This document shows, piece after piece, positions 1-53,643 of a stretch of 53,643 nt of DNA. The translations under genes and the position numbers were made by a program. Numbering within the stretch: the stretch's first letter is position 1; each line of letters starts with the position of its first letter. The notes under the pieces are model-generated. The model was not told the origin of the DNA, did no database searches, and saw nothing but the letters and a program-made list of their open reading frames with translations. Origin of the DNA: Desulfobacteraceae bacterium. GTDB taxonomy: Bacteria; Desulfobacterota; Desulfobacteria; Desulfobacterales; RPRI01. The DNA is taken from positions 1-53,643 of the forward strand of contig JAABQB010000018.1 of assembly GCA_011391695.1 (NCBI GenBank), written 5' to 3'.

Positions 1-589
1 AGAGCAGTGTTTTACTATGCGCAATTCCGGCAAGAGGGCTTGCCTTTATCATGACGGTAACGGCTCCCCATAAAACAGCCGCAATCGCCAGCATGCCGTC
101 ACCGATGAGCATTTTATATGTAGGAAAACTTAATGATTCTCTGAATGCGATTACAATTCCGGTAAAAGCACAACACAGGCCGATGCCCTGAATTTTCCTT
201 AAATGTTCGCCCGGGATAAAGAGTTGTGAACCAAGCGCAACAACAAAAGGCGACATGTACAGAAAAATTACGGCGCGTGATGCATTGGTAAAAACAAGCC
301 CCCAGTAAATGAGAATGAATTCTCCTGCGAATAGAAACCCGATAGCTATTCCCCACCAGAGTGTGCCGTCTTTCTTAAATAGCGGTTCACAGCGCGCCGT
401 CATCCATATCCAGACAAGAATTGCAGCGCCTATAGACCTGATACCGGATTGCAGTATCGGAGAAACTCCCTGGTTTGCGATCTTGATGGTTACCTGCTGC
501 AGACCCCAGCTCGCGCAAAGTACGGTCAATAATACGATTGCTTTAAGGTCAAGAACCCGGCTGATTTTTATCGATTGAAGATCCGTCAT
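1..589 (-). CDS. EamA/DMT family permease, 3' part cut by window edge
   Basis: About 196 codons are visible from an ATG at 589 and the frame stays open to base 1, so the C-terminal part lies outside the window. The translation begins MTDLQSIKISRV, followed by hydrophobic segments including CASWGLQQVTIKIANQ, LIYWGLVFTNASRAVIFLYM and LAIAAVLWGAVTVMIKA, the pattern of the first EamA repeat and the start of the second. EamA proteins are inner-membrane carriers of small metabolites, and the substrate cannot be read from sequence. An alternative ATG at 600 runs into a stop after four codons. The gene lies 52 bp downstream of the MacAB-type permease on the same strand and may be read from that operon. 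It is a different gene from the EamA permease at 5642. Confidence 0.85.
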   Translation of the reverse strand, partial: MTDLQSIKISRVLDLKAIVLLTVLCASWGLQQVTIKIANQGVSPILQSGIRSIGAAILVWIWMTARCEPLFKKDGTLWWGIAIGFLFAGEFILIYWGLVFTNASRAVIFLYMSPFVVALGSQLFIPGEHLRKIQGIGLCCAFTGIVIAFRESLSFPTYKMLIGDGMLAIAAVLWGAVTVMIKASPLAGIAHSKTLL

Positions 590-641
590 CCTGTTTCCAT
601 GTCTTTCGCAGCTTTCCGTGTCTTAAAACTCATGTCCTTGC

Positions 642-1853
642 TTATTCATGGCGAAGCGCTTCGATAGGATCAAGCAATGCGGCCTTTCTTGCAGGAAAGA
701 ACCCGAAGACTACTCCCACTGCAGCAGAAAATACAAATGCGATAATAATTATTCCGATGTTAAGAATAAGGGGCACTTTCAGGGCGCTTGCGCCGGCGGC
801 AGCAGCAGCGATCCCGAGGATTATTCCTATTAAACCCCCGAAGCATGAAAGAACAACCGCCTCTATTAGGAACTGCATGAGAACCTGTTTTTCCATTGCG
901 CCTATGGCAAGCCTGATGCCGATTTCGCGTGTTCTCTCAGTAACCGAAACCAGCATGATGTTCATGATGCCAATCCCTCCGACCAGCAGACTGACTGCAG
1001 CCACAGCTCCGAGAAGAGTTGTAAGCAGGCGCGTTGTTCCGGTCAATGTTTTGACAATTTCCTGCATATCCCTGACATTAAAATCATCTTCTTTATTTTT
1101 TCCGATACGTCGTCGTTCACGCAACAGGCGTTCTATCTCCTCTTTCACCTTTTCGGTTGAAACGCCGTCTTTTGCAGATACCGAGATAGAACTGATATCA
1201 TTGTTGCCCACAATACGCCTCTGTACCGTACGCAATGGAATGAGCACAATATCATCCTGATCCATTCCGAAGCTTGACTGCCCTTTGGATTTAAGCTCAC
1301 CTATAACCTGGCACGATAATTTTTCGAGACGGATTGTACGGCCCACCGGATCCTGTTCCCCGAAAAGCTGTTTACGTATTGTGGCGCCTATGATGCATAC
1401 AGCCGCGCCGGCTCTCAGTTCCCCGTCGGTAAACTGGCGCCCTCCGGATAGCACCCAGTTTCTCACCAGCAGGAAATTGTTTGTGCTCCCCGTAATATTA
1501 GTGGCCCAGTTTTCATTTCCATAGATAGCCTGCGCCGATCTGCCGGTCATAGGTGCCACACCTGCAAGCCCGGAAACATCTCTTTCAATGGCTTCCGCAT
1601 CAGCAATTTTAAACATCGGAGCGCCTGACCTGGTTCCGCCGGGTCCCCGGAAACTCTGTCCCGGTCTCACATCAAGCAGATTGCTTCCGAGGCTCGATAT
1701 CTCGTAGGCTACCTGTTTAGTTGCTCCGTCCCCGACAGTCACCATAGTGATTACAGCAGCAACTCCGATAACAATTCCTAGTATGGTAAGCGAGGACCGC
1801 ATGACATTTCGGCGTATTTCACGCATTGCTATAAGGATTGTTTCAATAAACAT
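642..1853 (-). CDS. MacB-like ABC transporter permease (FtsX/MacB core domain)
   Basis: The 403-residue protein is the permease half of a MacB-type mechanotransmission ABC transporter. It has an N-terminal membrane helix (about residues 18-40, SSLTILGIVIGVAAVITMVT), a large periplasmic MacB core domain (about 45-240), and a C-terminal FtsX domain with three helices (about 275-395). The motif TERTREIGIRLAIGAMEKQV is typical of FtsX permeases, and the tail FGFFPARKAALLDPIEALRHE-like ending is classic for the family. The E. coli MacB is a single fused chain, whereas here the ATPase is a separate gene ending 6 bp upstream. With the adaptor and outer-membrane factor it should form a tripartite exporter of peptides, lipids or macrolide-like compounds. 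Confidence 0.93.
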   Translation of the reverse strand: MFIETILIAMREIRRNVMRSSLTILGIVIGVAAVITMVTVGDGATKQVAYEISSLGSNLLDVRPGQSFRGPGGTRSGAPMFKIADAEAIERDVSGLAGVAPMTGRSAQAIYGNENWATNITGSTNNFLLVRNWVLSGGRQFTDGELRAGAAVCIIGATIRKQLFGEQDPVGRTIRLEKLSCQVIGELKSKGQSSFGMDQDDIVLIPLRTVQRRIVGNNDISSISVSAKDGVSTEKVKEEIERLLRERRRIGKNKEDDFNVRDMQEIVKTLTGTTRLLTTLLGAVAAVSLLVGGIGIMNIMLVSVTERTREIGIRLAIGAMEKQVLMQFLIEAVVLSCFGGLIGIILGIAAAAAGASALKVPLILNIGIIIIAFVFSAAVGVVFGFFPARKAALLDPIEALRHE

Positions 1854-1859
1854 TACTCT

Positions 1860-2582
1860 TCAGCCCCCGTTTTGCTCCTCTTTGTCAATGATTCCGTCCA
1901 TGAAACGGACAATCCTCCTCGCGTATGCGGCCATAACAGCATCATGGGTCACCATGACTATTGTAATGCCCTGGTCACGGTTGAAATCCGTCATAAGTTC
2001 CATTATTTCTCGGCTCCGGGCCGAATCGAGATTTCCTGTCGGCTCATCGGCAAAAAGCACTTCAGGAGATGCAACAATAGCACGGGCTATTGCCACGCGT
2101 TGCTGCTGGCCGCCCGAAAGTTCTGCAGGGGTGTGGCTTTCCCAGCCATTGAGTCCAACGGCTGCCAGAGCTTTGCGTGCCATTTCCCGGCGCTCCGTCG
2201 CAGGCGTTCCTCGATAGATAAGGGGAAGTTCGACGTTTTCCAAGGCGGACGTACGGTTTAAAAGATTGAATCCCTGAAAGACAAATCCCAGATAATGCCT
2301 GCGCAAAAGTGCGCGCTGGTCACGAGAGAGGTTTCCAACTTCAACTCCTTTGAACCTGTAGGTGCCTGATGATGGAGTGTCCAGGCATCCCAGGATATTC
2401 ATGCAGGTTGACTTCCCGGACCCGCTCGGGCCCATTACAGCGACAAAATCGCCGTGATCAATCCGCAGATCGATACCCTGCAGCGCATTGACGGCAGCCG
2501 TGCCGGTTCCGTACACTCTGGTCACGTTATTAAGCTCTATGACAGGATACATGTTCCCGGTTCCGGAAGGAGTCGTGATCAT
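1860..2582 (-). CDS. MacB/LolD-type ABC transporter ATP-binding protein
   Basis: The 240-residue ATPase powers the neighbouring MacB-like permease. It carries Walker A (GPSGSGKST, about residue 51), a Q-loop, the signature LSGGQQQRVAIARA, Walker B (EVLFADEPTGNLD) and the switch histidine (VMVTHD). The ATG at 2582 overlaps the stop of the adaptor gene by four bases (ATGA), which implies translational coupling. An internal ATG ten codons later (MYPVIELNN) is a possible alternative start. The family supports export of macrolides, peptides or lipoproteins. The adaptor-ATPase-permease order and the presence of an outer-membrane factor favour MacAB-type efflux over LolCDE lipoprotein release. Confidence 0.93.
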   Translation of the reverse strand: MITTPSGTGNMYPVIELNNVTRVYGTGTAAVNALQGIDLRIDHGDFVAVMGPSGSGKSTCMNILGCLDTPSSGTYRFKGVEVGNLSRDQRALLRRHYLGFVFQGFNLLNRTSALENVELPLIYRGTPATERREMARKALAAVGLNGWESHTPAELSGGQQQRVAIARAIVASPEVLFADEPTGNLDSARSREIMELMTDFNRDQGITIVMVTHDAVMAAYARRIVRFMDGIIDKEEQNGG

Positions 2583-3877
2583 TGTCCGGTCCTTATTGTA
2601 TCAACAACAACCTTCATGCCGGGCTCAATACCTCCGCCGGTTACTTCGGTCATTATTCCGTCGCTCTCACCGATCATCACAGAAACCTCTGAAAGCTGCC
2701 CGTCCTTAAGAATCCAGACTTTTGATTTTTTCCTGTCGGCTTTTGTCTCCTTTTTCTGTTTTGTCTGCGGCCTTCTTGGTCGGGGAAAGAGCTTTCCGAT
2801 TATGCTGCTGTTTCCCGATAATGTTTCATTATCTTTCGCCGGCGGAGTGAAACGAAGGGCCGCATTCGGAATAAGAATCGAATCCTCAATTTTATTTATC
2901 TCTATACTTGCTGTGGCGGTCATTCCCGGCCTCAATGATAAGTCTGTATTGTCAACATTCATTATGGTTTCATAAGTTACAACACCGCTTACTATTTTTG
3001 ATCCGAAGCGGACCTGTGTGATATGAGCCGTAAAAATACGATCAGGATAACTATCAACCGTAAATGTGGCCTTCTGACCCTTCTTAACCTTGTCCACATC
3101 GGCCTCATCGACATCTACACGGAGTTCCATTTTAGTTAGATCCTCGGCCAGAGTGAAAAGAACAGGAGCCTGCAAAGATGCTGCAACGGTCTGTCCCGGT
3201 TCAACAGAACGCTTCAGTACCAGCCCTTTAATCGGCGAATAGATTATCGCTTTTGACAGATCAGTCTGGACAATTTTGAGGTTTGCTTCGGCCTGCGATA
3301 CAGAAGCTCTGGCAGATGTTTCATCGGCCAGAGAACGTTCAAGAGCCGCTTCCGCAGCGTCAATATCATGCTGAGACGACAATCTGCTGCCGCTCAATTC
3401 TCCGACCTGCCTCAGCCGGGCAAGTGAACTGCCTGCCTCCTTAACTGTCGCCTGCACCTGCCTTACTTTGGCTATTGCCGCTTCCAGCGAGGCTTTGCTC
3501 TGCTGAACCTGAGCCTCAAGCCTTGAAGTATCGAGTCTTGCCAGAACCTGGCCGACTTTCACAATGTCGTTGTAGTCCGCTTCGACCGTCCTTACAATTC
3601 CCGAAAGCTCAGATCCGACTTCGACCTGATTGGTTGGCTGGAGAGTGCCGGTGGTGGCTACGCTGACAATGAGGTTTCCGCGCTGCACAGTATCAGTCTT
3701 GTATTCCAACTTGTCGGCGCTGTTACCCGTTCCAAATTTGATCACCGCGAATGCTGCCACGATCCCGATTAACAGCCAGACAATCCAGCGTACTAAGTGT
3801 TTGCTGCGCCCTGATTTGGAATTAACATTTAAGGTCCGGTTAATATCGGAATCATTTTCTTTGTTCATGCTGTTCAT
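2579..3877 (-). CDS. macA: MacA-like periplasmic adaptor (HlyD/RND membrane fusion protein)
   Basis: The 432-residue membrane fusion protein links the inner-membrane ABC pump to the outer-membrane channel. One N-terminal helix (about residues 29-48, WIVWLLIGIVAAFAVIKFG) anchors it. It is followed by a barrel-sandwich hybrid half (TTGTLQPTNQVEVGSELSG), a long alpha-hairpin coiled coil (about 115-205, with many Ala, Gln, Glu and Ser), the returning lipoyl half (IYSPIKGLVLKRSVEPGQTV) and beta-barrel and membrane-proximal domains. A Lys/Arg/Gln-rich insertion (PRPRRPQTKQKKETKADRKK) near residue 370 is unusual. AGGAAA lies about ten bases before the start. The gene is second in the operon, 51 bp after the outer-membrane factor. 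Confidence 0.92.
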   Translation of the reverse strand: MNSMNKENDSDINRTLNVNSKSGRSKHLVRWIVWLLIGIVAAFAVIKFGTGNSADKLEYKTDTVQRGNLIVSVATTGTLQPTNQVEVGSELSGIVRTVEADYNDIVKVGQVLARLDTSRLEAQVQQSKASLEAAIAKVRQVQATVKEAGSSLARLRQVGELSGSRLSSQHDIDAAEAALERSLADETSARASVSQAEANLKIVQTDLSKAIIYSPIKGLVLKRSVEPGQTVAASLQAPVLFTLAEDLTKMELRVDVDEADVDKVKKGQKATFTVDSYPDRIFTAHITQVRFGSKIVSGVVTYETIMNVDNTDLSLRPGMTATASIEINKIEDSILIPNAALRFTPPAKDNETLSGNSSIIGKLFPRPRRPQTKQKKETKADRKKSKVWILKDGQLSEVSVMIGESDGIMTEVTGGGIEPGMKVVVDTIRTGQ

Positions 3878-3928
3878 GGTATCAATTTCCTATTTAATGT
3901 CCATCCAGAAATAAATTATGGATACTAT

Positions 3929-5419
3929 TTATTTTTCATCCGGATTGATATCCGCAGGAGCCAGAGATGTCCAGCCTCCCCCTAGCGCTTTATAAAGGCG
4001 AATCAGGCCTGATATTATTTTCCCTTCGCTTTGAATCAACTGATCTTCAAATGACAGAAGCGACCTTTGCGCATCCAGCACGCTTGTAAAATCCGTCAAT
4101 CCGGCCTTATACAGGTCTTGTGCAAAAGCAGCTGCCTGTACAGCGGCCCGCTTTGCATTGCTCAAAGATTCCCTGCGATTCTGCTCCTCCATGTATGCTA
4201 CGAGTGTATTTTCCACTTCCGCCAGTGCTCTGAGAACAGCGGTTTCATACTGGATCAGATACTGTTCCTGCAGGGCTGATTGCACTTCAATGTTGCTTCG
4301 TATCGAGCCGGCTTTGAAAATCGGCCATGTGATGCGCGGACCTAAGGAATATGCCCTGCTGCCGGCTGAAATCAAATTATCAAGGCTCAGGGATTCAAAG
4401 CCAATCGAACCTGTAAGGTTTATTTTAGGATACATCTCTGCCGTCGCGACGCCCACCCTCGCAGTTTGTGCGGCAAGCTGGCGTTCTGCCCTTCGGATGT
4501 CGGGTCTCTGCCTCAATACATCAGCAGGTATCCCCACAGCAAGATCTGGCCGGCTGACCGGAACAGGCTTCTGTTCCTTCAATTCAGCATGGATCGCACC
4601 CGGATTATCACCAATCAATACGGCAAGGCGGTTCATCGCTTCTTCCAGTGCGGCCCGGAGATTCGGTATATTGGAACGGGTGTTCTCAAGGTTGTATTTT
4701 GCCTGATAAACAGCAAACTCATTTGCGAGACCTGATTCGTAACGTAACTGTGCCAGTTGATATGTTTCATCCTGGATTTTAAGGTTTCTCTCCGCCACTT
4801 CAATCCGGGACTGAAAGGAGCGAACATCAGTATAATTCAAGGCAACTTCTGCAAGAAGAGAGACCAGGACATCCCTCAAATCTTCTCTGCTTGCCTGAAG
4901 CTCTGCGGTTGAAGCCTCAACCAAACGGCGGGTTCCTCCGAAAAGATTCAGTTCCCAGCCGGCATCGAAACCCGCTGAGTAAGAATCCGTTTCTTTTCCA
5001 CCCCCCGTATCTTCGCTGCCTTTCCTCCTGGTAAAGGATCCTGATGAATCAACTGCTGGAAACAGACCGGACCTGCTGATATTTCTGCGAGCACGCTGCT
5101 CGCGAATCTTCGCACGAACTTTCTTAATATCCGGATTATTCACAACCGCCCGCTCTATAAAGCCTGACAGGACAGGATCATTTAACGTTGTCCACCATTT
5201 GGCAAGCATTTGGGGATCCTTAGCTTCTGCGGTTATCCCACCCTTTAATTCATTGTGCCATTTCGCCGGCATTTTGGTTTCCGGCAAAATATAATCAGGT
5301 CCAACTGTTATGCAACCTGACAGTATCAGAGCTGCAATCATGCAAGATACCAATACAAAAAATTCTTTTGTATTAGCCTTTTTTAAATATTTCAACTGGT
5401 ACATATTCAGTTCTTTCAT
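3929..5419 (-). CDS. Outer-membrane efflux lipoprotein (NodT/TolC-like OMF)
   Basis: The 496-residue outer-membrane factor is a trimeric channel protein for tripartite efflux. A signal peptide ends in a lipobox (LILSGC, lipidated Cys near residue 36), followed by TVGPDY-like sequence, which marks the NodT/OprM lipoprotein branch. Two OEP repeats follow, with conserved parts such as AERNLKIQDETYQLAQLRYE and GIPADVLRQRPDIRRAERQL. The length fits the family (450-500). It is the promoter-proximal gene of the efflux operon and is transcribed divergently from the EamA gene at 5642. An in-frame ATG five codons downstream (MYQLKYLKK) is an equally plausible start, since neither has a strong Shine-Dalgarno sequence. 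Confidence 0.93.
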   Translation of the reverse strand: MKELNMYQLKYLKKANTKEFFVLVSCMIAALILSGCITVGPDYILPETKMPAKWHNELKGGITAEAKDPQMLAKWWTTLNDPVLSGFIERAVVNNPDIKKVRAKIREQRARRNISRSGLFPAVDSSGSFTRRKGSEDTGGGKETDSYSAGFDAGWELNLFGGTRRLVEASTAELQASREDLRDVLVSLLAEVALNYTDVRSFQSRIEVAERNLKIQDETYQLAQLRYESGLANEFAVYQAKYNLENTRSNIPNLRAALEEAMNRLAVLIGDNPGAIHAELKEQKPVPVSRPDLAVGIPADVLRQRPDIRRAERQLAAQTARVGVATAEMYPKINLTGSIGFESLSLDNLISAGSRAYSLGPRITWPIFKAGSIRSNIEVQSALQEQYLIQYETAVLRALAEVENTLVAYMEEQNRRESLSNAKRAAVQAAAFAQDLYKAGLTDFTSVLDAQRSLLSFEDQLIQSEGKIISGLIRLYKALGGGWTSLAPADINPDEK

Positions 5420-5641
5420 CAGATTATATTTGATAGATGGTTATTTATTCATGCCGGAGCTTTTATTTCAATACGATATTTATACCTTCGTAAAAAGTAA
5501 AAAAACCGATTGTTATTCTCCTTTTCCCGGAGTATAGCACCGCTGAATTTTATAATAGCAAATACTATTGACGAATTAAACGTATAATTTGTTTACGTGT
5601 GCATCAGGCTTTTTACGGATTGATCAAATTATTATATTATC
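5420..5641. promoter_or_regulatory. Divergent intergenic region, efflux operon versus EamA gene
   Basis: This AT-rich 222-bp spacer lies between two divergently transcribed genes and must hold both promoters. I see a partial dyad, TAAAC...GTTTA, around 5576-5595, which could be an operator, and a weak CTCC...GGAG hairpin near 5517-5534. No regulator gene is adjacent. The EamA gene start has no recognisable ribosome binding site. No -35/-10 pair stands out clearly enough to name. Confidence 0.35.
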
Positions 5642-6541
5642 ATGACCTTTTTAAATTCAAAACTTCGGGAATATGGAGCCGATGCATCGCTCCTTTTTAT
5701 CTCAATAATTTGGGGAAGCACTTTTATTATTACCAAACAGGCAATTGAAAATGTGCCTGTATTTTCATTTTTAACTTTGCGCTTTACCGTTGCTTCCTTC
5801 TTGTTATTAATTATCTGCCTCCCAAGAATCAGGCAAATAACTTTTCGAACAATTCTGGATGGTACAATACTCGGATCTTTTCTCTTTTTGACATATGCAT
5901 TTCAGACCATAGGGCTTAAATATACCCAGGCTTCAGTTACTGCTTTTATTACAGGATGTTATGTAGTATTAGTCCCGGTTTTATCTCTTATAATTCTTAA
6001 AAAAAGACCCCGCCCTTATGCTGTTACAGGTGTTTTATTAGCCTTTGCCGGACTGGTTCTTATAACATTGAACGGCAGCATCTTGTTATCAAGAGGAGAA
6101 TTTCTGGTTCTTATAAATGCAGTTTTTGCATCTTTTCAAATAGTTTTTATAGATTTTTATTCGCGGAGAAATGACATCTTTCTTCTCACAACAGTACAGA
6201 TACTTGTTGTTTTGATTTTTTCTATATTAGCATCTGTTTTGTTTGAAAAAAACAGCTTTTCATACGTTTACAGTAACCAGCTCGTATTTGCCGTCTTTGT
6301 AACCAGCATACTTGCCACGGTTGTAGCTTTTTTAATACAAACGGGACTCCAGAAATACACCACACCGACAAAAGCAGCCATAATATACAGCATGGAGCCT
6401 GTATCATCTGCTTTTTTCAGTTATTTCATAGGTGCTGAACTTCTGACATTAAGGCAGTATACAGGAGCCATGATAATTATTTTTGCTGTTCTTTTTGTTG
6501 AAACAGCGTCCTATTATAATTCAATGCGCGAAATTAAATGA
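5642..6541 (+). CDS. EamA/DMT family permease
   Basis: The 299-residue polytopic membrane protein has ten predicted helices arranged as two EamA repeats (about residues 12-138 and 148-288). Typical motifs include IIWGSTFIITKQAIENVPVF in the first repeat and SMEPVSSAFFSYFIGAELLT in the second. The family contains drug/metabolite exporters and amino-acid or nucleoside carriers, so the substrate is unknown. The start ATG is preceded by an AT-rich stretch without a Shine-Dalgarno sequence. The gene stands alone, divergent from the efflux operon and 149 bp ahead of infC. Codons are more AT-rich than in the efflux genes. Confidence 0.92.
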   Translation: MTFLNSKLREYGADASLLFISIIWGSTFIITKQAIENVPVFSFLTLRFTVASFLLLIICLPRIRQITFRTILDGTILGSFLFLTYAFQTIGLKYTQASVTAFITGCYVVLVPVLSLIILKKRPRPYAVTGVLLAFAGLVLITLNGSILLSRGEFLVLINAVFASFQIVFIDFYSRRNDIFLLTTVQILVVLIFSILASVLFEKNSFSYVYSNQLVFAVFVTSILATVVAFLIQTGLQKYTTPTKAAIIYSMEPVSSAFFSYFIGAELLTLRQYTGAMIIIFAVLFVETASYYNSMREIK

Positions 6542-6551
6542 TATATTTTTT

Positions 6552-6580
6552 TCTTGCATTTCCTGAAGTTGTAATATAGT
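6552..6580 (+). promoter_or_regulatory. Candidate promoter for infC
   Basis: TCTTGC (6552-6557) and TATAGT (6575-6580) are separated by 17 bases in the spacer between the EamA gene and infC. The predicted start near 6587 would give an untranslated leader of about 105 bases. The -10 box is good and the -35 box is weak. This is inferred from sequence only. Confidence 0.35.
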
Positions 6581-6677
6581 TTTCCGAGCTCGAATAATAA
6601 TCAATTGTTTGCATCCGCCTTCAAATGGCGCTTTATTACTGAAAAATGGGTGCGTTGATATAAACAGAGATAACCTC

Positions 6678-6693
6678 AGGAGGTGCAGGTATA
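6678..6693 (+). promoter_or_regulatory. Ribosome binding site and ATA start of infC
   Basis: A near-perfect AGGAGGT (6678-6684) is followed after six bases by ATA at 6691. The frame upstream is closed by TAA at 6661-6663, and there is no ATG, GTG or TTG in frame before 6901, which is far inside the conserved protein. The start must therefore be a rare codon. ATA at 6697 is the only nearby alternative. Rare start codons in infC are a known autoregulatory device, because IF3 discriminates against them. Confidence 0.8.
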
Positions 6694-7230
6694 GCTATAT
6701 CCAAACTACCGGGAAAACCGAATAAAACTGATAAGACAAATATTAACCAGGATATAAGGGCAAAAGAGGTAAGGGTCATAGATCCCGAAGGAAACCAGCT
6801 CGGTATTCTACCCACTTACAGAGCTCTTGCTTCAGCATCTGATTTTGGGCTTGACCTGGTCGAAATTTCTCCTAATGCGAATCCTCCGGTATGCAAAATA
6901 ATGGATTACGGGAGATACCGGTATGAAACGACCAAGAAAAAGCAGGAGGCAAAAAAGAAGCAGAGCACATTTCAGGTTAAAGAAATCAAAATACGACCAA
7001 AAACCGGTGAACATGATCTTTATGTAAAAATAGACCATATTAAAAAGTTCATTGAGAAAAAGGATAAGGTAAAAGTAACGGTTGTATTTCGGGGCCGGGA
7101 AATAACACTGATGCAGCTTGGCAGAGAGTTACTTGAAAAAATTGTGAATGAGACTGCGGAGAATGCAATAGTTGAACAGCTCCCAAAGTTCGAAGGTCGT
7201 ACTATGATAATGATTTTAGCTCCAAAATGA
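6691..7230 (+). CDS. infC: Translation initiation factor IF-3
   Basis: IF-3 binds the 30S subunit, checks the start codon and prevents premature 50S joining. Read from ATA at 6691 the protein has 179 residues, the usual family length. The N-terminal domain contains NQDIRAKEVRVIDPEGNQLG and LDLVEISPNANPPVCKIMDY. The lysine-rich linker (KKKQEAKKKQ) leads to the C-terminal domain (VKEIKIRPKTGEHDLYVKID, GREI, APK). A start at ATG 6901 would remove most of the N-terminal domain, so the ATA start after AGGAGGT is preferred. It heads the infC-rpmI-rplT-pheST cluster, and thrS, often found upstream, is absent here. The ATA codon suggests the usual negative feedback by IF-3 on its own mRNA. Confidence 0.95.
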   Translation: MAISKLPGKPNKTDKTNINQDIRAKEVRVIDPEGNQLGILPTYRALASASDFGLDLVEISPNANPPVCKIMDYGRYRYETTKKKQEAKKKQSTFQVKEIKIRPKTGEHDLYVKIDHIKKFIEKKDKVKVTVVFRGREITLMQLGRELLEKIVNETAENAIVEQLPKFEGRTMIMILAPK

Positions 7231-7234
7231 TTGA

Positions 7235-7266
7235 TTAAGCCCTTTATAAAGTCGGCTTAACTTTTT
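7235..7266 (+). terminator. Hairpin with T-tail after infC
   Basis: TTAAGCC (7235-7241) pairs with GGCTTAA (7254-7260) across a 12-base loop and is followed by CTTTTTA. The stem is short and the loop large, so this may be a weak terminator. Confidence 0.45.
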
Positions 7267-7308
7267 AATAAATTCGCATTTTGTTAGAATGCTGTTTGTA
7301 AAAACCTT

Positions 7309-7350
7309 TTGGCGTGAGTCTGACATTACTGCTCACGCCAATTATTTTTA
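7309..7350 (+). terminator. Strong rho-independent terminator or attenuator
   Basis: TTGGCGTGAG (7309-7318) pairs perfectly with CTCACGCCAA (7332-7341) in a 10-bp stem with a 13-base loop, followed by TTATTTTTA. This is the best intrinsic terminator in the translation cluster. It separates infC from rpmI-rplT, so rpmI needs either read-through or its own promoter. Confidence 0.75.
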
Positions 7351-7566
7351 TATATTTTATGTACGTTTTCTGATATTAATCTTTTTACACAATGAGAGAT
7401 TTGCAGAGCATTCAATTTTGCTCAAGTTCAAGGAAGGCGATAATTTTAACCGCAGGAATACATTGAGTATTTCGAGGATTTAAGTTTGAGCCTGACGAAG
7501 AAATCGGGCAAAAGGGGGTGTTATGCAAAGGTCTCACAATATCGTTATGCATCAAGGAGAAGGTTT

Positions 7567-7764
7567 ATGCCAAAGATAAAAACAAATCGTGCCGCCGCAA
7601 AGCGTTTCAAAAAGACGGGTTCTGGAAAATTTGCATACGCAAAATCGCATGGGAGCCACATACTTACAAAAAAAACAACCAAACGCAAAAGATCTTTGCG
7701 GAAAAAACATATTATTGATAAAACAAATGAAAAGTCTATCCGGCTGCTTCTTCCTAACGGATAA
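7567..7764 (+). CDS. rpmI: 50S ribosomal protein L35
   Basis: The 65-residue L35 is identical in length to most family members. It begins [20 protein letters not shown] and is rich in Lys and Arg. The frame is open further upstream (from 7486), but ATG at 7567 is chosen because AAGGAG lies eight bases before it and the family always begins MPK(I/M)KT. L35 binds 23S rRNA in the large subunit. It is followed after 65 bp by rplT. Confidence 0.97.
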
Positions 7765-7829
7765 CAGGGTAAAAACAATATATCCCATTTTTTAAAGCAG
7801 CCTGCTATATATATTTAAGGAGAAAAACT

Positions 7830-8180
7830 ATGCGTATTAAAAGGGGTTTTAAAGCTAATCATAGACGGAAAAAAGTATTAAAACTTGCCAAGGGTTTCCG
7901 TGGGGGTCACAGCAAACTATTTCGAACCGCAGCAGATACCGTTGACAGGGCTCTTGCATATGCATACCGCGATCGCAGGGTCTGCAAGCGGGATTTCAGA
8001 AGATTATGGATCATAAGGATAAATGCTGCTGCCCGAATGAACAATCTGTCATACAGCAAACTGATTCACGGTCTTAAATCAGCAGACATCACGCTTGACC
8101 GTAAAGTCCTCGCAGATCTGGCAATATCAGATCCTTCCGGATTCGCACAATTAGCAGGCATTGCAACAAAGCAGATCTAG
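7830..8180 (+). CDS. rplT: 50S ribosomal protein L20
   Basis: The 116-residue L20 is an early 23S rRNA binding protein essential for large-subunit assembly. Conserved parts include the N-terminal basic extension ([20 protein letters not shown]), [20 protein letters not shown] and the C-terminal repressor domain with [26 protein letters not shown] stands seven bases before ATG. L20 usually represses its own operon through an mRNA site upstream of rpmI, and the long structured infC-rpmI spacer is the obvious place for this. Confidence 0.97.
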
Positions 8181-8206
8181 ATTTGAACTGACATTTAAAG
8201 GTATGA

Positions 8207-8237
8207 CGTATCAAAAGACTACATGTCTTTTGGTACG
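8207..8237 (+). terminator. Long hairpin between rplT and pheS
   Basis: CGTATCAAAAGAC (8207-8219) pairs with GTCTTTTGGTACG (8225-8237), 13 pairs including one G-U, with a five-base loop. The following CTTGTCGTTTGTTTTG is only moderately T-rich. It may end the ribosomal transcript partially or act as a pheST attenuator. No leader peptide rich in Phe codons was found next to it. Confidence 0.5.
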
Positions 8238-8294
8238 CTTGTCGTTTGTTTTGTCCCGAAAATCTTAAGCAAAAGTAAAGACAAATAGATAAAA

Positions 8295-9302
8295 TTGGAA
8301 AACACTATAGATCAGATTTGCACCGAAGCTCTCAGAGAAATTGAAACTGCTAAAAGCAAAGACAGCTTAAATTCAATTTCAGTAAAATATCTTGGCCGAA
8401 AAGGTATTGTTACACAGTTTTTAAGAAATATTTCAAAGCTTCCCCCCGGAGAAAGGCCAAAAGCAGGAGAAAAAGCCAACGAGATAAAGAAATTTCTTGA
8501 AAAGGCTTTTGAAGACACAGCAAACAGGCTCTATTCTCAGTCACTTGAAGCGCATGACTTTATTGATGTTTCTTTACCGGGAAGATCTGCTTTGCCCGGT
8601 TCGCTTCACCCTATTACCCGGATTACAAGAGAGATTTGCGACATCTTTATCCGGATGGGTTTTGATATTGCAGAAGGTCCTGAAATTGAAAGTGACTATT
8701 ATAATTTTGAAGCCCTCAATATTCCAAAGTATCATCCTGCAAGAGATATGCAGGACACTTTTTATGTTTCAGACAATATTGTTTTAAGAACACACACTTC
8801 ACCTGTTCAGGTCCGGGTTATGGAAAAATGCAAGCCGCCTGTTAAGGTTATTGCGCCCGGGAAGGTGTACCGGAGCGATTCCGATATCACCCATACGCCT
8901 ATGTTTCACCAGGTTGAAGGTTTAATGGTAGGCGAAAACATTTCTTTCGGGAACTTAAAGGGCATACTAACCAATTTTGTTCACCTGATGTTTGATGAAA
9001 AGACCAGATTAAGATTTCGCCCCAGCTTTTTTCCTTTCACTGAACCAAGCGCTGAAGTTGACATGCTTTGCGTAATGTGCAGGGGAAATGGTTGCAGGAT
9101 ATGCTCCCAGACCGGATGGATTGAAGTTCTTGGCGCAGGCATGGTTCATCCTGCCGTTTTTGAAAATGTGGGATATGACACCACGAAAATCACCGGTTTT
9201 GCTTTTGGTATAGGAGTTGAACGAATCACAATGCTCAAATACGGAATTGATGACACCCGTAAATTTTTCGAAAACGACCTCAGGTTTTTAAGGCAGTTCT
9301 GA
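8295..9302 (+). CDS. pheS: Phenylalanyl-tRNA synthetase alpha subunit
   Basis: The 335-residue catalytic subunit of the alpha2-beta2 PheRS charges tRNA-Phe in the cytoplasm. An N-terminal coiled coil (about residues 1-85, including VKYLGRKGIVTQFLRN) is followed by the class II catalytic core: motif 1 around HPITRITREICDIFIRMGF, motif 2 in KVIAPGKVYRSDSDITHTPM with FHQVEGLMV, and motif 3 in GFAFGIGVERITMLKYGIDD. The start is TTG at 8295. An in-frame TAG at 8286 leaves no room for another start, and the N-terminus ENTIDQICTEALREIE aligns with the normal family start. The ribosome binding site is poor. pheT begins two bases after the stop. Confidence 0.97.
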   Translation: MENTIDQICTEALREIETAKSKDSLNSISVKYLGRKGIVTQFLRNISKLPPGERPKAGEKANEIKKFLEKAFEDTANRLYSQSLEAHDFIDVSLPGRSALPGSLHPITRITREICDIFIRMGFDIAEGPEIESDYYNFEALNIPKYHPARDMQDTFYVSDNIVLRTHTSPVQVRVMEKCKPPVKVIAPGKVYRSDSDITHTPMFHQVEGLMVGENISFGNLKGILTNFVHLMFDEKTRLRFRPSFFPFTEPSAEVDMLCVMCRGNGCRICSQTGWIEVLGAGMVHPAVFENVGYDTTKITGFAFGIGVERITMLKYGIDDTRKFFENDLRFLRQF

Positions 9303-9303
9303 T

Positions 9304-11718
9304 ATGAAAGTTAGTTTAAGCTGGCTGAAGGATTACGTAAATATTGAAATGGACGTACAGGATCTGGCATCTGCTTTAACGATGGCAGGTCTTGAAGTTG
9401 AGTCCGTCACCAATACATTCGGCTATCTCGACAATGTGGTGGTAGGTCGCATCGTTGAAATCAGTCCTCATCCTGATGCCGAAAAACTGAAGCTCTGCCG
9501 TGTTGATGCTGGCAACAGTACCGTGCAGGTTGTCTGTGGTGCACCCAATATAGCCGAAAACATCCTTGCTCCTCTTGCACTTCCAGGGACACTATTCCCT
9601 GACGGATCTACGCTTCAGACATGCTACATACGCGGACAAGCATCAGAGGGCATGCTATGCAGCAAAAGAGAGCTTGAGCTGGGCGACGACAAAAGCGGTG
9701 TTATGGTCCTATCCGGTGCACCTGAGACAGGAACGAGAATTTCGGTTGCCCTTTCTCTTTCTGACTTTGTGCTTGAAATCGGACTTACACCAAACAGATC
9801 CGACTGTTTGAGTGTATTAGGAATAGCCAGAGAAATAGCTGCCATACAAAAACAAAAAATCAAGTATCCGGTTAAACAACAACCGGATAGAAACAATGAC
9901 ATACAGAAATATACTTCTGTCAGAATAGAAGCCCCGGATCATTGCCCGAGATATGCCGCCGCTCTTGTTACAGATATAACCGTATCAGAATCTCCCTTCT
10001 GGCTGAGAAAACGCCTTATGTCAATAGGGCAAAGGCCTATTAATAACATAGTTGATATTACGAATTTCGTCATGATGGAATGCGGTCAGCCTCTTCATGC
10101 ATTTGATTTTAACCTGCTGGCCGAAAACAGAATTGTAGTCCGTACTGCAGAAAAGGGTGAGACCTTTGTAACTCTTGATCAGAAAGAACGTATCCTTGAT
10201 CCGGAGATGCTCATGATATGCGACGGGGAAAAGCCTGTTGCGATAGCAGGAGTTATGGGGGGCCTTAATTCTGAAATAGCAAACTCCACCAAAAGGGTAC
10301 TTATTGAAAGCGCCTATTTCAATCCTTTAAGCATAAGAAAGACCTCCAAAAAGCTTGGGTTGAGCACCGAAGCATCTTACCGTTTCGAACGCGGTATAGA
10401 TCCCCTTGGAACCGTTAATGCTCTGGTAAGAGCCGCCTTACTTATGACCGAGATAGGAAACGGAAAATTTACAGGTGGTGTTATCGACGAAAACCCCCTG
10501 GTTCATGATGTAGTACCGATAAAACTCAGTATAAGCCAGACAGGCCGTCTTCTCGGTATAGAAATGGAAAGGGAAAATATCAAATCCTGCCTTGAATCAA
10601 TCGAGTTTGACGTAGAAAATACTGATGCAGATACTCTGAAGGTAACCCCGCCCTCTTTCAGGGTCGATATAACAAGGTCTGTTGATCTTATGGAGGAGGC
10701 AGCGCGCCTTTATGGATACAACAATATCCCGACAACTATGCCTTTTATCCATGCTGAAACCATTCCGCCATTAAAGACCCTTGTCTTAAGGGATAAGATT
10801 AAAAACATCATGACAGGCCTCTCGTTCATGGAGGCAATTAATTACAGTTTTATTAATGAATCATCCTGCGACCGTCTCAGGCTCCTTTCAAATCATACGA
10901 AAAGAAAACTTCTGTATATTTTAAATCCAATAAATGATGAACAGAGAGTAATGAGGACATCGCTTATTCCAGGCCTCCTTGAAACAATGCGCCGAAATTT
11001 ATCACAGCAGGTAAGGAATCTTAAGCTGTTTGAAATCGGAAATATTTTTTTGAGCAGGGGGCAGGAGACTCTTCCCGAAGAAGTTGAAATGGTGGCTGGG
11101 CTATGGACAGGCGACCGTTATAATTCTGCATGGTACGCAAAAGATGCCGGTTGTGATTTTTACGACATAAAAGGAATAGTTGAAGGACTCATATCCGGAC
11201 TCAATATAAACAATATCCGTTTTACAAAAATGCCTTTCGAATTGTGCTGCTATACAAAGCAGGGATATACTGCTCAGGTTACAATAGAAGACATGCCCAT
11301 AGGCCTTGTTGGAGAAATACATCCGGATGTTCTTCGCAATTTTGATCTGAAGCAGAGAGCCTTTATTTTTGAATTGAACTGCAACACTATTCTTGATCTT
11401 ACAAACAGGGCGAAGACATCTAAGCTTTTACCAAAATATCCTTATACAACAAGAGATATTACCGTTATAATCAGCAAAGATATTGAAGCCATGTCTATAC
11501 TGGAAAAACTTAACAGCTATGGTGAAAAGCTTATTGAAAATACGCAACTGTTCGATATCTTCGAAGGTGATTCTGTTCCGCCCGGGAAAAAAAGCGTATC
11601 TGTCAGGATAGTTTACAGATCTGCGGAAAAAACCCTCGAGGACAATGAGGTAAATGGTATCCACATAACTATTACAAACAGGCTTTTAAGGGAATTTGAT
11701 GCATCACTGTCGGCCTGA
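9304..11718 (+). CDS. pheT: Phenylalanyl-tRNA synthetase beta subunit
   Basis: The 804-residue beta subunit has full family length and order: N-terminal B1 domain (MKVSLSWLKDYVNIEMDVQD), EMAP-like tRNA-binding domain (about 40-150, VVGRIVEISPHPDAEKLKLC), B3/B4 editing domain (about 210-390), B5 domain (about 405-475), catalytic-like core, and the C-terminal ferredoxin-fold anticodon-binding domain (about 710-800, LPKYPYTTRDITVIIS). It pairs with PheS, edits mischarged Tyr-tRNA and binds tRNA-Phe. The start lies one base after the pheS stop, so the two are translationally coupled. Confidence 0.97.
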   Translation: MKVSLSWLKDYVNIEMDVQDLASALTMAGLEVESVTNTFGYLDNVVVGRIVEISPHPDAEKLKLCRVDAGNSTVQVVCGAPNIAENILAPLALPGTLFPDGSTLQTCYIRGQASEGMLCSKRELELGDDKSGVMVLSGAPETGTRISVALSLSDFVLEIGLTPNRSDCLSVLGIAREIAAIQKQKIKYPVKQQPDRNNDIQKYTSVRIEAPDHCPRYAAALVTDITVSESPFWLRKRLMSIGQRPINNIVDITNFVMMECGQPLHAFDFNLLAENRIVVRTAEKGETFVTLDQKERILDPEMLMICDGEKPVAIAGVMGGLNSEIANSTKRVLIESAYFNPLSIRKTSKKLGLSTEASYRFERGIDPLGTVNALVRAALLMTEIGNGKFTGGVIDENPLVHDVVPIKLSISQTGRLLGIEMERENIKSCLESIEFDVENTDADTLKVTPPSFRVDITRSVDLMEEAARLYGYNNIPTTMPFIHAETIPPLKTLVLRDKIKNIMTGLSFMEAINYSFINESSCDRLRLLSNHTKRKLLYILNPINDEQRVMRTSLIPGLLETMRRNLSQQVRNLKLFEIGNIFLSRGQETLPEEVEMVAGLWTGDRYNSAWYAKDAGCDFYDIKGIVEGLISGLNINNIRFTKMPFELCCYTKQGYTAQVTIEDMPIGLVGEIHPDVLRNFDLKQRAFIFELNCNTILDLTNRAKTSKLLPKYPYTTRDITVIISKDIEAMSILEKLNSYGEKLIENTQLFDIFEGDSVPPGKKSVSVRIVYRSAEKTLEDNEVNGIHITITNRLLREFDASLSA

Positions 11719-11747
11719 CAACCTTTTCTCAAGCCCGAGCCATAAAG

Positions 11748-12089
11748 ATGCGAAACGAATCACATTCTGATATACAAATACCGGATAAACTCTATTTCAA
11801 GATCGGACAGGTCGGCAAAATAGCAGGATTACCGACATCTGTCATACGGTTCTGGGAAACTGAATTTTCTAAAATTAACCCCAAACGATCCTCTTCGGGG
11901 CAGCGTCTTTACAGAAAAAGCGATGTTGAGTTTATCCTCAGAATAAAACATCTGCTTTACGACAAGAAATTTACAATCAGGGGAGCAAAAAAGCACCTTG
12001 GCTCCGACACAGTTGAAAACAAATTTTCCTCAGATACAATGGAAGAACTGCGCCAGGAACTCATCAGCATAAAAAAGATGCTGACTTAA
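11748..12089 (+). CDS. MerR-type HTH transcriptional regulator
   Basis: The 113-residue protein has a MerR winged helix at the N-terminal half: YFKIGQVGKIAGLPTSVIRF, WETEF, RLYRKSDVEFILRIKHLLYD. A short coiled-coil tail (DTMEELRQELISIKKMLT) should mediate dimerisation. No cysteine-rich metal site or ligand domain follows. A short MerR protein directly after pheT is common in the deltaproteobacterial lineages, often with ihfA between them, which is missing here. Its target is unknown. It starts 29 bp after pheT and is probably co-transcribed. Confidence 0.9.
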   Translation: MRNESHSDIQIPDKLYFKIGQVGKIAGLPTSVIRFWETEFSKINPKRSSSGQRLYRKSDVEFILRIKHLLYDKKFTIRGAKKHLGSDTVENKFSSDTMEELRQELISIKKMLT

Positions 12090-12153
12090 TTTCATGTAAT
12101 TATAATCCTGGAATCCTATCTTTTTCACTCGAATTCTTGAACCCTGCCGTAGG

Positions 12154-12174
12154 CCCGCCGATAGGTGTGGCGGG
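12154..12174. repeat. GC-rich palindromic element
   Basis: CCCGCC (12154-12159) and GGCGGG (12169-12174) form a six-pair GC stem. It stands in a 269-bp gene-free stretch after the MerR gene that also holds the fragment CCCCTTGAACC (12182-12192), related to the octamer repeats at 19885 and 42917, and a GCTTGCTGCGGGGAGC segment near 12221-12236. These look like debris of dispersed intergenic repeats. No gene was seen in 12090-12315. Confidence 0.4.
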
Positions 12175-12315
12175 AACCCTCGACCCCTTGAACCAAAACA
12201 GTGAGCGCATTCCACCGTAGCTTGCTGCGGGGAGCTTAAATTCTAATGGAATCCCGATTCTTTTGAAGATGATCAATATGCATTTGCTATACTTGCAACG
12301 ATACTTCAAAAACTG

Positions 12316-12344
12316 TTGACATTAGTTATAAATTGTCATACATA
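12316..12344 (+). promoter_or_regulatory. Promoter of tRNA-Gly
   Basis: A perfect -35 TTGACA (12316-12321), a 17-base spacer and a -10-like TACATA (12339-12344) predict a start near 12351, eight bases before the mature tRNA. The position relative to the tRNA supports the call. Confidence 0.65.
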
Positions 12345-12358
12345 GCAAAACTCGGTAA

Positions 12359-12434
12359 GCGGGCATAACTCAGCTGGTAGAGTGCAAGCTTCCCAAGCTT
12401 GGAGTCGCGAGTTCGAATCTCGTTGCCCGCTCCA
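12359..12434 (+). tRNA. tRNA-Gly (anticodon CCC)
   Basis: This is a complete 76-base cloverleaf. Acceptor GCGGGCA pairs with TGCCCGC, D stem ACTC with GAGT, anticodon stem CAAGC with GCTTG around the loop TTCCCAA (anticodon CCC, reading GGG), and T stem GCGAG with CTCGT around TTCGAAT. The discriminator is T and the CCA end is encoded. It lies just upstream of the rimP-nusA operon, where E. coli carries metY. Confidence 0.97.
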
Positions 12435-12444
12435 TATAAAGTCC

Positions 12445-12469
12445 GCCTTTTCCGTAAAAAGGCTGTTTT
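12445..12469 (+). terminator. Terminator after tRNA-Gly
   Basis: GCCTTTT (12445-12451) pairs with AAAAGGC (12457-12463), followed by TGTTTT. It lies 10 bases after the CCA end and should end the tRNA transcript. Confidence 0.6.
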
Positions 12470-12575
12470 GGCAGGGTCGATGAATATGTGTTTTGGAGAA
12501 TTTATTTGAGTATCTTGCTTTTTAGAAACATGTGATTTTTCTCGATCCATTGTTACAATTTTATTGCGTTGAGGG

Positions 12576-12600
12576 AAACGGGCGACAGCCCGTTTTTTGT
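12576..12600 (+). terminator. Terminator hairpin directly upstream of rimP (candidate attenuator)
   Basis: AAACGGGC (12576-12583) pairs with GCCCGTTT (12588-12595) around GACA, and the T-rich tail runs to 12600. Only 27 bases remain before the rimP ATG at 12628, too few for a full promoter, so the operon must be read through this hairpin. A possible -10 TACAAT (12554-12559) with a weak -35 TGTGAT (12531-12536) lies just upstream. NusA-dependent termination in the leader of its own operon is established in Bacillus subtilis, and a similar feedback here is inferred. Confidence 0.65.
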
Positions 12601-12627
12601 TTTAAATGATCAACCAGCATAACACAG

Positions 12628-13176
12628 ATGAAAGAAAAAAGAACAGTTAAAAAAAGAGATGAATCCTTAACCGTGAACGTTTTGCAGACTACCACGGAAG
12701 AAATTATTATTAAGGTTAAAGAACTTGCCGAACCGCTGTGTGCATCTGAAGGGTTGGAACTTGTATTTGTTGAGTGCCAGAGGGAGTCAAGCGGAAGAAT
12801 TATTCGTCTCTATATTGATAAACCGGGAGGAATCACATTGAATGACTGTACCCAAACAAGTCGTCAATTAAACGATATCCTTGATATAAACCTGAATACG
12901 AACTGGTCTTACAATCTTGAGGTCTCATCACCTGGTTATGATAGACCTTTAGGAAAACCCGAAGATTTTGACAGGTTTAAAAGTAATATTGCTATTATTA
13001 GAACCTCGTTGCCTGTTGAAGGGCAAAAAAATTTTAAAGGGATTATTCTTGGTTTTTTTGACGGATTTGTAAAACTTAATGTGAATGACAAAGATGTCTC
13101 CATTCCCTATGAAGTCATCACAAAGGCTCGACTATTCGACTATAACGGAGAAAACCGATGCTTATATCAGAAATAA
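12628..13176 (+). CDS. rimP: Ribosome maturation factor RimP
   Basis: RimP assists 30S maturation. The 182-residue protein has an N-terminal alpha/beta domain (about residues 23-100: LAEPLCASEGLELVFVECQR, GRIIRLYIDKPGGITLNDC) and a C-terminal SH3-like domain (about 110-172). The motif EVSSPGYDRPL is diagnostic. The first 20 residues (MKEKRTVKKRDESLTVNVLQ) extend beyond the usual start, so a later start cannot be excluded. It overlaps nusA by 19 bases, the standard gene order of this operon. Confidence 0.94.
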   Translation: MKEKRTVKKRDESLTVNVLQTTTEEIIIKVKELAEPLCASEGLELVFVECQRESSGRIIRLYIDKPGGITLNDCTQTSRQLNDILDINLNTNWSYNLEVSSPGYDRPLGKPEDFDRFKSNIAIIRTSLPVEGQKNFKGIILGFFDGFVKLNVNDKDVSIPYEVITKARLFDYNGENRCLYQK

Positions 13177-14471
13177 AACGTGTCGTTGATCAGGTAAGCC
13201 GGGACAAGGGTATTGATAAAAGTGTCCTCATCAAGGCAATTGAAGAGGCTCTTAAATCGGCTGCCAGAAAAAAATTCGGGAACAAAATCGAAATAGAAAT
13301 CCAGTACAGCGATCAAACAGGAGAAATTGAGGTTTTCCAGTTTAAGGAAGTAGTTGACACAGTTAAAGAGAGCGCAGTGGAAATCAGCTTTGAGGACGGC
13401 CGCAAACTTGATCCTGAATGTGAAATAGGCGACAGCCTTGGAGCCAAAATGGATGCCACCACTTTTGGCAGGATAGCAGCCCAGTCAGCAAAGCAGGTGA
13501 TTATTCAGAAAATGAAAGATGCCGAAAGAAACGCCGTTTATTCAAGTTTTATTGATCGCAAAAGTGAAATAATAAATGGTATTGTACAGCGTGTTGAGCA
13601 TTCCGGCGACATCATAGTAAACCTTGGCCAGACTGAAGGCGTGTTGCCCGTTCGCGAGCAGGTTCCAAAAGAATCCTACAGGCGGGGTGACCGGATAAGG
13701 GCTCTTCTTTCAGAAGTCCTCCAGGACTCCCGTGGCCCGCAAATTATTCTTTCCAGAACTAATCCGAACTTTCTGATTAACCTTTTTAAAACAGAGGTTC
13801 CGGAAATAAGTGAGGGAATCGTAAGCATAATGGGTGCTGTCCGTGAGCCAGGTGTTCGGGCCAAAATTGCTGTTTCTTCAAACGATTCGGATATTGATCC
13901 CGTTGGTGCCTGTGTAGGAATGAAAGGAAGCCGGGTTCAGAATGTTGTTCAGGAATTAAAAGGTGAAAAAATTGATATTATAACCTGGCATGTTGATGCC
14001 GCGAAATTTGTATGCAATGCCCTTGCTCCCGCTGAAATAAAGAGAGTAATTATTGATGAAGATAATCGTTCGATGGAAGTTATAGTCCCTGATGAGTCCC
14101 TTTCGATAGCTATCGGGAAACGAGGACAGAATGTAAGACTCGCCTCAAAACTTACCGGATGGAGTCTGGATGTCCAAAACGAATCTCATTATAACGAAGC
14201 TCTGAAAAATGGTTATGAATCTCTTATATCTTTGCCGGGAGTTGGAATAAGCCTTGCCAATTCATTAATTGAAAAAGGATTTGCCTCGGCCAGAGAGATA
14301 AGCAATGCCGCAGTTAGCGATTTAACGCAGATAAAGGGCATTGCCACTGAGAAGGCCGAAAAACTTATACGTTCGGCAATAGATGCCATGGCAAAAAGAG
14401 ATGAAGACAAAAGCGGAGTTGCCAAAGAGGCAAAAGAGATTTCCGATAGCGGCAACACAGCGGAGTCTTAA
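13158..14471 (+). CDS. nusA: Transcription termination/antitermination protein NusA
   Basis: NusA binds RNA polymerase and controls pausing, termination and antitermination. The 437-residue chain has the N-terminal polymerase-binding domain (about 1-125), S1 domain (about 133-200, GIVQRVEHSGDIIVNLGQTE), KH1 (GACVGMKGSRVQNVVQELKG) and KH2 (SIAIGKRGQNVRLASKLTGW), and one C-terminal helix-hairpin-helix region (about 355-415, LPGVGISLANSLIEKGFASA). The E. coli protein has two acidic C-terminal repeats; this shorter tail is usual outside the gammaproteobacteria. It may control the hairpin at 12576-12600 ahead of its own operon. No ylxR gene follows. Confidence 0.96.
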   Translation: MLISEIKRVVDQVSRDKGIDKSVLIKAIEEALKSAARKKFGNKIEIEIQYSDQTGEIEVFQFKEVVDTVKESAVEISFEDGRKLDPECEIGDSLGAKMDATTFGRIAAQSAKQVIIQKMKDAERNAVYSSFIDRKSEIINGIVQRVEHSGDIIVNLGQTEGVLPVREQVPKESYRRGDRIRALLSEVLQDSRGPQIILSRTNPNFLINLFKTEVPEISEGIVSIMGAVREPGVRAKIAVSSNDSDIDPVGACVGMKGSRVQNVVQELKGEKIDIITWHVDAAKFVCNALAPAEIKRVIIDEDNRSMEVIVPDESLSIAIGKRGQNVRLASKLTGWSLDVQNESHYNEALKNGYESLISLPGVGISLANSLIEKGFASAREISNAAVSDLTQIKGIATEKAEKLIRSAIDAMAKRDEDKSGVAKEAKEISDSGNTAES

Positions 14472-14588
14472 TGTATATATACAGTGATAAAAAATTAAAC
14501 AAAGAGTTGTACTTGATGAATTCGCAGGAAGTTAAGAGGCAGATTAATTCTGTGAAATACCCGTTAACAATAATATTGGGGGGACTGA

Positions 14589-17318
14589 ATGGCAAAGATC
14601 AGAGTATATGAACTTGCCAGAGATCTTAATATGACTAATCAGGCTCTTCTTGACAAGATTCGAAGTATGGATATCGATGTTAAGAGCCACATTAGTTCAT
14701 TGGATGATGACACGGTTGCGAAAATTAAAGCAGGAATTCATGGCCCGGTTGCAATTCCAGAAGATGTAGAGGAAACTCGTGTCAGGCCTACAATAATCCG
14801 GAGGCGTAAAGTTGTTGTTCAGGCAGAGGCAGAACCTGAACCTGAACCACTATCACAAAAGCCTTCTGAACCTGAAGCTGCAGTTCCCGGTTCAAAATTG
14901 CCGGGAGATGAGGCTCTGAAAAAAGAATCTGTTCCTGCTGAAATTGATATAAAGGAGGCTGTCGAAACATCTCCTGCCGAAATAAAACCGCAGGAGCCTG
15001 AATTGGCCGAAGAAGTCAAACAGCCCCCTGCAGAGCAGCAAAAACAACAGGTTGTCAAAACTCTAAAACCTGTTAAGGTCCTGAAAAAAGCAAGAAAGGA
15101 TACTCCTGCAAAAATTCTGAGACTTCCTGAAATACCAACGGCAGTTGAGCCGGCGGCAGAGGAAAAACCGGTCCTGCCTTCTGCTCCTTCAGAGAAGACT
15201 GCTTCTGGAGTGCCTGCCCGGGCTAAAGAAACCGGAAGACCCCATATTCATGGCACAAAAACTACAGTTGAAATAACTCCGGAACTGTTCCGGAAACCTG
15301 CTCATGAAAAAGTTTCTGATAAGGTTGTCCCGAAAAAAGATGTCGCTCTTCCCGAAAAAAAGAAAAAGAAGGATAAAGAGAAGGTTGAAGAGGAATCAGA
15401 CTTAAGAGATAAGAAATTATTCAAAAAGAAAATTTTTAAGAAAAAAGAGATTGTCGAGGCCGAAGATCTTTATGCACCCCAACCAAGGATACGTAGAGAT
15501 AAAAAAGGCGCCAGGATAAAGATTGTACAAGCCCAAAAACCTCAAATTACTATACCGAAAGCTATTAAACGCAGGATAAAGATTGATGATGCCATCGTCT
15601 TATCCGACCTTGCAAAGAGAATGGGTATTAAATCAAGTGAAATGATAAAAACTCTCATGGGAATGGGTGTGCTGGCGACAGTCAATCAAACAATAGATTT
15701 TGATACGGCAGTCCTGGTTGCAAACGAGTTCAATTACGAAGTTGAGCGTGCATCTTTTGAGGAAAGCACTTTTCTAAAAACGGAAAAAGACACTCCGGGC
15801 TCTCTTATCTACAGGCCGCCCGTAGTAACAATAATGGGACATGTCGATCATGGAAAAACCTCCCTTCTGGATGTAATCCGCAAAACAAAAATTACTGAAA
15901 ATGAAGCCGGCGGAATAACTCAGCATATAGGGGCCTACCATGTCTCAACAGACAATGGGCAGATAGTGTTTTTAGATACCCCTGGCCATGAAGCTTTCAC
16001 AGCTATGCGCGCAAGAGGGGCTAAAGTTACTGATATAGTAGTTCTTGTTGTTGCGGCGGATGATGGTGTAAAGCCTCAAACTGTGGAAGCAGTAAATCAT
16101 TCAAAAGCTGCCGGAGTTTCAATAATTGTTGCTGTTAACAAAATAGATAAGCCCGAAGCCGATGTTGAACGGGTTAAACGTGAATTGGCCGATCTTGGGC
16201 TTGTTCCGGAAGAATGGGGGGGTGACACTCCCTTCATAAAGGTATCGGCAAAGCAAAAAACAGGAATAAATGACCTGCTTGAAATGATCATTCTTCAGGC
16301 CGAGGTTCTTGAACTCAAGGCAAATCCCAACAAACTGGCAATGGGTCACGTTGTTGAAGCAAAACTCGATTCCGGAAGGGGTCCGGTTGCAACCGTGCTC
16401 ATAAGCGAAGGAACTCTCCATACCGGAGAATCGGTCGTATGCGGCATTCACTACGGGAAAGTGCGGGCACTCCTGGATGACAGAGGCATGAAAGTAAATG
16501 AGGCCGGTCCGTCAATTCCTGTCGAGGTAATAGGTCTTTCAGGAGTACCGATGGCGGGAGATGAACTGATTTCTCTTGCGGATGAAAAAGACGCGAGACA
16601 GGTCAGCATGTATCGAATACAGAGACAACGCGCCAAAGAGCTTGCTAAAACAAGCAGGCTCAGCCTTGAAAACCTGTTCGAACGCATTCAGGAAGGACAG
16701 GTTAAAAATCTTACTCTGATACTCAAGGCAGATGTTAACGGTTCTATCGAAGCTATAAGGGACTCTCTCAATAAACTGTCAAATAAAGAGGTTAAAATAG
16801 ATATAATCCACTCCGGAACAGGAGCCATTACCGAATCGGATGTTTCACTTGCCGCTGTTTCCAACGCCATTATAATTGGTTTCAATGTTCGCCCCAGTTC
16901 AAAGGTACAGACAATTGCGAATGATGAAAATGTCGATATCCGCTACTATAATATAATCTACAATGTTATCAAAGATATAAAAGATTCTATCGTTGGCCTG
17001 ATGTCTTCGACATTTGTCGAGCGCGTTCTTGGAAGAGCCCAGGTCCGGGAAGTTTTCCATGTTCCCAAGATTGGAACCATAGCAGGAAGCTATGTAACAG
17101 ACGGAAAAATAGAACGTGGCCGGCAGGTTCGTCTAATCAGGGATGGAATAGTCTGTTTTGAAGGGAAAAACTCGTCTTTAAGACGATTTAAAGATGATGT
17201 TAAGGAAATCTCAAGCGGTTTTGAATGCGGGATCGGCATAGAAAATTATAATGATATTAAAATTGATGATATTATTGAATTTTACTACATGGAAGAGATA
17301 AAGCCGGAATTTGAATAA
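14589..17318 (+). CDS. infB: Translation initiation factor IF-2
   Basis: IF-2 is the GTPase that recruits fMet-tRNA and joins the subunits. The 909-residue chain has an N-terminal IF2_N module ([20 protein letters not shown]), a long low-complexity Pro/Glu/Lys linker (about 55-330), a second IF2_N module (about 333-385), the G domain with G1 [12 protein letters not shown] (near 416), G3 DTPGHEAF and G4 NKID, then domain II, and a C-terminal domain that binds fMet. It is preceded by GGGGGGA five bases before ATG. The 117-base spacer from nusA carries a 12-base palindrome, TGTATATATACA (14472-14483), of unknown role. Confidence 0.97.
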
Positions 17319-17321
17319 ACC

Positions 17322-17609
17322 ATGGTTGTCGGTATCGGAATAATAACATTCAGACTTCATGACTGCCGTTCGCTGAAAAGTAAAAGAAAAATTGTAAAGT
17401 CGATAATCGGTCGGCTGCAAAACAATTTCAACGCATCAGTCGCCGAAGTCGGATCAAACGATTTATACCATGAAGCTTTAATAGGTTTTGCTGTTGTGGG
17501 AAATGACAGAATCCTGACAAATTCAATAATTGATAAAGTTTTTAATTTTGCCGACGAGCTTGGACTGGCCGAAATTATAAACACCGAAATGGAGATAACC
17601 AATCTATGA
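17322..17609 (+). CDS. YlxP-like DUF503 family protein
   Basis: The 95-residue protein begins MVVGIGIITFRLHDCRSLKS, followed by KRKIVKSIIGRLQNNFNASV and AEVGSNDLYHEALIGFAVVG, all typical of the DUF503/YlxP family. It is regularly encoded between infB and rbfA in Firmicutes and Desulfobacterota. The biochemical role is not established; its conserved place suggests a link to ribosome biogenesis or translation. It starts three bases after the infB stop and overlaps rbfA by four bases. Confidence 0.9.
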   Translation: MVVGIGIITFRLHDCRSLKSKRKIVKSIIGRLQNNFNASVAEVGSNDLYHEALIGFAVVGNDRILTNSIIDKVFNFADELGLAEIINTEMEITNL

Positions 17610-17986
17610 CGCTCTTTTCGCGAGCCGACAGGGTTGCGGGTCAGATACAAAAAATTCTGTCAGAAATTTTGATCAAGGATATAAAAGATCCCCGGCTTGA
17701 TATGGCAACAATCACCGGTGTCAAAATGTCCAGAGACTTAAAGCTTGCGAGAATTTATTTTACAATATCCGGGAGCAATAAATCTGCAGAAGATGCATCC
17801 AAAGGGTTTAAAAGCGCGGCCGGTTATCTTAAGCGCACACTGGCAAGCCAGCTGGGTCTGCGTTATATGCCTGATCTTGCTTTCTTTTATGATGAATCCT
17901 TTGATTATGGAGCAAAAATAGATACCTTGCTGAAAACTTTAAAAAACGATGATGGACCAGATAATTCAATACCTGAAAAAGAGTAA
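17606..17986 (+). CDS. rbfA: Ribosome-binding factor A
   Basis: RbfA is a small KH-like protein that binds the 30S subunit near helix 1 of 16S rRNA during late maturation and cold adaptation. The 126-residue protein shows RADRVAGQIQKILSEILIKD, IKDPRL, the central MSRDLKLARIYFTISG and RYMPDLAFFYDESFDYGAKI, with normal length for the family. It begins with an ATGA-type overlap with the DUF503 gene and its 3' end overlaps nrnA by 38 bases. Confidence 0.96.
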   Translation: MTLFSRADRVAGQIQKILSEILIKDIKDPRLDMATITGVKMSRDLKLARIYFTISGSNKSAEDASKGFKSAAGYLKRTLASQLGLRYMPDLAFFYDESFDYGAKIDTLLKTLKNDDGPDNSIPEKE

Positions 17987-18923
17987 CCATGTACTGCTTG
18001 CTTCTCATACAAATCCGGATGGCGATGCTATAGGTTCATTGCTTGCCATCGGGATAGCTCTTGATTCTCTCAATAAAAAAATTTTTCTGTTTAATGAAAG
18101 CCCGATTCCGGCAGTATATCGCTTTCTACCCTTTATTGAACGCATAGAGCATGAAATACCGGAAACACTTGAATTTGATACCGCCGTCATTCTTGATTGC
18201 GGAAATCTTCAGCGGATCGGGAAAGGTGTATTTGCAGCCTCCCGCATACCTGTAATTTTAAATATTGATCATCATGTAACAAATAATAATTTTGGAACCT
18301 GCCAGCTGATTGATACGAAAGCATGTTCAACTGCTGAAATTGTATACAGCACAATTAAAATGATGGGAATATCCATAAACAGAGCAATAGCGACATCAAT
18401 ATATACTGGCATATTGACGGATACAGGCTCTTTCCGGTTTTCAAACACAAACAAGTCTGCTTTTGCAATTTGTGAAGAGATGACCGGTTGCGGAGTCAAT
18501 CCTTACGAAGTTGCCCAGCATGTTTATGGCACATACTCTCTTGGCCGTATACGGCTTTTGAATCTTGCGCTTGATTCAATTGAAATTTCAGGAAACGGGA
18601 AACTTTCAATGATGACGATAACCCAGGAAATGATAAATGAAACCGGAACACATTCGGAAGACATAGATGGCCTTATAAATTATGCAAGGCGTATTGAAGA
18701 TGTTAAAGTGGCGGCACTAATACAGGAGCAAAAGGCCGAGTCAGATCAATCAATTGGATTAAAAAACTTTCATGTAAGCTTGCGTTCTGACGGAAAATTC
18801 GATGTTTCAGCCATTGCTTCGGCATTCGGTGGCGGCGGCCATACCAGTGCAGCGGGATTTGACATTGAAACAACATTAGAGGCCCTGAAGACTCAGATTA
18901 TAAGCCTGTCTGAAAAAATATAG
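17949..18923 (+). CDS. nrnA: DHH/DHHA1 phosphoesterase (NrnA-like oligoribonuclease/pAp phosphatase)
   Basis: The 324-residue DHH phosphoesterase probably degrades nanoRNAs and may dephosphorylate pAp. Motif I is ASHTNPDGDAIGS, motif II VILDCGN and motif III NIDHHVTNNNFG, which gives the Mn2+-binding Asp and His set. The C-terminal DHHA1 domain contains FGGGGHTSAAGF. It overlaps the end of rbfA by 38 bases. The start is supported because MDQIIQYLKKSNHVLLASHT aligns with the normal N-terminus. It sits between rbfA and truB as in many non-enteric bacteria. Confidence 0.92.
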   Translation: MMDQIIQYLKKSNHVLLASHTNPDGDAIGSLLAIGIALDSLNKKIFLFNESPIPAVYRFLPFIERIEHEIPETLEFDTAVILDCGNLQRIGKGVFAASRIPVILNIDHHVTNNNFGTCQLIDTKACSTAEIVYSTIKMMGISINRAIATSIYTGILTDTGSFRFSNTNKSAFAICEEMTGCGVNPYEVAQHVYGTYSLGRIRLLNLALDSIEISGNGKLSMMTITQEMINETGTHSEDIDGLINYARRIEDVKVAALIQEQKAESDQSIGLKNFHVSLRSDGKFDVSAIASAFGGGGHTSAAGFDIETTLEALKTQIISLSEKI

Positions 18924-18940
18924 TTTAACGGAACAAACCG

Positions 18941-19849
18941 ATGCCATTCAATTCAGACAGCGGAATAATTGTAATTGATAAACCAGCGGATATTACATCC
19001 GCAAGGCTGGTCGCTCTTTTAAAAAAACTGACAGGAGCAAAAAAGGCGGGACATACAGGAACACTTGATCCATTTGCGACGGGCGTATTAATTTGCTGTT
19101 TAAATGAGGCAACTAAAATATCAAGGTTCTTTCTTGAGGGAGACAAAAAATACCAGGCTATACTCCGCCTTGGAGTCTCAACCGATACGCAGGATTTTAC
19201 CGGAAAGATTCTTTCAACCTGTAATGAGCTGGATTTTTCCCGGGAAGAGATAACAGCTGCTTTTAATAAATATGAAGGAGATATTGAACAGGTTCCTCCG
19301 GTCTATTCCGCTTTAAAGCATAAGGGAGTACCCCTTTACAGGCTTGCTCGGAAAGGCCGCCCGGTTGAAAAGCCTGCAAGGAAAGTTCATATTTATTATT
19401 TAAAAATAATTGAAATAAACCTCCCGGAAATCTTTTTTGAGGTTTCATGTTCGGGAGGAACTTATATAAGAACGCTTTGTGCTGATATAGGCAGAGATCT
19501 TGGCTGTGGAGGGCATCTTAAAGAATTAAGAAGGATTGAAAGCTGCGGATTTTCAATCGGCAAAGCTTCAACAATAGTGGAACTTGAAAAGCTTGCTTTA
19601 TCGGGAAGTATGACATCCAGAATAATAAAAATGGCGGATGCTTTAAAAAATATTCCCGGATTCATTGCAAATGACATATTGATTGAAAAGATATCCCGCG
19701 GGAAAACAATAACCGATGAAGATATTAAATCTGATTCGCTGACCGGGTCAAACGATTTCATAAAAATTGTAAACAAAGAGAATGAACTTATTGCTGTTTT
19801 GAACAGGATTAACGACAAGTTTGTTTATTGCTGCGTCATAAACAGGTAG
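18941..19849 (+). CDS. truB: tRNA pseudouridine(55) synthase TruB
   Basis: TruB makes pseudouridine 55 in the T loop of nearly all tRNAs. The 302-residue protein has the catalytic motif GHTGTLDPFATGVL with the nucleophilic Asp, then KKYQAILRLGVSTDTQDFTG, PVYSALKHKGVPLYRLARKG, and CSGGTYIRTLCADIGRDLGC. The C-terminal part (about 235-302) is a degenerate PUA-like region. It starts 17 bases after nrnA. A 260-base spacer with its own promoter separates it from rpsO. Confidence 0.96.
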   Translation: MPFNSDSGIIVIDKPADITSARLVALLKKLTGAKKAGHTGTLDPFATGVLICCLNEATKISRFFLEGDKKYQAILRLGVSTDTQDFTGKILSTCNELDFSREEITAAFNKYEGDIEQVPPVYSALKHKGVPLYRLARKGRPVEKPARKVHIYYLKIIEINLPEIFFEVSCSGGTYIRTLCADIGRDLGCGGHLKELRRIESCGFSIGKASTIVELEKLALSGSMTSRIIKMADALKNIPGFIANDILIEKISRGKTITDEDIKSDSLTGSNDFIKIVNKENELIAVLNRINDKFVYCCVINR

Positions 19850-19884
19850 GGATGCTTAAGCTTTGATAAAATCATTAGAAAACA

Positions 19885-19916
19885 AATGCTTGAATGCTTG
19901 AATGCTTGAATCCTTG
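19885..19916. repeat. 8-bp tandem repeat, four units
   Basis: Three copies of AATGCTTG and one AATCCTTG run head to tail between truB and rpsO. Read in another phase the unit is (G/C)CTTGA(A/C)(T/C), the same unit as in the array at 42917-42952. The repeat has no visible coding role. Confidence 0.8.
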
Positions 19917-19922
19917 ATCCCT

Positions 19923-19944
19923 TTCTCCCAATTAATTGGGAGAA
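19923..19944. repeat. Perfect 22-bp palindrome
   Basis: TTCTCCCAATT is followed directly by its exact reverse complement. No T-run follows on the plus strand. It may be an operator-like site, a cruciform or the remnant of a repeat, seven bases after the octamer array. It could also act as a weak end signal after truB. Confidence 0.6.
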
Positions 19945-20019
19945 GAGCCATATTTATGTTGTTTGTTTACACCGATAAATGTATATAAATGATACGTTTG
20001 CGTTGCAAAGCGGATCAAA

Positions 20020-20049
20020 TTGGCAGCAAAGCATTCTTGGCTTTATAAC
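20020..20049 (+). promoter_or_regulatory. Promoter of rpsO-pnp
   Basis: TTGGCA (20020-20025) and TATAAC (20044-20049), each one base from consensus, are 18 bases apart. The predicted start near 20056 gives a leader of about 55 bases before the TTG start. A separate rpsO promoter is also found in E. coli. Confidence 0.55.
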
Positions 20050-20110
20050 TATTTATAATTACAACATATGAATATTGTACTTCAAAAATAAAAAGGAGGC
20101 AGAAAAGAAA

Positions 20111-20380
20111 TTGGTTTTAAAATCTGACGACAAAAAGCAGTTGATTGAAAAATATAAGCTGCATGAAAGTGATACCGGTTCTCCGGAAGTTCAGGTAGGG
20201 CTTTTGACGCATCGGATATCTTATCTTACCGACCATCTGAAAGTTCATGAAAAGGATCACCACTCAAGGAGAGGTCTGCTTATGCTTGTAGGTAAAAGGC
20301 GCAGACTCTTGAATTATGTGAAAAACAAGGATGTACAGAGATATAGAACAATCATTGATACTCTTGGTCTCAGGAGATAA
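20111..20380 (+). CDS. rpsO: 30S ribosomal protein S15
   Basis: S15 binds the three-way junction of helices 20-22 in 16S rRNA and is needed early in 30S assembly. The frame is open from 20075, but a TTG at 20111, eleven bases after AAGGAGG (20093-20099), gives exactly the canonical 89 residues, [20 protein letters not shown]. Conserved [23 protein letters not shown] and the C-terminal TLGLRR identify the family. A longer start would put the ribosome binding site inside the gene. It precedes pnp, as in most bacteria. Confidence 0.95.
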
Positions 20381-20712
20381 GAAATAATCATTTGCTGAAC
20401 CGGTCAAAAGGCAGTTTTTTTAAAATGAGAAATCAATAGGGGCCTGCCAGTTGTCAGTTCTCTCTTTGAGCATCCGGAATATTTAATGCTGGAATATTAA
20501 GATACTGGGGGTTGAAAGCTTTGAATAACTCGCATTCGCAATGTCGTGCTAAATGACGATAGATCAGATGTTTTGCAAAGATCCCAGTAATGGGTCAGAA
20601 TGCCACTTTTCTTGCAGCAAATAGCTGAATCCGCCTCAGTCCGCCTCAGGCGGATTGCTGTGATGAGCTTCAATCGTCCCGAATAAAAGCAGTCTATTTT
20701 TAGGAGATTTTT
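20381..20712 (+). other. rpsO-pnp intergenic region
   Basis: These 332 bases hold no gene that I can support. A weak hairpin followed by TTTTTTT lies around 20393-20423 and may partly end the rpsO message. Near 20628-20656 a repeated TCCGCCT is followed by AGGCGGA; the inner copy (20640-20654) is a 15-base palindrome. In E. coli the rpsO-pnp leader contains RNase III hairpins through which PNPase represses itself, and similar control here is possible. AGGAG lies eight bases before the pnp ATG. Confidence 0.5.
20640..20654. repeat. CCGCCTCAGGCGG palindrome
   Basis: TCCGCCT and AGGCGGA flank one central C. An extra upstream TCCGCCT copy (20630-20636) allows an alternative pairing. It resembles the GC-rich dispersed palindromes seen at 12154 in this window. 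Confidence 0.6.
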
Positions 20713-22806
20713 ATGGAAAATACATATAAAACCGATATCGGTGGAAAAACATTGACTATTCAGGCAGGCAAGCTTGCAAAGCAGGCATCCGGGTCGGTAG
20801 TAGTGCAATACGGCGATACGATAGTGCTTGTAACCGTAGTTTCATCAGACGAAGAACGGCCGGGCGATTTTTTGCCTCTTTCGGTCGAATACCAGGAAAA
20901 AATTTATGCCGCAGGCCGGATACCAGGGAATTATTTCAGGCGTGAAATTGGAAGGCCTTCTGAAAAGGAAACCTTAACTTCGCGCCTTATAGACAGGCCC
21001 ATAAGGCCTCTTTTCCCCAAAGGTTATTTTTACGAAACACAAATCATAGCGACAGTTATTTCAATGGATCATGAAAATGACCCGGATGTCCTCGCAATGA
21101 TCGGAGCATCTGCTGCGCTGGAGATATCGGACATCCCGTTCGCGGGGCCCATCGCCAGTGTAAGGGTAATCAGGAAAAACGGGGAGTATATAATTAACCC
21201 GACTATAAAAGAATGTGAGGGCAGCGAAATAAATATTATTGTTGCAGGTTCAAAAACCGGCGTTGTTATGGTTGAAGGCGGCGGTAATATTGTGAATGAA
21301 AAGGATATGCTTGAAGCCATCTTCTTTGGTCACGATGCCATGCAGCCCATTATAGCCATTCAGGAAAAATTAAAAGAGACCAACGGAGTTCCGAAAAGAA
21401 TTTGCAAAGAAAAGAAACCGGACCAGGCTCTTGTTGAAAAGATCGAAACCGCAGGCGCGTCCCGCATCCGGGATGCTCTCCTCATACCGGGAAAAATAAA
21501 CAGACATTCTGCTTTGCGGACTCTGAAAGCTGAATTGTTTGAGCAGCTTGGACCCGACTATGCAGACCGTAAGAATGAATTTTCCGAAATATTTTACAAT
21601 TTTGAGAAAAAAATCTGCAGAAACCTGATAATTAAGGAAGATCGCCGTATTGACGGAAGAAAATTTGATGAAGTAAGGCCAATAACATGTGAAGTCGGAA
21701 TCCTTCCCAGACCTCATGGGAGCGCCCTTTTCACTCGCGGTGAAACACAGGTGCTCGGCGTGCTGACACTTGGCTCCGGACCTGACGAGCAGAGAGTTGA
21801 AACATTGAGCGGTGAAGAATCAAGGCCGTTTATGCTCCACTATAATTTCCCGCCTTATTCGGTAGGTGAGACCAAGCGCCTCGGAGGGCCAAGCCGGAGA
21901 GATATAGGCCATGGAGGACTTTCAACACGGGCTTTGGAAAAAGTTCTTCCGGCCAAGGAAGATTTTGACTATACCATACGGATCGTTTCTGAAGTTCTCG
22001 AATCAAACGGTTCTTCTTCCATGGGCACAGTCTGTTCCGGCACGATGGCTCTCATGGATGGTGGCGTACCCATCAAGGCTCCGGTTTCCGGTATCGCAAT
22101 GGGTCTTGTCAAGGAGGGAGATGCTGTTGTTATCCTTACTGATATACTTGGAGATGAGGATCATGCTGGAGACATGGATTTCAAGGTAACGGGAACCAGA
22201 GAAGGCATAACCGCCTTGCAGATGGACATAAAAATCCTTGAACTCTCAAAAGATATTATGGAAAAAGCTTTGGAACAGGCACGTATCGGCAGACTGATAA
22301 TTCTTGACAAGATGCTTGAAGCCATTGACCGGCCCCGTGAAAAAATTTCCCCCCATGCTCCTGCTATAACTATCATAAAGATCAATCCTGATAAGATTCG
22401 GGATATTATAGGCCCGGGTGGCAAAATTATAAGATCCATCCAGAGCGAAACTAATACACGTATCGAAATCGATGATTCCGGAGTTGTAAAAATTGCTGCA
22501 ATGTCAAAAGAAGACGGGAAAGCAGCACTTGAACTTATCAGCAACATAACCATGGAACCTGAAATCGGTGCCATTTATGAAGGGACTGTCGTAAAAATAA
22601 TGGATTTCGGCGCCTTTGTACAGATAATGCCCGGAACTGACGGACTGGTGCACATATCCCAGCTCTCAAACCACCGGGTTACCAGAGTTTCAGATGTTGT
22701 CAAAGAAGGAGACGTGATAAAAGTCAAGGTTCTTGAAATCTCCAAAGACGGCAAGATACGCTTAAGCCATAAGGCCGTCCTGGAAGAAACAAATGTCCCG
22801 GCCTGA
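20713..22806 (+). CDS. pnp: Polyribonucleotide nucleotidyltransferase
   Basis: PNPase degrades RNA 3'-to-5' with phosphate and is part of the degradosome in many bacteria. The 697-residue protein has two RNase PH domains (about residues 10-140 and 310-530) joined by a helical domain, then KH ([20 protein letters not shown]) and S1 ([20 protein letters not shown]) domains. Catalytic-core motifs include [13 protein letters not shown] and [20 protein letters not shown]. Length and domain order are normal. The M16 peptidase gene overlaps its 3' end by 14 bases. Confidence 0.97.
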
Positions 22807-24058
22807 AAACAAAACTCTCCTTGAAAATGGCATAAGGATTCTTACAAAAAATATGCCTTACTCCTGTTCCGTTTCAATGGGGGTATGGGTAAATGCCGGA
22901 GCCCGCGATGAATCCGAGGATGAAAGCGGGCTTTTTCATTTTATTGAGCACATGCTCTTTAAGGGGACGGCAAAAAGATCGGCTTTTCAGATAGCCAAAG
23001 AATTTGATGCGATGGGTGGCAATACAAACGCCTTCACATCCATGGAAACAACCTGTTATCATGCCAGGGTGATCAATTCTCATACACAAACCGCAGCGGA
23101 TCTCCTTACCGACATCTTCCTGAATTCAAAATTTGATTTTGAAGAGATTGAAAAAGAGCGGCCTGTAATTATTCAGGAAATAGGGATGGTTGAAGACAAC
23201 CCGGAAGATTATATACATCTTCTTGCAGGTCAATGCTGTTTTCAGAATAATCCTCTCGGATATTCGGTTCTCGGAACGCGTGAAAACGTTCTTCAATTTA
23301 ATGCGGACAAAATAAAAGATTTTTTCAGATGCCGCTACCAGCCGCAGAGAACTATAGTTTCAATTGCAGGCAACATCGAGCACAATCAAATTCTTGATGC
23401 CGTCGGCCCGGCCTTTGTATCCTTGAAAAGAGGCGACGGATTCCCTGAGCGTTTTACGCCTTCAGCCCATCCCGGAGTAAATCTGTTCGAGAAGGATCTC
23501 GAACAGGCTCATATCTGCGTTTCCTTAAAAGGATTGTCTCTTACAGATAATAGACGGTATGCTTTTTCCCTTATGAACACAATACTGGGAGGAAATATGA
23601 GTTCGAGGCTTTTCCAGGAAATACGCGAAAAGAGAGGGCTTGCATATTCGGTCTATTCCTTTATCTCTTCATATGCCGATACCGGGGTTCTCGGCGCTTA
23701 TGTTGCTGTTGATCCTGGTAATGCCGTCGAAGCATCGGATGTCATAATAAGAGAGATAAAGAGACTTAAAGAAAATGCCGTGGATCAGGGCGAATTGAAA
23801 GATGCCGTAGAATATACGAAAGGCTGTCTGCTTCTGTCATCGGAAAGCACGGACAGCCAGATGTTCAGGCAGGCTCAAAACGAGATTAATTTCGGCCGGA
23901 ATATTCCGCTCCAGGAGATAATAAATGCAATAGAATCTGTGACGCCGGAAAACATTTATGATCTGGCAGGCTTTCTTTTTGGTTCTGATAATCTTTCACT
24001 GACTCTCCTTGGACCTTTTTCGGACAAGAAACAGCTTGAGAATATTTTGACGCTTTGA
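22793..24058 (+). CDS. M16 family zinc peptidase (processing-peptidase-like)
   Basis: The 421-residue M16B metallopeptidase carries the inverted zinc motif HFIEH within [15 protein letters not shown] (near residue 48) and the downstream Glu in ETTCYHARV. Two M16 domains are visible, the second inactive (about 170-410, with [12 protein letters not shown]). Such single-chain peptidases act as dimers on unfolded or small peptides. The natural substrate is unknown. A peptidase of this type after pnp followed by dut is a conserved arrangement in several phyla. It overlaps pnp by 14 bases. Confidence 0.93.
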
Positions 24059-24060
24059 GC

Positions 24061-24519
24061 ATGGAAAATACCCTTACTATCCGTTTTTTACGCTTAAGAC
24101 CCGACAGAGATGCCGACATTCCTTTTCCGCGCTATATGACTCCGCTTTCAGCCGGCATGGATGTCTGTGCAGCGGTTGAAAAAGAACTTGTTCTGGAACA
24201 TGGTAATATTGCTCTTATTCCGACAGGTTTTGCGGTTGCAATTCCGCCAGGATTTGAGATTGAAGTGCGCCCGAGAAGCGGACTCGCGGTAAAACACGGA
24301 ATAGGCCTGATCAATTCTCCCGGCACAATAGATGCGGATTACCGAGGTGAAATAATGATAGCTGTAATCAACCAAGGGAAAAACAGTTACACCTTCAGGC
24401 GTGGTGACAGGATCGCGCAAATGCTGGTAAAAAAGGTTTATCAGGCAAAAATTGAGATCGCAGAGCAATTGGAAGAAACGGTTCGAGGCAAAGGCGGTTT
24501 TGGCCATACCGGATTATGA
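24061..24519 (+). CDS. dut: Deoxyuridine 5'-triphosphate nucleotidohydrolase
   Basis: dUTPase converts dUTP to dUMP and diphosphate, which keeps uracil out of DNA and feeds thymidylate synthesis. The 152-residue homotrimeric-type protein shows all five motifs: AGMDVCAAVE, RPRSGLAVKHGIGL, NSPGTIDADYRGEI, GDRIAQMLV and the C-terminal RGKGGFGHTG. The ATG at 24061 is preferred over an in-frame TTG at 24055 that overlaps the M16 stop. Neither has a strong ribosome binding site, so translational coupling to the upstream gene is likely. Confidence 0.95.
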   Translation: MENTLTIRFLRLRPDRDADIPFPRYMTPLSAGMDVCAAVEKELVLEHGNIALIPTGFAVAIPPGFEIEVRPRSGLAVKHGIGLINSPGTIDADYRGEIMIAVINQGKNSYTFRRGDRIAQMLVKKVYQAKIEIAEQLEETVRGKGGFGHTGL

Positions 24520-24520
24520 C

Positions 24521-25339
24521 ATGAAGCAAAAGATCTCCTCTGAAGGAGGCAAACCACCAGATATAACCATCTGCATGCTGTCAAGCGGAAGCAAAGGCAA
24601 TTCAATCTATATTTCAGATGGCATCACGTCTGTTCTTATTGACGCGGGATTATCAGGTGTTGAAATTGAACGGAGAATGAAATCAAAGGGGCTTTCTCCT
24701 GAAAACCTTGACGCGATTATCGTCTCCCATGAACACGCCGACCATATTCACGGAGTAGGAGTTCTTTCCAGACGTTTTGCTGTGCCTGTATATTTAAGCC
24801 ACAAGACATATAAAGCCGCATCACCGTTTCTCGGCAGAATTGAAGTGGTAAGAACTTTCGAATGCGGCATGAACTTCAAGATAAACGATATTTCTTTTCA
24901 CCCTTTTTCGATATCCCATGACGCTGAAGACACAGCAGGATTTACAATTTCACAAAACAGCACAAAAATTGGAATTGCAACTGATCTTGGGATAGCCACA
25001 GCAATGGTTAAAGAGCACCTGAAAAAATGCTCGGTTCTTATTCTTGAGGCTAATCATGATCCTGACATGCTTGCAAACGGCCCATATCCATGGCCCCTGA
25101 AACAGCGAATAAAAAGCAGGACCGGCCATTTGTCGAACGAACAGTCTAAAGCTCTTTTGCAGGAAATCCAGCATGATGATCTTGAGCATGTGATTCTGTC
25201 ACACATAAGTGAAACCAACAACACTCCTCAGAAAGCCGTTAGTGTTGTCGGCCAGGCCATAACATGCTGCGGTGCCAGGCTTGATGTTGCGGGTCAGTAC
25301 GAAGCCGGGAATATTATCCTTTTACCGGAAAGAAGATAG
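24521..25339 (+). CDS. MBL-fold metallohydrolase (YycJ/WalJ-like)
   Basis: The 272-residue protein has the metallo-beta-lactamase metal motif SHEHADHIHG (HxHxDH), an N-terminal LSSGSKGNSIYIS characteristic of the YycJ/WalJ group, TDLGIAT, LEANHDPDMLANGPYPWPLK and a C-terminal HISETNN. Relatives are implicated in DNA exonuclease activity and mismatch-related repair in Bacillus. The assigned start is ATG 24521, one base after the dut stop. The frame extends upstream into dut but that part is not family-like. A start near 24575 (MLSSGSKGN) is also possible. Confidence 0.9.
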   Translation: MKQKISSEGGKPPDITICMLSSGSKGNSIYISDGITSVLIDAGLSGVEIERRMKSKGLSPENLDAIIVSHEHADHIHGVGVLSRRFAVPVYLSHKTYKAASPFLGRIEVVRTFECGMNFKINDISFHPFSISHDAEDTAGFTISQNSTKIGIATDLGIATAMVKEHLKKCSVLILEANHDPDMLANGPYPWPLKQRIKSRTGHLSNEQSKALLQEIQHDDLEHVILSHISETNNTPQKAVSVVGQAITCCGARLDVAGQYEAGNIILLPERR

Positions 25340-25344
25340 AATTT

Positions 25345-26211
25345 CTACCTGCTTCTTAAAGCATGAATCCATTCCTTCATCTCCGATGCTTCATACTCTT
25401 CCTGTTTTAATGCAAGCTCAATGTTATTTGCAAGGCCGGCATGTTTTGCTGTTTCATCTCCTGCCTGAAGAACTATATATTCCATGCGTGATTTCTGTAA
25501 ATCCTCGACGGCATTTTTCAAAGCTTCGGCAACCGAAGCGCTTAAATCCGATCTGTCCGATTTTAACAGTGGATTTATTCCGTTTGCGGCAACCTCTTCG
25601 GAAACATGCGCAAGCTGTTTCATCTTTGTCATAGAAAAATCCATGATCTGCCACCCAAGCGTAGCGTCCTTCTGAAAAACCCAGGCACTCCTTATCCGCT
25701 GAAGCATCTGAGTATATTTGTTCTTTATTATTTCCTGCAATGCATTAACGAATTCAACAGGCAGCTTATTTTCTCCTCCCGGTTTCCCGGAAGCTTCATC
25801 GGGTGTCAGCTTTTTGAGAATTTTTCCAAATTTTCTTGCATGAATTTCCGATTCCCATGCTTCCCTGTCAAGGACGCGCCTTATATGTGCATCCGTAACC
25901 TTGCCGGCTTCATTCTGATAATGGGGAATAAGTTTCTTCTCATAGTCAACGTAGGATTGAAAAATTGTTGCGCGATTTGACGGATCAAAAGGATATGGTG
26001 CAGGTTTCAAATCGGGCTCTCCCCCGAGCTGCCCTATAATCATTCCAAGCCAGTGCATATGCCACATTTCTTCCCTTGCCCTCGAAAGGAGGCTCGCACC
26101 AATCGGTGTATCTTCTCCTTCCTGGTAACCATGAACAAGATACCTTAAAATAGCCGCGTGTTCATCTGCAAGATCTCTATTTAGCATTCGAATCAGTTCT
26201 TTATTATCCAT
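25345..26211 (-). CDS. Two-domain ferritin-like protein
   Basis: The 288-residue protein has ferritin-like helical bundles with carboxylate metal ligands. In the first half, E17 in LADEHAAILRYLVHGY, ExxH in REEMWHMHWLG and EAWESEIHARKF form a di-iron-like set. The second half (KNKYTQMLQRIRSAWVFQKD, HVSEEVAANGINP) looks like a second bundle that keeps only part of the ligands. Possible roles are peroxide or iron handling, as with rubrerythrin and Dps relatives, but no rubredoxin domain is present. ATG 26211 is chosen because AAGGAG precedes it by eight bases; a start seven codons upstream is in frame. It converges with the MBL gene, leaving five bases between stops. Confidence 0.8.
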   Translation of the reverse strand: MDNKELIRMLNRDLADEHAAILRYLVHGYQEGEDTPIGASLLSRAREEMWHMHWLGMIIGQLGGEPDLKPAPYPFDPSNRATIFQSYVDYEKKLIPHYQNEAGKVTDAHIRRVLDREAWESEIHARKFGKILKKLTPDEASGKPGGENKLPVEFVNALQEIIKNKYTQMLQRIRSAWVFQKDATLGWQIMDFSMTKMKQLAHVSEEVAANGINPLLKSDRSDLSASVAEALKNAVEDLQKSRMEYIVLQAGDETAKHAGLANNIELALKQEEYEASEMKEWIHALRSR

Positions 26212-26277
26212 TTTTAATCTCTCCTTTTTCATAATACCGCCCTTGTGAAGTATAATTTAGCAGTTTCTATAGGCAGA

Positions 26278-26367
26278 TCAGGATATAAAACCGATATCCA
26301 AAGATTTTAAAAAATCTTCTCGGAAAATTTCGCCGGGAGTTATCGGATCAATAATATTTTTACGCAT
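26278..26367 (-). pseudogene. N-terminal remnant of a HigA-type antitoxin
   Basis: The short frame reads MRKNIIDPITPGEIFREDFL and stops nine residues later. ITPGEIFREDFLKSLDI matches the conserved start of HigA/XRE antitoxins (PIHPGEILREEFL), but the helix-turn-helix that should follow is missing. No HigB toxin frame is recognisable nearby. The rest of the 363-bp gap between the ferritin-like gene and the transglycosylase (26212-26574) holds only a 28-codon frame (MFTVQAMQTELERLEG onwards) just upstream of this remnant, which may be part of the same decayed locus. Confidence 0.5.
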
Positions 26368-26574
26368 TTTCAGATATCTATTACGCAAGGCATATTCTGT
26401 CAAGCGATAGTTCAACCCTGCCTTCAAGACGTTCAAGCTCTGTTTGCATTGCCTGGACCGTAAACATTGCATCTCAGGTTTACAATCCCTATTTCTTATG
26501 ATATCCGGATAACATACCGGTTGAGGTAACCTTCGGTTTGAAGAAAGATTGATATTTATTTTCCGCCAGAGAGT

Positions 26575-27702
26575 ATGATGAATATGCAATTTCCCCATAA
26601 GAAGGCAGTCCTGTTTCTTACCGTTCTACTTGTCGCAGCCAGCGGCTGGGCGGCTTTCGCCGAACAGCAGCATCTCAATTATTCTGATTTCCCCATAATT
26701 CCTTCCGGACCGGTAACTTTCTGCGGAGAACGGGTTCCTGTTGAAATTCAGGATGTCAAAGAGCGCTTCGAAAGAGAGATTCTTATCTCCTCTCTGGATC
26801 ACGCACAGGTTATTCTATGGCTGAAGCGCTCCCGCCGTTATTTGCCTTATATCGAACAGTCACTTAAAGAAAGCGGCATGCCGGATGATCTGAAGTACAT
26901 TATCATTGCGGAAAGCGCACTGAAACCAAACGCAACATCAAATAAAGGGGCTGTCGGTTACTGGCAGTTTATTTTTGGAACCGGCCAGAATTACGGACTT
27001 ACCATCAACGAAAATAAAGATGAACGGCGCAATTTTTTCGCTTCGACTAAAGCTGCTTTAAGCTATTTGAAAAATCTTTACGACATGCTCGGTTCATGGA
27101 CACTGGCCGCCGCCGCATATAACATGGGAGAAGAGGGGCTTCTTGCCGAAATTCATGAGCAGGAAACCAATGATTTCTACAAGCTTTATCTTTACAATGA
27201 AACACAGAGATATGTTTTCCGGATTCTTTCGATAAAACTGATAATGCAGGACCCGGCAAAATACGGATTCATACTGACGGATAAAGAGTATTATCCCCCC
27301 ATACTCTTTGACAGGGTCAATCTTGAATGCGCCAATGAAATTCCCATAAAAATTATAGCAAAGTCGGCTAAATGTTCTTTCAAGGAGATAATGGATCTTA
27401 ATCCCGAAATACGGGGTTACTTCCTTCCGAAAGGAAAACACACCATTCTTATCCCCAAAGGCTCTTCAGAAGGTTTTGCCAAACGGTATGAGCAGTTTTT
27501 AAACAATCATACATCCGATAAGGGCAGGCAGGTGTACGTTGTAAAAAAAGGCGATACTCTCTATTCGATTGCAAAGATATTCGATATTCCTGTTCTCTCT
27601 ATCTCCATCTGGAACAGGCTTGATAAAAGAAACCTCTCGGTCCGCCCCGGTGACCGGCTTATGATTTATACAAAAAAAGCCGAACTGGACGGCAAGAAAT
27701 AA
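26575..27702 (+). CDS. MltD-like lytic transglycosylase with LysM domain
   Basis: The 375-residue exported enzyme cleaves peptidoglycan glycan strands. It has a signal peptide (KKAVLFLTVLLVAASGWAAF, cleavage after AFA), an SLT domain (about residues 95-215) with catalytic Glu in IIIAESALKPNATSNKGAVG, YWQFIFGTGQNYGL, and AAAYNMGEEG, and one C-terminal LysM (about 318-365, VYVVKKGDTLYSIAKIFDIP). MltD proteins are usually lipoproteins, whereas no lipobox is seen here. The start could be either of two adjacent ATG codons (26575 or 26578). It runs alone on the plus strand, 11 bases ahead of the APC permease. Confidence 0.93.
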   Translation: MMNMQFPHKKAVLFLTVLLVAASGWAAFAEQQHLNYSDFPIIPSGPVTFCGERVPVEIQDVKERFEREILISSLDHAQVILWLKRSRRYLPYIEQSLKESGMPDDLKYIIIAESALKPNATSNKGAVGYWQFIFGTGQNYGLTINENKDERRNFFASTKAALSYLKNLYDMLGSWTLAAAAYNMGEEGLLAEIHEQETNDFYKLYLYNETQRYVFRILSIKLIMQDPAKYGFILTDKEYYPPILFDRVNLECANEIPIKIIAKSAKCSFKEIMDLNPEIRGYFLPKGKHTILIPKGSSEGFAKRYEQFLNNHTSDKGRQVYVVKKGDTLYSIAKIFDIPVLSISIWNRLDKRNLSVRPGDRLMIYTKKAELDGKK

Positions 27703-27712
27703 TGTCGGGAAG

Positions 27713-29119
27713 ATGTCCAATTCATTAAAAAAAGTTTTAAAACTTCGAACAGTTATCTCGACTGCCGCCGGAATGGCAATGGCGACATCCTGTTATCTCG
27801 CCGGCCTCCAGATTGCAGTTATTGTTGCCGGTGAACTGGCATGGATTTCGATTTTAATAGCCGGCTTATTATGCCTTCTTTCCGCCATGTGCTTTTCTGA
27901 ACTTACATCCCTTTATCCGTCTGCCGCAGGAATAAAACTTTTCATGGAAAACGCATTTAATGAAAAATCTGCGATTGCCATCGGAATGTTTTATGTGATT
28001 CTTGGCGCAAGCATGGTGGGGGCTGAGAGCTATCTTTTATCGAGCGTTCTCATTGATTCCGCCGGGATTATGATAAGCCCGGCGGCAGACAGGTTTTTCT
28101 GGCAGATTATATTTATCCTTATTGTAGGTTACATAAATTACAGGGGAATAAAAATAACAGGATGGACACAGGATGTTCTGACGTACCTTATGTTCGGTTT
28201 TCTCATATTTGTATCCTTATATACTCTCACTGTAAAAGACATCAATTACACCGCCGCTTTGAGCAGCCAGAATTTCACGGTCGTAAAAGTTCTTTCCGCC
28301 GCGGCGGTCGGGGTATTCATGTATGTCGGTTTTGAATGGGTGGCCCCTCTTGCCGAGGAGACCACGGACTACCGTATGATCGGAAAAGGAATGATGTATG
28401 CGGTCGGACTCCTTTCTGTGACATATTCTCTTTTTGTTGTCGCTATGTATTCGGGACTGACTGAAGAGCAGCTCAAAAGCGGAACAACCATCCCCCACAT
28501 TCTCTTTGCCAGAAACCTTTTCGGAAACACTGGCGGACTCCTGTTTATATTAATGAGCATTATTGCCTCTGTAACCTCGTTTAACGCGGGTCTCCTTAAT
28601 ACCTCACGCTTCACGTACGCCATGGCAAGAGACAACACTCTCCCGAGATTTTTCAGCAAGCTTCACCCCGATTACGCGACTCCGTGGGCGGCGATACTAT
28701 CTCTTGTCGTTTTCGCGATCATTCTCAGTTTTATTATTCTTGTTACAGGCAAGTATCTCTTTATCATTATTATGGCTGCCGCACTTGAATGCTTCATATA
28801 TGTTGTCATGGCTTTATGCGTCTTGAGACTCAGAAAAAAATTTCCTGACAAAAACCGCTCTTTCCTGATTCCTTTTGGTAAAACTATTCCGGTAACTACA
28901 GCAATTCTATTTAGCGGGCTAATGATAGGAATTTTTGCCGATTCAACGAAAGATTATGCAGGAAATATCCTTTTTGAAAATTTCTGGGTCGCCCTTGCAA
29001 TGGCGGCTTTTGCAATTGCCTGTTTTTTATACACTGCTTTTGCAGTCCCGAAATTAAAGGCTCTTGCTACAGAAAGGGCCTCCTCAAGGAAAAAAAGAAG
29101 GCCCGGCAGAAGTGTATGA
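27713..29119 (+). CDS. APC family amino-acid permease
   Basis: The 468-residue inner-membrane protein has twelve predicted helices. The N-terminal VISTAAGMAMATSCYLAG corresponds to the unwound substrate-binding TM1 of the APC superfamily, and FMYVGFEWVAPLAEETTDYR to TM6. The polar C-terminal tail is basic (SSRKKRRPGRSV). Substrate is probably an amino acid or polyamine, and no neighbouring enzyme helps to decide. It starts 11 bases after the transglycosylase stop with a GGGA sequence close by, so the two may be co-transcribed. A terminator follows at 29136-29170. Confidence 0.9.
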   Translation: MSNSLKKVLKLRTVISTAAGMAMATSCYLAGLQIAVIVAGELAWISILIAGLLCLLSAMCFSELTSLYPSAAGIKLFMENAFNEKSAIAIGMFYVILGASMVGAESYLLSSVLIDSAGIMISPAADRFFWQIIFILIVGYINYRGIKITGWTQDVLTYLMFGFLIFVSLYTLTVKDINYTAALSSQNFTVVKVLSAAAVGVFMYVGFEWVAPLAEETTDYRMIGKGMMYAVGLLSVTYSLFVVAMYSGLTEEQLKSGTTIPHILFARNLFGNTGGLLFILMSIIASVTSFNAGLLNTSRFTYAMARDNTLPRFFSKLHPDYATPWAAILSLVVFAIILSFIILVTGKYLFIIIMAAALECFIYVVMALCVLRLRKKFPDKNRSFLIPFGKTIPVTTAILFSGLMIGIFADSTKDYAGNILFENFWVALAMAAFAIACFLYTAFAVPKLKALATERASSRKKRRPGRSV

Positions 29120-29135
29120 TTCATCTCTTGACTAT

Positions 29136-29170
29136 GTTGACATCCATAAAGGTCAACGATCTATTTTTTT
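29136..29170 (+). terminator. Rho-independent terminator after the APC permease
   Basis: GTTGAC (29136-29141) pairs with GTCAAC (29152-29157), followed by GATCTA and seven T. The T-run overlaps the stop of the convergent mscL gene. Confidence 0.65.
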
Positions 29171-29565
29171 GCTTTCAGAATATCCCGTATTTCAGAAAGC
29201 AAAACCTCCTCTTTTGAAGGCCCGGGCGGAGGTTGTACCGCTGCTTCCTGTTTGCGCTTCATTGTGTTAATGGCTTTTATAAGCATAAATATCACGAATG
29301 CCACGATGGTAAAATCGACAACAGTTTGTATAAACTTGCCGTAAGATATTACTACAGCAGCGGCATCACCTGATGCCTGTTTCAATGTATAAACGAGTTT
29401 GCTGAAGTCAACTCCTCCCACTGCCAAGCCAATCGGTGGCATAATCACATCGGCGACAACAGAAGAAACGACCTTGCCAAATGCGGCTCCGATAATAATG
29501 CCGACAGCCATGTCAAAAACATTACCTTTAACTACGAATTCTTTGAATTCTTTCAACATGCTCAT
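29161..29565 (-). CDS. mscL: Large-conductance mechanosensitive channel MscL
   Basis: MscL is the homopentameric emergency valve that opens under osmotic downshock. The 134-residue protein begins [22 protein letters not shown]1 is [20 protein letters not shown] followed by MPPIG, TM2 is [20 protein letters not shown], and the C-terminal helical bundle ends with [23 protein letters not shown] lies seven bases before the first ATG, so this start is preferred. It lies 26 bases downstream of the RnfB-GltD fusion gene on the same strand. Confidence 0.97.
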
Positions 29566-29591
29566 TTTTAATCCTCCTCAGCAATTTCGCT

Positions 29592-31676
29592 TCAGGCGGC
29601 TTCTTTATTGTAACATATCCGGCAGCAATTAAGGCAGCGTCCGGATTCGTAAATAGCGTCTGTTTCGCTTATAGCAAGATCTGATTCCACAAAGGATACA
29701 ATCCGTTCACCTACCGGAAGCTCAGGCATGGGTGTCCGTTTCGAGCGCACCACACCTTCAACGGACGTAAAAAGTGATTCCAGGATATGCCGTTTCCTCA
29801 AGGATTTGGGAACAGGTGTAATCTCCTCTCCGGTAAGATAGAGATGAATGGCACGTGCCGCCCTTCTTCCGCCACCGATTGCCTCAATAACCAGAGAAGC
29901 CCCTGTAAATGCGTCTCCGGCCGTAAACACATAGGGAATGCTCGACTGGAGAGTTTCAGGATCGGCTTCTATCGTGCTCCACCTGGTAATATTCAATTCT
30001 TTTATTACTTCATCGTCACTTATAAATGAAACATCAGGTCCCTGGCCTATGGCGGAAATAATCATATCCGTATCAATACTTGTTTCAGAGCCTTTAACCG
30101 GCACCGGACGGCGTCTTCCGCTTGCATCCGGTTCTCCAAGCTCCATCCTGAGATACTCGAGTTTGGATACCCGGTTGTTCTGGTTGGCAATTACCCTGAC
30201 GGGCGCGGCAAGAAATACAAACTTCACGCCTTCGTGCTCCGCTGCTTCGATTTCAACCTTATTGGCGGGCATCTCGCTCCGGGTTCTGCGGTAAACAATA
30301 TAAACCTCTTCTGCTCCAAGTCTGATCAGTGTCCGGACACAGTCTATAGCGGTATTTCCACCTCCGATTACAACGCATTTGCGGCCGACAGGAAAAGATA
30401 CGATTTCCTTTCCTTCCTGCTGATGCTCTGCAAACCGCGTCAGAAAATCAATTCCGGTATAGCAACCTTCAAGGTTCTCACCCTCTGCGCCAAGCAAGTA
30501 ATCTTTCCATGCGCCGATGCCGAGAAAAACGGCGTCAAATCCATCGGCTTTTAAAGATGCGGTGTCAAAATCCTTTCCCAATCTTACATTGGGCCTGTGC
30601 TCAATACCAAGTGCCAGGATACCGTCCGTTTCCCACTTCAGCACGGTTTTTGGAAGACGATACTCAGGGATACCATAGCGGATCATGCCGCCCAGCTCGG
30701 GCATCATGTCGAATATTGTTACATCATGGCCGAGACGTCTCAGAAAATATGCGCAGCTTAAGCCCGCAGGCCCGCCGCCTACAACCGCAACTTTTCTTCC
30801 GGTAGATGGAGCGCAGGGAATTGGAAGGCGCTTTCCTGAGTTCATTTCATAGTCCGCAACAAAGCGCTTCAGCTGGTTTATGGATACAGGCTCGTCTTCG
30901 ATACCTCTCCGGCAATAGGATTCACACGGATGTGGGCAGACTCTTCCACAGGAAAGAAGAAGGGGATTTCGATCCCTTATTGTGTTGACGGCTCCGGAAT
31001 AATCACCACTCCTGATCTGAGATATGTACTGTGGAATATTGATTTCGGCAGGACATGTCTGGCTGCACGGGGAAAGAGCGTCGTCTTCCGCATTGAAATG
31101 AAGAAGCCTCTCGGACATTGTACGAACGGTAAGAATGCCTTTCGGACAGACTTTTTGGCATGCGCCGCATCCTACGCATTTTGCTTCATCCACAACAGGG
31201 TACCCGTCCGGTCCCAGATTAATGGCATTAAACATGCACGAAGCAACGCAATCCCCAAGCCCTATACAGCCTACACCGCAAAGACGTTTTCCTCCATAAT
31301 AAGCTGACATCGCCCGGCAGTTTGCGATACCGTTATACAGAAACTTGTCCTCGGCCCTGTCTCCCCCGCTGCATTCGTTAAGGGATTTTTTCGGCTCGGC
31401 CGTTCCCGGATCTAACCCCATAATCCTTGCAACATTTATGGCCGATTCCATTCCGCCGATAATACAAGCGCTTGGAGTGGCTTTACCGTATACAATAGCG
31501 CTGGCAGCAGCAGAGCAGCCGGCAAAACCGCAACCTCCGCAGTTGGCGCCTGCTAGAACACCCTCAACTTCAGCTATTCTCGGATCTTCATACACATAAA
31601 ATATTTTTGAGGCTGCACTCAATAAAGAACTGCAAGCAAGTCCCAGCCCCAGCATAAACAGAACCGCCTCAATCAT
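29592..31676 (-). CDS. RnfB-like Fe-S protein fused to GltD-like NAD(P)H oxidoreductase
   Basis: The 694-residue fusion has four parts: a membrane helix (about 3-23); an RnfB-type Fe-S domain with NCGGCGFAGC (C46, C49, C54) and a further Cys near 71; two ferredoxin clusters (CGVGCIGLGDCVASC and CVGCGACQKVCP, about 132-178); and a GltD-like flavoprotein (about 205-640) with CSQTCPAEINIPQYI, CGRVCPHPCESYC, an FAD motif VVGGGPAGLSCAYFL and an NAD(P) motif VIGGGNTAIDCVRTL. A last cysteine cluster, GRCLNCCRIC, closes the chain. RnfB normally carries electrons between ferredoxin and the Na+/H+-pumping Rnf complex, and GltD exchanges electrons with NADPH. No other rnf gene is adjacent. The combined role, NAD(P)H-ferredoxin exchange at the membrane, is inferred. 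Confidence 0.9.
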   Translation of the reverse strand: MIEAVLFMLGLGLACSSLLSAASKIFYVYEDPRIAEVEGVLAGANCGGCGFAGCSAAASAIVYGKATPSACIIGGMESAINVARIMGLDPGTAEPKKSLNECSGGDRAEDKFLYNGIANCRAMSAYYGGKRLCGVGCIGLGDCVASCMFNAINLGPDGYPVVDEAKCVGCGACQKVCPKGILTVRTMSERLLHFNAEDDALSPCSQTCPAEINIPQYISQIRSGDYSGAVNTIRDRNPLLLSCGRVCPHPCESYCRRGIEDEPVSINQLKRFVADYEMNSGKRLPIPCAPSTGRKVAVVGGGPAGLSCAYFLRRLGHDVTIFDMMPELGGMIRYGIPEYRLPKTVLKWETDGILALGIEHRPNVRLGKDFDTASLKADGFDAVFLGIGAWKDYLLGAEGENLEGCYTGIDFLTRFAEHQQEGKEIVSFPVGRKCVVIGGGNTAIDCVRTLIRLGAEEVYIVYRRTRSEMPANKVEIEAAEHEGVKFVFLAAPVRVIANQNNRVSKLEYLRMELGEPDASGRRRPVPVKGSETSIDTDMIISAIGQGPDVSFISDDEVIKELNITRWSTIEADPETLQSSIPYVFTAGDAFTGASLVIEAIGGGRRAARAIHLYLTGEEITPVPKSLRKRHILESLFTSVEGVVRSKRTPMPELPVGERIVSFVESDLAISETDAIYESGRCLNCCRICYNKEAA

Positions 31677-32313
31677 ACCGGCCTCCTGTCGGATTGGCAG
31701 AATGCAATGTCCAAATCAAATGAACAATAAAAAAGGGTCATTTGCATAAAACAATATTTCGACTCGGCTAACATAATATTCAAAGGCTTTCAAGCCTTAT
31801 TTCATAAAAAATATTTTAATATTTAAATGAAATCAAATAATTTCCATTGAATGCCTGCGCAAAGAGTTAATTATCGGATTAATCCCACCAGGGAAAAGGA
31901 ACAAGGAACCGTCGATATCTACAGATTCAGGCTTTTGAAAAAACTGAATCTGCGGAATGATGCCGAACTTTCAAGGTTTGCCATTCAGTACCGGCTCATA
32001 GAACCTTAATCGGTTTGACCTTATTAAAATTTCAGCAGGAACCGATTCGGTAGTGTACTTCGTAATTTCGTTAGTCTGCTAAATCATCAAAATGTTTATA
32101 AATAGAAACTATAAACTATGAACAAGAAACCATAGTTTTTGCCGCAGAAAAAGTCTTACACAAAAATCAGAATTCATTGGATTGACAGCTAAATTAATCA
32201 ATGATAGATATCTGAAATATTGAAGGAGTGTTTTTTTGTTTTCAGGCCGCAGAAAGTAATTATAAAACTGCTTTATGTTTGTTAAAATCAATAAAAACAA
32301 GGAGGAAAGTATC
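31677..32313. other. 637-bp gap between RnfB-GltD and the TAXI gene
   Basis: The gap divides divergent genes and is AT-rich. It holds a small candidate gene (31851-32009, listed separately), a short hairpin AAGGC...GCCTT (31784-31798), and the region just before the TAXI gene (32230-32300) where its promoter should lie. I see no sharp -35/-10 pair and no sigma-54 box. AGGAGG stands nine bases before the TAXI ATG. Confidence 0.5.
31851..32009 (+). CDS. Small hypothetical protein, 52 residues
   Basis: A complete short frame runs from ATG 31851, directly after an in-frame TGA, to TAA at 32007. The product starts MPAQRVNYRINPTREKEQGT and ends ELSRFAIQYRLIEP. It is basic, has no signal peptide or membrane segment, and its codon choice resembles neighbouring genes. 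No Shine-Dalgarno sequence precedes it, which is the main reason for doubt. I do not recognise the family; it could also be the remnant of a longer gene. Confidence 0.35.
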   Translation: MPAQRVNYRINPTREKEQGTVDIYRFRLLKKLNLRNDAELSRFAIQYRLIEP

Positions 32314-33294
32314 ATGCGGAAAATTGCAATTGTTGTTGCGATATTGGGAATGATTGTTTTTGCCTTTGGAACCGGTATGGCGGCGGATAAGGCGGGTTGG
32401 CCAAAAGGCGTTACCATCGGAGCGGCTCCGGTTGGCGGCACCTATTTTATCTGGGGAGGCGGCTTTGCCAAACTGCTTCATGAAAAAGTAGGAGTACAGG
32501 CCAATGTGGAAGTAACAGGCGGCCCGGTTCATAACACCCAGTTGGTTGATGCAAAGAACCTCGATTTTGGCATGGTAACTGCGGCCCCGGTCTGGGAAGG
32601 ATGGACCGGCGAGGGATGGGCAAAAGGCAAAAAACATCAGAATGTAAGAGTTATTTTCCCGATGTATGCCACATGGTTTCAAATGTATGCTGAAACCAAA
32701 AAAGGTATAAAAACTCTGAAGGATCTTGAAGGAAAAAGCGTAGGCGTCGGACCTACCGGCGGTACTCCTGCAACTTACTGGCCAAAAATTCTGGAAGCAG
32801 CGGGTGTTAAAGCTGGCCGTATAGTCAATGCTGGTTCTGCCGATCTGAACTCACAGTTAAAGGACGGAATGCTGGACGCAAACAGCCAGGCAGTAGGGCT
32901 TCCCTGGGTCACAGTTACAGAGATTGAAACAACTCATGATGTCAGGCTGATTTCCATCGATAAGGCCACAGCAGATAAATTTATCGCAAATAATCCGCTG
33001 TTTGCGGTAGATTCCATTCCAAAGGGATTCTACAAAAGCAATAAGGATTATGACGTTGATACCATTACCATATGGAATTACATGACGGTTCACAAAGATG
33101 CGCCGGAAGATTTTGTGTATGAAGTAGTTAAAAAGACTTTTGAAAATCTGAATATCCTGATTGCAGCTCATGGTTCTGCCAAGGAAATAAAAGCTGAAAA
33201 AATCCTCACAAGCCCCATTCCCCTGCATCCAGGGGCAGTGAAGTACTACAGGGAAATCGGAATAAAGATCCCTGACAAACTGATAGCGAAATAA
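32314..33294 (+). CDS. TAXI-type TRAP transporter solute-binding protein
   Basis: The 326-residue periplasmic protein captures an organic anion for the fused TRAP permease encoded next. A signal peptide (MRKIAIVVAILGMIVFAFGT, cleavage near GMAADK) precedes the TAXI domain, which opens with the diagnostic VTIGAAPVGGTYFIWGGGFA. It includes LEGKSVGVGPTGG and the typical GMLDANSQAVGLPWVTVTEI. The ATG at 32314 is chosen because AAGGAGG lies nine bases upstream; a longer frame starting at 32275 would spoil the signal peptide. Known TAXI ligands include glutamate and 2-oxoglutarate-like acids, but this one is unidentified. Confidence 0.94.
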   Translation: MRKIAIVVAILGMIVFAFGTGMAADKAGWPKGVTIGAAPVGGTYFIWGGGFAKLLHEKVGVQANVEVTGGPVHNTQLVDAKNLDFGMVTAAPVWEGWTGEGWAKGKKHQNVRVIFPMYATWFQMYAETKKGIKTLKDLEGKSVGVGPTGGTPATYWPKILEAAGVKAGRIVNAGSADLNSQLKDGMLDANSQAVGLPWVTVTEIETTHDVRLISIDKATADKFIANNPLFAVDSIPKGFYKSNKDYDVDTITIWNYMTVHKDAPEDFVYEVVKKTFENLNILIAAHGSAKEIKAEKILTSPIPLHPGAVKYYREIGIKIPDKLIAK

Positions 33295-33309
33295 CGTAAA
33301 ATGGGTCAT

Positions 33310-33351
33310 TGGCGCGGCTTTTCAGAGATTGTAATCCGCGCCATTTTTTTT
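33310..33351 (+). terminator. Intra-operon terminator between binding protein and permease
   Basis: TGGCGCGG (33310-33317) pairs perfectly with CCGCGCCA (33336-33343), then eight T. The arrangement would give much more binding-protein mRNA than permease mRNA, a common design in binding-protein-dependent transporters. The permease gene follows 19 bases later. Confidence 0.8.
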
Positions 33352-33370
33352 CTAACCAGGAGAGATCAAA

Positions 33371-35317
33371 ATGGAAGATGCGCAAGTTGTCGATATAAAG
33401 GAAGTCGAAAAAAAGCTTGCTGAAATGAAGATAAAAGATATCGAAATTTCAGGAGGCCGGGAGCTCAAGGGGATTCTGAAAAACGCCCTTTTTATTGTCA
33501 GTCTCGCCATGAGCCTGTTTCATATCATTGTACTGACAGTGTACGCTATTGATCCCTGGTACTTCAGAACCATGCATGTCGTTTTTGCAGGAGTGTTGAT
33601 TTTTGCATGGCTCCCGGGATGGAAAAAAGCATCTCTGGAGCGGATTGAGTGGCTCGATTACGTCTTTATGCTCCTGATAATAGCGCCTGCCGTTTATATC
33701 TTCTCGGATTTTGAGGACTGGATCAACCGGGTGGGTGTTGTGCCAACGGATCTTGATTTTGTATTTTCCGCGCTTTTTGTGATCGGCATCTTTGAAATGA
33801 CCCGGCGGACTACCGGGTTACCTCTTGCCATATTATCAGGAATATTCATTCTGTACGGTCTTTTTGGAAATTACATGCCCGGGCTGTTTTATCACAGAGG
33901 ATATTCGCTTTATCGTCTGATTACTTTTTTATTCAGCCTGGAAGGTATTTTAAGCCTGCCTATCCTTGCGTCTGCGCATTACATATTTCTCTTTGTTTTA
34001 TTCGGGGCTTTCGTTGAGGCATCCGGGGCCGGGAAATTTTTTGTTGATTTTGCCCGCTCCCTTGCAGGCGGATACCGTGGAGGGCCGGCCAAAGTCTCAA
34101 TTATATCAAGCGCCCTGATCGGAACAGCGTCAGGATCATCTGTAGCTAACGTCGTGGTGGACGGAGTATTTAACATTCCATTGATGAAAGCTACCGGATT
34201 CCGCGCGACCGTAGCAGGCGCAGTTGAGGCCATGAATTCAACGGGAGGCCAGATTGTGCCTCCGGTCATGGGCGCCGGCGCGTTTCTAATGGCTGAAATT
34301 CTGGCAGTGCCCTATTCAGTGGTTGCTTTGGCCGCTATTATTCCGGCGGTTCTTTACTATGTCGCAGCTTATTTCATGATCGATTTTTATTCGGCTGCAA
34401 ATAATTTAAAAGGTGTGGACAGAAAAAATTTGCCGGTTTTCTCTAAACTTATGAAAGAGCAGGGCTATTTGCTGGTTCCGCTGGTGGTGCTGCTTTTTTC
34501 TCTTATGGTTCTGATGCTTTCGCCTTACCGGTCCGCAATCTATGCCATCATTTCACTTGTTGTCGTAAGCTGGGTAAAAAAATCAACCCGCATGGGGTTT
34601 GTCAAAATATTAAAAACCCTTGCCCAGGGCGCAAGAGGCTCTATTGAAATCGCTGCAACCTGCGCAGCTGCAGGTATTATTGTCGGTGTGTTGACACAGA
34701 CGGGTCTGGGCATGAAGCTTGCCATGATAATCATCAGTTATTCCGGCGGAAATCTTCTGATTGCATTGATTTTTACCATGCTGATTGCGATGATTTTAGG
34801 AATGGGCATGCCCACTACCGCCGCCTATGCCATTTGCGCGTCGGTCCTTGCGCCTGCGCTGATCCAGCTTAAGGTTGTGCCTATCGCGGCGCACCTCTTT
34901 ATTTTTTACTTTGCCTGTTTATCCGCCCTGACCCCGCCGGTTGCTCTGGCATCGTTTGCCGCAGCCGCCATTGCAAATGCCAAGGCATGGGACGTGGGCT
35001 GGCAGGGTATGCGGTTTGCAATAGCCGGCTTTTTGATCCCCTACATGTTTGTGTTCGGTCCGGCTATGGTGTTGATAGGATCTCCCGGTGAAATAGCACT
35101 TGCTGTCGCAACTGGTATTATCGGATGCGCGGCGCTGGCCGGTGCTATTCAGGGATATTTTTTATGGCATGCAAAGATGCCGGAAAGAGGTGTATTGTTG
35201 ATAGCAGCGCTTTTATTGATAAAGCCGGGCTGGATTACGGATCTTATCGGATTCGGGCTTCTGGGAATCATATTAACCATACAGCTGGTCAGGAAGAGAA
35301 AAGCGGTACCGGCGTAA
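33371..35317 (+). CDS. TRAP transporter fused 4TM/12TM permease (TAXI family)
   Basis: The 648-residue membrane protein joins the small (DctQ-like) and large (DctM-like) TRAP subunits in one chain, the rule for TAXI systems. The first 45 residues are cytoplasmic and charged, followed by about 16-18 helices. DctM motifs include GTASGSSVANVVVDGVFNIP, MNSTGGQIVPPVMGAGAFLM and MILGMGMPTTAAYAICASVL. It is a secondary carrier driven by Na+ or H+, importing the ligand bound by the preceding protein. An AACCAGGAGAG ribosome binding site precedes the start. It lies 15 bases ahead of the dehydrogenase and belongs to the same transcription unit. Confidence 0.95.
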   Translation: MEDAQVVDIKEVEKKLAEMKIKDIEISGGRELKGILKNALFIVSLAMSLFHIIVLTVYAIDPWYFRTMHVVFAGVLIFAWLPGWKKASLERIEWLDYVFMLLIIAPAVYIFSDFEDWINRVGVVPTDLDFVFSALFVIGIFEMTRRTTGLPLAILSGIFILYGLFGNYMPGLFYHRGYSLYRLITFLFSLEGILSLPILASAHYIFLFVLFGAFVEASGAGKFFVDFARSLAGGYRGGPAKVSIISSALIGTASGSSVANVVVDGVFNIPLMKATGFRATVAGAVEAMNSTGGQIVPPVMGAGAFLMAEILAVPYSVVALAAIIPAVLYYVAAYFMIDFYSAANNLKGVDRKNLPVFSKLMKEQGYLLVPLVVLLFSLMVLMLSPYRSAIYAIISLVVVSWVKKSTRMGFVKILKTLAQGARGSIEIAATCAAAGIIVGVLTQTGLGMKLAMIIISYSGGNLLIALIFTMLIAMILGMGMPTTAAYAICASVLAPALIQLKVVPIAAHLFIFYFACLSALTPPVALASFAAAAIANAKAWDVGWQGMRFAIAGFLIPYMFVFGPAMVLIGSPGEIALAVATGIIGCAALAGAIQGYFLWHAKMPERGVLLIAALLLIKPGWITDLIGFGLLGIILTIQLVRKRKAVPA

Positions 35318-35332
35318 TGAAGAGGGTTGAAT

Positions 35333-36415
35333 ATGAAAACAATTTATCAAATTGCTGTTATTCCAGGGGACGGAATCGGGGAAGAGGTGATAAGAGAGGG
35401 CATTAAATGCCTTAATGCTCTCTCGGATCTGCACGGAGGATTGTCTTTTGAATTCAAGACATTTCCCTGGGGAAGCGATTTTTTTCTCAAAAACGGCGTT
35501 ATGATGCCGGCCGATGGTCTGACGATTCTTAAGGATTTTCAGGCAGTTTATCTGGGCGCCGTGGGTGACCCGAGGGTTCCGGATGATGTCACCTTGCATG
35601 TACTTCTTCTTCCCATCAAAATGGGCTTTGACCTGTATGTGGGGCTCCGGCCAGTTTATCTTCATCAAGGAGTGTCATCGGTTCTGGCCGGCATGTCTCC
35701 CGGGGACATTGACATTGTTGTGATCCGGGAGAATACAGAGGGGGAGTATTCAAATGTCGGCGGGATCGTAGGGCATGCGGATCAGGCACTTGCAGTTCAA
35801 AGCAGCGTCTTTACCCGAAAAGGAATTAAACGGATTATGGAATATGCCTTTGAATATTCCCGGAATCATGGACGGGAAAAAGTGACATCATTGACCAAAT
35901 CAAATGCGCAGCGATATGGCATGGTGCTGTGGGATCAGATTTTCAGGGAAGTTTCGTCTCAATACACGGATATTCGGCACGAGTCGAAACTTATTGATGC
36001 GGCATGCATGGATGCGGTCAGAAATCCCGGAAATTATGATGTCATTGTGGCGTCGAATCTGTTTGCCGATATTTTATCTGATCTGACGGCAGGGATTACC
36101 GGCGGCATGGGACTGGCGCCTGGCGGCAGTTTCAATCCGGACGATAAAACCGTCCCCGGACTTTTTGACCCGGTTCATGGTTCTGCCCCGGACATAGCAG
36201 GAAAAGGCCTTGCCAATCCAATTGCAGCGATTCTGACCGCTAAAATGATGCTCGATTTCTTGGGAGAGCTTCAGACGGCAAACATTCTCTATAAGGCTGT
36301 CAAACAGCAGTTGGCTGAAAAAAAGATAAGAACAAGAGATTTGGGCGGAGACGCCAAATCGTACGAGGTTGGAGATGATATTGTCAGAATCATTAAAGCA
36401 GCCGGCTTGGCTTAG
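35333..36415 (+). CDS. Tartrate/D-malate/3-isopropylmalate dehydrogenase family protein
   Basis: The 360-residue NAD-dependent beta-decarboxylating dehydrogenase belongs to the isocitrate/isopropylmalate superfamily. Motifs such as IAVIPGDGIGEEVIREG, FPWGSDFFLKNGVMMPADGL, YLGAVGDPRVPD, RENTEGEYSNVGG, TKSNAQRYGMVLWD and DPVHGSAPDIAGKGLANPIA are closest to the tartrate dehydrogenase/D-malate dehydrogenase (decarboxylating) group by my reading. The reaction would be oxidation of a 2-hydroxy-3-carboxy acid with loss of CO2. ATG 35333 follows AGAGGG by six bases; a TTG two codons earlier is less likely. The context, between a TRAP importer and a Na+-decarboxylase, suggests catabolism rather than leucine synthesis. 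Confidence 0.88.
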   Translation: MKTIYQIAVIPGDGIGEEVIREGIKCLNALSDLHGGLSFEFKTFPWGSDFFLKNGVMMPADGLTILKDFQAVYLGAVGDPRVPDDVTLHVLLLPIKMGFDLYVGLRPVYLHQGVSSVLAGMSPGDIDIVVIRENTEGEYSNVGGIVGHADQALAVQSSVFTRKGIKRIMEYAFEYSRNHGREKVTSLTKSNAQRYGMVLWDQIFREVSSQYTDIRHESKLIDAACMDAVRNPGNYDVIVASNLFADILSDLTAGITGGMGLAPGGSFNPDDKTVPGLFDPVHGSAPDIAGKGLANPIAAILTAKMMLDFLGELQTANILYKAVKQQLAEKKIRTRDLGGDAKSYEVGDDIVRIIKAAGLA

Positions 36416-36452
36416 ACAAAGTTTTTAATCAGGTTTTCCGGAGGATTTTTTA

Positions 36453-37565
36453 ATGGAAGAGTTGTTCAAAGGAGTTCTGGGTTTTCAATACGAGCATTTT
36501 ATAATGTTTATAGTTGCGGCTATTCTGATTTATCTTGCAATAGCCAAGGAATATGAGCCGATGCTGCTCCTGCCGATAGGTTTTGGGGCCATAATGGCGA
36601 ATATTCCGTTCTCATCGGCCATCGGCCATGATGGATTTTTGACTGTTCTGTATGGCTTCGGGATTAAAACAGAACTCTTTCCAATCCTTATTTTTATTGC
36701 AGTCGGGGCAATGATTGATTTTTCGCCGCTTTTGCAAAACCCATCCCTACTTTTTTTCGGGGCCGCGGCCCAGTTCGGGATTTTTACAACAATGATGGTG
36801 GCGCTGTTTATGGGGTATGACCTCAAGGAGGCCGCTTCAATCGGGATCATAGGCGCTGCTGACGGGCCTACATCAATTTATGTGGCATCAAAATTTGCCG
36901 AAAATCTGCTGGCGCCGATTACAGTCGCAGCCTACTCCTACATGTCTCTTGTTCCCATTATCCAGCCTCCGGTTATCCGGTTGCTGACAACCCGGAAGGA
37001 GCGGCTGATCAGGATGCAGTATAAGGAAACCAAGGTTCCCGTTCAGGTCAGGATACTGTTTCCAATCGTAATCACGATTACGGCAGGCATCGTAGCCCCC
37101 ATCGGGGTTGCCCTTGTCGGCGCCCTGATGTTTGGCAATCTGGTCAGGGAATGCGGAGTCCTCTCCCGCCTGTCCAGTACGGCTCAGAACGAACTGGCAA
37201 ACCTTGTGACCCTTTTGCTGGGCATTACCATTGGCTCCACTATGGAGGCTTCAAGATTTGTCCGCCTGGATACCATGATGATCATGGGTATGGGACTGGT
37301 GGCATTTATTTTTGATACTGCCGGGGGTGTCTTATTTGCCAAATTCATCAATCTGTTTCAAAAAGTCAAAATCAATCCTATGGTGGGCGCGGCCGGCATT
37401 TCGGCGTTTCCCATGTCTGCACGGGTTGTTAACAAGATGGCGCTGAAAGAAGACCCGACAAATTATATTCTGATGCAGTCCGTAGGCGCTAATGTGGCCG
37501 GACAGCTGGGTTCGATCGTAGCCGGGGGGTTGTTGCTAGCTATAGTGCCGGCGCTTTTGAAATGA
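36453..37565 (+). CDS. Na+-translocating decarboxylase beta subunit (OadB/MmdB/GcdB family)
   Basis: The 370-residue polytopic protein is the sodium-pumping carboxybiotin decarboxylase. Carboxybiotin on the carrier is decarboxylated while Na+ is exported. Conserved parts: GAMIDFSPLLQNPSLLFFGA, GIIGAADGPTSIYVASKFAE with the key Asp, AYSYMSLVPIIQPPVIRLLT, GNLVRECGVLSRLS, and KINPMVGAAGISAFPMSARV followed by GANVAGQLGSIVAGG. Length matches the family (about 370-375). Sequence does not tell oxaloacetate, methylmalonyl-CoA and glutaconyl-CoA types apart; the carboxyltransferase next door decides for a CoA type. It begins 37 bases after the dehydrogenase with GGAGG before the ATG. Confidence 0.94.
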   Translation: MEELFKGVLGFQYEHFIMFIVAAILIYLAIAKEYEPMLLLPIGFGAIMANIPFSSAIGHDGFLTVLYGFGIKTELFPILIFIAVGAMIDFSPLLQNPSLLFFGAAAQFGIFTTMMVALFMGYDLKEAASIGIIGAADGPTSIYVASKFAENLLAPITVAAYSYMSLVPIIQPPVIRLLTTRKERLIRMQYKETKVPVQVRILFPIVITITAGIVAPIGVALVGALMFGNLVRECGVLSRLSSTAQNELANLVTLLLGITIGSTMEASRFVRLDTMMIMGMGLVAFIFDTAGGVLFAKFINLFQKVKINPMVGAAGISAFPMSARVVNKMALKEDPTNYILMQSVGANVAGQLGSIVAGGLLLAIVPALLK

Positions 37566-37607
37566 TGACTATGTATAAATATATGGCAAGATAAAGGAAT
37601 AAGGAAT

Positions 37608-37760
37608 ATGGATAACAATATGATATCGCTTGGATTGCAGGCATCACTTTACGGCCTCGCAGGCGTTTTTTTTGTGCTGATTCTATTTTATGTAATGACC
37701 AAGGGAATGATGGTTTTCTTTGAAAACCGGCAGAAAAATTCTCCCAGCAAAAATCAGTAA
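37608..37760 (+). CDS. Small single-span membrane subunit of the Na+-decarboxylase (OadG-like)
   Basis: The 50-residue protein, MDNNMISLGLQASLYGLAGV followed by FFVLILFYVMTKGMMVFFEN, has one central transmembrane helix and a short polar tail (RQKNSPSKNQ). AAGGAAT lies just upstream of ATG 37608. Size, position between the beta subunit and carboxyltransferase, and the helix-plus-charged-tail design match the N-terminal part of OadG/MmdD subunits, which hold the decarboxylase complex together. The Pro/Ala linker and soluble tail of OadG are absent; a separate gene at 39361 may supply them. Confidence 0.75.
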   Translation: MDNNMISLGLQASLYGLAGVFFVLILFYVMTKGMMVFFENRQKNSPSKNQ

Positions 37761-37792
37761 TCAATATCTTGAGGGATAATAAGGAGATCAGA

Positions 37793-39343
37793 ATGGAATC
37801 ATCAGAATTGCTTGAAAAGTTGCGGCAAAAACAGATTCAGGCACTTGCGGGAGGGGGAGAAGATAAAATACAGAAACAGCATGAAGGCGGTAAATTAACC
37901 GCCCGCGAGCGAATTGCCAGGCTTCTGGATATAGATTCATTCATGGAGATCGATCGGTTCAAGGTCCATCGCTGCACCGATTTTGGAATGGCAGATCAGA
38001 AAATTCCCGGGGACGGAGTTATTACCGGCCATGGCATGATTCATGGCCGGCAGGTGTTTGTGTTTGCTCAGGATTTTACTGTTTTTGGAGGATCGCTTTC
38101 CCTGGCTCATTCTGAAAAAATCTGCAAGATAATGAACACGGCTATGAAAACAGGCGTGCCTGTTATCGGTCTTTGTGATTCCGGCGGCGCCAGAATTCAG
38201 GAAGGGGTTATGAGCCTTGCAGGATACGCCGACATTTTTCTTTTAAACGTGATGGCTTCAGGCGTGATTCCCCAGATAACCGCAATCATGGGGCCTTCGG
38301 CAGGCGGCGCTGTTTACAGCCCGGCGCTGACAGACTGGATATTTATGGTAGAAAAAACCAGCCATATGTTCATTACCGGTCCGGAAGTCATAAAAGCGGT
38401 TACCCGTGAAGTAGTCAGCAAGGAAGATTTAGGCGGCGCGATGGCACATAATTCTAAAAGCGGTGTGGCCCATTTTTCAGCCGCCGATGACTCAGCCTGC
38501 CTGGATATGATCAGGGAGCTGATGAGTTTTCTTCCCCGGAACAACATGGAAGATCCTCCGCGTATTACACCATCTGATGATCCCGGGAGGCGTGACGAAT
38601 CCTTAAGAGAGATTGTTCCCGCTGACCCTAACAAACCCTATGACATCAGGGATATTGTCCGGCCCTGTATGGATGACAGGTATTTTTTTGAAGTGCATCA
38701 GCATTGGGCCCGAAATATTGTGGTTGGATTCGGGAGACTGGATGGAATGCCTGTCGGTGTCGTAGCCAATCAACCTAATGTCATGGCCGGATGTCTGGAT
38801 ATTGACGCATCGATAAAAGGCGCCCGGTTCGTCAGGTTTTGTGACGCGTTCAACATACCTTTGATCGTATATGAAGATGTTCCGGGATTTCTTCCCGGTT
38901 CGCATCAGGAGCATGGCGGCATTATAAAACATGGCGCAAAGCTGATCTACGCTTTTTGCGAGGCGACTGTGCCCCGGATTACCGTGATCACCCGTAAAGC
39001 TTACGGCGGAGCTTATATTGTAATGAATTCCAAACATATCCGCGGCGATGTCAACTTATCCTTTCCGGGCGCTGAGATCGCTGTGATGGGTGCCGATGGC
39101 GCGGTAAACATCATTTCCCGCAGGGAAATAAAAGCAGCATCCGATCAAGAGGCTGAACGAAAACGTCTGATCGAAGATTACCGGGATAAATTCTCTAATC
39201 CGTACAAAGCGGCTGAACTGGGGTATATTGATGATGTCATTGATCCGGCAGATACCCGGATGCAACTGATTCAATACTTAAGAATGCTCAGAAACAAACG
39301 GGATGTGAACCCTGCGAAAAAACACGGGAACATACCCCTATAG
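37793..39343 (+). CDS. Acyl-CoA carboxyltransferase subunit (MmdA/PccB-like)
   Basis: The 516-residue crotonase-fold carboxyltransferase moves a carboxyl group from an acyl-CoA to biotin (or the reverse). Two half-domains are seen (about 1-250 and 260-510). Motifs are GGKLTARERIARLLD, GDSGGARIQEG-like (CDSGGARIQEGVMSLAGY), MGPSAGGAVYSPALTDWIFM, TGPEVIKAVTREVVSKEDLG, GGAYIVMNSKHIRGD and the second oxyanion region around VYEDVPGFLPGSHQEHGGII. ATG 37793 follows AAGGAG by seven bases; a TTG start eight codons upstream is rejected. It resembles methylmalonyl-CoA decarboxylase alpha; malonyl- or other CoA substrates are possible. No biotin carboxylase gene is nearby. Confidence 0.93.
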   Translation: MESSELLEKLRQKQIQALAGGGEDKIQKQHEGGKLTARERIARLLDIDSFMEIDRFKVHRCTDFGMADQKIPGDGVITGHGMIHGRQVFVFAQDFTVFGGSLSLAHSEKICKIMNTAMKTGVPVIGLCDSGGARIQEGVMSLAGYADIFLLNVMASGVIPQITAIMGPSAGGAVYSPALTDWIFMVEKTSHMFITGPEVIKAVTREVVSKEDLGGAMAHNSKSGVAHFSAADDSACLDMIRELMSFLPRNNMEDPPRITPSDDPGRRDESLREIVPADPNKPYDIRDIVRPCMDDRYFFEVHQHWARNIVVGFGRLDGMPVGVVANQPNVMAGCLDIDASIKGARFVRFCDAFNIPLIVYEDVPGFLPGSHQEHGGIIKHGAKLIYAFCEATVPRITVITRKAYGGAYIVMNSKHIRGDVNLSFPGAEIAVMGADGAVNIISRREIKAASDQEAERKRLIEDYRDKFSNPYKAAELGYIDDVIDPADTRMQLIQYLRMLRNKRDVNPAKKHGNIPL

Positions 39344-39360
39344 AGAGGAAGCTGATATAA

Positions 39361-39771
39361 ATGTCCCTGGATCAACTTTTTGAAAATATCAAAAATATCT
39401 TTCAAGGGCGCGGGCAGCTGCACGTTGCACAACCGTTTCCTATTGTTCAAACAGAAAAAATAGAGACATGGCCAGATCCTGATATGGATACTGTTGCAGC
39501 TATTGCCGCGGCTCTTCACTTATCCGGTAAGACAGAATCAGCGAAAAATATGGATTCGGATCTTGCTGCGGCCATTTCCACGGCCCTTCATTTGCATTTA
39601 ACCGGCGCCAGTGCAGCGTATGGAAGTGATAATAAGATCTATACGCTCTCCTCCTGGAATCAATATGGCCGGGAACAGATTCAAAACGCACGTTTTCAGA
39701 TATTTAACAGGCCTGTATCATCTGAAAAGAGTATTATGATTCTAAGGCGTTATGATTATAAAAAGAGATAA
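39361..39771 (+). CDS. Small soluble decarboxylase-associated protein with duplicated AAIxxALHL motif
   Basis: The 136-residue protein has no membrane segment. It contains MDTVAAIAAALHL (about residues 41-53) and a second version, DLAAAISTALHLHL (about 67-80), then SSWNQYGREQIQNARF, reminiscent of the C-terminal VAAIAAAIxxY...SxWKxAGR tail of OadG/MmdD and of the MmdE subunit that contacts the beta subunit. I therefore infer a delta/epsilon-like scaffold role. It starts 17 bases after the carboxyltransferase and lies before the biotin carrier, the position of mmdD/mmdE in Veillonella. The motif duplication is unusual. Confidence 0.65.
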   Translation: MSLDQLFENIKNIFQGRGQLHVAQPFPIVQTEKIETWPDPDMDTVAAIAAALHLSGKTESAKNMDSDLAAAISTALHLHLTGASAAYGSDNKIYTLSSWNQYGREQIQNARFQIFNRPVSSEKSIMILRRYDYKKR

Positions 39772-39806
39772 ATACATTTTTTAAATAATATATATAAGGA
39801 TATCTA

Positions 39807-40268
39807 ATGAAATATCAGCTTGAAATTAATCAAAAAAATTTTGATGTTACTATCGGAAGTGTTTCAGGAAACATGGCCCGGGTATTAGTTAACGGGGAGC
39901 CCTACGATGTAAGGATCGGAAAGTCACCGGATCGACTCATGGTGGTTGACCAGCCGGCAACAACCCAAACGTCGCATGTTCAGACAGAGCCGGTCCAGGC
40001 GCCGGAAGCAGCTCCGGTTATCCCAATCTTGAGCCCGGCCGCAGGCCCTGTTGAAGGCAAACCCATCCTGGCGCCTATCCCGGGGCTGATTCTTGATATA
40101 AAAGTATCGGTCGGAGAGATGGTAACCGCCGGTCAGTCAGTAGCGATTATTGAAGCCATGAAAATGGAAAACAGTATAGCTGCGCATGTGTCCGGCAAAG
40201 TTCTGGATATCCGGGTCCAAAAAGGCTCTCAAGTCTCGACCAGCGAAGTAATTATGATTATTGGATAG
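39807..40268 (+). CDS. Biotin carboxyl carrier protein of the Na+-decarboxylase
   Basis: The 153-residue carrier shuttles the carboxyl group between the carboxyltransferase and the membrane beta subunit. The C-terminal biotinyl domain (about residues 85-153) contains the canonical IIEAMKMEN, with K119 as the biotin site, and APIPGLILDIKVSVGEMVTA. The N-terminal part (about 1-45) is a small beta domain, and a Pro/Ala/Gln-rich flexible linker (about 50-84, VQAPEAAPVIPILSPAAG) joins the two. It ends the island and converges with PBP1A, with eight bases between stops. Confidence 0.95.
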   Translation: MKYQLEINQKNFDVTIGSVSGNMARVLVNGEPYDVRIGKSPDRLMVVDQPATTQTSHVQTEPVQAPEAAPVIPILSPAAGPVEGKPILAPIPGLILDIKVSVGEMVTAGQSVAIIEAMKMENSIAAHVSGKVLDIRVQKGSQVSTSEVIMIIG

Positions 40269-40276
40269 GGAAAAAG

Positions 40277-42646
40277 CTATAGGACTGATTTAAAAAAATC
40301 TTCTGTTTCAGTTAAAGAACCGGGCTTATGGGTGGATCTTACCGGAGAAGTTCCCTCTTTAAAACATTCAAGAATTGTCTTTTTTGACTCAGGGATGGCA
40401 AGGAGGCCGGTTTCGGCGTCAATTTCTGCATATTCGATTCCTTCTTCCGGCACCGGAAAATCTCTTGCAGGCTTATTCTCTAAAGCCTGCTGCATAAAAT
40501 CAAACCATATAGGGCCGGCAGCAACTGCTCCTGTTTCCGATCTTCCAAGAGAAATCAATTCATCGGAACCGACCCATACTCCTGTTATATAGTCAGGTGT
40601 ATAGCCTATGAACCATGCATCGTAAGTATCGTTGGTTGTGCCTGTTTTCCCGGCAACAGGCCGGTTGAGCGCGAGCATTCGCTGGCCGGTTCCGTATTTA
40701 ACTACACTTTCTAGAAGACTGGTCATTATATAGGCGGTATTTTTTTCAATTACCTGTTCGATTGAAGGCTTTTCTTCTTCAAGAATATTTCCTTTCCTGT
40801 CGACAACCTTGCTGATAAATACCGGCTTAACGAGACTGCCCTGGTTTGCAAAAACGGAATAAGCCCCGACAAGCTCAAGCAGAGATACTCCGGAAGAGCC
40901 AAGAGCTATTGACAGGTTTCTGTCTAAATTAGAGGTAATGCCGAGCTTTCTTGCATAATCTATTACATATTCAACCCCGATATCTCTTAATATTTTGATA
41001 GTTACGATGTTGCGGGAATGCGCGAGGGCATCACGTAGAAGCGTGGGCCCGTAAAAAGTATCCTTGTAATTTTTTGGTTTCCAGGCCTCATCAGTTCCGG
41101 AATTTTCAAAAACAATCGGAGAATCAATTATAACGCTTGACGGAGTATATCCTTTATCCAAAGCTGCCGAATAAATTATTGGTTTGAAAGCTGAACCGGG
41201 CTGCCGTTTGGACTGGATTGCTCTGTTAAACTGGTTTTTTGCAAAATCTCGTCCCCCGACCATTGCCTTAACATGACCGGTCCCGGCTTCAATGCATAGA
41301 ATTGCAGATTCAACTTTTGGCTCCTGGTCAAGGGACAACGTCCATAACTCTTTATGTTTTTTATCTTTGATTCTGCTTATTGTCTTAACGAGAATCAGAT
41401 CGCCGACTCTTAAAGGTTCACCGGAATCCTGTTTTTGCGCCCACCGCATTTCCTCCGAATTGATGAGTCCATATGCGTTTCCAATACGTACCCAAACGGG
41501 ATTGCCCTTGCCATTCACTGAAGTTACAATACCGTCTATTGTCATACCTTCTTCTAAAGGCTTTTCATTCAGCTTTTTTGCAATCTCATTTGAAACAGGG
41601 TCCATTTCACCGGGCTTAAGGTGTTTTACAGGGCCCCTGTAACCCTGGCGTCTGTCAAGTTCATACAATCCCTTTTCCAATGCCTTGTGGGCTGATATCT
41701 GCATATCATAATTTGCTGTTGTATGGATTTTAAGCCCGCCATAAAGGAGCTCCGGCCCATATTTTTGTTCGATATAACGCCTTATATGTTCAGAGAAATG
41801 AGGCGCTACTTCCATAAACAGATTTTGTTTGGATGTCAGTTCAATCTTTGCATTTATTGCTTGATCATGCTGAGCTTTTGTTATGTATTTTTCTTCGAGC
41901 ATGCGGTTTAAAACGTATATCTGGCGTTGCCTGGCTTTTTCAATATTTTTAAAAGGAGAATACCTCGTTGGGGCCTGAGGCAATCCGGCAAGAATGGCAC
42001 ACTCGGAAAGGCTCAAATCTCCGACAGATTTTCCGAAGTATTTCAACGAAGCGGCTTCAACTCCGTAAGCTCCGTGGCCGAGATAAATCTGGTTTAAATA
42101 TAAAAAGAGTATTTCATCTTTAGAAAAGGCTTTATCTATCTTGTAAGCAAGTATTGCTTCCTTGAATTTTCTTCTGAAACTTTTTTCAGGCGTCAGAAGA
42201 AAAGATTTGGTTACCTGCTGTGTAATGGTGCTGCCTCCCTGGACAATTGCACCTGCCTCAACATTTTTAACAACAGCCCTGATTATGCTCAGAATGTCTA
42301 TACCTTTATGCTTATAAAATCTCGAATCCTCGGCGGAAAGGAAGGCGTCTTTCAGCATGGGAGGGATTTTGGACAAGGGAACTATTTTCCTGTATTCTTT
42401 ATAAAATTCAGCGATTATTCTATTATCATCCGAATATACGGTAGTAACTATTGGCGGATTGTAATCGGAAAGCGATGATATCTTGGGGATTTCCCAGGTT
42501 AGATGCAAATAAATGCCAAGCATTGTAAGAAATATTAACAGGGCTGAAAACAGTGTTGCCCAGGCAGCCCATCTGGATATTTTACTCCGATCGTGCCTGG
42601 CACGGGTTTTCAGAATCTTTGAAACCCGCTTTCTTTTTGATATCAT
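40277..42646 (-). CDS. mrcA: Penicillin-binding protein 1A (bifunctional transglycosylase/transpeptidase)
   Basis: The 789-residue class A PBP polymerises and crosslinks peptidoglycan. A basic cytoplasmic tail and one helix (about residues 27-48) precede the GT51 domain (about 60-240; AEDSRFYKHKGID with the catalytic Glu, QGGSTITQQVTK, LYLNQIYLGHGAYGVEAAS) and the OB-like and transpeptidase domains. Transpeptidase motifs are SxxK in QPGSAFKPIIYSAALDKG, SxN in AHSRN, and KTG in VAGKTGTTNDTYDAWFIGYT. Length and order are normal for PBP1A of proteobacteria. GGAG precedes the ATG by eleven bases. It stands alone on the minus strand. Confidence 0.95.
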   Translation of the reverse strand: MISKRKRVSKILKTRARHDRSKISRWAAWATLFSALLIFLTMLGIYLHLTWEIPKISSLSDYNPPIVTTVYSDDNRIIAEFYKEYRKIVPLSKIPPMLKDAFLSAEDSRFYKHKGIDILSIIRAVVKNVEAGAIVQGGSTITQQVTKSFLLTPEKSFRRKFKEAILAYKIDKAFSKDEILFLYLNQIYLGHGAYGVEAASLKYFGKSVGDLSLSECAILAGLPQAPTRYSPFKNIEKARQRQIYVLNRMLEEKYITKAQHDQAINAKIELTSKQNLFMEVAPHFSEHIRRYIEQKYGPELLYGGLKIHTTANYDMQISAHKALEKGLYELDRRQGYRGPVKHLKPGEMDPVSNEIAKKLNEKPLEEGMTIDGIVTSVNGKGNPVWVRIGNAYGLINSEEMRWAQKQDSGEPLRVGDLILVKTISRIKDKKHKELWTLSLDQEPKVESAILCIEAGTGHVKAMVGGRDFAKNQFNRAIQSKRQPGSAFKPIIYSAALDKGYTPSSVIIDSPIVFENSGTDEAWKPKNYKDTFYGPTLLRDALAHSRNIVTIKILRDIGVEYVIDYARKLGITSNLDRNLSIALGSSGVSLLELVGAYSVFANQGSLVKPVFISKVVDRKGNILEEEKPSIEQVIEKNTAYIMTSLLESVVKYGTGQRMLALNRPVAGKTGTTNDTYDAWFIGYTPDYITGVWVGSDELISLGRSETGAVAAGPIWFDFMQQALENKPARDFPVPEEGIEYAEIDAETGLLAIPESKKTILECFKEGTSPVRSTHKPGSLTETEDFFKSVL

Positions 42647-42686
42647 GTTAAAGAAACTCCATAAAATATGACAATAATCATTTTGA

Positions 42687-42815
42687 TGGACTCGTAAAAA
42701 CTATATTTTCTCACAAAGGCACTAAGAACACGAAGAATTAAATTCATTTAATATTAATATGTTAACTTTGTGATCTTTGTGGCTTGGTGTGAGATCCCGA
42801 CTTATTACAAGTCCA
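42687..42815. repeat. Long imperfect inverted repeat (MITE-like)
   Basis: The two ends TGGACTCGTAA (42687-42697) and, in reverse complement, TGGACTTGTAA (from 42815 backwards) form terminal inverted repeats. Inside, TCTCACAAAGGCAC (42709-42722) faces GTGTGAGA (42787-42794), and the ACTTTGTGATCTTTGTGG stretch (42764-42781) faces the left arm CACAAAGGCACTAAGAACAC. The whole could fold into a long hairpin. No protein is encoded, which fits a non-autonomous or purely structural intergenic repeat. Confidence 0.65.
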
Positions 42816-42916
42816 TTAATTTTCTTGATACCGCAATATAAAAAACTAATTTTTTAGCTATCAAACAATCAACCTTTAAGCAAGTTTATGATTTTTGAAA
42901 TATAAGAGATGTTTTT

Positions 42917-42952
42917 CCCCTTGAATCCTTGACCCCTTGACCCCTTGAATCC
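42917..42952. repeat. 8-bp tandem repeat, four units
   Basis: The units CCCCTTGA, ATCCTTGA, CCCCTTGA and CCCCTTGA, then ATCC, run head to tail. In another phase the unit is CCTTGAAT or CCTTGACC, the same family as the array at 19885. It has no visible coding role. Confidence 0.8.
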
Positions 42953-43032
42953 TCCTATGCTAAAAAAGAATTTGACTTAAACAGATTTAATGTATAAATT
43001 CAAGAAGTTTAAATATTAAAAGGTGTATCAAA

Positions 43033-43413
43033 ATGATTAGTCTGAACTTTAATAAAATACAAGGTCTTGTTCCTGCAATTGTTCAGGATTTTGAAACAGG
43101 TGAAGTATTAATGCTTGCTTTCATGAATCAGGATGCATGGGAAGCGACTCTTGCAACTGGAAAAGCGACATATTACAGCCGGAGCCGCCAAAAACTCTGG
43201 GTTAAAGGCGAAACTTCGGGTAATTTCCAGTTAGTGAAGGAAATACTGGTTGATTGTGATGAAGACACGGTTCTTTTAAAAATTGAGCAAAAAGGCGGCG
43301 CGGCCTGCCATACGGGCCATCAAAGTTGTTTTTACAGAAAAGTTGAAAATGATGGTTCGGTTAAAAACATTGGAAAGCTGATATTTGATCCACGGGAGGT
43401 GTATAATAAATGA
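43033..43413 (+). CDS. hisI: Phosphoribosyl-AMP cyclohydrolase
   Basis: HisI opens the purine ring of PR-AMP in the third step of histidine synthesis. The 126-residue single-domain enzyme has [38 protein letters not shown], the Zn/Mg ligands in [20 protein letters not shown], and [12 protein letters not shown]. It lacks the PR-ATP pyrophosphatase (HisE) domain. It overlaps hisG by four bases (ATGA). Other his genes are not in this window, so the pathway is scattered. Confidence 0.97.
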
Positions 43414-44285
43414 GTGATAAATTAAAACTGGGCATTCCGAAGGGAAGCCTTGAAAGCGCGACCATTGCTCTTTTCAAACGTTCAGGATGGACAATAAATG
43501 TGAATGGAAGAAGCTATTTCCCAGAAATAAATGATGACGATGTTGAGTGCGCAATATGCAGGGCCCAGGAAATGTCCAGATATGTTGAGAACGGGACTCT
43601 CGATGCAGGGCTTACAGGGAAAGACTGGATAGCGGAAAACGGATCTGATGTTCATGTTGTTTCGGATCTTGTATATTCAAAAGTAAGCGCAAGGCCTGCA
43701 AGATGGGTTCTTGCCGTTGCCTATGATTCTCCTGTTAAAAAGCTCGAGGATCTTGAAGGGAAAAAAATTACAACCGAACTTGTCGAATATACAAAAAGAT
43801 ATTTCAAAGAGAGGAACATTAATGTCTCGGTTGAGTTTTCATGGGGGGCAACAGAGGCGAAAGTTGTTTCCGGGCTGGCTGATGCAATTGTGGAGGTTAC
43901 AGAAACAGGGAGCACGATAAAAGCCCACGGGCTTCGTATTATTCATGAGCTTATGCAGACTAATACCCGGCTTATCGCGAATCATGAATCCTGGGAAAAC
44001 AGTAAAAAACGCAATAAAATAGAGCAAATAGCCCTGCTGCTTAAGGGAGCGCTCCTTGCGGAGAAGCTTGTCGGGCTCAAAATGAATGTCCCGGAAACAA
44101 GCCTCGAAAAGATTGTATCGCTCCTTCCGAGTTTGAATGCCCCAACAGTCTCACCTCTTTACCAGTCAAAATGGTATTCTGTTGAGACAGTGGCCGGTTC
44201 GGATATTATTCGTGATCTTATACCCGAGCTTCTGAAGAATGGAGCGGAGGGAATAATTGAGTATCCTCTAAACAAGGTCGTATAA
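43410..44285 (+). CDS. hisG: ATP phosphoribosyltransferase (long form)
   Basis: HisG condenses ATP with PRPP in the first, feedback-regulated step of histidine synthesis. The 291-residue length and C-terminal ACT-like domain (about 220-290) mark the long HisG_L form, which needs no HisZ. Motifs are [34 protein letters not shown], and the PRPP site [18 protein letters not shown]. It is coupled to hisI by a four-base overlap and is followed two bases later by an aminotransferase. Confidence 0.96.
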
Positions 44286-44287
44286 AA

Positions 44288-45433
44288 ATGATATCAAAGC
44301 GTACTGAAGAGATAACCTCTTTTATAGCCATGGATGTTCTTGAGAAAGCTCATGAAATGGAGCGAAGAGGAATTGACGTAATTCATCTGGCGGTAGGGGA
44401 GCCGGATTTTGATACTCCGGAGTGCATTAAAGATGCGGTTTGCAAAGCTCTCCGTGACGGACACACCCATTATACGCACAGCCTTGGATTAATTGAGCTC
44501 AGGGAAGCCATCTGCGAGCATTATCATGATACATACAAGGTATCGGTACACCCGGATCAGGTAGTAATAAGTTCCGGTACGTCCCCTGCTATGCTCAGCC
44601 TCTTTTCCGTACTGCTTGATATTGGAGATCAGGTTATCATTTCTGATCCGCATTATGCATGTTACCCGAATTTTATCAGATTCGTCCAGGGCGAACCGGT
44701 AACAGTTCCGGTGTATGAGGAAGACGGTTTTCAGTTCAGGCCGTCAGCCATAAAAGAGAAGATAACGGACAGGACAAAGGCCATATTTATCAACTCTCCT
44801 TCAAATCCAACCGGAAACCTGTTGTCGGAAAGCCGCATGAAGGCTGTGGCAGAATTATCCCCTTATATTATTTCAGACGAGATATATCACGGCCTTGTAT
44901 ATGAAGGGAAAGAACACTCAATTCTGGAGTTTACGGAAAAGGCTTTCGTGTTAAACGGTTTTTCAAAACTGTATGCAATGACGGGCCTGCGGCTCGGGTA
45001 CCTCATAGCTCCTGAAAAGTTCATCCGGCCTATTCAGAAGATACAGCAGAATTTCTTTATTTCCGCAAATTCAATAATACAAAAAGCTGGTATAGCGGCT
45101 TTAAATGAAGCCGGAGAAGATATTCTCCGGATGAAAAACACTTATAATGAGCGAAGGATTTATATGATAGCTCGCCTGAAGGAGCTTGGTTTCGGAATCA
45201 CTGTTGAACCGACCGGAGCATTTTATGTATTTGCCAATGCAAAGCATATTTCAAATGATTCATACCAGCTCGCCTTTGATATTCTTGAAAAAGCCCACGT
45301 GGGAGTTACTCCGGGAATTGATTTTGGGGCAAACGGTGAGGGGTACTTGAGATTTTCATACGCAAACTCAATTGAGAATATATCAGAAGGCTTAAGAAGG
45401 CTTGAGTCTTATCTTGGCGATCGGAAGAAATGA
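44288..45433 (+). CDS. Class I/II pyridoxal-phosphate aminotransferase (AspC-like)
   Basis: The 381-residue PLP enzyme belongs to the fold-type I aspartate aminotransferase group. Key sites: SSGTSPAMLSLFSVLLDIGD (cofactor phosphate), FINSPSNPTGNLLS, IISDEIYHGLVYEG, and the PLP-binding Lys in LNGFSKLYAMTGLRLGYL. Substrate could be aspartate, an aromatic amino acid or another 2-oxo acid; similar genes follow his genes in related lineages. It does not have the HisC signature strongly enough to name it histidinol-phosphate aminotransferase. It overlaps engB by four bases (ATGA). Confidence 0.9.
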   Translation: MISKRTEEITSFIAMDVLEKAHEMERRGIDVIHLAVGEPDFDTPECIKDAVCKALRDGHTHYTHSLGLIELREAICEHYHDTYKVSVHPDQVVISSGTSPAMLSLFSVLLDIGDQVIISDPHYACYPNFIRFVQGEPVTVPVYEEDGFQFRPSAIKEKITDRTKAIFINSPSNPTGNLLSESRMKAVAELSPYIISDEIYHGLVYEGKEHSILEFTEKAFVLNGFSKLYAMTGLRLGYLIAPEKFIRPIQKIQQNFFISANSIIQKAGIAALNEAGEDILRMKNTYNERRIYMIARLKELGFGITVEPTGAFYVFANAKHISNDSYQLAFDILEKAHVGVTPGIDFGANGEGYLRFSYANSIENISEGLRRLESYLGDRKK

Positions 45434-46020
45434 TTATAAAATCTGCTGAATTTGTAACAAGCGCTGTCAAACCCTCCCAGTATCCGGAGGAAGCTCTTCC
45501 TGAAATAGCTTTTGCCGGGCGTTCCAATGTCGGGAAATCTTCGCTGATAAATGCGATTTTGAACCGCAGGCATCTTGTTAAAACAAGTTCAACTCCCGGA
45601 CGGACCCAGCTTCTCAATTTTTTTCGTATAAATGACGAACTTGTTTTTGTTGATATTCCAGGTTACGGATATGCCAAGGCCCCTGTTTCTGTCAGAAAAG
45701 GGTGGGGAACCATGATAGAGACATATCTTTCAACCAGAAAAACCTTAAATGGCGTTGTTCTTATAATGGATATCCGCAGGATTCCCGGTCCTGAAGACAT
45801 ATCTGTTACGGATTGGCTGAATTTTTATAAAATTCCTTTCATCCGGGTACTCACAAAAGCAGATAAACTATCAAAGGCACAGCAGATAAAACAGCAGGAA
45901 ATTGTCGCAAAAACTGTTTTTGCCGGAAAAGATGATCTGATTCTTTTTTCCGCCAAATCAAAAGCCGGCAAAAAAGCTGTCTGGGATGGCATAGAGAAAC
46001 TAACTCAACGCATTGATTAA
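45430..46020 (+). CDS. engB: Ribosome biogenesis GTPase EngB (YsxC/YihA)
   Basis: EngB is a small GTPase for late 50S assembly, also linked to cell division. The 196-residue protein carries G1 GRSNVGKSSLINAI, G2 TSSTPGRTQLLNFF, G3 DIPGYGYAKAPV, G4 TKADKL and G5 FSAKSKAGK. Length is typical. It shares ATGA with the aminotransferase and lies 84 bases upstream of era, forming a GTPase pair. Confidence 0.96.
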   Translation: MIIKSAEFVTSAVKPSQYPEEALPEIAFAGRSNVGKSSLINAILNRRHLVKTSSTPGRTQLLNFFRINDELVFVDIPGYGYAKAPVSVRKGWGTMIETYLSTRKTLNGVVLIMDIRRIPGPEDISVTDWLNFYKIPFIRVLTKADKLSKAQQIKQQEIVAKTVFAGKDDLILFSAKSKAGKKAVWDGIEKLTQRID

Positions 46021-46104
46021 CCAGATAGGTTTTTGTCTTGTTGCGCCGAGTTTGTCGAATTGCATCCAAGAGTGGGGGGTACCCACAAGAAAGAGCGCAG
46101 TTTT

Positions 46105-47016
46105 ATGGAAAAGAAAAGAGCAGATCATAAAGAGGCTTTTAAATCAGGTTATATCGCAATAGCCGGTGCTCCGAATGTCGGGAAATCAACTCTTTTAAAC
46201 AAGATGCTCGGCTTCAAAATTTCCATTACTTCCAGAAAGCCCCAAACAACAAGAAACAGGATACTAGGAGTTGTTCACAGGGCTTCATCGCAGCTTGTCT
46301 TCATAGATACCCCAGGCATACACAAAGCAAAAAGCGCCCTGAATCTGAGAATAGTTGATACGGCCATTTCAATTATGGGAGATGTCGATATTATTCTATT
46401 GCTTGAAGATTCGACAAATGCGGCCGTAGAATCCGGTAAAATCCTGATTGAGAATCTGGAAAAAATAAAAAAACCTGTTATTCTTGCACTGAACAAGATT
46501 GATCTTGTTGATAAATCCAAATTGCCCGGCGCCATAATCGAATGGAGTTCGGTTTATAACTTTGAAGCAATTGTGCCTGTTTCGGCAAAAAGAGGGGATG
46601 GGATAGAGGATCTTCTTCGTATGCTGGAAAAGCTTCTCCCGGCTGGTCCTCCTTTTTTCCCGGAAGATACTCTTACCGATCTCCCGGAGCGCTTTATAGC
46701 AGCGGAGATGATCCGTGAAAGGGTGTTCAGGCTGACTGGCCAGGAGATTCCATATTCTGTCGCAGTGACGATCGATTCCTTTTCGGAAAAGAAAAACAAG
46801 GGAATTGTCAGAATCGGCGCTACGATTCATGTTGAACGCGACTCCCAGAAGGGAATTATAATCGGGAAAAAAGGGAGCAAGTTGAAACAGATTGGTGAAG
46901 AGGCCAGGAAGGAAATTGAACAGCTTATCGGCTCAAGAGTTTTTCTGGAACTGTTTGTGCGGGTCGATAAAGACTGGAGCAAAGAGGACAGAACCTTAAG
47001 ACAATTCGGTTACTGA
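46105..47016 (+). CDS. era: GTPase Era
   Basis: Era binds the 3' end of 16S rRNA and checks 30S maturation. The 303-residue protein has G1 GAPNVGKSTLLNKMLGFK, G2 SRKPQTTRN, G3 DTPGIH, G4 NKIDLV, and a C-terminal KH domain with GIIIGKKGSKLKQIGEEARK. ATG 46105 is preferred because the family starts shortly before GYIAIAGAPN; a TTG at 46033 would add 24 unlikely residues. The spacer upstream contains GTGGG...CCCAC, a small GC hairpin near 46070-46084. The stop overlaps the next start by one base. Confidence 0.95.
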   Translation: MEKKRADHKEAFKSGYIAIAGAPNVGKSTLLNKMLGFKISITSRKPQTTRNRILGVVHRASSQLVFIDTPGIHKAKSALNLRIVDTAISIMGDVDIILLLEDSTNAAVESGKILIENLEKIKKPVILALNKIDLVDKSKLPGAIIEWSSVYNFEAIVPVSAKRGDGIEDLLRMLEKLLPAGPPFFPEDTLTDLPERFIAAEMIRERVFRLTGQEIPYSVAVTIDSFSEKKNKGIVRIGATIHVERDSQKGIIIGKKGSKLKQIGEEARKEIEQLIGSRVFLELFVRVDKDWSKEDRTLRQFGY

Positions 47017-47819
47017 TGATTCTTTCATTTCATCCCTGTTTTACGGCGGATAAAAACATAATATGCGCGGGGCGAAAAGCCGGAAAGTCCGACCTTGAAG
47101 AGATTAGAACTGCAGACGCTGTGATTCTTCCCCAGGGGTGCCGGGAAGATTTGTATAAAATGGCAAGGGATAACTGCAGGAATGTTTTCCCCAACTATGG
47201 CGCTAGATTTAAATATCCCGGCAAAACAGGCCAGATTCTATTGTTTCAGAAAACAGAAACCGTCCATCCCGCAACCAGGATATACGCTTCAGTTTCTTCG
47301 TTACACACTCCTTTTGCATATCCCTTTGTTTTAAAATTGGACTGGGGAGGAGAAGGCGAAACAGTATATCTGATAAAGACCAAAGCCGGATTGAAAAAGG
47401 CATTTAACAAGGCTGGAGAATTTGAAAGGACAGGGCAAAAAGGCTTTATGCTGCAGGAATATATCAATTCCGGAAACCGGTCTTTGAGAGTTGCCGTGAT
47501 CGGGCAGAAATTTATCTCCTACTGGCGGGTTCAGAAAGATCCGGATGGTTTTTACTCAGGATTATCACATGGAGCGGAAATTGACTTTGATTCGGATAAA
47601 AGATTAATCAGTATTGCCGAAGAGAGAGTAAGAGCTTTTTGCGGAAAAACGGGAACAAATCTTGCCGGATTCGATCTTCTTTTTTCATCGGAGAAAGATG
47701 ATAATGAACCGCTCTTTCTTGAGATAAACTATTTTTTTGGAAGAAAAGGGCTCGGTGGTTCCGAAAAATATTACAGGATTTTAAACGGTGAAATCAAGAA
47801 ATGGCTGAAAAGCCTGTAA
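47016..47819 (+). CDS. ATP-grasp family protein (RimK-like), function unknown
   Basis: The 267-residue protein has the ATP-grasp pattern: a lysine and glycine loop in FVLKLDWGGEGETVYLI (about residues 108-124), the hinge MLQEYI, RVAVIGQKFISYWRVQ, and the metal-binding region GFDLLF...PLFLEINYFFGRKGLGG with its Glu and Asn. ATP-grasp ligases join a carboxylate to an amine or thiol through an acyl phosphate. The N-terminal 60 residues (PCFTADKNIICAGRKAGKSD) resemble the pre-ATP-grasp region. The start overlaps the era stop, suggesting co-expression with era, but the substrate is unknown. Confidence 0.85.
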   Translation: MILSFHPCFTADKNIICAGRKAGKSDLEEIRTADAVILPQGCREDLYKMARDNCRNVFPNYGARFKYPGKTGQILLFQKTETVHPATRIYASVSSLHTPFAYPFVLKLDWGGEGETVYLIKTKAGLKKAFNKAGEFERTGQKGFMLQEYINSGNRSLRVAVIGQKFISYWRVQKDPDGFYSGLSHGAEIDFDSDKRLISIAEERVRAFCGKTGTNLAGFDLLFSSEKDDNEPLFLEINYFFGRKGLGGSEKYYRILNGEIKKWLKSL

Positions 47820-47840
47820 CTTCTCAGGAGTCAGAAGTTA

Positions 47841-47890
47841 GGAGCCAGAATCCGGAATAGAAACTGGGAGGGTCTTTTCATTCTGGCTTC
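47841..47890. repeat. Imperfect inverted repeat of a dispersed AGCCAGAAT element
   Basis: GGAGCCAGAAT (47841-47851) and ATTCTGGCTTC (47880-47890) pair at ten of eleven positions around a 28-base loop. GGAGTCAGAAG just upstream (47827-47837) is a degenerate third copy, and AGTCAGAAGTCAAGAAGG at 48471-48488 is a related copy 600 bases away. No T-run follows, so this is not a clear terminator. Confidence 0.55.
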
Positions 47891-47957
47891 TGAATGCCGG
47901 CTCTTTAAGCCTTATCCTGTAATCTGAAAGAAGAAAACAAAGAAAGTAAAATAGTTT

Positions 47958-48254
47958 ATGGAACCTTACGCTTATAATCTTGAAGAAGAAGATGTAAAAA
48001 GGGAACGCAGAAAAGCCAGAGAATTGAGAGGCTCCGAATGGTGGAAGCGCAAGCTCGCGAAAGGCATATGCTATTACTGCGGCCGGGCTTTTCCCGCAAA
48101 AGAGCTTACAATGGATCACATAGTGCCGGTTGCGCGGGGCGGAAAAAGCACGAAAGGAAACATTGTAACAGCCTGCAAGGAATGCAATAACGCGAAAAAG
48201 CAGCTTTTTCCGATGGAGTGGGAAGACTACCTTTGCCAATTGCAACAGGAATAA
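47958..48254 (+). CDS. Small HNH endonuclease
   Basis: The 98-residue protein carries a complete HNH nuclease: zinc knuckle CYYCGRAFPAKE, the catalytic MDHIVPVARGGKS, the central Asn in KGNIVTACKECNNAKK, and a short tail. The first 35 residues are charged (EEEDVKRERRKARELRGSEW). No methyltransferase or terminase is nearby, so a restriction or phage-packaging role cannot be claimed. Stand-alone HNH proteins of this size are frequent in Desulfobacterota and Geobacter-like genomes. It may be a host housekeeping nuclease of unknown role. Confidence 0.92.
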   Translation: MEPYAYNLEEEDVKRERRKARELRGSEWWKRKLAKGICYYCGRAFPAKELTMDHIVPVARGGKSTKGNIVTACKECNNAKKQLFPMEWEDYLCQLQQE

Positions 48255-48309
48255 ACAGCGTTGCATAAAGCGTCGCTAATCAGCCCCGTGGTTTTTTGCG
48301 TCGGCCGAA

Positions 48310-48474
48310 TTAGCCTTGTTGGGCTACAGACTCAGACCAAGGTTTGATGCTTTTTAGCATGGGATCAATTGTGCGTTCTGCAACTTCGGTATCATAGGCA
48401 GCCTGAGCACGCAGCCAAAAACCGTTGGATAGACCAAAGAATCCTATACTGCCCCTTACCAAATTGATAAAGTC
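48310..48474 (-). pseudogene. C-terminal remnant of a HigA-type antitoxin
   Basis: The minus-strand frame ends NGFWLRAQAAYDTEVAER, TIDPMLKSIKPWSESVAQQG and a stop at 48310. The FWLRxQAAYD stretch is the conserved end of HigA/VapI antitoxins (FWLNLQAxYDL). The helix-turn-helix half is missing. Upstream of the remnant the frame runs into a dispersed repeat (48471-48488) without homology, so a repeat insertion or deletion seems to have broken the gene. No toxin partner was found. Confidence 0.6.
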
Positions 48475-48662
48475 AGAAGTCAAGAAGGAAGCAGCGATAA
48501 GTAACGGAGTCTGTGTCGCGGATCGAACCCGGTGGTTTTATGGCTCAGGCGTCTGGAAAAGAATTCGACAGAGAGTGCACAAACGCTTCTGATTCCCGTT
48601 TTCACGGGGAAAAGTTTTTCCTTATTATATAGCCGTCCTGAAATATATCACTCCTCTAAATC

Positions 48663-48690
48663 TTGACATTATTTCATATAGCATTATTTT
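48663..48690 (+). promoter_or_regulatory. Candidate promoter of the accessory island
   Basis: A perfect TTGACA (48663-48668) is followed after 16 bases by TATTTT (48685-48690) in a very AT-rich block. It would give a leader of about 195 bases before the FKBP-methyltransferase gene. The -10 box is imperfect. Confidence 0.35.
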
Positions 48691-48894
48691 TTATATAAAA
48701 ATACCGATTTATTTTTCACAACTCGATCAATCCAGTTTTACGAGAATTGTTGAGAATATATGCGATTATGAAGAATTTATATAATCAATACTGCATCGGA
48801 AAAGACTGCTAGAGATAGAAGAAGGACTCGCTGATCTGAGGACGAAAAATTTCTCATGAGAAAAACCGGACAAGAATATGGAAGGATGAATGAC

Positions 48895-50097
48895 ATGAAC
48901 ACAACAACGAAGAATTCATTAGCGGGCGTGGAATTCAGGTTTTCCTGGAACAGTGACATCGGCTCACATAAGGAGTGCAGATATGTTCAAAATGTAAATT
49001 TCTGGCGTGATATATTCCCGGAAAAATTCTACGAAAAATTGCTTAATAAAGCTCCGAAAGACGAAATTTCGCATGATTTCAGACGAGGTGAATTGGTGCC
49101 TGACTTTGATGAATCCCTTGTCTTGAAACTTAAAAGCAGCCAAATCGATAAAGATATGAACATCTCCCCGCGTTATGGAAGATACTACCCTAAGGGAATA
49201 CTCAAATGGGTTACGGGTGTGTTCAATGTGAATCGTGAACCGTTCCGATGTCTGAAATCAGACGGGAACGAAATTCATGCCGATATGAACCACCCCCTTG
49301 CCGGCCGGGACATAACGGTCGAAGCCGTAATCGATTCGGTTGAATCAAAATCATCGGAACGGGGCGGATCCTGTATGGCTTTACAAGATTTGATTCTCGA
49401 TGGCCCGGGAATGCAGGTCCGATGTAATGGCCGTCCAACGGATTTTTTTTCGGATAATTCTTTCGCGCGCGAAGATGAGTCTGATGATGGCGGATTCTAC
49501 ACGCGCCCCAGGCTTGTCAATCACCTTGATGATATGGCCATCGATGTTCTATCCGGAATGTATGGTCAATTGATTCGTCCGGCATCGAAAGTCCTCGATT
49601 TGATGAGCAGTTGGAAATCCCACCTGCCGGCGGAACTGGAACTGGATTCATTGACCGGATTGGGCATGAACCGTATTGAGTTGGATGCGAATCCGCGGTT
49701 AACCACTGGCATACTTCATGACTTGAACTCGAATCCTTCGTTGCCCTTTGGCGATGGTCAGTTCGACGCGGTGGTGTGTACGGTATCCGTGGAATACCTT
49801 GCGCAACCCATTGATGTGTTTGCCGACGTGGCCAGGGTATTAAAACCGGGCGGTTTGTTTGTCGTTTCTTTCTCGAACCGTTGGTTTCCAACCAAGGCAA
49901 TCAGAATTTGGAGAGAGTTGCATGAGTTCGAGCGCATGGGACTGGTAACGGAATACTTTCTGCAGTCCAAAAGGTTCAGCAACATTCAAACATGGTCAAT
50001 GAGTGGAAAACCGCGTCCTTATGATGACAAGTATTTCGGGTTGAACATGATGCAGTCCGATCCTGTATACATGGTGTGGGCAGCCAAAAGTGGATAA
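48895..50097 (+). CDS. SlyD-like FKBP domain fused to class I SAM methyltransferase
   Basis: The 400-residue protein has an N-terminal FKBP/SlyD-like part (about residues 50-155), recognised by NEIHADMNHPLAGRDITVEA, the standard end of SlyD/FkpB domains. After a variable linker comes a methyltransferase (about 190-395). Its motif I is VLDLMSSWKSHLP rather than the glycine-rich VLDLGCGTG, and later motifs are GLGMNRIELDANP, LPFGDGQFDAVVCTVSVEYL, VLKPGGLFVVSFSNRWFPTK. This motif-I variant belongs to a recognisable UbiE-like subgroup. ATG 48895 is chosen for GGAAGG nine bases upstream; ATGs at 48856 and 48886 are also in frame. The substrate is unknown. Confidence 0.85.
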   Translation: MNTTTKNSLAGVEFRFSWNSDIGSHKECRYVQNVNFWRDIFPEKFYEKLLNKAPKDEISHDFRRGELVPDFDESLVLKLKSSQIDKDMNISPRYGRYYPKGILKWVTGVFNVNREPFRCLKSDGNEIHADMNHPLAGRDITVEAVIDSVESKSSERGGSCMALQDLILDGPGMQVRCNGRPTDFFSDNSFAREDESDDGGFYTRPRLVNHLDDMAIDVLSGMYGQLIRPASKVLDLMSSWKSHLPAELELDSLTGLGMNRIELDANPRLTTGILHDLNSNPSLPFGDGQFDAVVCTVSVEYLAQPIDVFADVARVLKPGGLFVVSFSNRWFPTKAIRIWRELHEFERMGLVTEYFLQSKRFSNIQTWSMSGKPRPYDDKYFGLNMMQSDPVYMVWAAKSG

Positions 50098-50172
50098 AAA
50101 AAAGAGTCAAGGGAACAGATCGGAAAAATTGAAAAACGACTTCATCATACATAGTGAGAGAGGAGAGCGGAT

Positions 50173-50508
50173 ATGAAAAGACATCTTGATGAAGTGCTTG
50201 AAAGCATAGCCAAGGAATATGGTGGTAATATTCTTGACGGCTCCAGACACTATCTTGAAGTAGATATCGGAAAACGCGCGGAAGTGCTGGGCTATCCGAA
50301 GTTAAAGGAAAAGTACGGCCAGGTATATGCAATCGTGCCTTTAAAACATCCGGTAAATGGAATGAAAGTCAGAATTGATGGAAGAACATTCGTGAACTAT
50401 GCTAAGTATGATTCCGGAATTGCGGTGCCAGGTTATATTGCTGATGATGCCGTTCAGCCATATAAGCCATACATACCGAACAACAGTATGATTCTCAATT
50501 TTGCGTGA
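50173..50508 (+). CDS. Hypothetical protein, 111 residues
   Basis: I do not recognise this protein. It starts MKRHLDEVLESIAKEYGGNI after GAGAGGAGAG and looks genuinely translated. It is soluble, with an N-terminal helix, a central HYLEVDIGKRAEVLGYPKLK and KYGQVYAIVPLKHPVNGMKV, and a Pro/Tyr-rich end, PGYIADDAVQPYKPYIPNNS. No cysteines are present, so a Cys-crosslinked RiPP precursor is unlikely. It stands 75 bases after the FKBP-methyltransferase gene and 70 before the glycosyltransferase on the same strand. Confidence 0.75.
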   Translation: MKRHLDEVLESIAKEYGGNILDGSRHYLEVDIGKRAEVLGYPKLKEKYGQVYAIVPLKHPVNGMKVRIDGRTFVNYAKYDSGIAVPGYIADDAVQPYKPYIPNNSMILNFA

Positions 50509-50578
50509 TGTGGCAAATATGGTTTGATGCATGTAACTTTTTCAGTTTCTTTGGAATTGGAACATTGGAGCTTTTACA

Positions 50579-51814
50579 ATGGCTACACACAAGAAATTGA
50601 AGATTCTTCATGTGCTGGGTCAGCGTCCGGACTCGACCGGCAGCGGTATTTATCTGCAATCAATGATGCGTGAAGCGGCTAAATGCGGACATAATAATTT
50701 TATGATCGCCGGCATTCAGCCCGACAGCGACGTCGAACTACACGGTATTTCTCTGGAACAATGCCGCTTTGTCCGCTTCAACGGGAGCGACATTCCATTC
50801 CGGATCCCCGGCATGACGGATATTATGCCCTACCCAAGTACGCGGTTTGCCGATCTGTCCGCGCAGGATATCGAAAAATATGAAACGGTTTTTGCATGTG
50901 TGCTGACAGAAACGGTGGCCAGTTTCAGGCCGGATATCATCCACAGCCATCACAACTGGCTGATCAGTTCCCTGTCTCGGCGTCTTTTCCGGAATATTCC
51001 GGTGGTGACCACCTGCCACGGAACAGATCTTCGTCAATTCCATAACTGCCCTCACCTCCGCGAAAAGGTATTGAGCGGGTGCCGCCACCTGGATGCGGCC
51101 ATGGTGCTGACTGGGGCTCAGAAGGATTACATCGTGATGAACTACCGGCTGCCGCCGGAAAAAATCATTGTTACCGGTGCCGGTTACAATGATTCACTCT
51201 TCACTACCGGATCTAAGCCCTCACCACCGCCCGTTCAGCTTGTTTACGCGGGCAAACTCTTGAACGCCAAGGGGTTGCCCTGGTTGCTCAAAGCACTGAA
51301 AACAATTTCGACGCCTGAATGGCAGTTGCATATCGTGGGAGGCGGAAGCGGCAAAGAAAAGGAGGAATGCATGCGCCTGGCCCAAGACCTCGGAGAACGG
51401 GGGGTGGTGCACGGCCAGATACCGCAGGCTCGTCTGGCTGCCTTTTTTAATAAAGCCCATATTTTTGTTCTGCCGTCCTTATTTGAGGGCCTGCCGCTGG
51501 TTGTGCTTGAGGCTCTGGCCAGCGGTTGTCGAGTGGTAGCCACAGACCTGCCCGGAGTTATGGAAGTTGCGGGCAATGTAAAAGCCGATTACATCACCCT
51601 GATCAGGACACCGCGTTTGAGGAAAATGGACCAGCCCTATCCAGAGGATTTGGCTGCTTTTGAACAGAATATAGCGCAGGCCCTTAGAATACAGATTGCA
51701 AGAGCCGTCAAGCGTCCCCGGATCGACCTTTCCCTGATCGAGGACGAGTTGTCCGTCTTTACCTGGAAAGGCGTATTTGATCGAGTTCAGAAGGTCTACT
51801 TCAAAGTGATTTAA
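50579..51814 (+). CDS. GT4 family glycosyltransferase
   Basis: The 411-residue GT-B glycosyltransferase has an N-terminal acceptor domain (about 1-185; HVLGQRPDSTGSGIYLQSMM, IIHSHHNWLISSLSRRLFRN, CHGTDLRQFHNCP) and a C-terminal nucleotide-sugar domain (about 190-390; LVYAGKLLNAKGLPWLLKAL, HIVGGGSGKEKEE) with the EX7E motif in FEGLPLVVLEALASGCRVVA. Retaining sugar transfer from a nucleotide sugar is expected. GGAG lies nine bases before the ATG. GC content looks higher than in the upstream housekeeping genes. With the radical SAM gene next to it, it may modify a glycan or small natural product. Confidence 0.9.
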   Translation: MATHKKLKILHVLGQRPDSTGSGIYLQSMMREAAKCGHNNFMIAGIQPDSDVELHGISLEQCRFVRFNGSDIPFRIPGMTDIMPYPSTRFADLSAQDIEKYETVFACVLTETVASFRPDIIHSHHNWLISSLSRRLFRNIPVVTTCHGTDLRQFHNCPHLREKVLSGCRHLDAAMVLTGAQKDYIVMNYRLPPEKIIVTGAGYNDSLFTTGSKPSPPPVQLVYAGKLLNAKGLPWLLKALKTISTPEWQLHIVGGGSGKEKEECMRLAQDLGERGVVHGQIPQARLAAFFNKAHIFVLPSLFEGLPLVVLEALASGCRVVATDLPGVMEVAGNVKADYITLIRTPRLRKMDQPYPEDLAAFEQNIAQALRIQIARAVKRPRIDLSLIEDELSVFTWKGVFDRVQKVYFKVI

Positions 51815-51906
51815 CATCAGATGGCTTGTTTATCAGAGATACTCAGGCTTTGCCATCTCCAATAGCATTACGAACCAGACATACAGGGTTGAAAATATAG
51901 GACTGA

Positions 51907-52740
51907 ATGACACCGCCGCCCCGCCATCGAAATATCACGGTAAAACGCCTGTCTCTGGATTTTTACCAGTTCATCCGTTCCCAATCACTCGTGGCCGGAT
52001 GGTTCGGCCGGCAATTTAAACCAAGCCGCGAATTTGCGGAAATCGATATCACCTACAAGTGCAATTTAAAATGTATCAACTGCAACCGTTCCTGTACTCA
52101 GGCCCCCAGCGATACGGAGATGCCGGTTTCAATGATTGAGGCATTTATCCGGGAAAGTGTTGAAAAAAAAGCGCAATGGAAACGAATCCGAATCCTGGGC
52201 GGAGAACCGACCCTTCATAGCCGTATTTTTGATATTATCGCACTGCTGCAGGATTACCGGTCGGTTCATAATCCGGGTGTCAGGCTGGTACTTTGCACAA
52301 ATTATTTTGGAAAAAAAGTTCACGAAGTATTAGAGAAGCTGCCCGACGGCATTATCATTAAAAGCACGCTCAAGACATCCCGCGTGAACCTGTTCAAGCC
52401 GTTTAACATGGCGCCTGTTGATACACGGTTAAACCGGTTTTCTGATTATTCCGGCGGTTGCCGAATTATTGCGGAATGCGGTTTGGGGTTGACCCCGTCC
52501 GGATATTATATGTGTGCAATTGCCGGCGGCATAGACCGCATATTTCAGTATCATCTGGGAAGAGAAAGCCTCCCCGACCAATCAGACAACATGGCAGATC
52601 AGATGTCAGCGTTTTGCCGGTTGTGCGGACATTTTGGTTTTCAGTGGCCGGTAAGAAAGGAAAAGATGTCCCCTTCCTGGCAGAAAGCATATTTGTTTTA
52701 CAACCAGTCGCCTGGTTTCGTGTCGCACTATAACGATTGA
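51907..52740 (+). CDS. Radical SAM enzyme
   Basis: The 277-residue enzyme carries the Fe-S motif CNLKCINC (C52, C56, C59) and the SAM-binding ILGGEPTLH. C-terminal cysteines, in GGCRIIAECGLGL, GYYMCAIAGGID and FCRLCGHFG, could bind an auxiliary cluster, as in SPASM/twitch proteins. The substrate is unknown. It starts 92 bases after the glycosyltransferase with AGGA six bases upstream, and the pair looks like one unit. A GC-rich hairpin follows the stop. Confidence 0.88.
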   Translation: MTPPPRHRNITVKRLSLDFYQFIRSQSLVAGWFGRQFKPSREFAEIDITYKCNLKCINCNRSCTQAPSDTEMPVSMIEAFIRESVEKKAQWKRIRILGGEPTLHSRIFDIIALLQDYRSVHNPGVRLVLCTNYFGKKVHEVLEKLPDGIIIKSTLKTSRVNLFKPFNMAPVDTRLNRFSDYSGGCRIIAECGLGLTPSGYYMCAIAGGIDRIFQYHLGRESLPDQSDNMADQMSAFCRLCGHFGFQWPVRKEKMSPSWQKAYLFYNQSPGFVSHYND

Positions 52741-52741
52741 A

Positions 52742-52780
52742 TTCACGGGACTGCGCGGCTTTTTGCGCAGGTCCGGTGAA
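52742..52780 (+). terminator. GC-rich hairpin after the radical SAM gene
   Basis: TTCAC (52742-52746) and GTGAA (52776-52780), and CTGCGC (52751-52756) and GCGCAG (52765-52770), make an interrupted stem with a GGCTTTTT loop. There is no strong T-run, so it may act as a transcript-end stabiliser or weak terminator. The rest of 52741-53082 holds an octamer array, an imperfect CCCACAT...ATGTGCGGG hairpin (about 52938-52965) followed by ATTTTTG, and no gene. Confidence 0.5.
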
Positions 52781-52857
52781 ATGAGTTTGTATTTCTGTTC
52801 AAGGCAAGATTCCCTCCGTTGTGAACAACCGCATTTCTAATTTCTCGTAATGCATCA

Positions 52858-52893
52858 AGTTCTTAAGTTCCTGAGTTCTTAAGTTCCTGAGTT
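52858..52893. repeat. 8-bp tandem repeat, four units
   Basis: The units AGTTCTTA, AGTTCCTG, AGTTCTTA, AGTTCCTG and a final AGTT run head to tail. The eight-base period and the C(T/C)T(G/A)A core match the arrays at 19885 and 42917, but the sequence has drifted. Confidence 0.75.
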
Positions 52894-53082
52894 GACATTG
52901 TGGTGTTCTAAAAGTAGCATCAGTCTGACTATAACCCCACATCGAAATATATGCAAATGTGCGGGATTTTTGAGCTGTCTCTCGGCAGCGCCGTCAGCAA
53001 ACAGCATGTATAGCATTACGTTTCTGTCAGTCATCAGCAAATCATCCAAATAATGTTTCCATTCGGCGACAACCGAGGGTTC

Positions 53083-53643
53083 TTACGCCCGAAGCCTTCC
53101 GGATATGCAAACCCAGCCGTCCGATGTCTGCACATCAATTACTTCGAATCCCTTCAGTGTCATTTTTTCTTCAACAACACGTCTGTTTTTTTCGGTTATA
53201 CCGGAGCAGATAAGGATGCCGTTTTTTGATATGTTTTTCGAAATGTTTTCAAGCAGGTTTAAAATAACGTCGGTTAGAATGTTTGCGGCCACAATGTCAA
53301 AGCGTTCATATACGTCTTCAACAAGACTTGTAATTTTTATGTTGAATCTCTTTTCGTCGATTTTATTTAAAAGGAGGTTTTCTTTTGCGATTTGCGCAGC
53401 GACCTCATCCGTGTCTGTTCCCAGAAGCCGCACGGCTCTCAGTTTTGCCGCGGCGATCATGAGAATCCCTGAGCCGGTTCCTATATCCAGAAAAGAATCC
53501 CCCGGTTTCAAGTATTTTTCAATCATTCTCAAGCATAGAGCAGAAGTCGGGTGAGCGCCGGTTCCGAAAGCCATTCCGGGATCTATTTCAAGAATTATGT
53601 CGTTTTCACCAGGCGCATATTCCCTCCAGGTCGGTTTTACGAC
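53083..53643 (-). CDS. prmA: Ribosomal protein L11 methyltransferase, 5' end cut by window edge
   Basis: 187 codons of PrmA are visible, open to the right edge. The upstream part reads VVKPTWREYAPGENDIILEI, joined to DPGMAFGTGAHPTSALCL, the diagnostic PrmA stretch. Motif I is FLDIGTGSGILMIAAAKL, and NILTDVILNLLENISKN follows. PrmA trimethylates L11 at several residues. An internal ATG at 53574 is not the true start because homology continues upstream. The N-terminal L11-recognition domain lies beyond the window. It converges with the radical SAM gene. Confidence 0.94.
   Translation of the reverse strand, partial: VVKPTWREYAPGENDIILEIDPGMAFGTGAHPTSALCLRMIEKYLKPGDSFLDIGTGSGILMIAAAKLRAVRLLGTDTDEVAAQIAKENLLLNKIDEKRFNIKITSLVEDVYERFDIVAANILTDVILNLLENISKNISKNGILICSGITEKNRRVVEEKMTLKGFEVIDVQTSDGWVCISGRLRA

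Follow-up and report, generated by a model that had tools for sequence, protein, structure and literature searches.

The window analysed here, a 53,643-nucleotide stretch of DNA from a Desulfobacteraceae bacterium, carries four plus-strand genes side by side: a fusion of a SlyD-like FKBP domain with a SAM methyltransferase (MT; 400 aa, 48895..50097), a member of a 111-residue family without a known fold (U111; 50173..50508), a GT4 glycosyltransferase (411 aa, 50579..51814), and a radical SAM protein (RS; 277 aa, 51907..52740). The first-pass annotation had placed four genes here with gaps of 70-90 bp; all four open reading frames are present, and the gaps measure 75, 70, and 92 bp, with an alternative in-frame ATG for MT at 48856. 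All four are genuine, unbroken genes subject to purifying selection, with dN/dS values of 0.08-0.36 across 11 comparisons covering MT, U111, GT4, and RS (0.17-0.22 in the three comparisons of MT), far from those of chance ORFs.

The N-terminal part of MT has an FKBP fold with an inserted domain, as seen in both profile and predicted structure: a 20-member MT profile matches T. thermophilus SlyD over residues 3-154 (E 1.3e-7; 48901..49356, plus strand), and the AlphaFold2 model of MT compares with SlyD chains at TMt 0.57-0.62. Pfam misses this part, as its FKBP models do not match the window protein and FKBP26_IF is a weak match in 2 of 20 family members, while Pfam assigns a Methyltransf_11-type domain to the C-terminal half of the fusion (core match to residues 282-324, E 3.1e-10; 49738..49866, plus strand). 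The fusion originally proposed from the letters alone is supported on both sides. Alike as it is in fold and profile to the SlyD-type prolyl isomerase/chaperones, MT differs from them in its fused methyltransferase and in its family's own invariant W37 and D39, and an isomerase role is only putative. Perhaps the SlyD-like domain holds a damaged or partly unfolded protein, which the fused methyltransferase would then modify.

U111 was called unknown at first sight and has no match in Pfam or NCBIfam; fold searches with it also came back empty (best E 1.9 by Foldseek against the PDB and 1.0 against a viral library; no VIA-align match at Z 2). Its predicted fold is compact (mean pLDDT 91), the family is conserved along its whole length, and the window copy contains no cysteine. 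Named carriers include Desulfonema magnum, Desulfosarcina widdelii, and Desulfosarcina alkanivorans. We infer that U111 may act as a small soluble partner.

The remaining two genes are enzymes of recognisable type. Both domains expected of a GT4 glycosyltransferase are matched by Pfam (Glycos_transf_1, E 6.8e-26; Glyco_transf_4, E 6e-13), in agreement with the earlier call, and RS has a Radical_SAM domain (E 2.2e-10) with a Cx3Cx2C motif, CNLKCINC (52060..52083, plus strand), whose C52, C56, and C59 are invariant in 12 aligned members. Five further cysteines, C185, C191, C203, C237, and C240 (52459..52626, plus strand), are invariant in the same 12 rows and fit the auxiliary cluster suspected in the first-pass annotation, to which they would presumably bind. 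In its motif and its five further invariant cysteines RS resembles the SPASM/twitch radical SAM enzymes; unlike them, it is only 277 aa long, and it falls below every NCBIfam cut-off. The two genes form a pair: of the 25 distinct RS loci, 8 have GT4 beside RS, each time on the same strand, and RS and GT are within 10 kb of each other in 6 of the 8 genomes holding both, where 0.045 are expected (window genome included). In 8 other loci, one of them a weak remnant and none overlapping with the RS-GT4 loci, RS is adjoined by a gene resembling the ARMT1-like (DUF89) damage-control phosphatases, an identity resting on a Pfam score of 24.0, just under the cut-off of 25 bits; the window has no such gene. 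RS and then GT4 may act in turn on a common sugar-containing substrate, with the ARMT1-like phosphatase replacing GT4 as the RS partner elsewhere.

Conserved linkage of the four families is found in related genomes, so the outcome that would have refuted the first-pass annotation did not arise, and their association appears functional. Indeed, 25 of 69 distinct U111 loci (window left out) have MT, GT, or RS inside 5 kb, U111 is present in 12 of 12 RS genomes (p 8e-9; 96 relatives), and close pairs of MT-U111, MT-GT, U111-RS, U111-GT, and RS-GT are 50- to 130-fold over expectation. MT, U111, and RS recur together in relatives with the gene order shuffled, and an MT-U111-GT order is repeated in loci L154, L155, and L156; GT4 is tied to MT, to U111, and above all to RS. 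In most genomes the families are widely separated, MT and U111 lying within 10 kb of each other in 5 of the 23 genomes with both.

The site in which the window unit sits is variable. Between the HNH gene and the unit lies a junction (48255..48763), described as a scar in the first-pass annotation, with a HigA-like remnant on the minus strand (48313-48537) that is a weak match below cut-off (E 0.014). A retained MT leader follows (48764..48894, plus strand), with homology to L159, the nearest relative, setting in at its start (blastn, 48764-50434, 89%). Behind HNH, each of six same-genus loci has different genes (read for ~0.8-1.2 kb), and no mobility genes were recognised among the ORFs of this stretch. 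The first-pass annotation suggested acquisition by transfer. MT and U111 occur in only 2 of 10 genomes of the window organism's genus, so loss or transfer did happen. GT is more GC-rich, as had been noticed (52.7% versus 44.1% for the window), and since the GT genes of three near relatives are equally GC-rich (51.7-52.2%), we rejected GC as a sign of recent transfer.

Sulfate reducers inhabit lit, oxygen-exposed mat and sediment surfaces, and it is with genes for light damage that MT, U111, and RS are found in other genomes, adjoining photolyase, RudS, or DUF1365 genes. Across 96 relatives (related genomes, for which these p-values are too small), MT is present in 18 of the 23 genomes with photolyase (8.1 expected, p 2e-6), in 10 of 10 FeS-photolyase (DPRP) genomes (p 1e-5), and in 16 of 17 DUF1365 genomes (p 5e-8); U111 is present in 14 (p 8e-8) and RS in 8 (p 6e-5) of the same 17. 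Catalase served as a control: MT is at chance level in catalase genomes (12 of 31, 11.0 expected), and with this lack of association we set aside general oxygen stress as an explanation. Physical distance gives a similar picture: of the 18 genomes with both MT and photolyase, 6 have the two inside 10 kb of each other (0.08 expected), and none of the 12 genomes with MT and catalase has that pair so close. RS is not significantly associated with photolyase (p 0.15) or DPRP (p 0.07) among the 66 best genomes, GT4 is not associated with photolyase, DPRP, or DUF1365 (p 0.21-0.35), and none of the 13 genomes that carry both U111 and photolyase has the two within 10 kb. Shared habitat could be the source of part of the co-occurrence.

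At the level of single loci, light-set markers lie near U111 in 12 of 69, near MT in 9 of 33, and near RS in 6 of 25, compared with none of 20 control regions; of the 19 MT loci examined from outside the order, 5 have one. In the stretch covered, no light marker appears at 57 of 69 U111, 24 of 33 MT, and 19 of 25 RS loci, as well as at 17 of 17 GT-only and 7 of 8 RS-GT loci (window included); GT4 stands beside DPRP and RudS only in L218, and beside DUF1365 in L192. The fullest sets occur in L162 and L174, in which RudS, photolyase, a DUF2867 dehydrogenase, an amine oxidase, and DUF1365 surround U111 with RS or MT, and 9 of 69 U111 loci have, nearby, a flavin amine-oxidase-type gene beside DUF1365. 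As judged from gene content and neighbourhood, MT, U111, and RS belong to a wider set of genes together with photolyase, RudS, the DUF2867 dehydrogenase, and the amine-oxidase/DUF1365 genes.

Two characterised systems resemble this set. Published work links RudS and DUF1365 (UfaO) to protection against light or singlet oxygen (PMC11417400, PMC7380195), PhrB-LitR-RudS being a light-responsive operon of Pseudomonas (PMC11417400) and UfaM/UfaD/UfaO furan-fatty-acid genes of Rhodobacter (PMC7380195). Several relatives carry photolyase and TudS-DUF1722 (RudS) together with MT, U111, or RS; the window has only MT, U111, GT4, and RS, none named as a member of the Pseudomonas operon in the available part of that report (PMC11417400), and the relatives' regulator next to MT is of LuxR type, not MerR/LitR, with light control here putative. 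The relatives' amine-oxidase/DUF1365 pair resembles UfaD/UfaO, the amine oxidase being a UfaD by domain and position only, whereas the window genome yields no DUF1365 (UfaO domain) in a PF07103 search. That genome, 98% complete, also has no PF00875 or PF04244 match, so no photolyase or DPRP was found in it, and no catalase match. We nevertheless consider it probable that the four genes represent a relocated part of a Desulfobacterales photo-oxidative-stress (light-damage) gene set, with light control and all biochemical roles putative, which suggests that the window anaerobe may carry part of a sunlight-stress programme.

The small biosynthetic or surface-modification pathway originally proposed, in which GT4, RS, and MT would jointly modify a single glycan, glycolipid, or metabolite that has nothing to do with light, is an improbable reading to which the robust same-strand RS-GT4 pair and the presence of light markers at only 1 of 8 RS-GT loci nonetheless lend weight. 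As a self-contained island it is not supported, given the membership of MT, U111, and RS in the wider photolyase/RudS/amine-oxidase/DUF1365 set: all three track DUF1365 genomes, MT and U111 also photolyase genomes, and each adjoins light-set genes elsewhere. Within that set, the RS-GT pair may still have a biosynthetic role. We rank a surface-polysaccharide island second because no recurring polysaccharide or export neighbours appear among the clusters inspected, whose neighbours are partly annotated. Slightly less probable still is that the four are chance neighbours at a variable site, general stress or accessory genes whose co-occurrence would reflect the habitat of large, surface-dwelling genomes. 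The changing genes behind HNH and the wide separation of MT and U111 in most genomes would agree with this; the excess of close pairs, the recurring MT-U111-GT order, and the silent catalase control speak against it.

A role in RiPP peptide maturation, with U111 as the substrate and RS, MT, and GT4 as tailoring enzymes, we judge very unlikely. Of the 25 distinct RS loci, window included, 16 do have U111 inside 5 kb, in many cases directly adjacent, and RS has auxiliary-cluster cysteines, yet a protein of 111 residues, conserved throughout, predicted to be compact, and in the window lacking cysteine is unlike a short precursor with a leader and variable core. Furthermore, 44 of 69 U111 loci are without MT, GT, or RS inside 5 kb, and RS scores below the cut-off of every NCBIfam maturase model.

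Returning to the photo-oxidative-stress reading, we tentatively extend it to a previously unlinked Desulfobacterales photo-protection system, a possibility to which we give a low probability: the SlyD-methyltransferase fusion, U111, and RS with either GT4 or an ARMT1-like phosphatase as its partner would repair proteins damaged by light or produce a small glycosidic compound of a new kind, an antioxidant or sunscreen. A LuxR-type regulator dedicated to the system would act through an operator of its own, an inverted repeat near TAGTTTTTACCTA. Little was found on how sulfate reducers cope with light: literature searches on photolyase in these bacteria, in Desulfobacterales, or in Desulfosarcina listed a few metagenome papers and, judging by title, none on such a gene set. 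If the association holds, the fusion protein, a 111-residue family without a known fold, and the radical SAM pair all gain a testable function.

In close relatives, a LuxR-type gene lies divergent from MT (a PAS-LuxR identity assigned by eye was dropped, as Pfam supports the LuxR (GerE) part only), and its product may activate the unit in response to light or oxidant stress. A TAGTAGTTTTTACCTACTGATA-type repeat occurs between this gene and MT in L074/L156, L154, L159, and L075/L158; in L219 it is found next to the LuxR-type gene. A dyad scan at spacing 3, which is that of these sites, with at most one mismatch gave 32 sites upstream of family genes versus 12.2 expected; spacings of 4, 5, and 6 gave 15, 10, and 9 versus 11.1, 10.0, and 9.2. 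Without the training loci the counts are small (MT 3, U111 5, RS 4, amine oxidase 4, PHR 2, GT 4) and GT, which has no other tie to light, reaches p 0.045, so the operator is best treated as a lead. The window lacks the LuxR-type regulator, and the repeat conserved upstream of the MT leader in relatives, in the regulator-MT spacer, is not seen in it; as the four proteins look selected all the same, the unit probably runs from another promoter. Between 48000 and 53643, the sole such dyad site, with one mismatch, lies at 52043, inside the radical SAM gene.

The four intact same-strand genes at 48895-52740, separated by gaps of 75, 70 and 92 bp, probably belong, on the sequence comparisons made here, to a set of light-damage genes that recurs in relatives; what this comparison establishes is their families, co-occurrence, linkage and selection. 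The first encodes a methyltransferase fused to a SlyD-like FKBP domain (MT). Pfam matched its methyltransferase part only and gave no match for the SlyD-like part; a 20-member MT profile matched T. thermophilus SlyD (E 1.3e-7), and SlyD chains aligned to the AlphaFold2 model of MT (mean pLDDT 89) at a TMt of 0.57-0.62. The second encodes a 111-residue protein (U111) for which family-model searches found no family model, a Pfam scan of 20 members returning three families in one member each, at E 0.03 or worse; its predicted structure, compact and confident (pLDDT 91), had no counterpart among PDB or viral structures. The third product is a GT4 glycosyltransferase (GT), and the fourth a radical SAM protein (RS) with five extra cysteines invariant across 12 aligned rows. 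Values of dN/dS between 0.08 and 0.36 in 11 comparisons covering all four genes indicate that selection acts on each. Between the RS gene and prmA, a short near-tandem repeat, TTCTTAAGTTCCTGAG, occurs twice (52859-52894).

Each protein was used as a query against 96 relatives of the same genus and order, the window genome counted. At presence thresholds of the analyst's choice, MT was found in 34 of the 96 (E < 1e-90), U111 in 25 (E < 1e-20), GT in 29 (1e-60) and RS in 12 (1e-20), counts that leave out a broken MT piece (G026), an MT fragment at a contig edge (G064) and a 9e-4 match to U111 (G052). The profiles are nearly nested: all 12 RS genomes carry U111, and 23 of the 25 U111 genomes carry MT. 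Across the phylum, MT matched 67 of 395 genomes; 28 matches begin at or before profile position 28 and therefore take in the greater part of the SlyD region, and the other 39 span mainly the methyltransferase part. RS is scarce outside the order (4/395 phylum genomes at 1e-30, three of these within it), and a U111 scan of genome contigs gave 60 loci, all titled as Desulfobacterota, Deltaproteobacteria or Olavius delta symbionts. Some members are damaged: L155 has a partial MT, L125/L208 a frame-split RS and L174 a partial RS match (L numbers are relatives' loci).

Close pairs among the four are above chance. With at most 0.1 expected for each, from rounded genome sizes and ignoring contig breaks, pairs lie within 10 kb in 5/23 genomes carrying both for MT-U111, 6/8 for RS-GT, 4/12 for U111-RS, 4/17 for MT-GT and 4/13 for U111-GT, the window genome counted; MT-RS does so in 1/11, the window genome itself. 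Outside the window, 25 of 69 distinct U111 loci (from the contig scan and earlier loci) have MT (9), GT (9) or RS (15) within 5 kb, and the window's MT-U111-GT order recurs in L154, L155 (with MT truncated) and L156. Among 25 distinct RS loci, the window counted, neighbours within 5 kb are U111 in 16, GT in eight and an ARMT1-like (DUF89) gene in eight (L118, L147, L148, L150, L157, L160, L162 as a weak remnant, and L168). The GT-bearing and ARMT1-bearing loci do not overlap; in all eight RS-GT loci the two genes lie on the same strand, in either gene order. A PP2C-like protein, named by eye, adjoins GT4 relatives in five genomes (L142, L143, L144, L145 and L151).

The photolyase set was recognised among MT neighbour clusters, its members then being named by Pfam: DNA_photolyase, the FeS-photolyase DPRP, TudS with DUF1722 (RudS), NmrA-like with DUF2867, flavin amine oxidase, DUF1365, pyridoxamine-oxidase-like proteins and a LuxR-type regulator. 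Profiles from set members were scanned at strict score limits over 181 stretches, the window counted, which are unequal in length and many of which end at contig ends; one or more of six light markers were present at 9/33 MT, 12/69 U111 and 6/25 RS loci, and at none of 20 control regions (round coordinates in MT-bearing genomes) or 17 GT-only loci. The other 19 RS loci lack a marker, as do seven of the eight RS-GT loci, L192 being the exception, counts that slightly weaken the case for membership; L162 and L174 are the fullest examples. Outside the order, 5 of 19 fetched MT loci carry a marker (L278, L279, L282, L293, L297), and a photolyase directly adjoins MT in L279 and L293. Among genomes with both genes, MT and photolyase are no more than 10 kb apart in 6/18, MT and DPRP in 2/10, and MT and DUF1365 in 3/16; U111-photolyase (0/13) and GT-photolyase (0/9) gave no such pairs.

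Genome-wide searches of the 96 genomes found photolyase in 23, DPRP in 10, DUF1365 in 17 and the control, catalase, in 31. MT is present in 18, 10, 16 and 12 of these, respectively (for catalase, 11.0 expected), U111 in 13, 7, 14 and 9, and RS in 6, 4, 8 and 4. With p-values that assume independence among genomes that are in fact related, GT is not significantly associated with photolyase (9/23, p 0.21), DPRP (4/10, p 0.35) or DUF1365 (7/17, p 0.21), and among the 66 best genomes MT reaches p < 1e-3 with all three, U111 gives 4e-6 with DUF1365 and 0.02 with both photolyase and DPRP, and RS gives 1e-3 with DUF1365, its photolyase and DPRP associations being no longer significant. GT belongs to the set mainly via RS and MT.

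A parallel exists in furan-fatty-acid synthesis. In the passages of PMC7380195 that concern it, these lipids shield Rhodobacter from singlet oxygen, UfaO, whose domain is DUF1365, is required for them, and the authors term UfaD an NAD-FAD-binding desaturase; the set's amine oxidase may correspond to UfaD, the two being equated by domain and position only. Any specific chemistry for the four-gene set is unlikely to be the right one. It is possible that the SlyD domain holds substrate for the fused methyltransferase, that RS with GT4, or with the ARMT1-like protein, performs a two-enzyme step, and that U111 acts as a partner protein. A LuxR-type regulator, divergent from MT in L154, L156, L158 and L159 (L155 has a partial match), would place the unit under light or oxidant control. 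Beside the LuxR-type gene lies a conserved imperfect inverted repeat (L154 3623, L156 6968, L159 3948, L158 8485, L219 13212), a candidate operator, and exact copies of its core lie 5' of U111 in L190 and of amine-oxidase genes in L209 and L212.

In the window, a tblastn search found no homologue of this regulator (best E 3.8), the spacer repeat of the LuxR-MT relatives was not seen, and genome-wide searches of the window genome gave no photolyase, DPRP, DUF1365 or catalase match. The site itself is variable: the block of era, a gene for a RimK-like ATP-grasp protein and a small orphan HNH gene (the latter two at 47016-48254 here) is kept in 11/11 relatives' loci, and the genes 3' of HNH differ in each of six same-genus loci. 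Taken together, these observations point to part of the set having moved to, or been left at, a plastic site. Homology with the nearest MT locus (L159) begins at 48764, and the 509-bp junction before it (48255-48763) holds a HigA-like remnant on the minus strand (48313-48537; C-terminal part, TIGR02607 E 0.014, below cut-off). The best NCBIfam matches of the HNH protein, far below cut-offs, are to the HNH regions of Cas9d (E 5e-15) and IscB.
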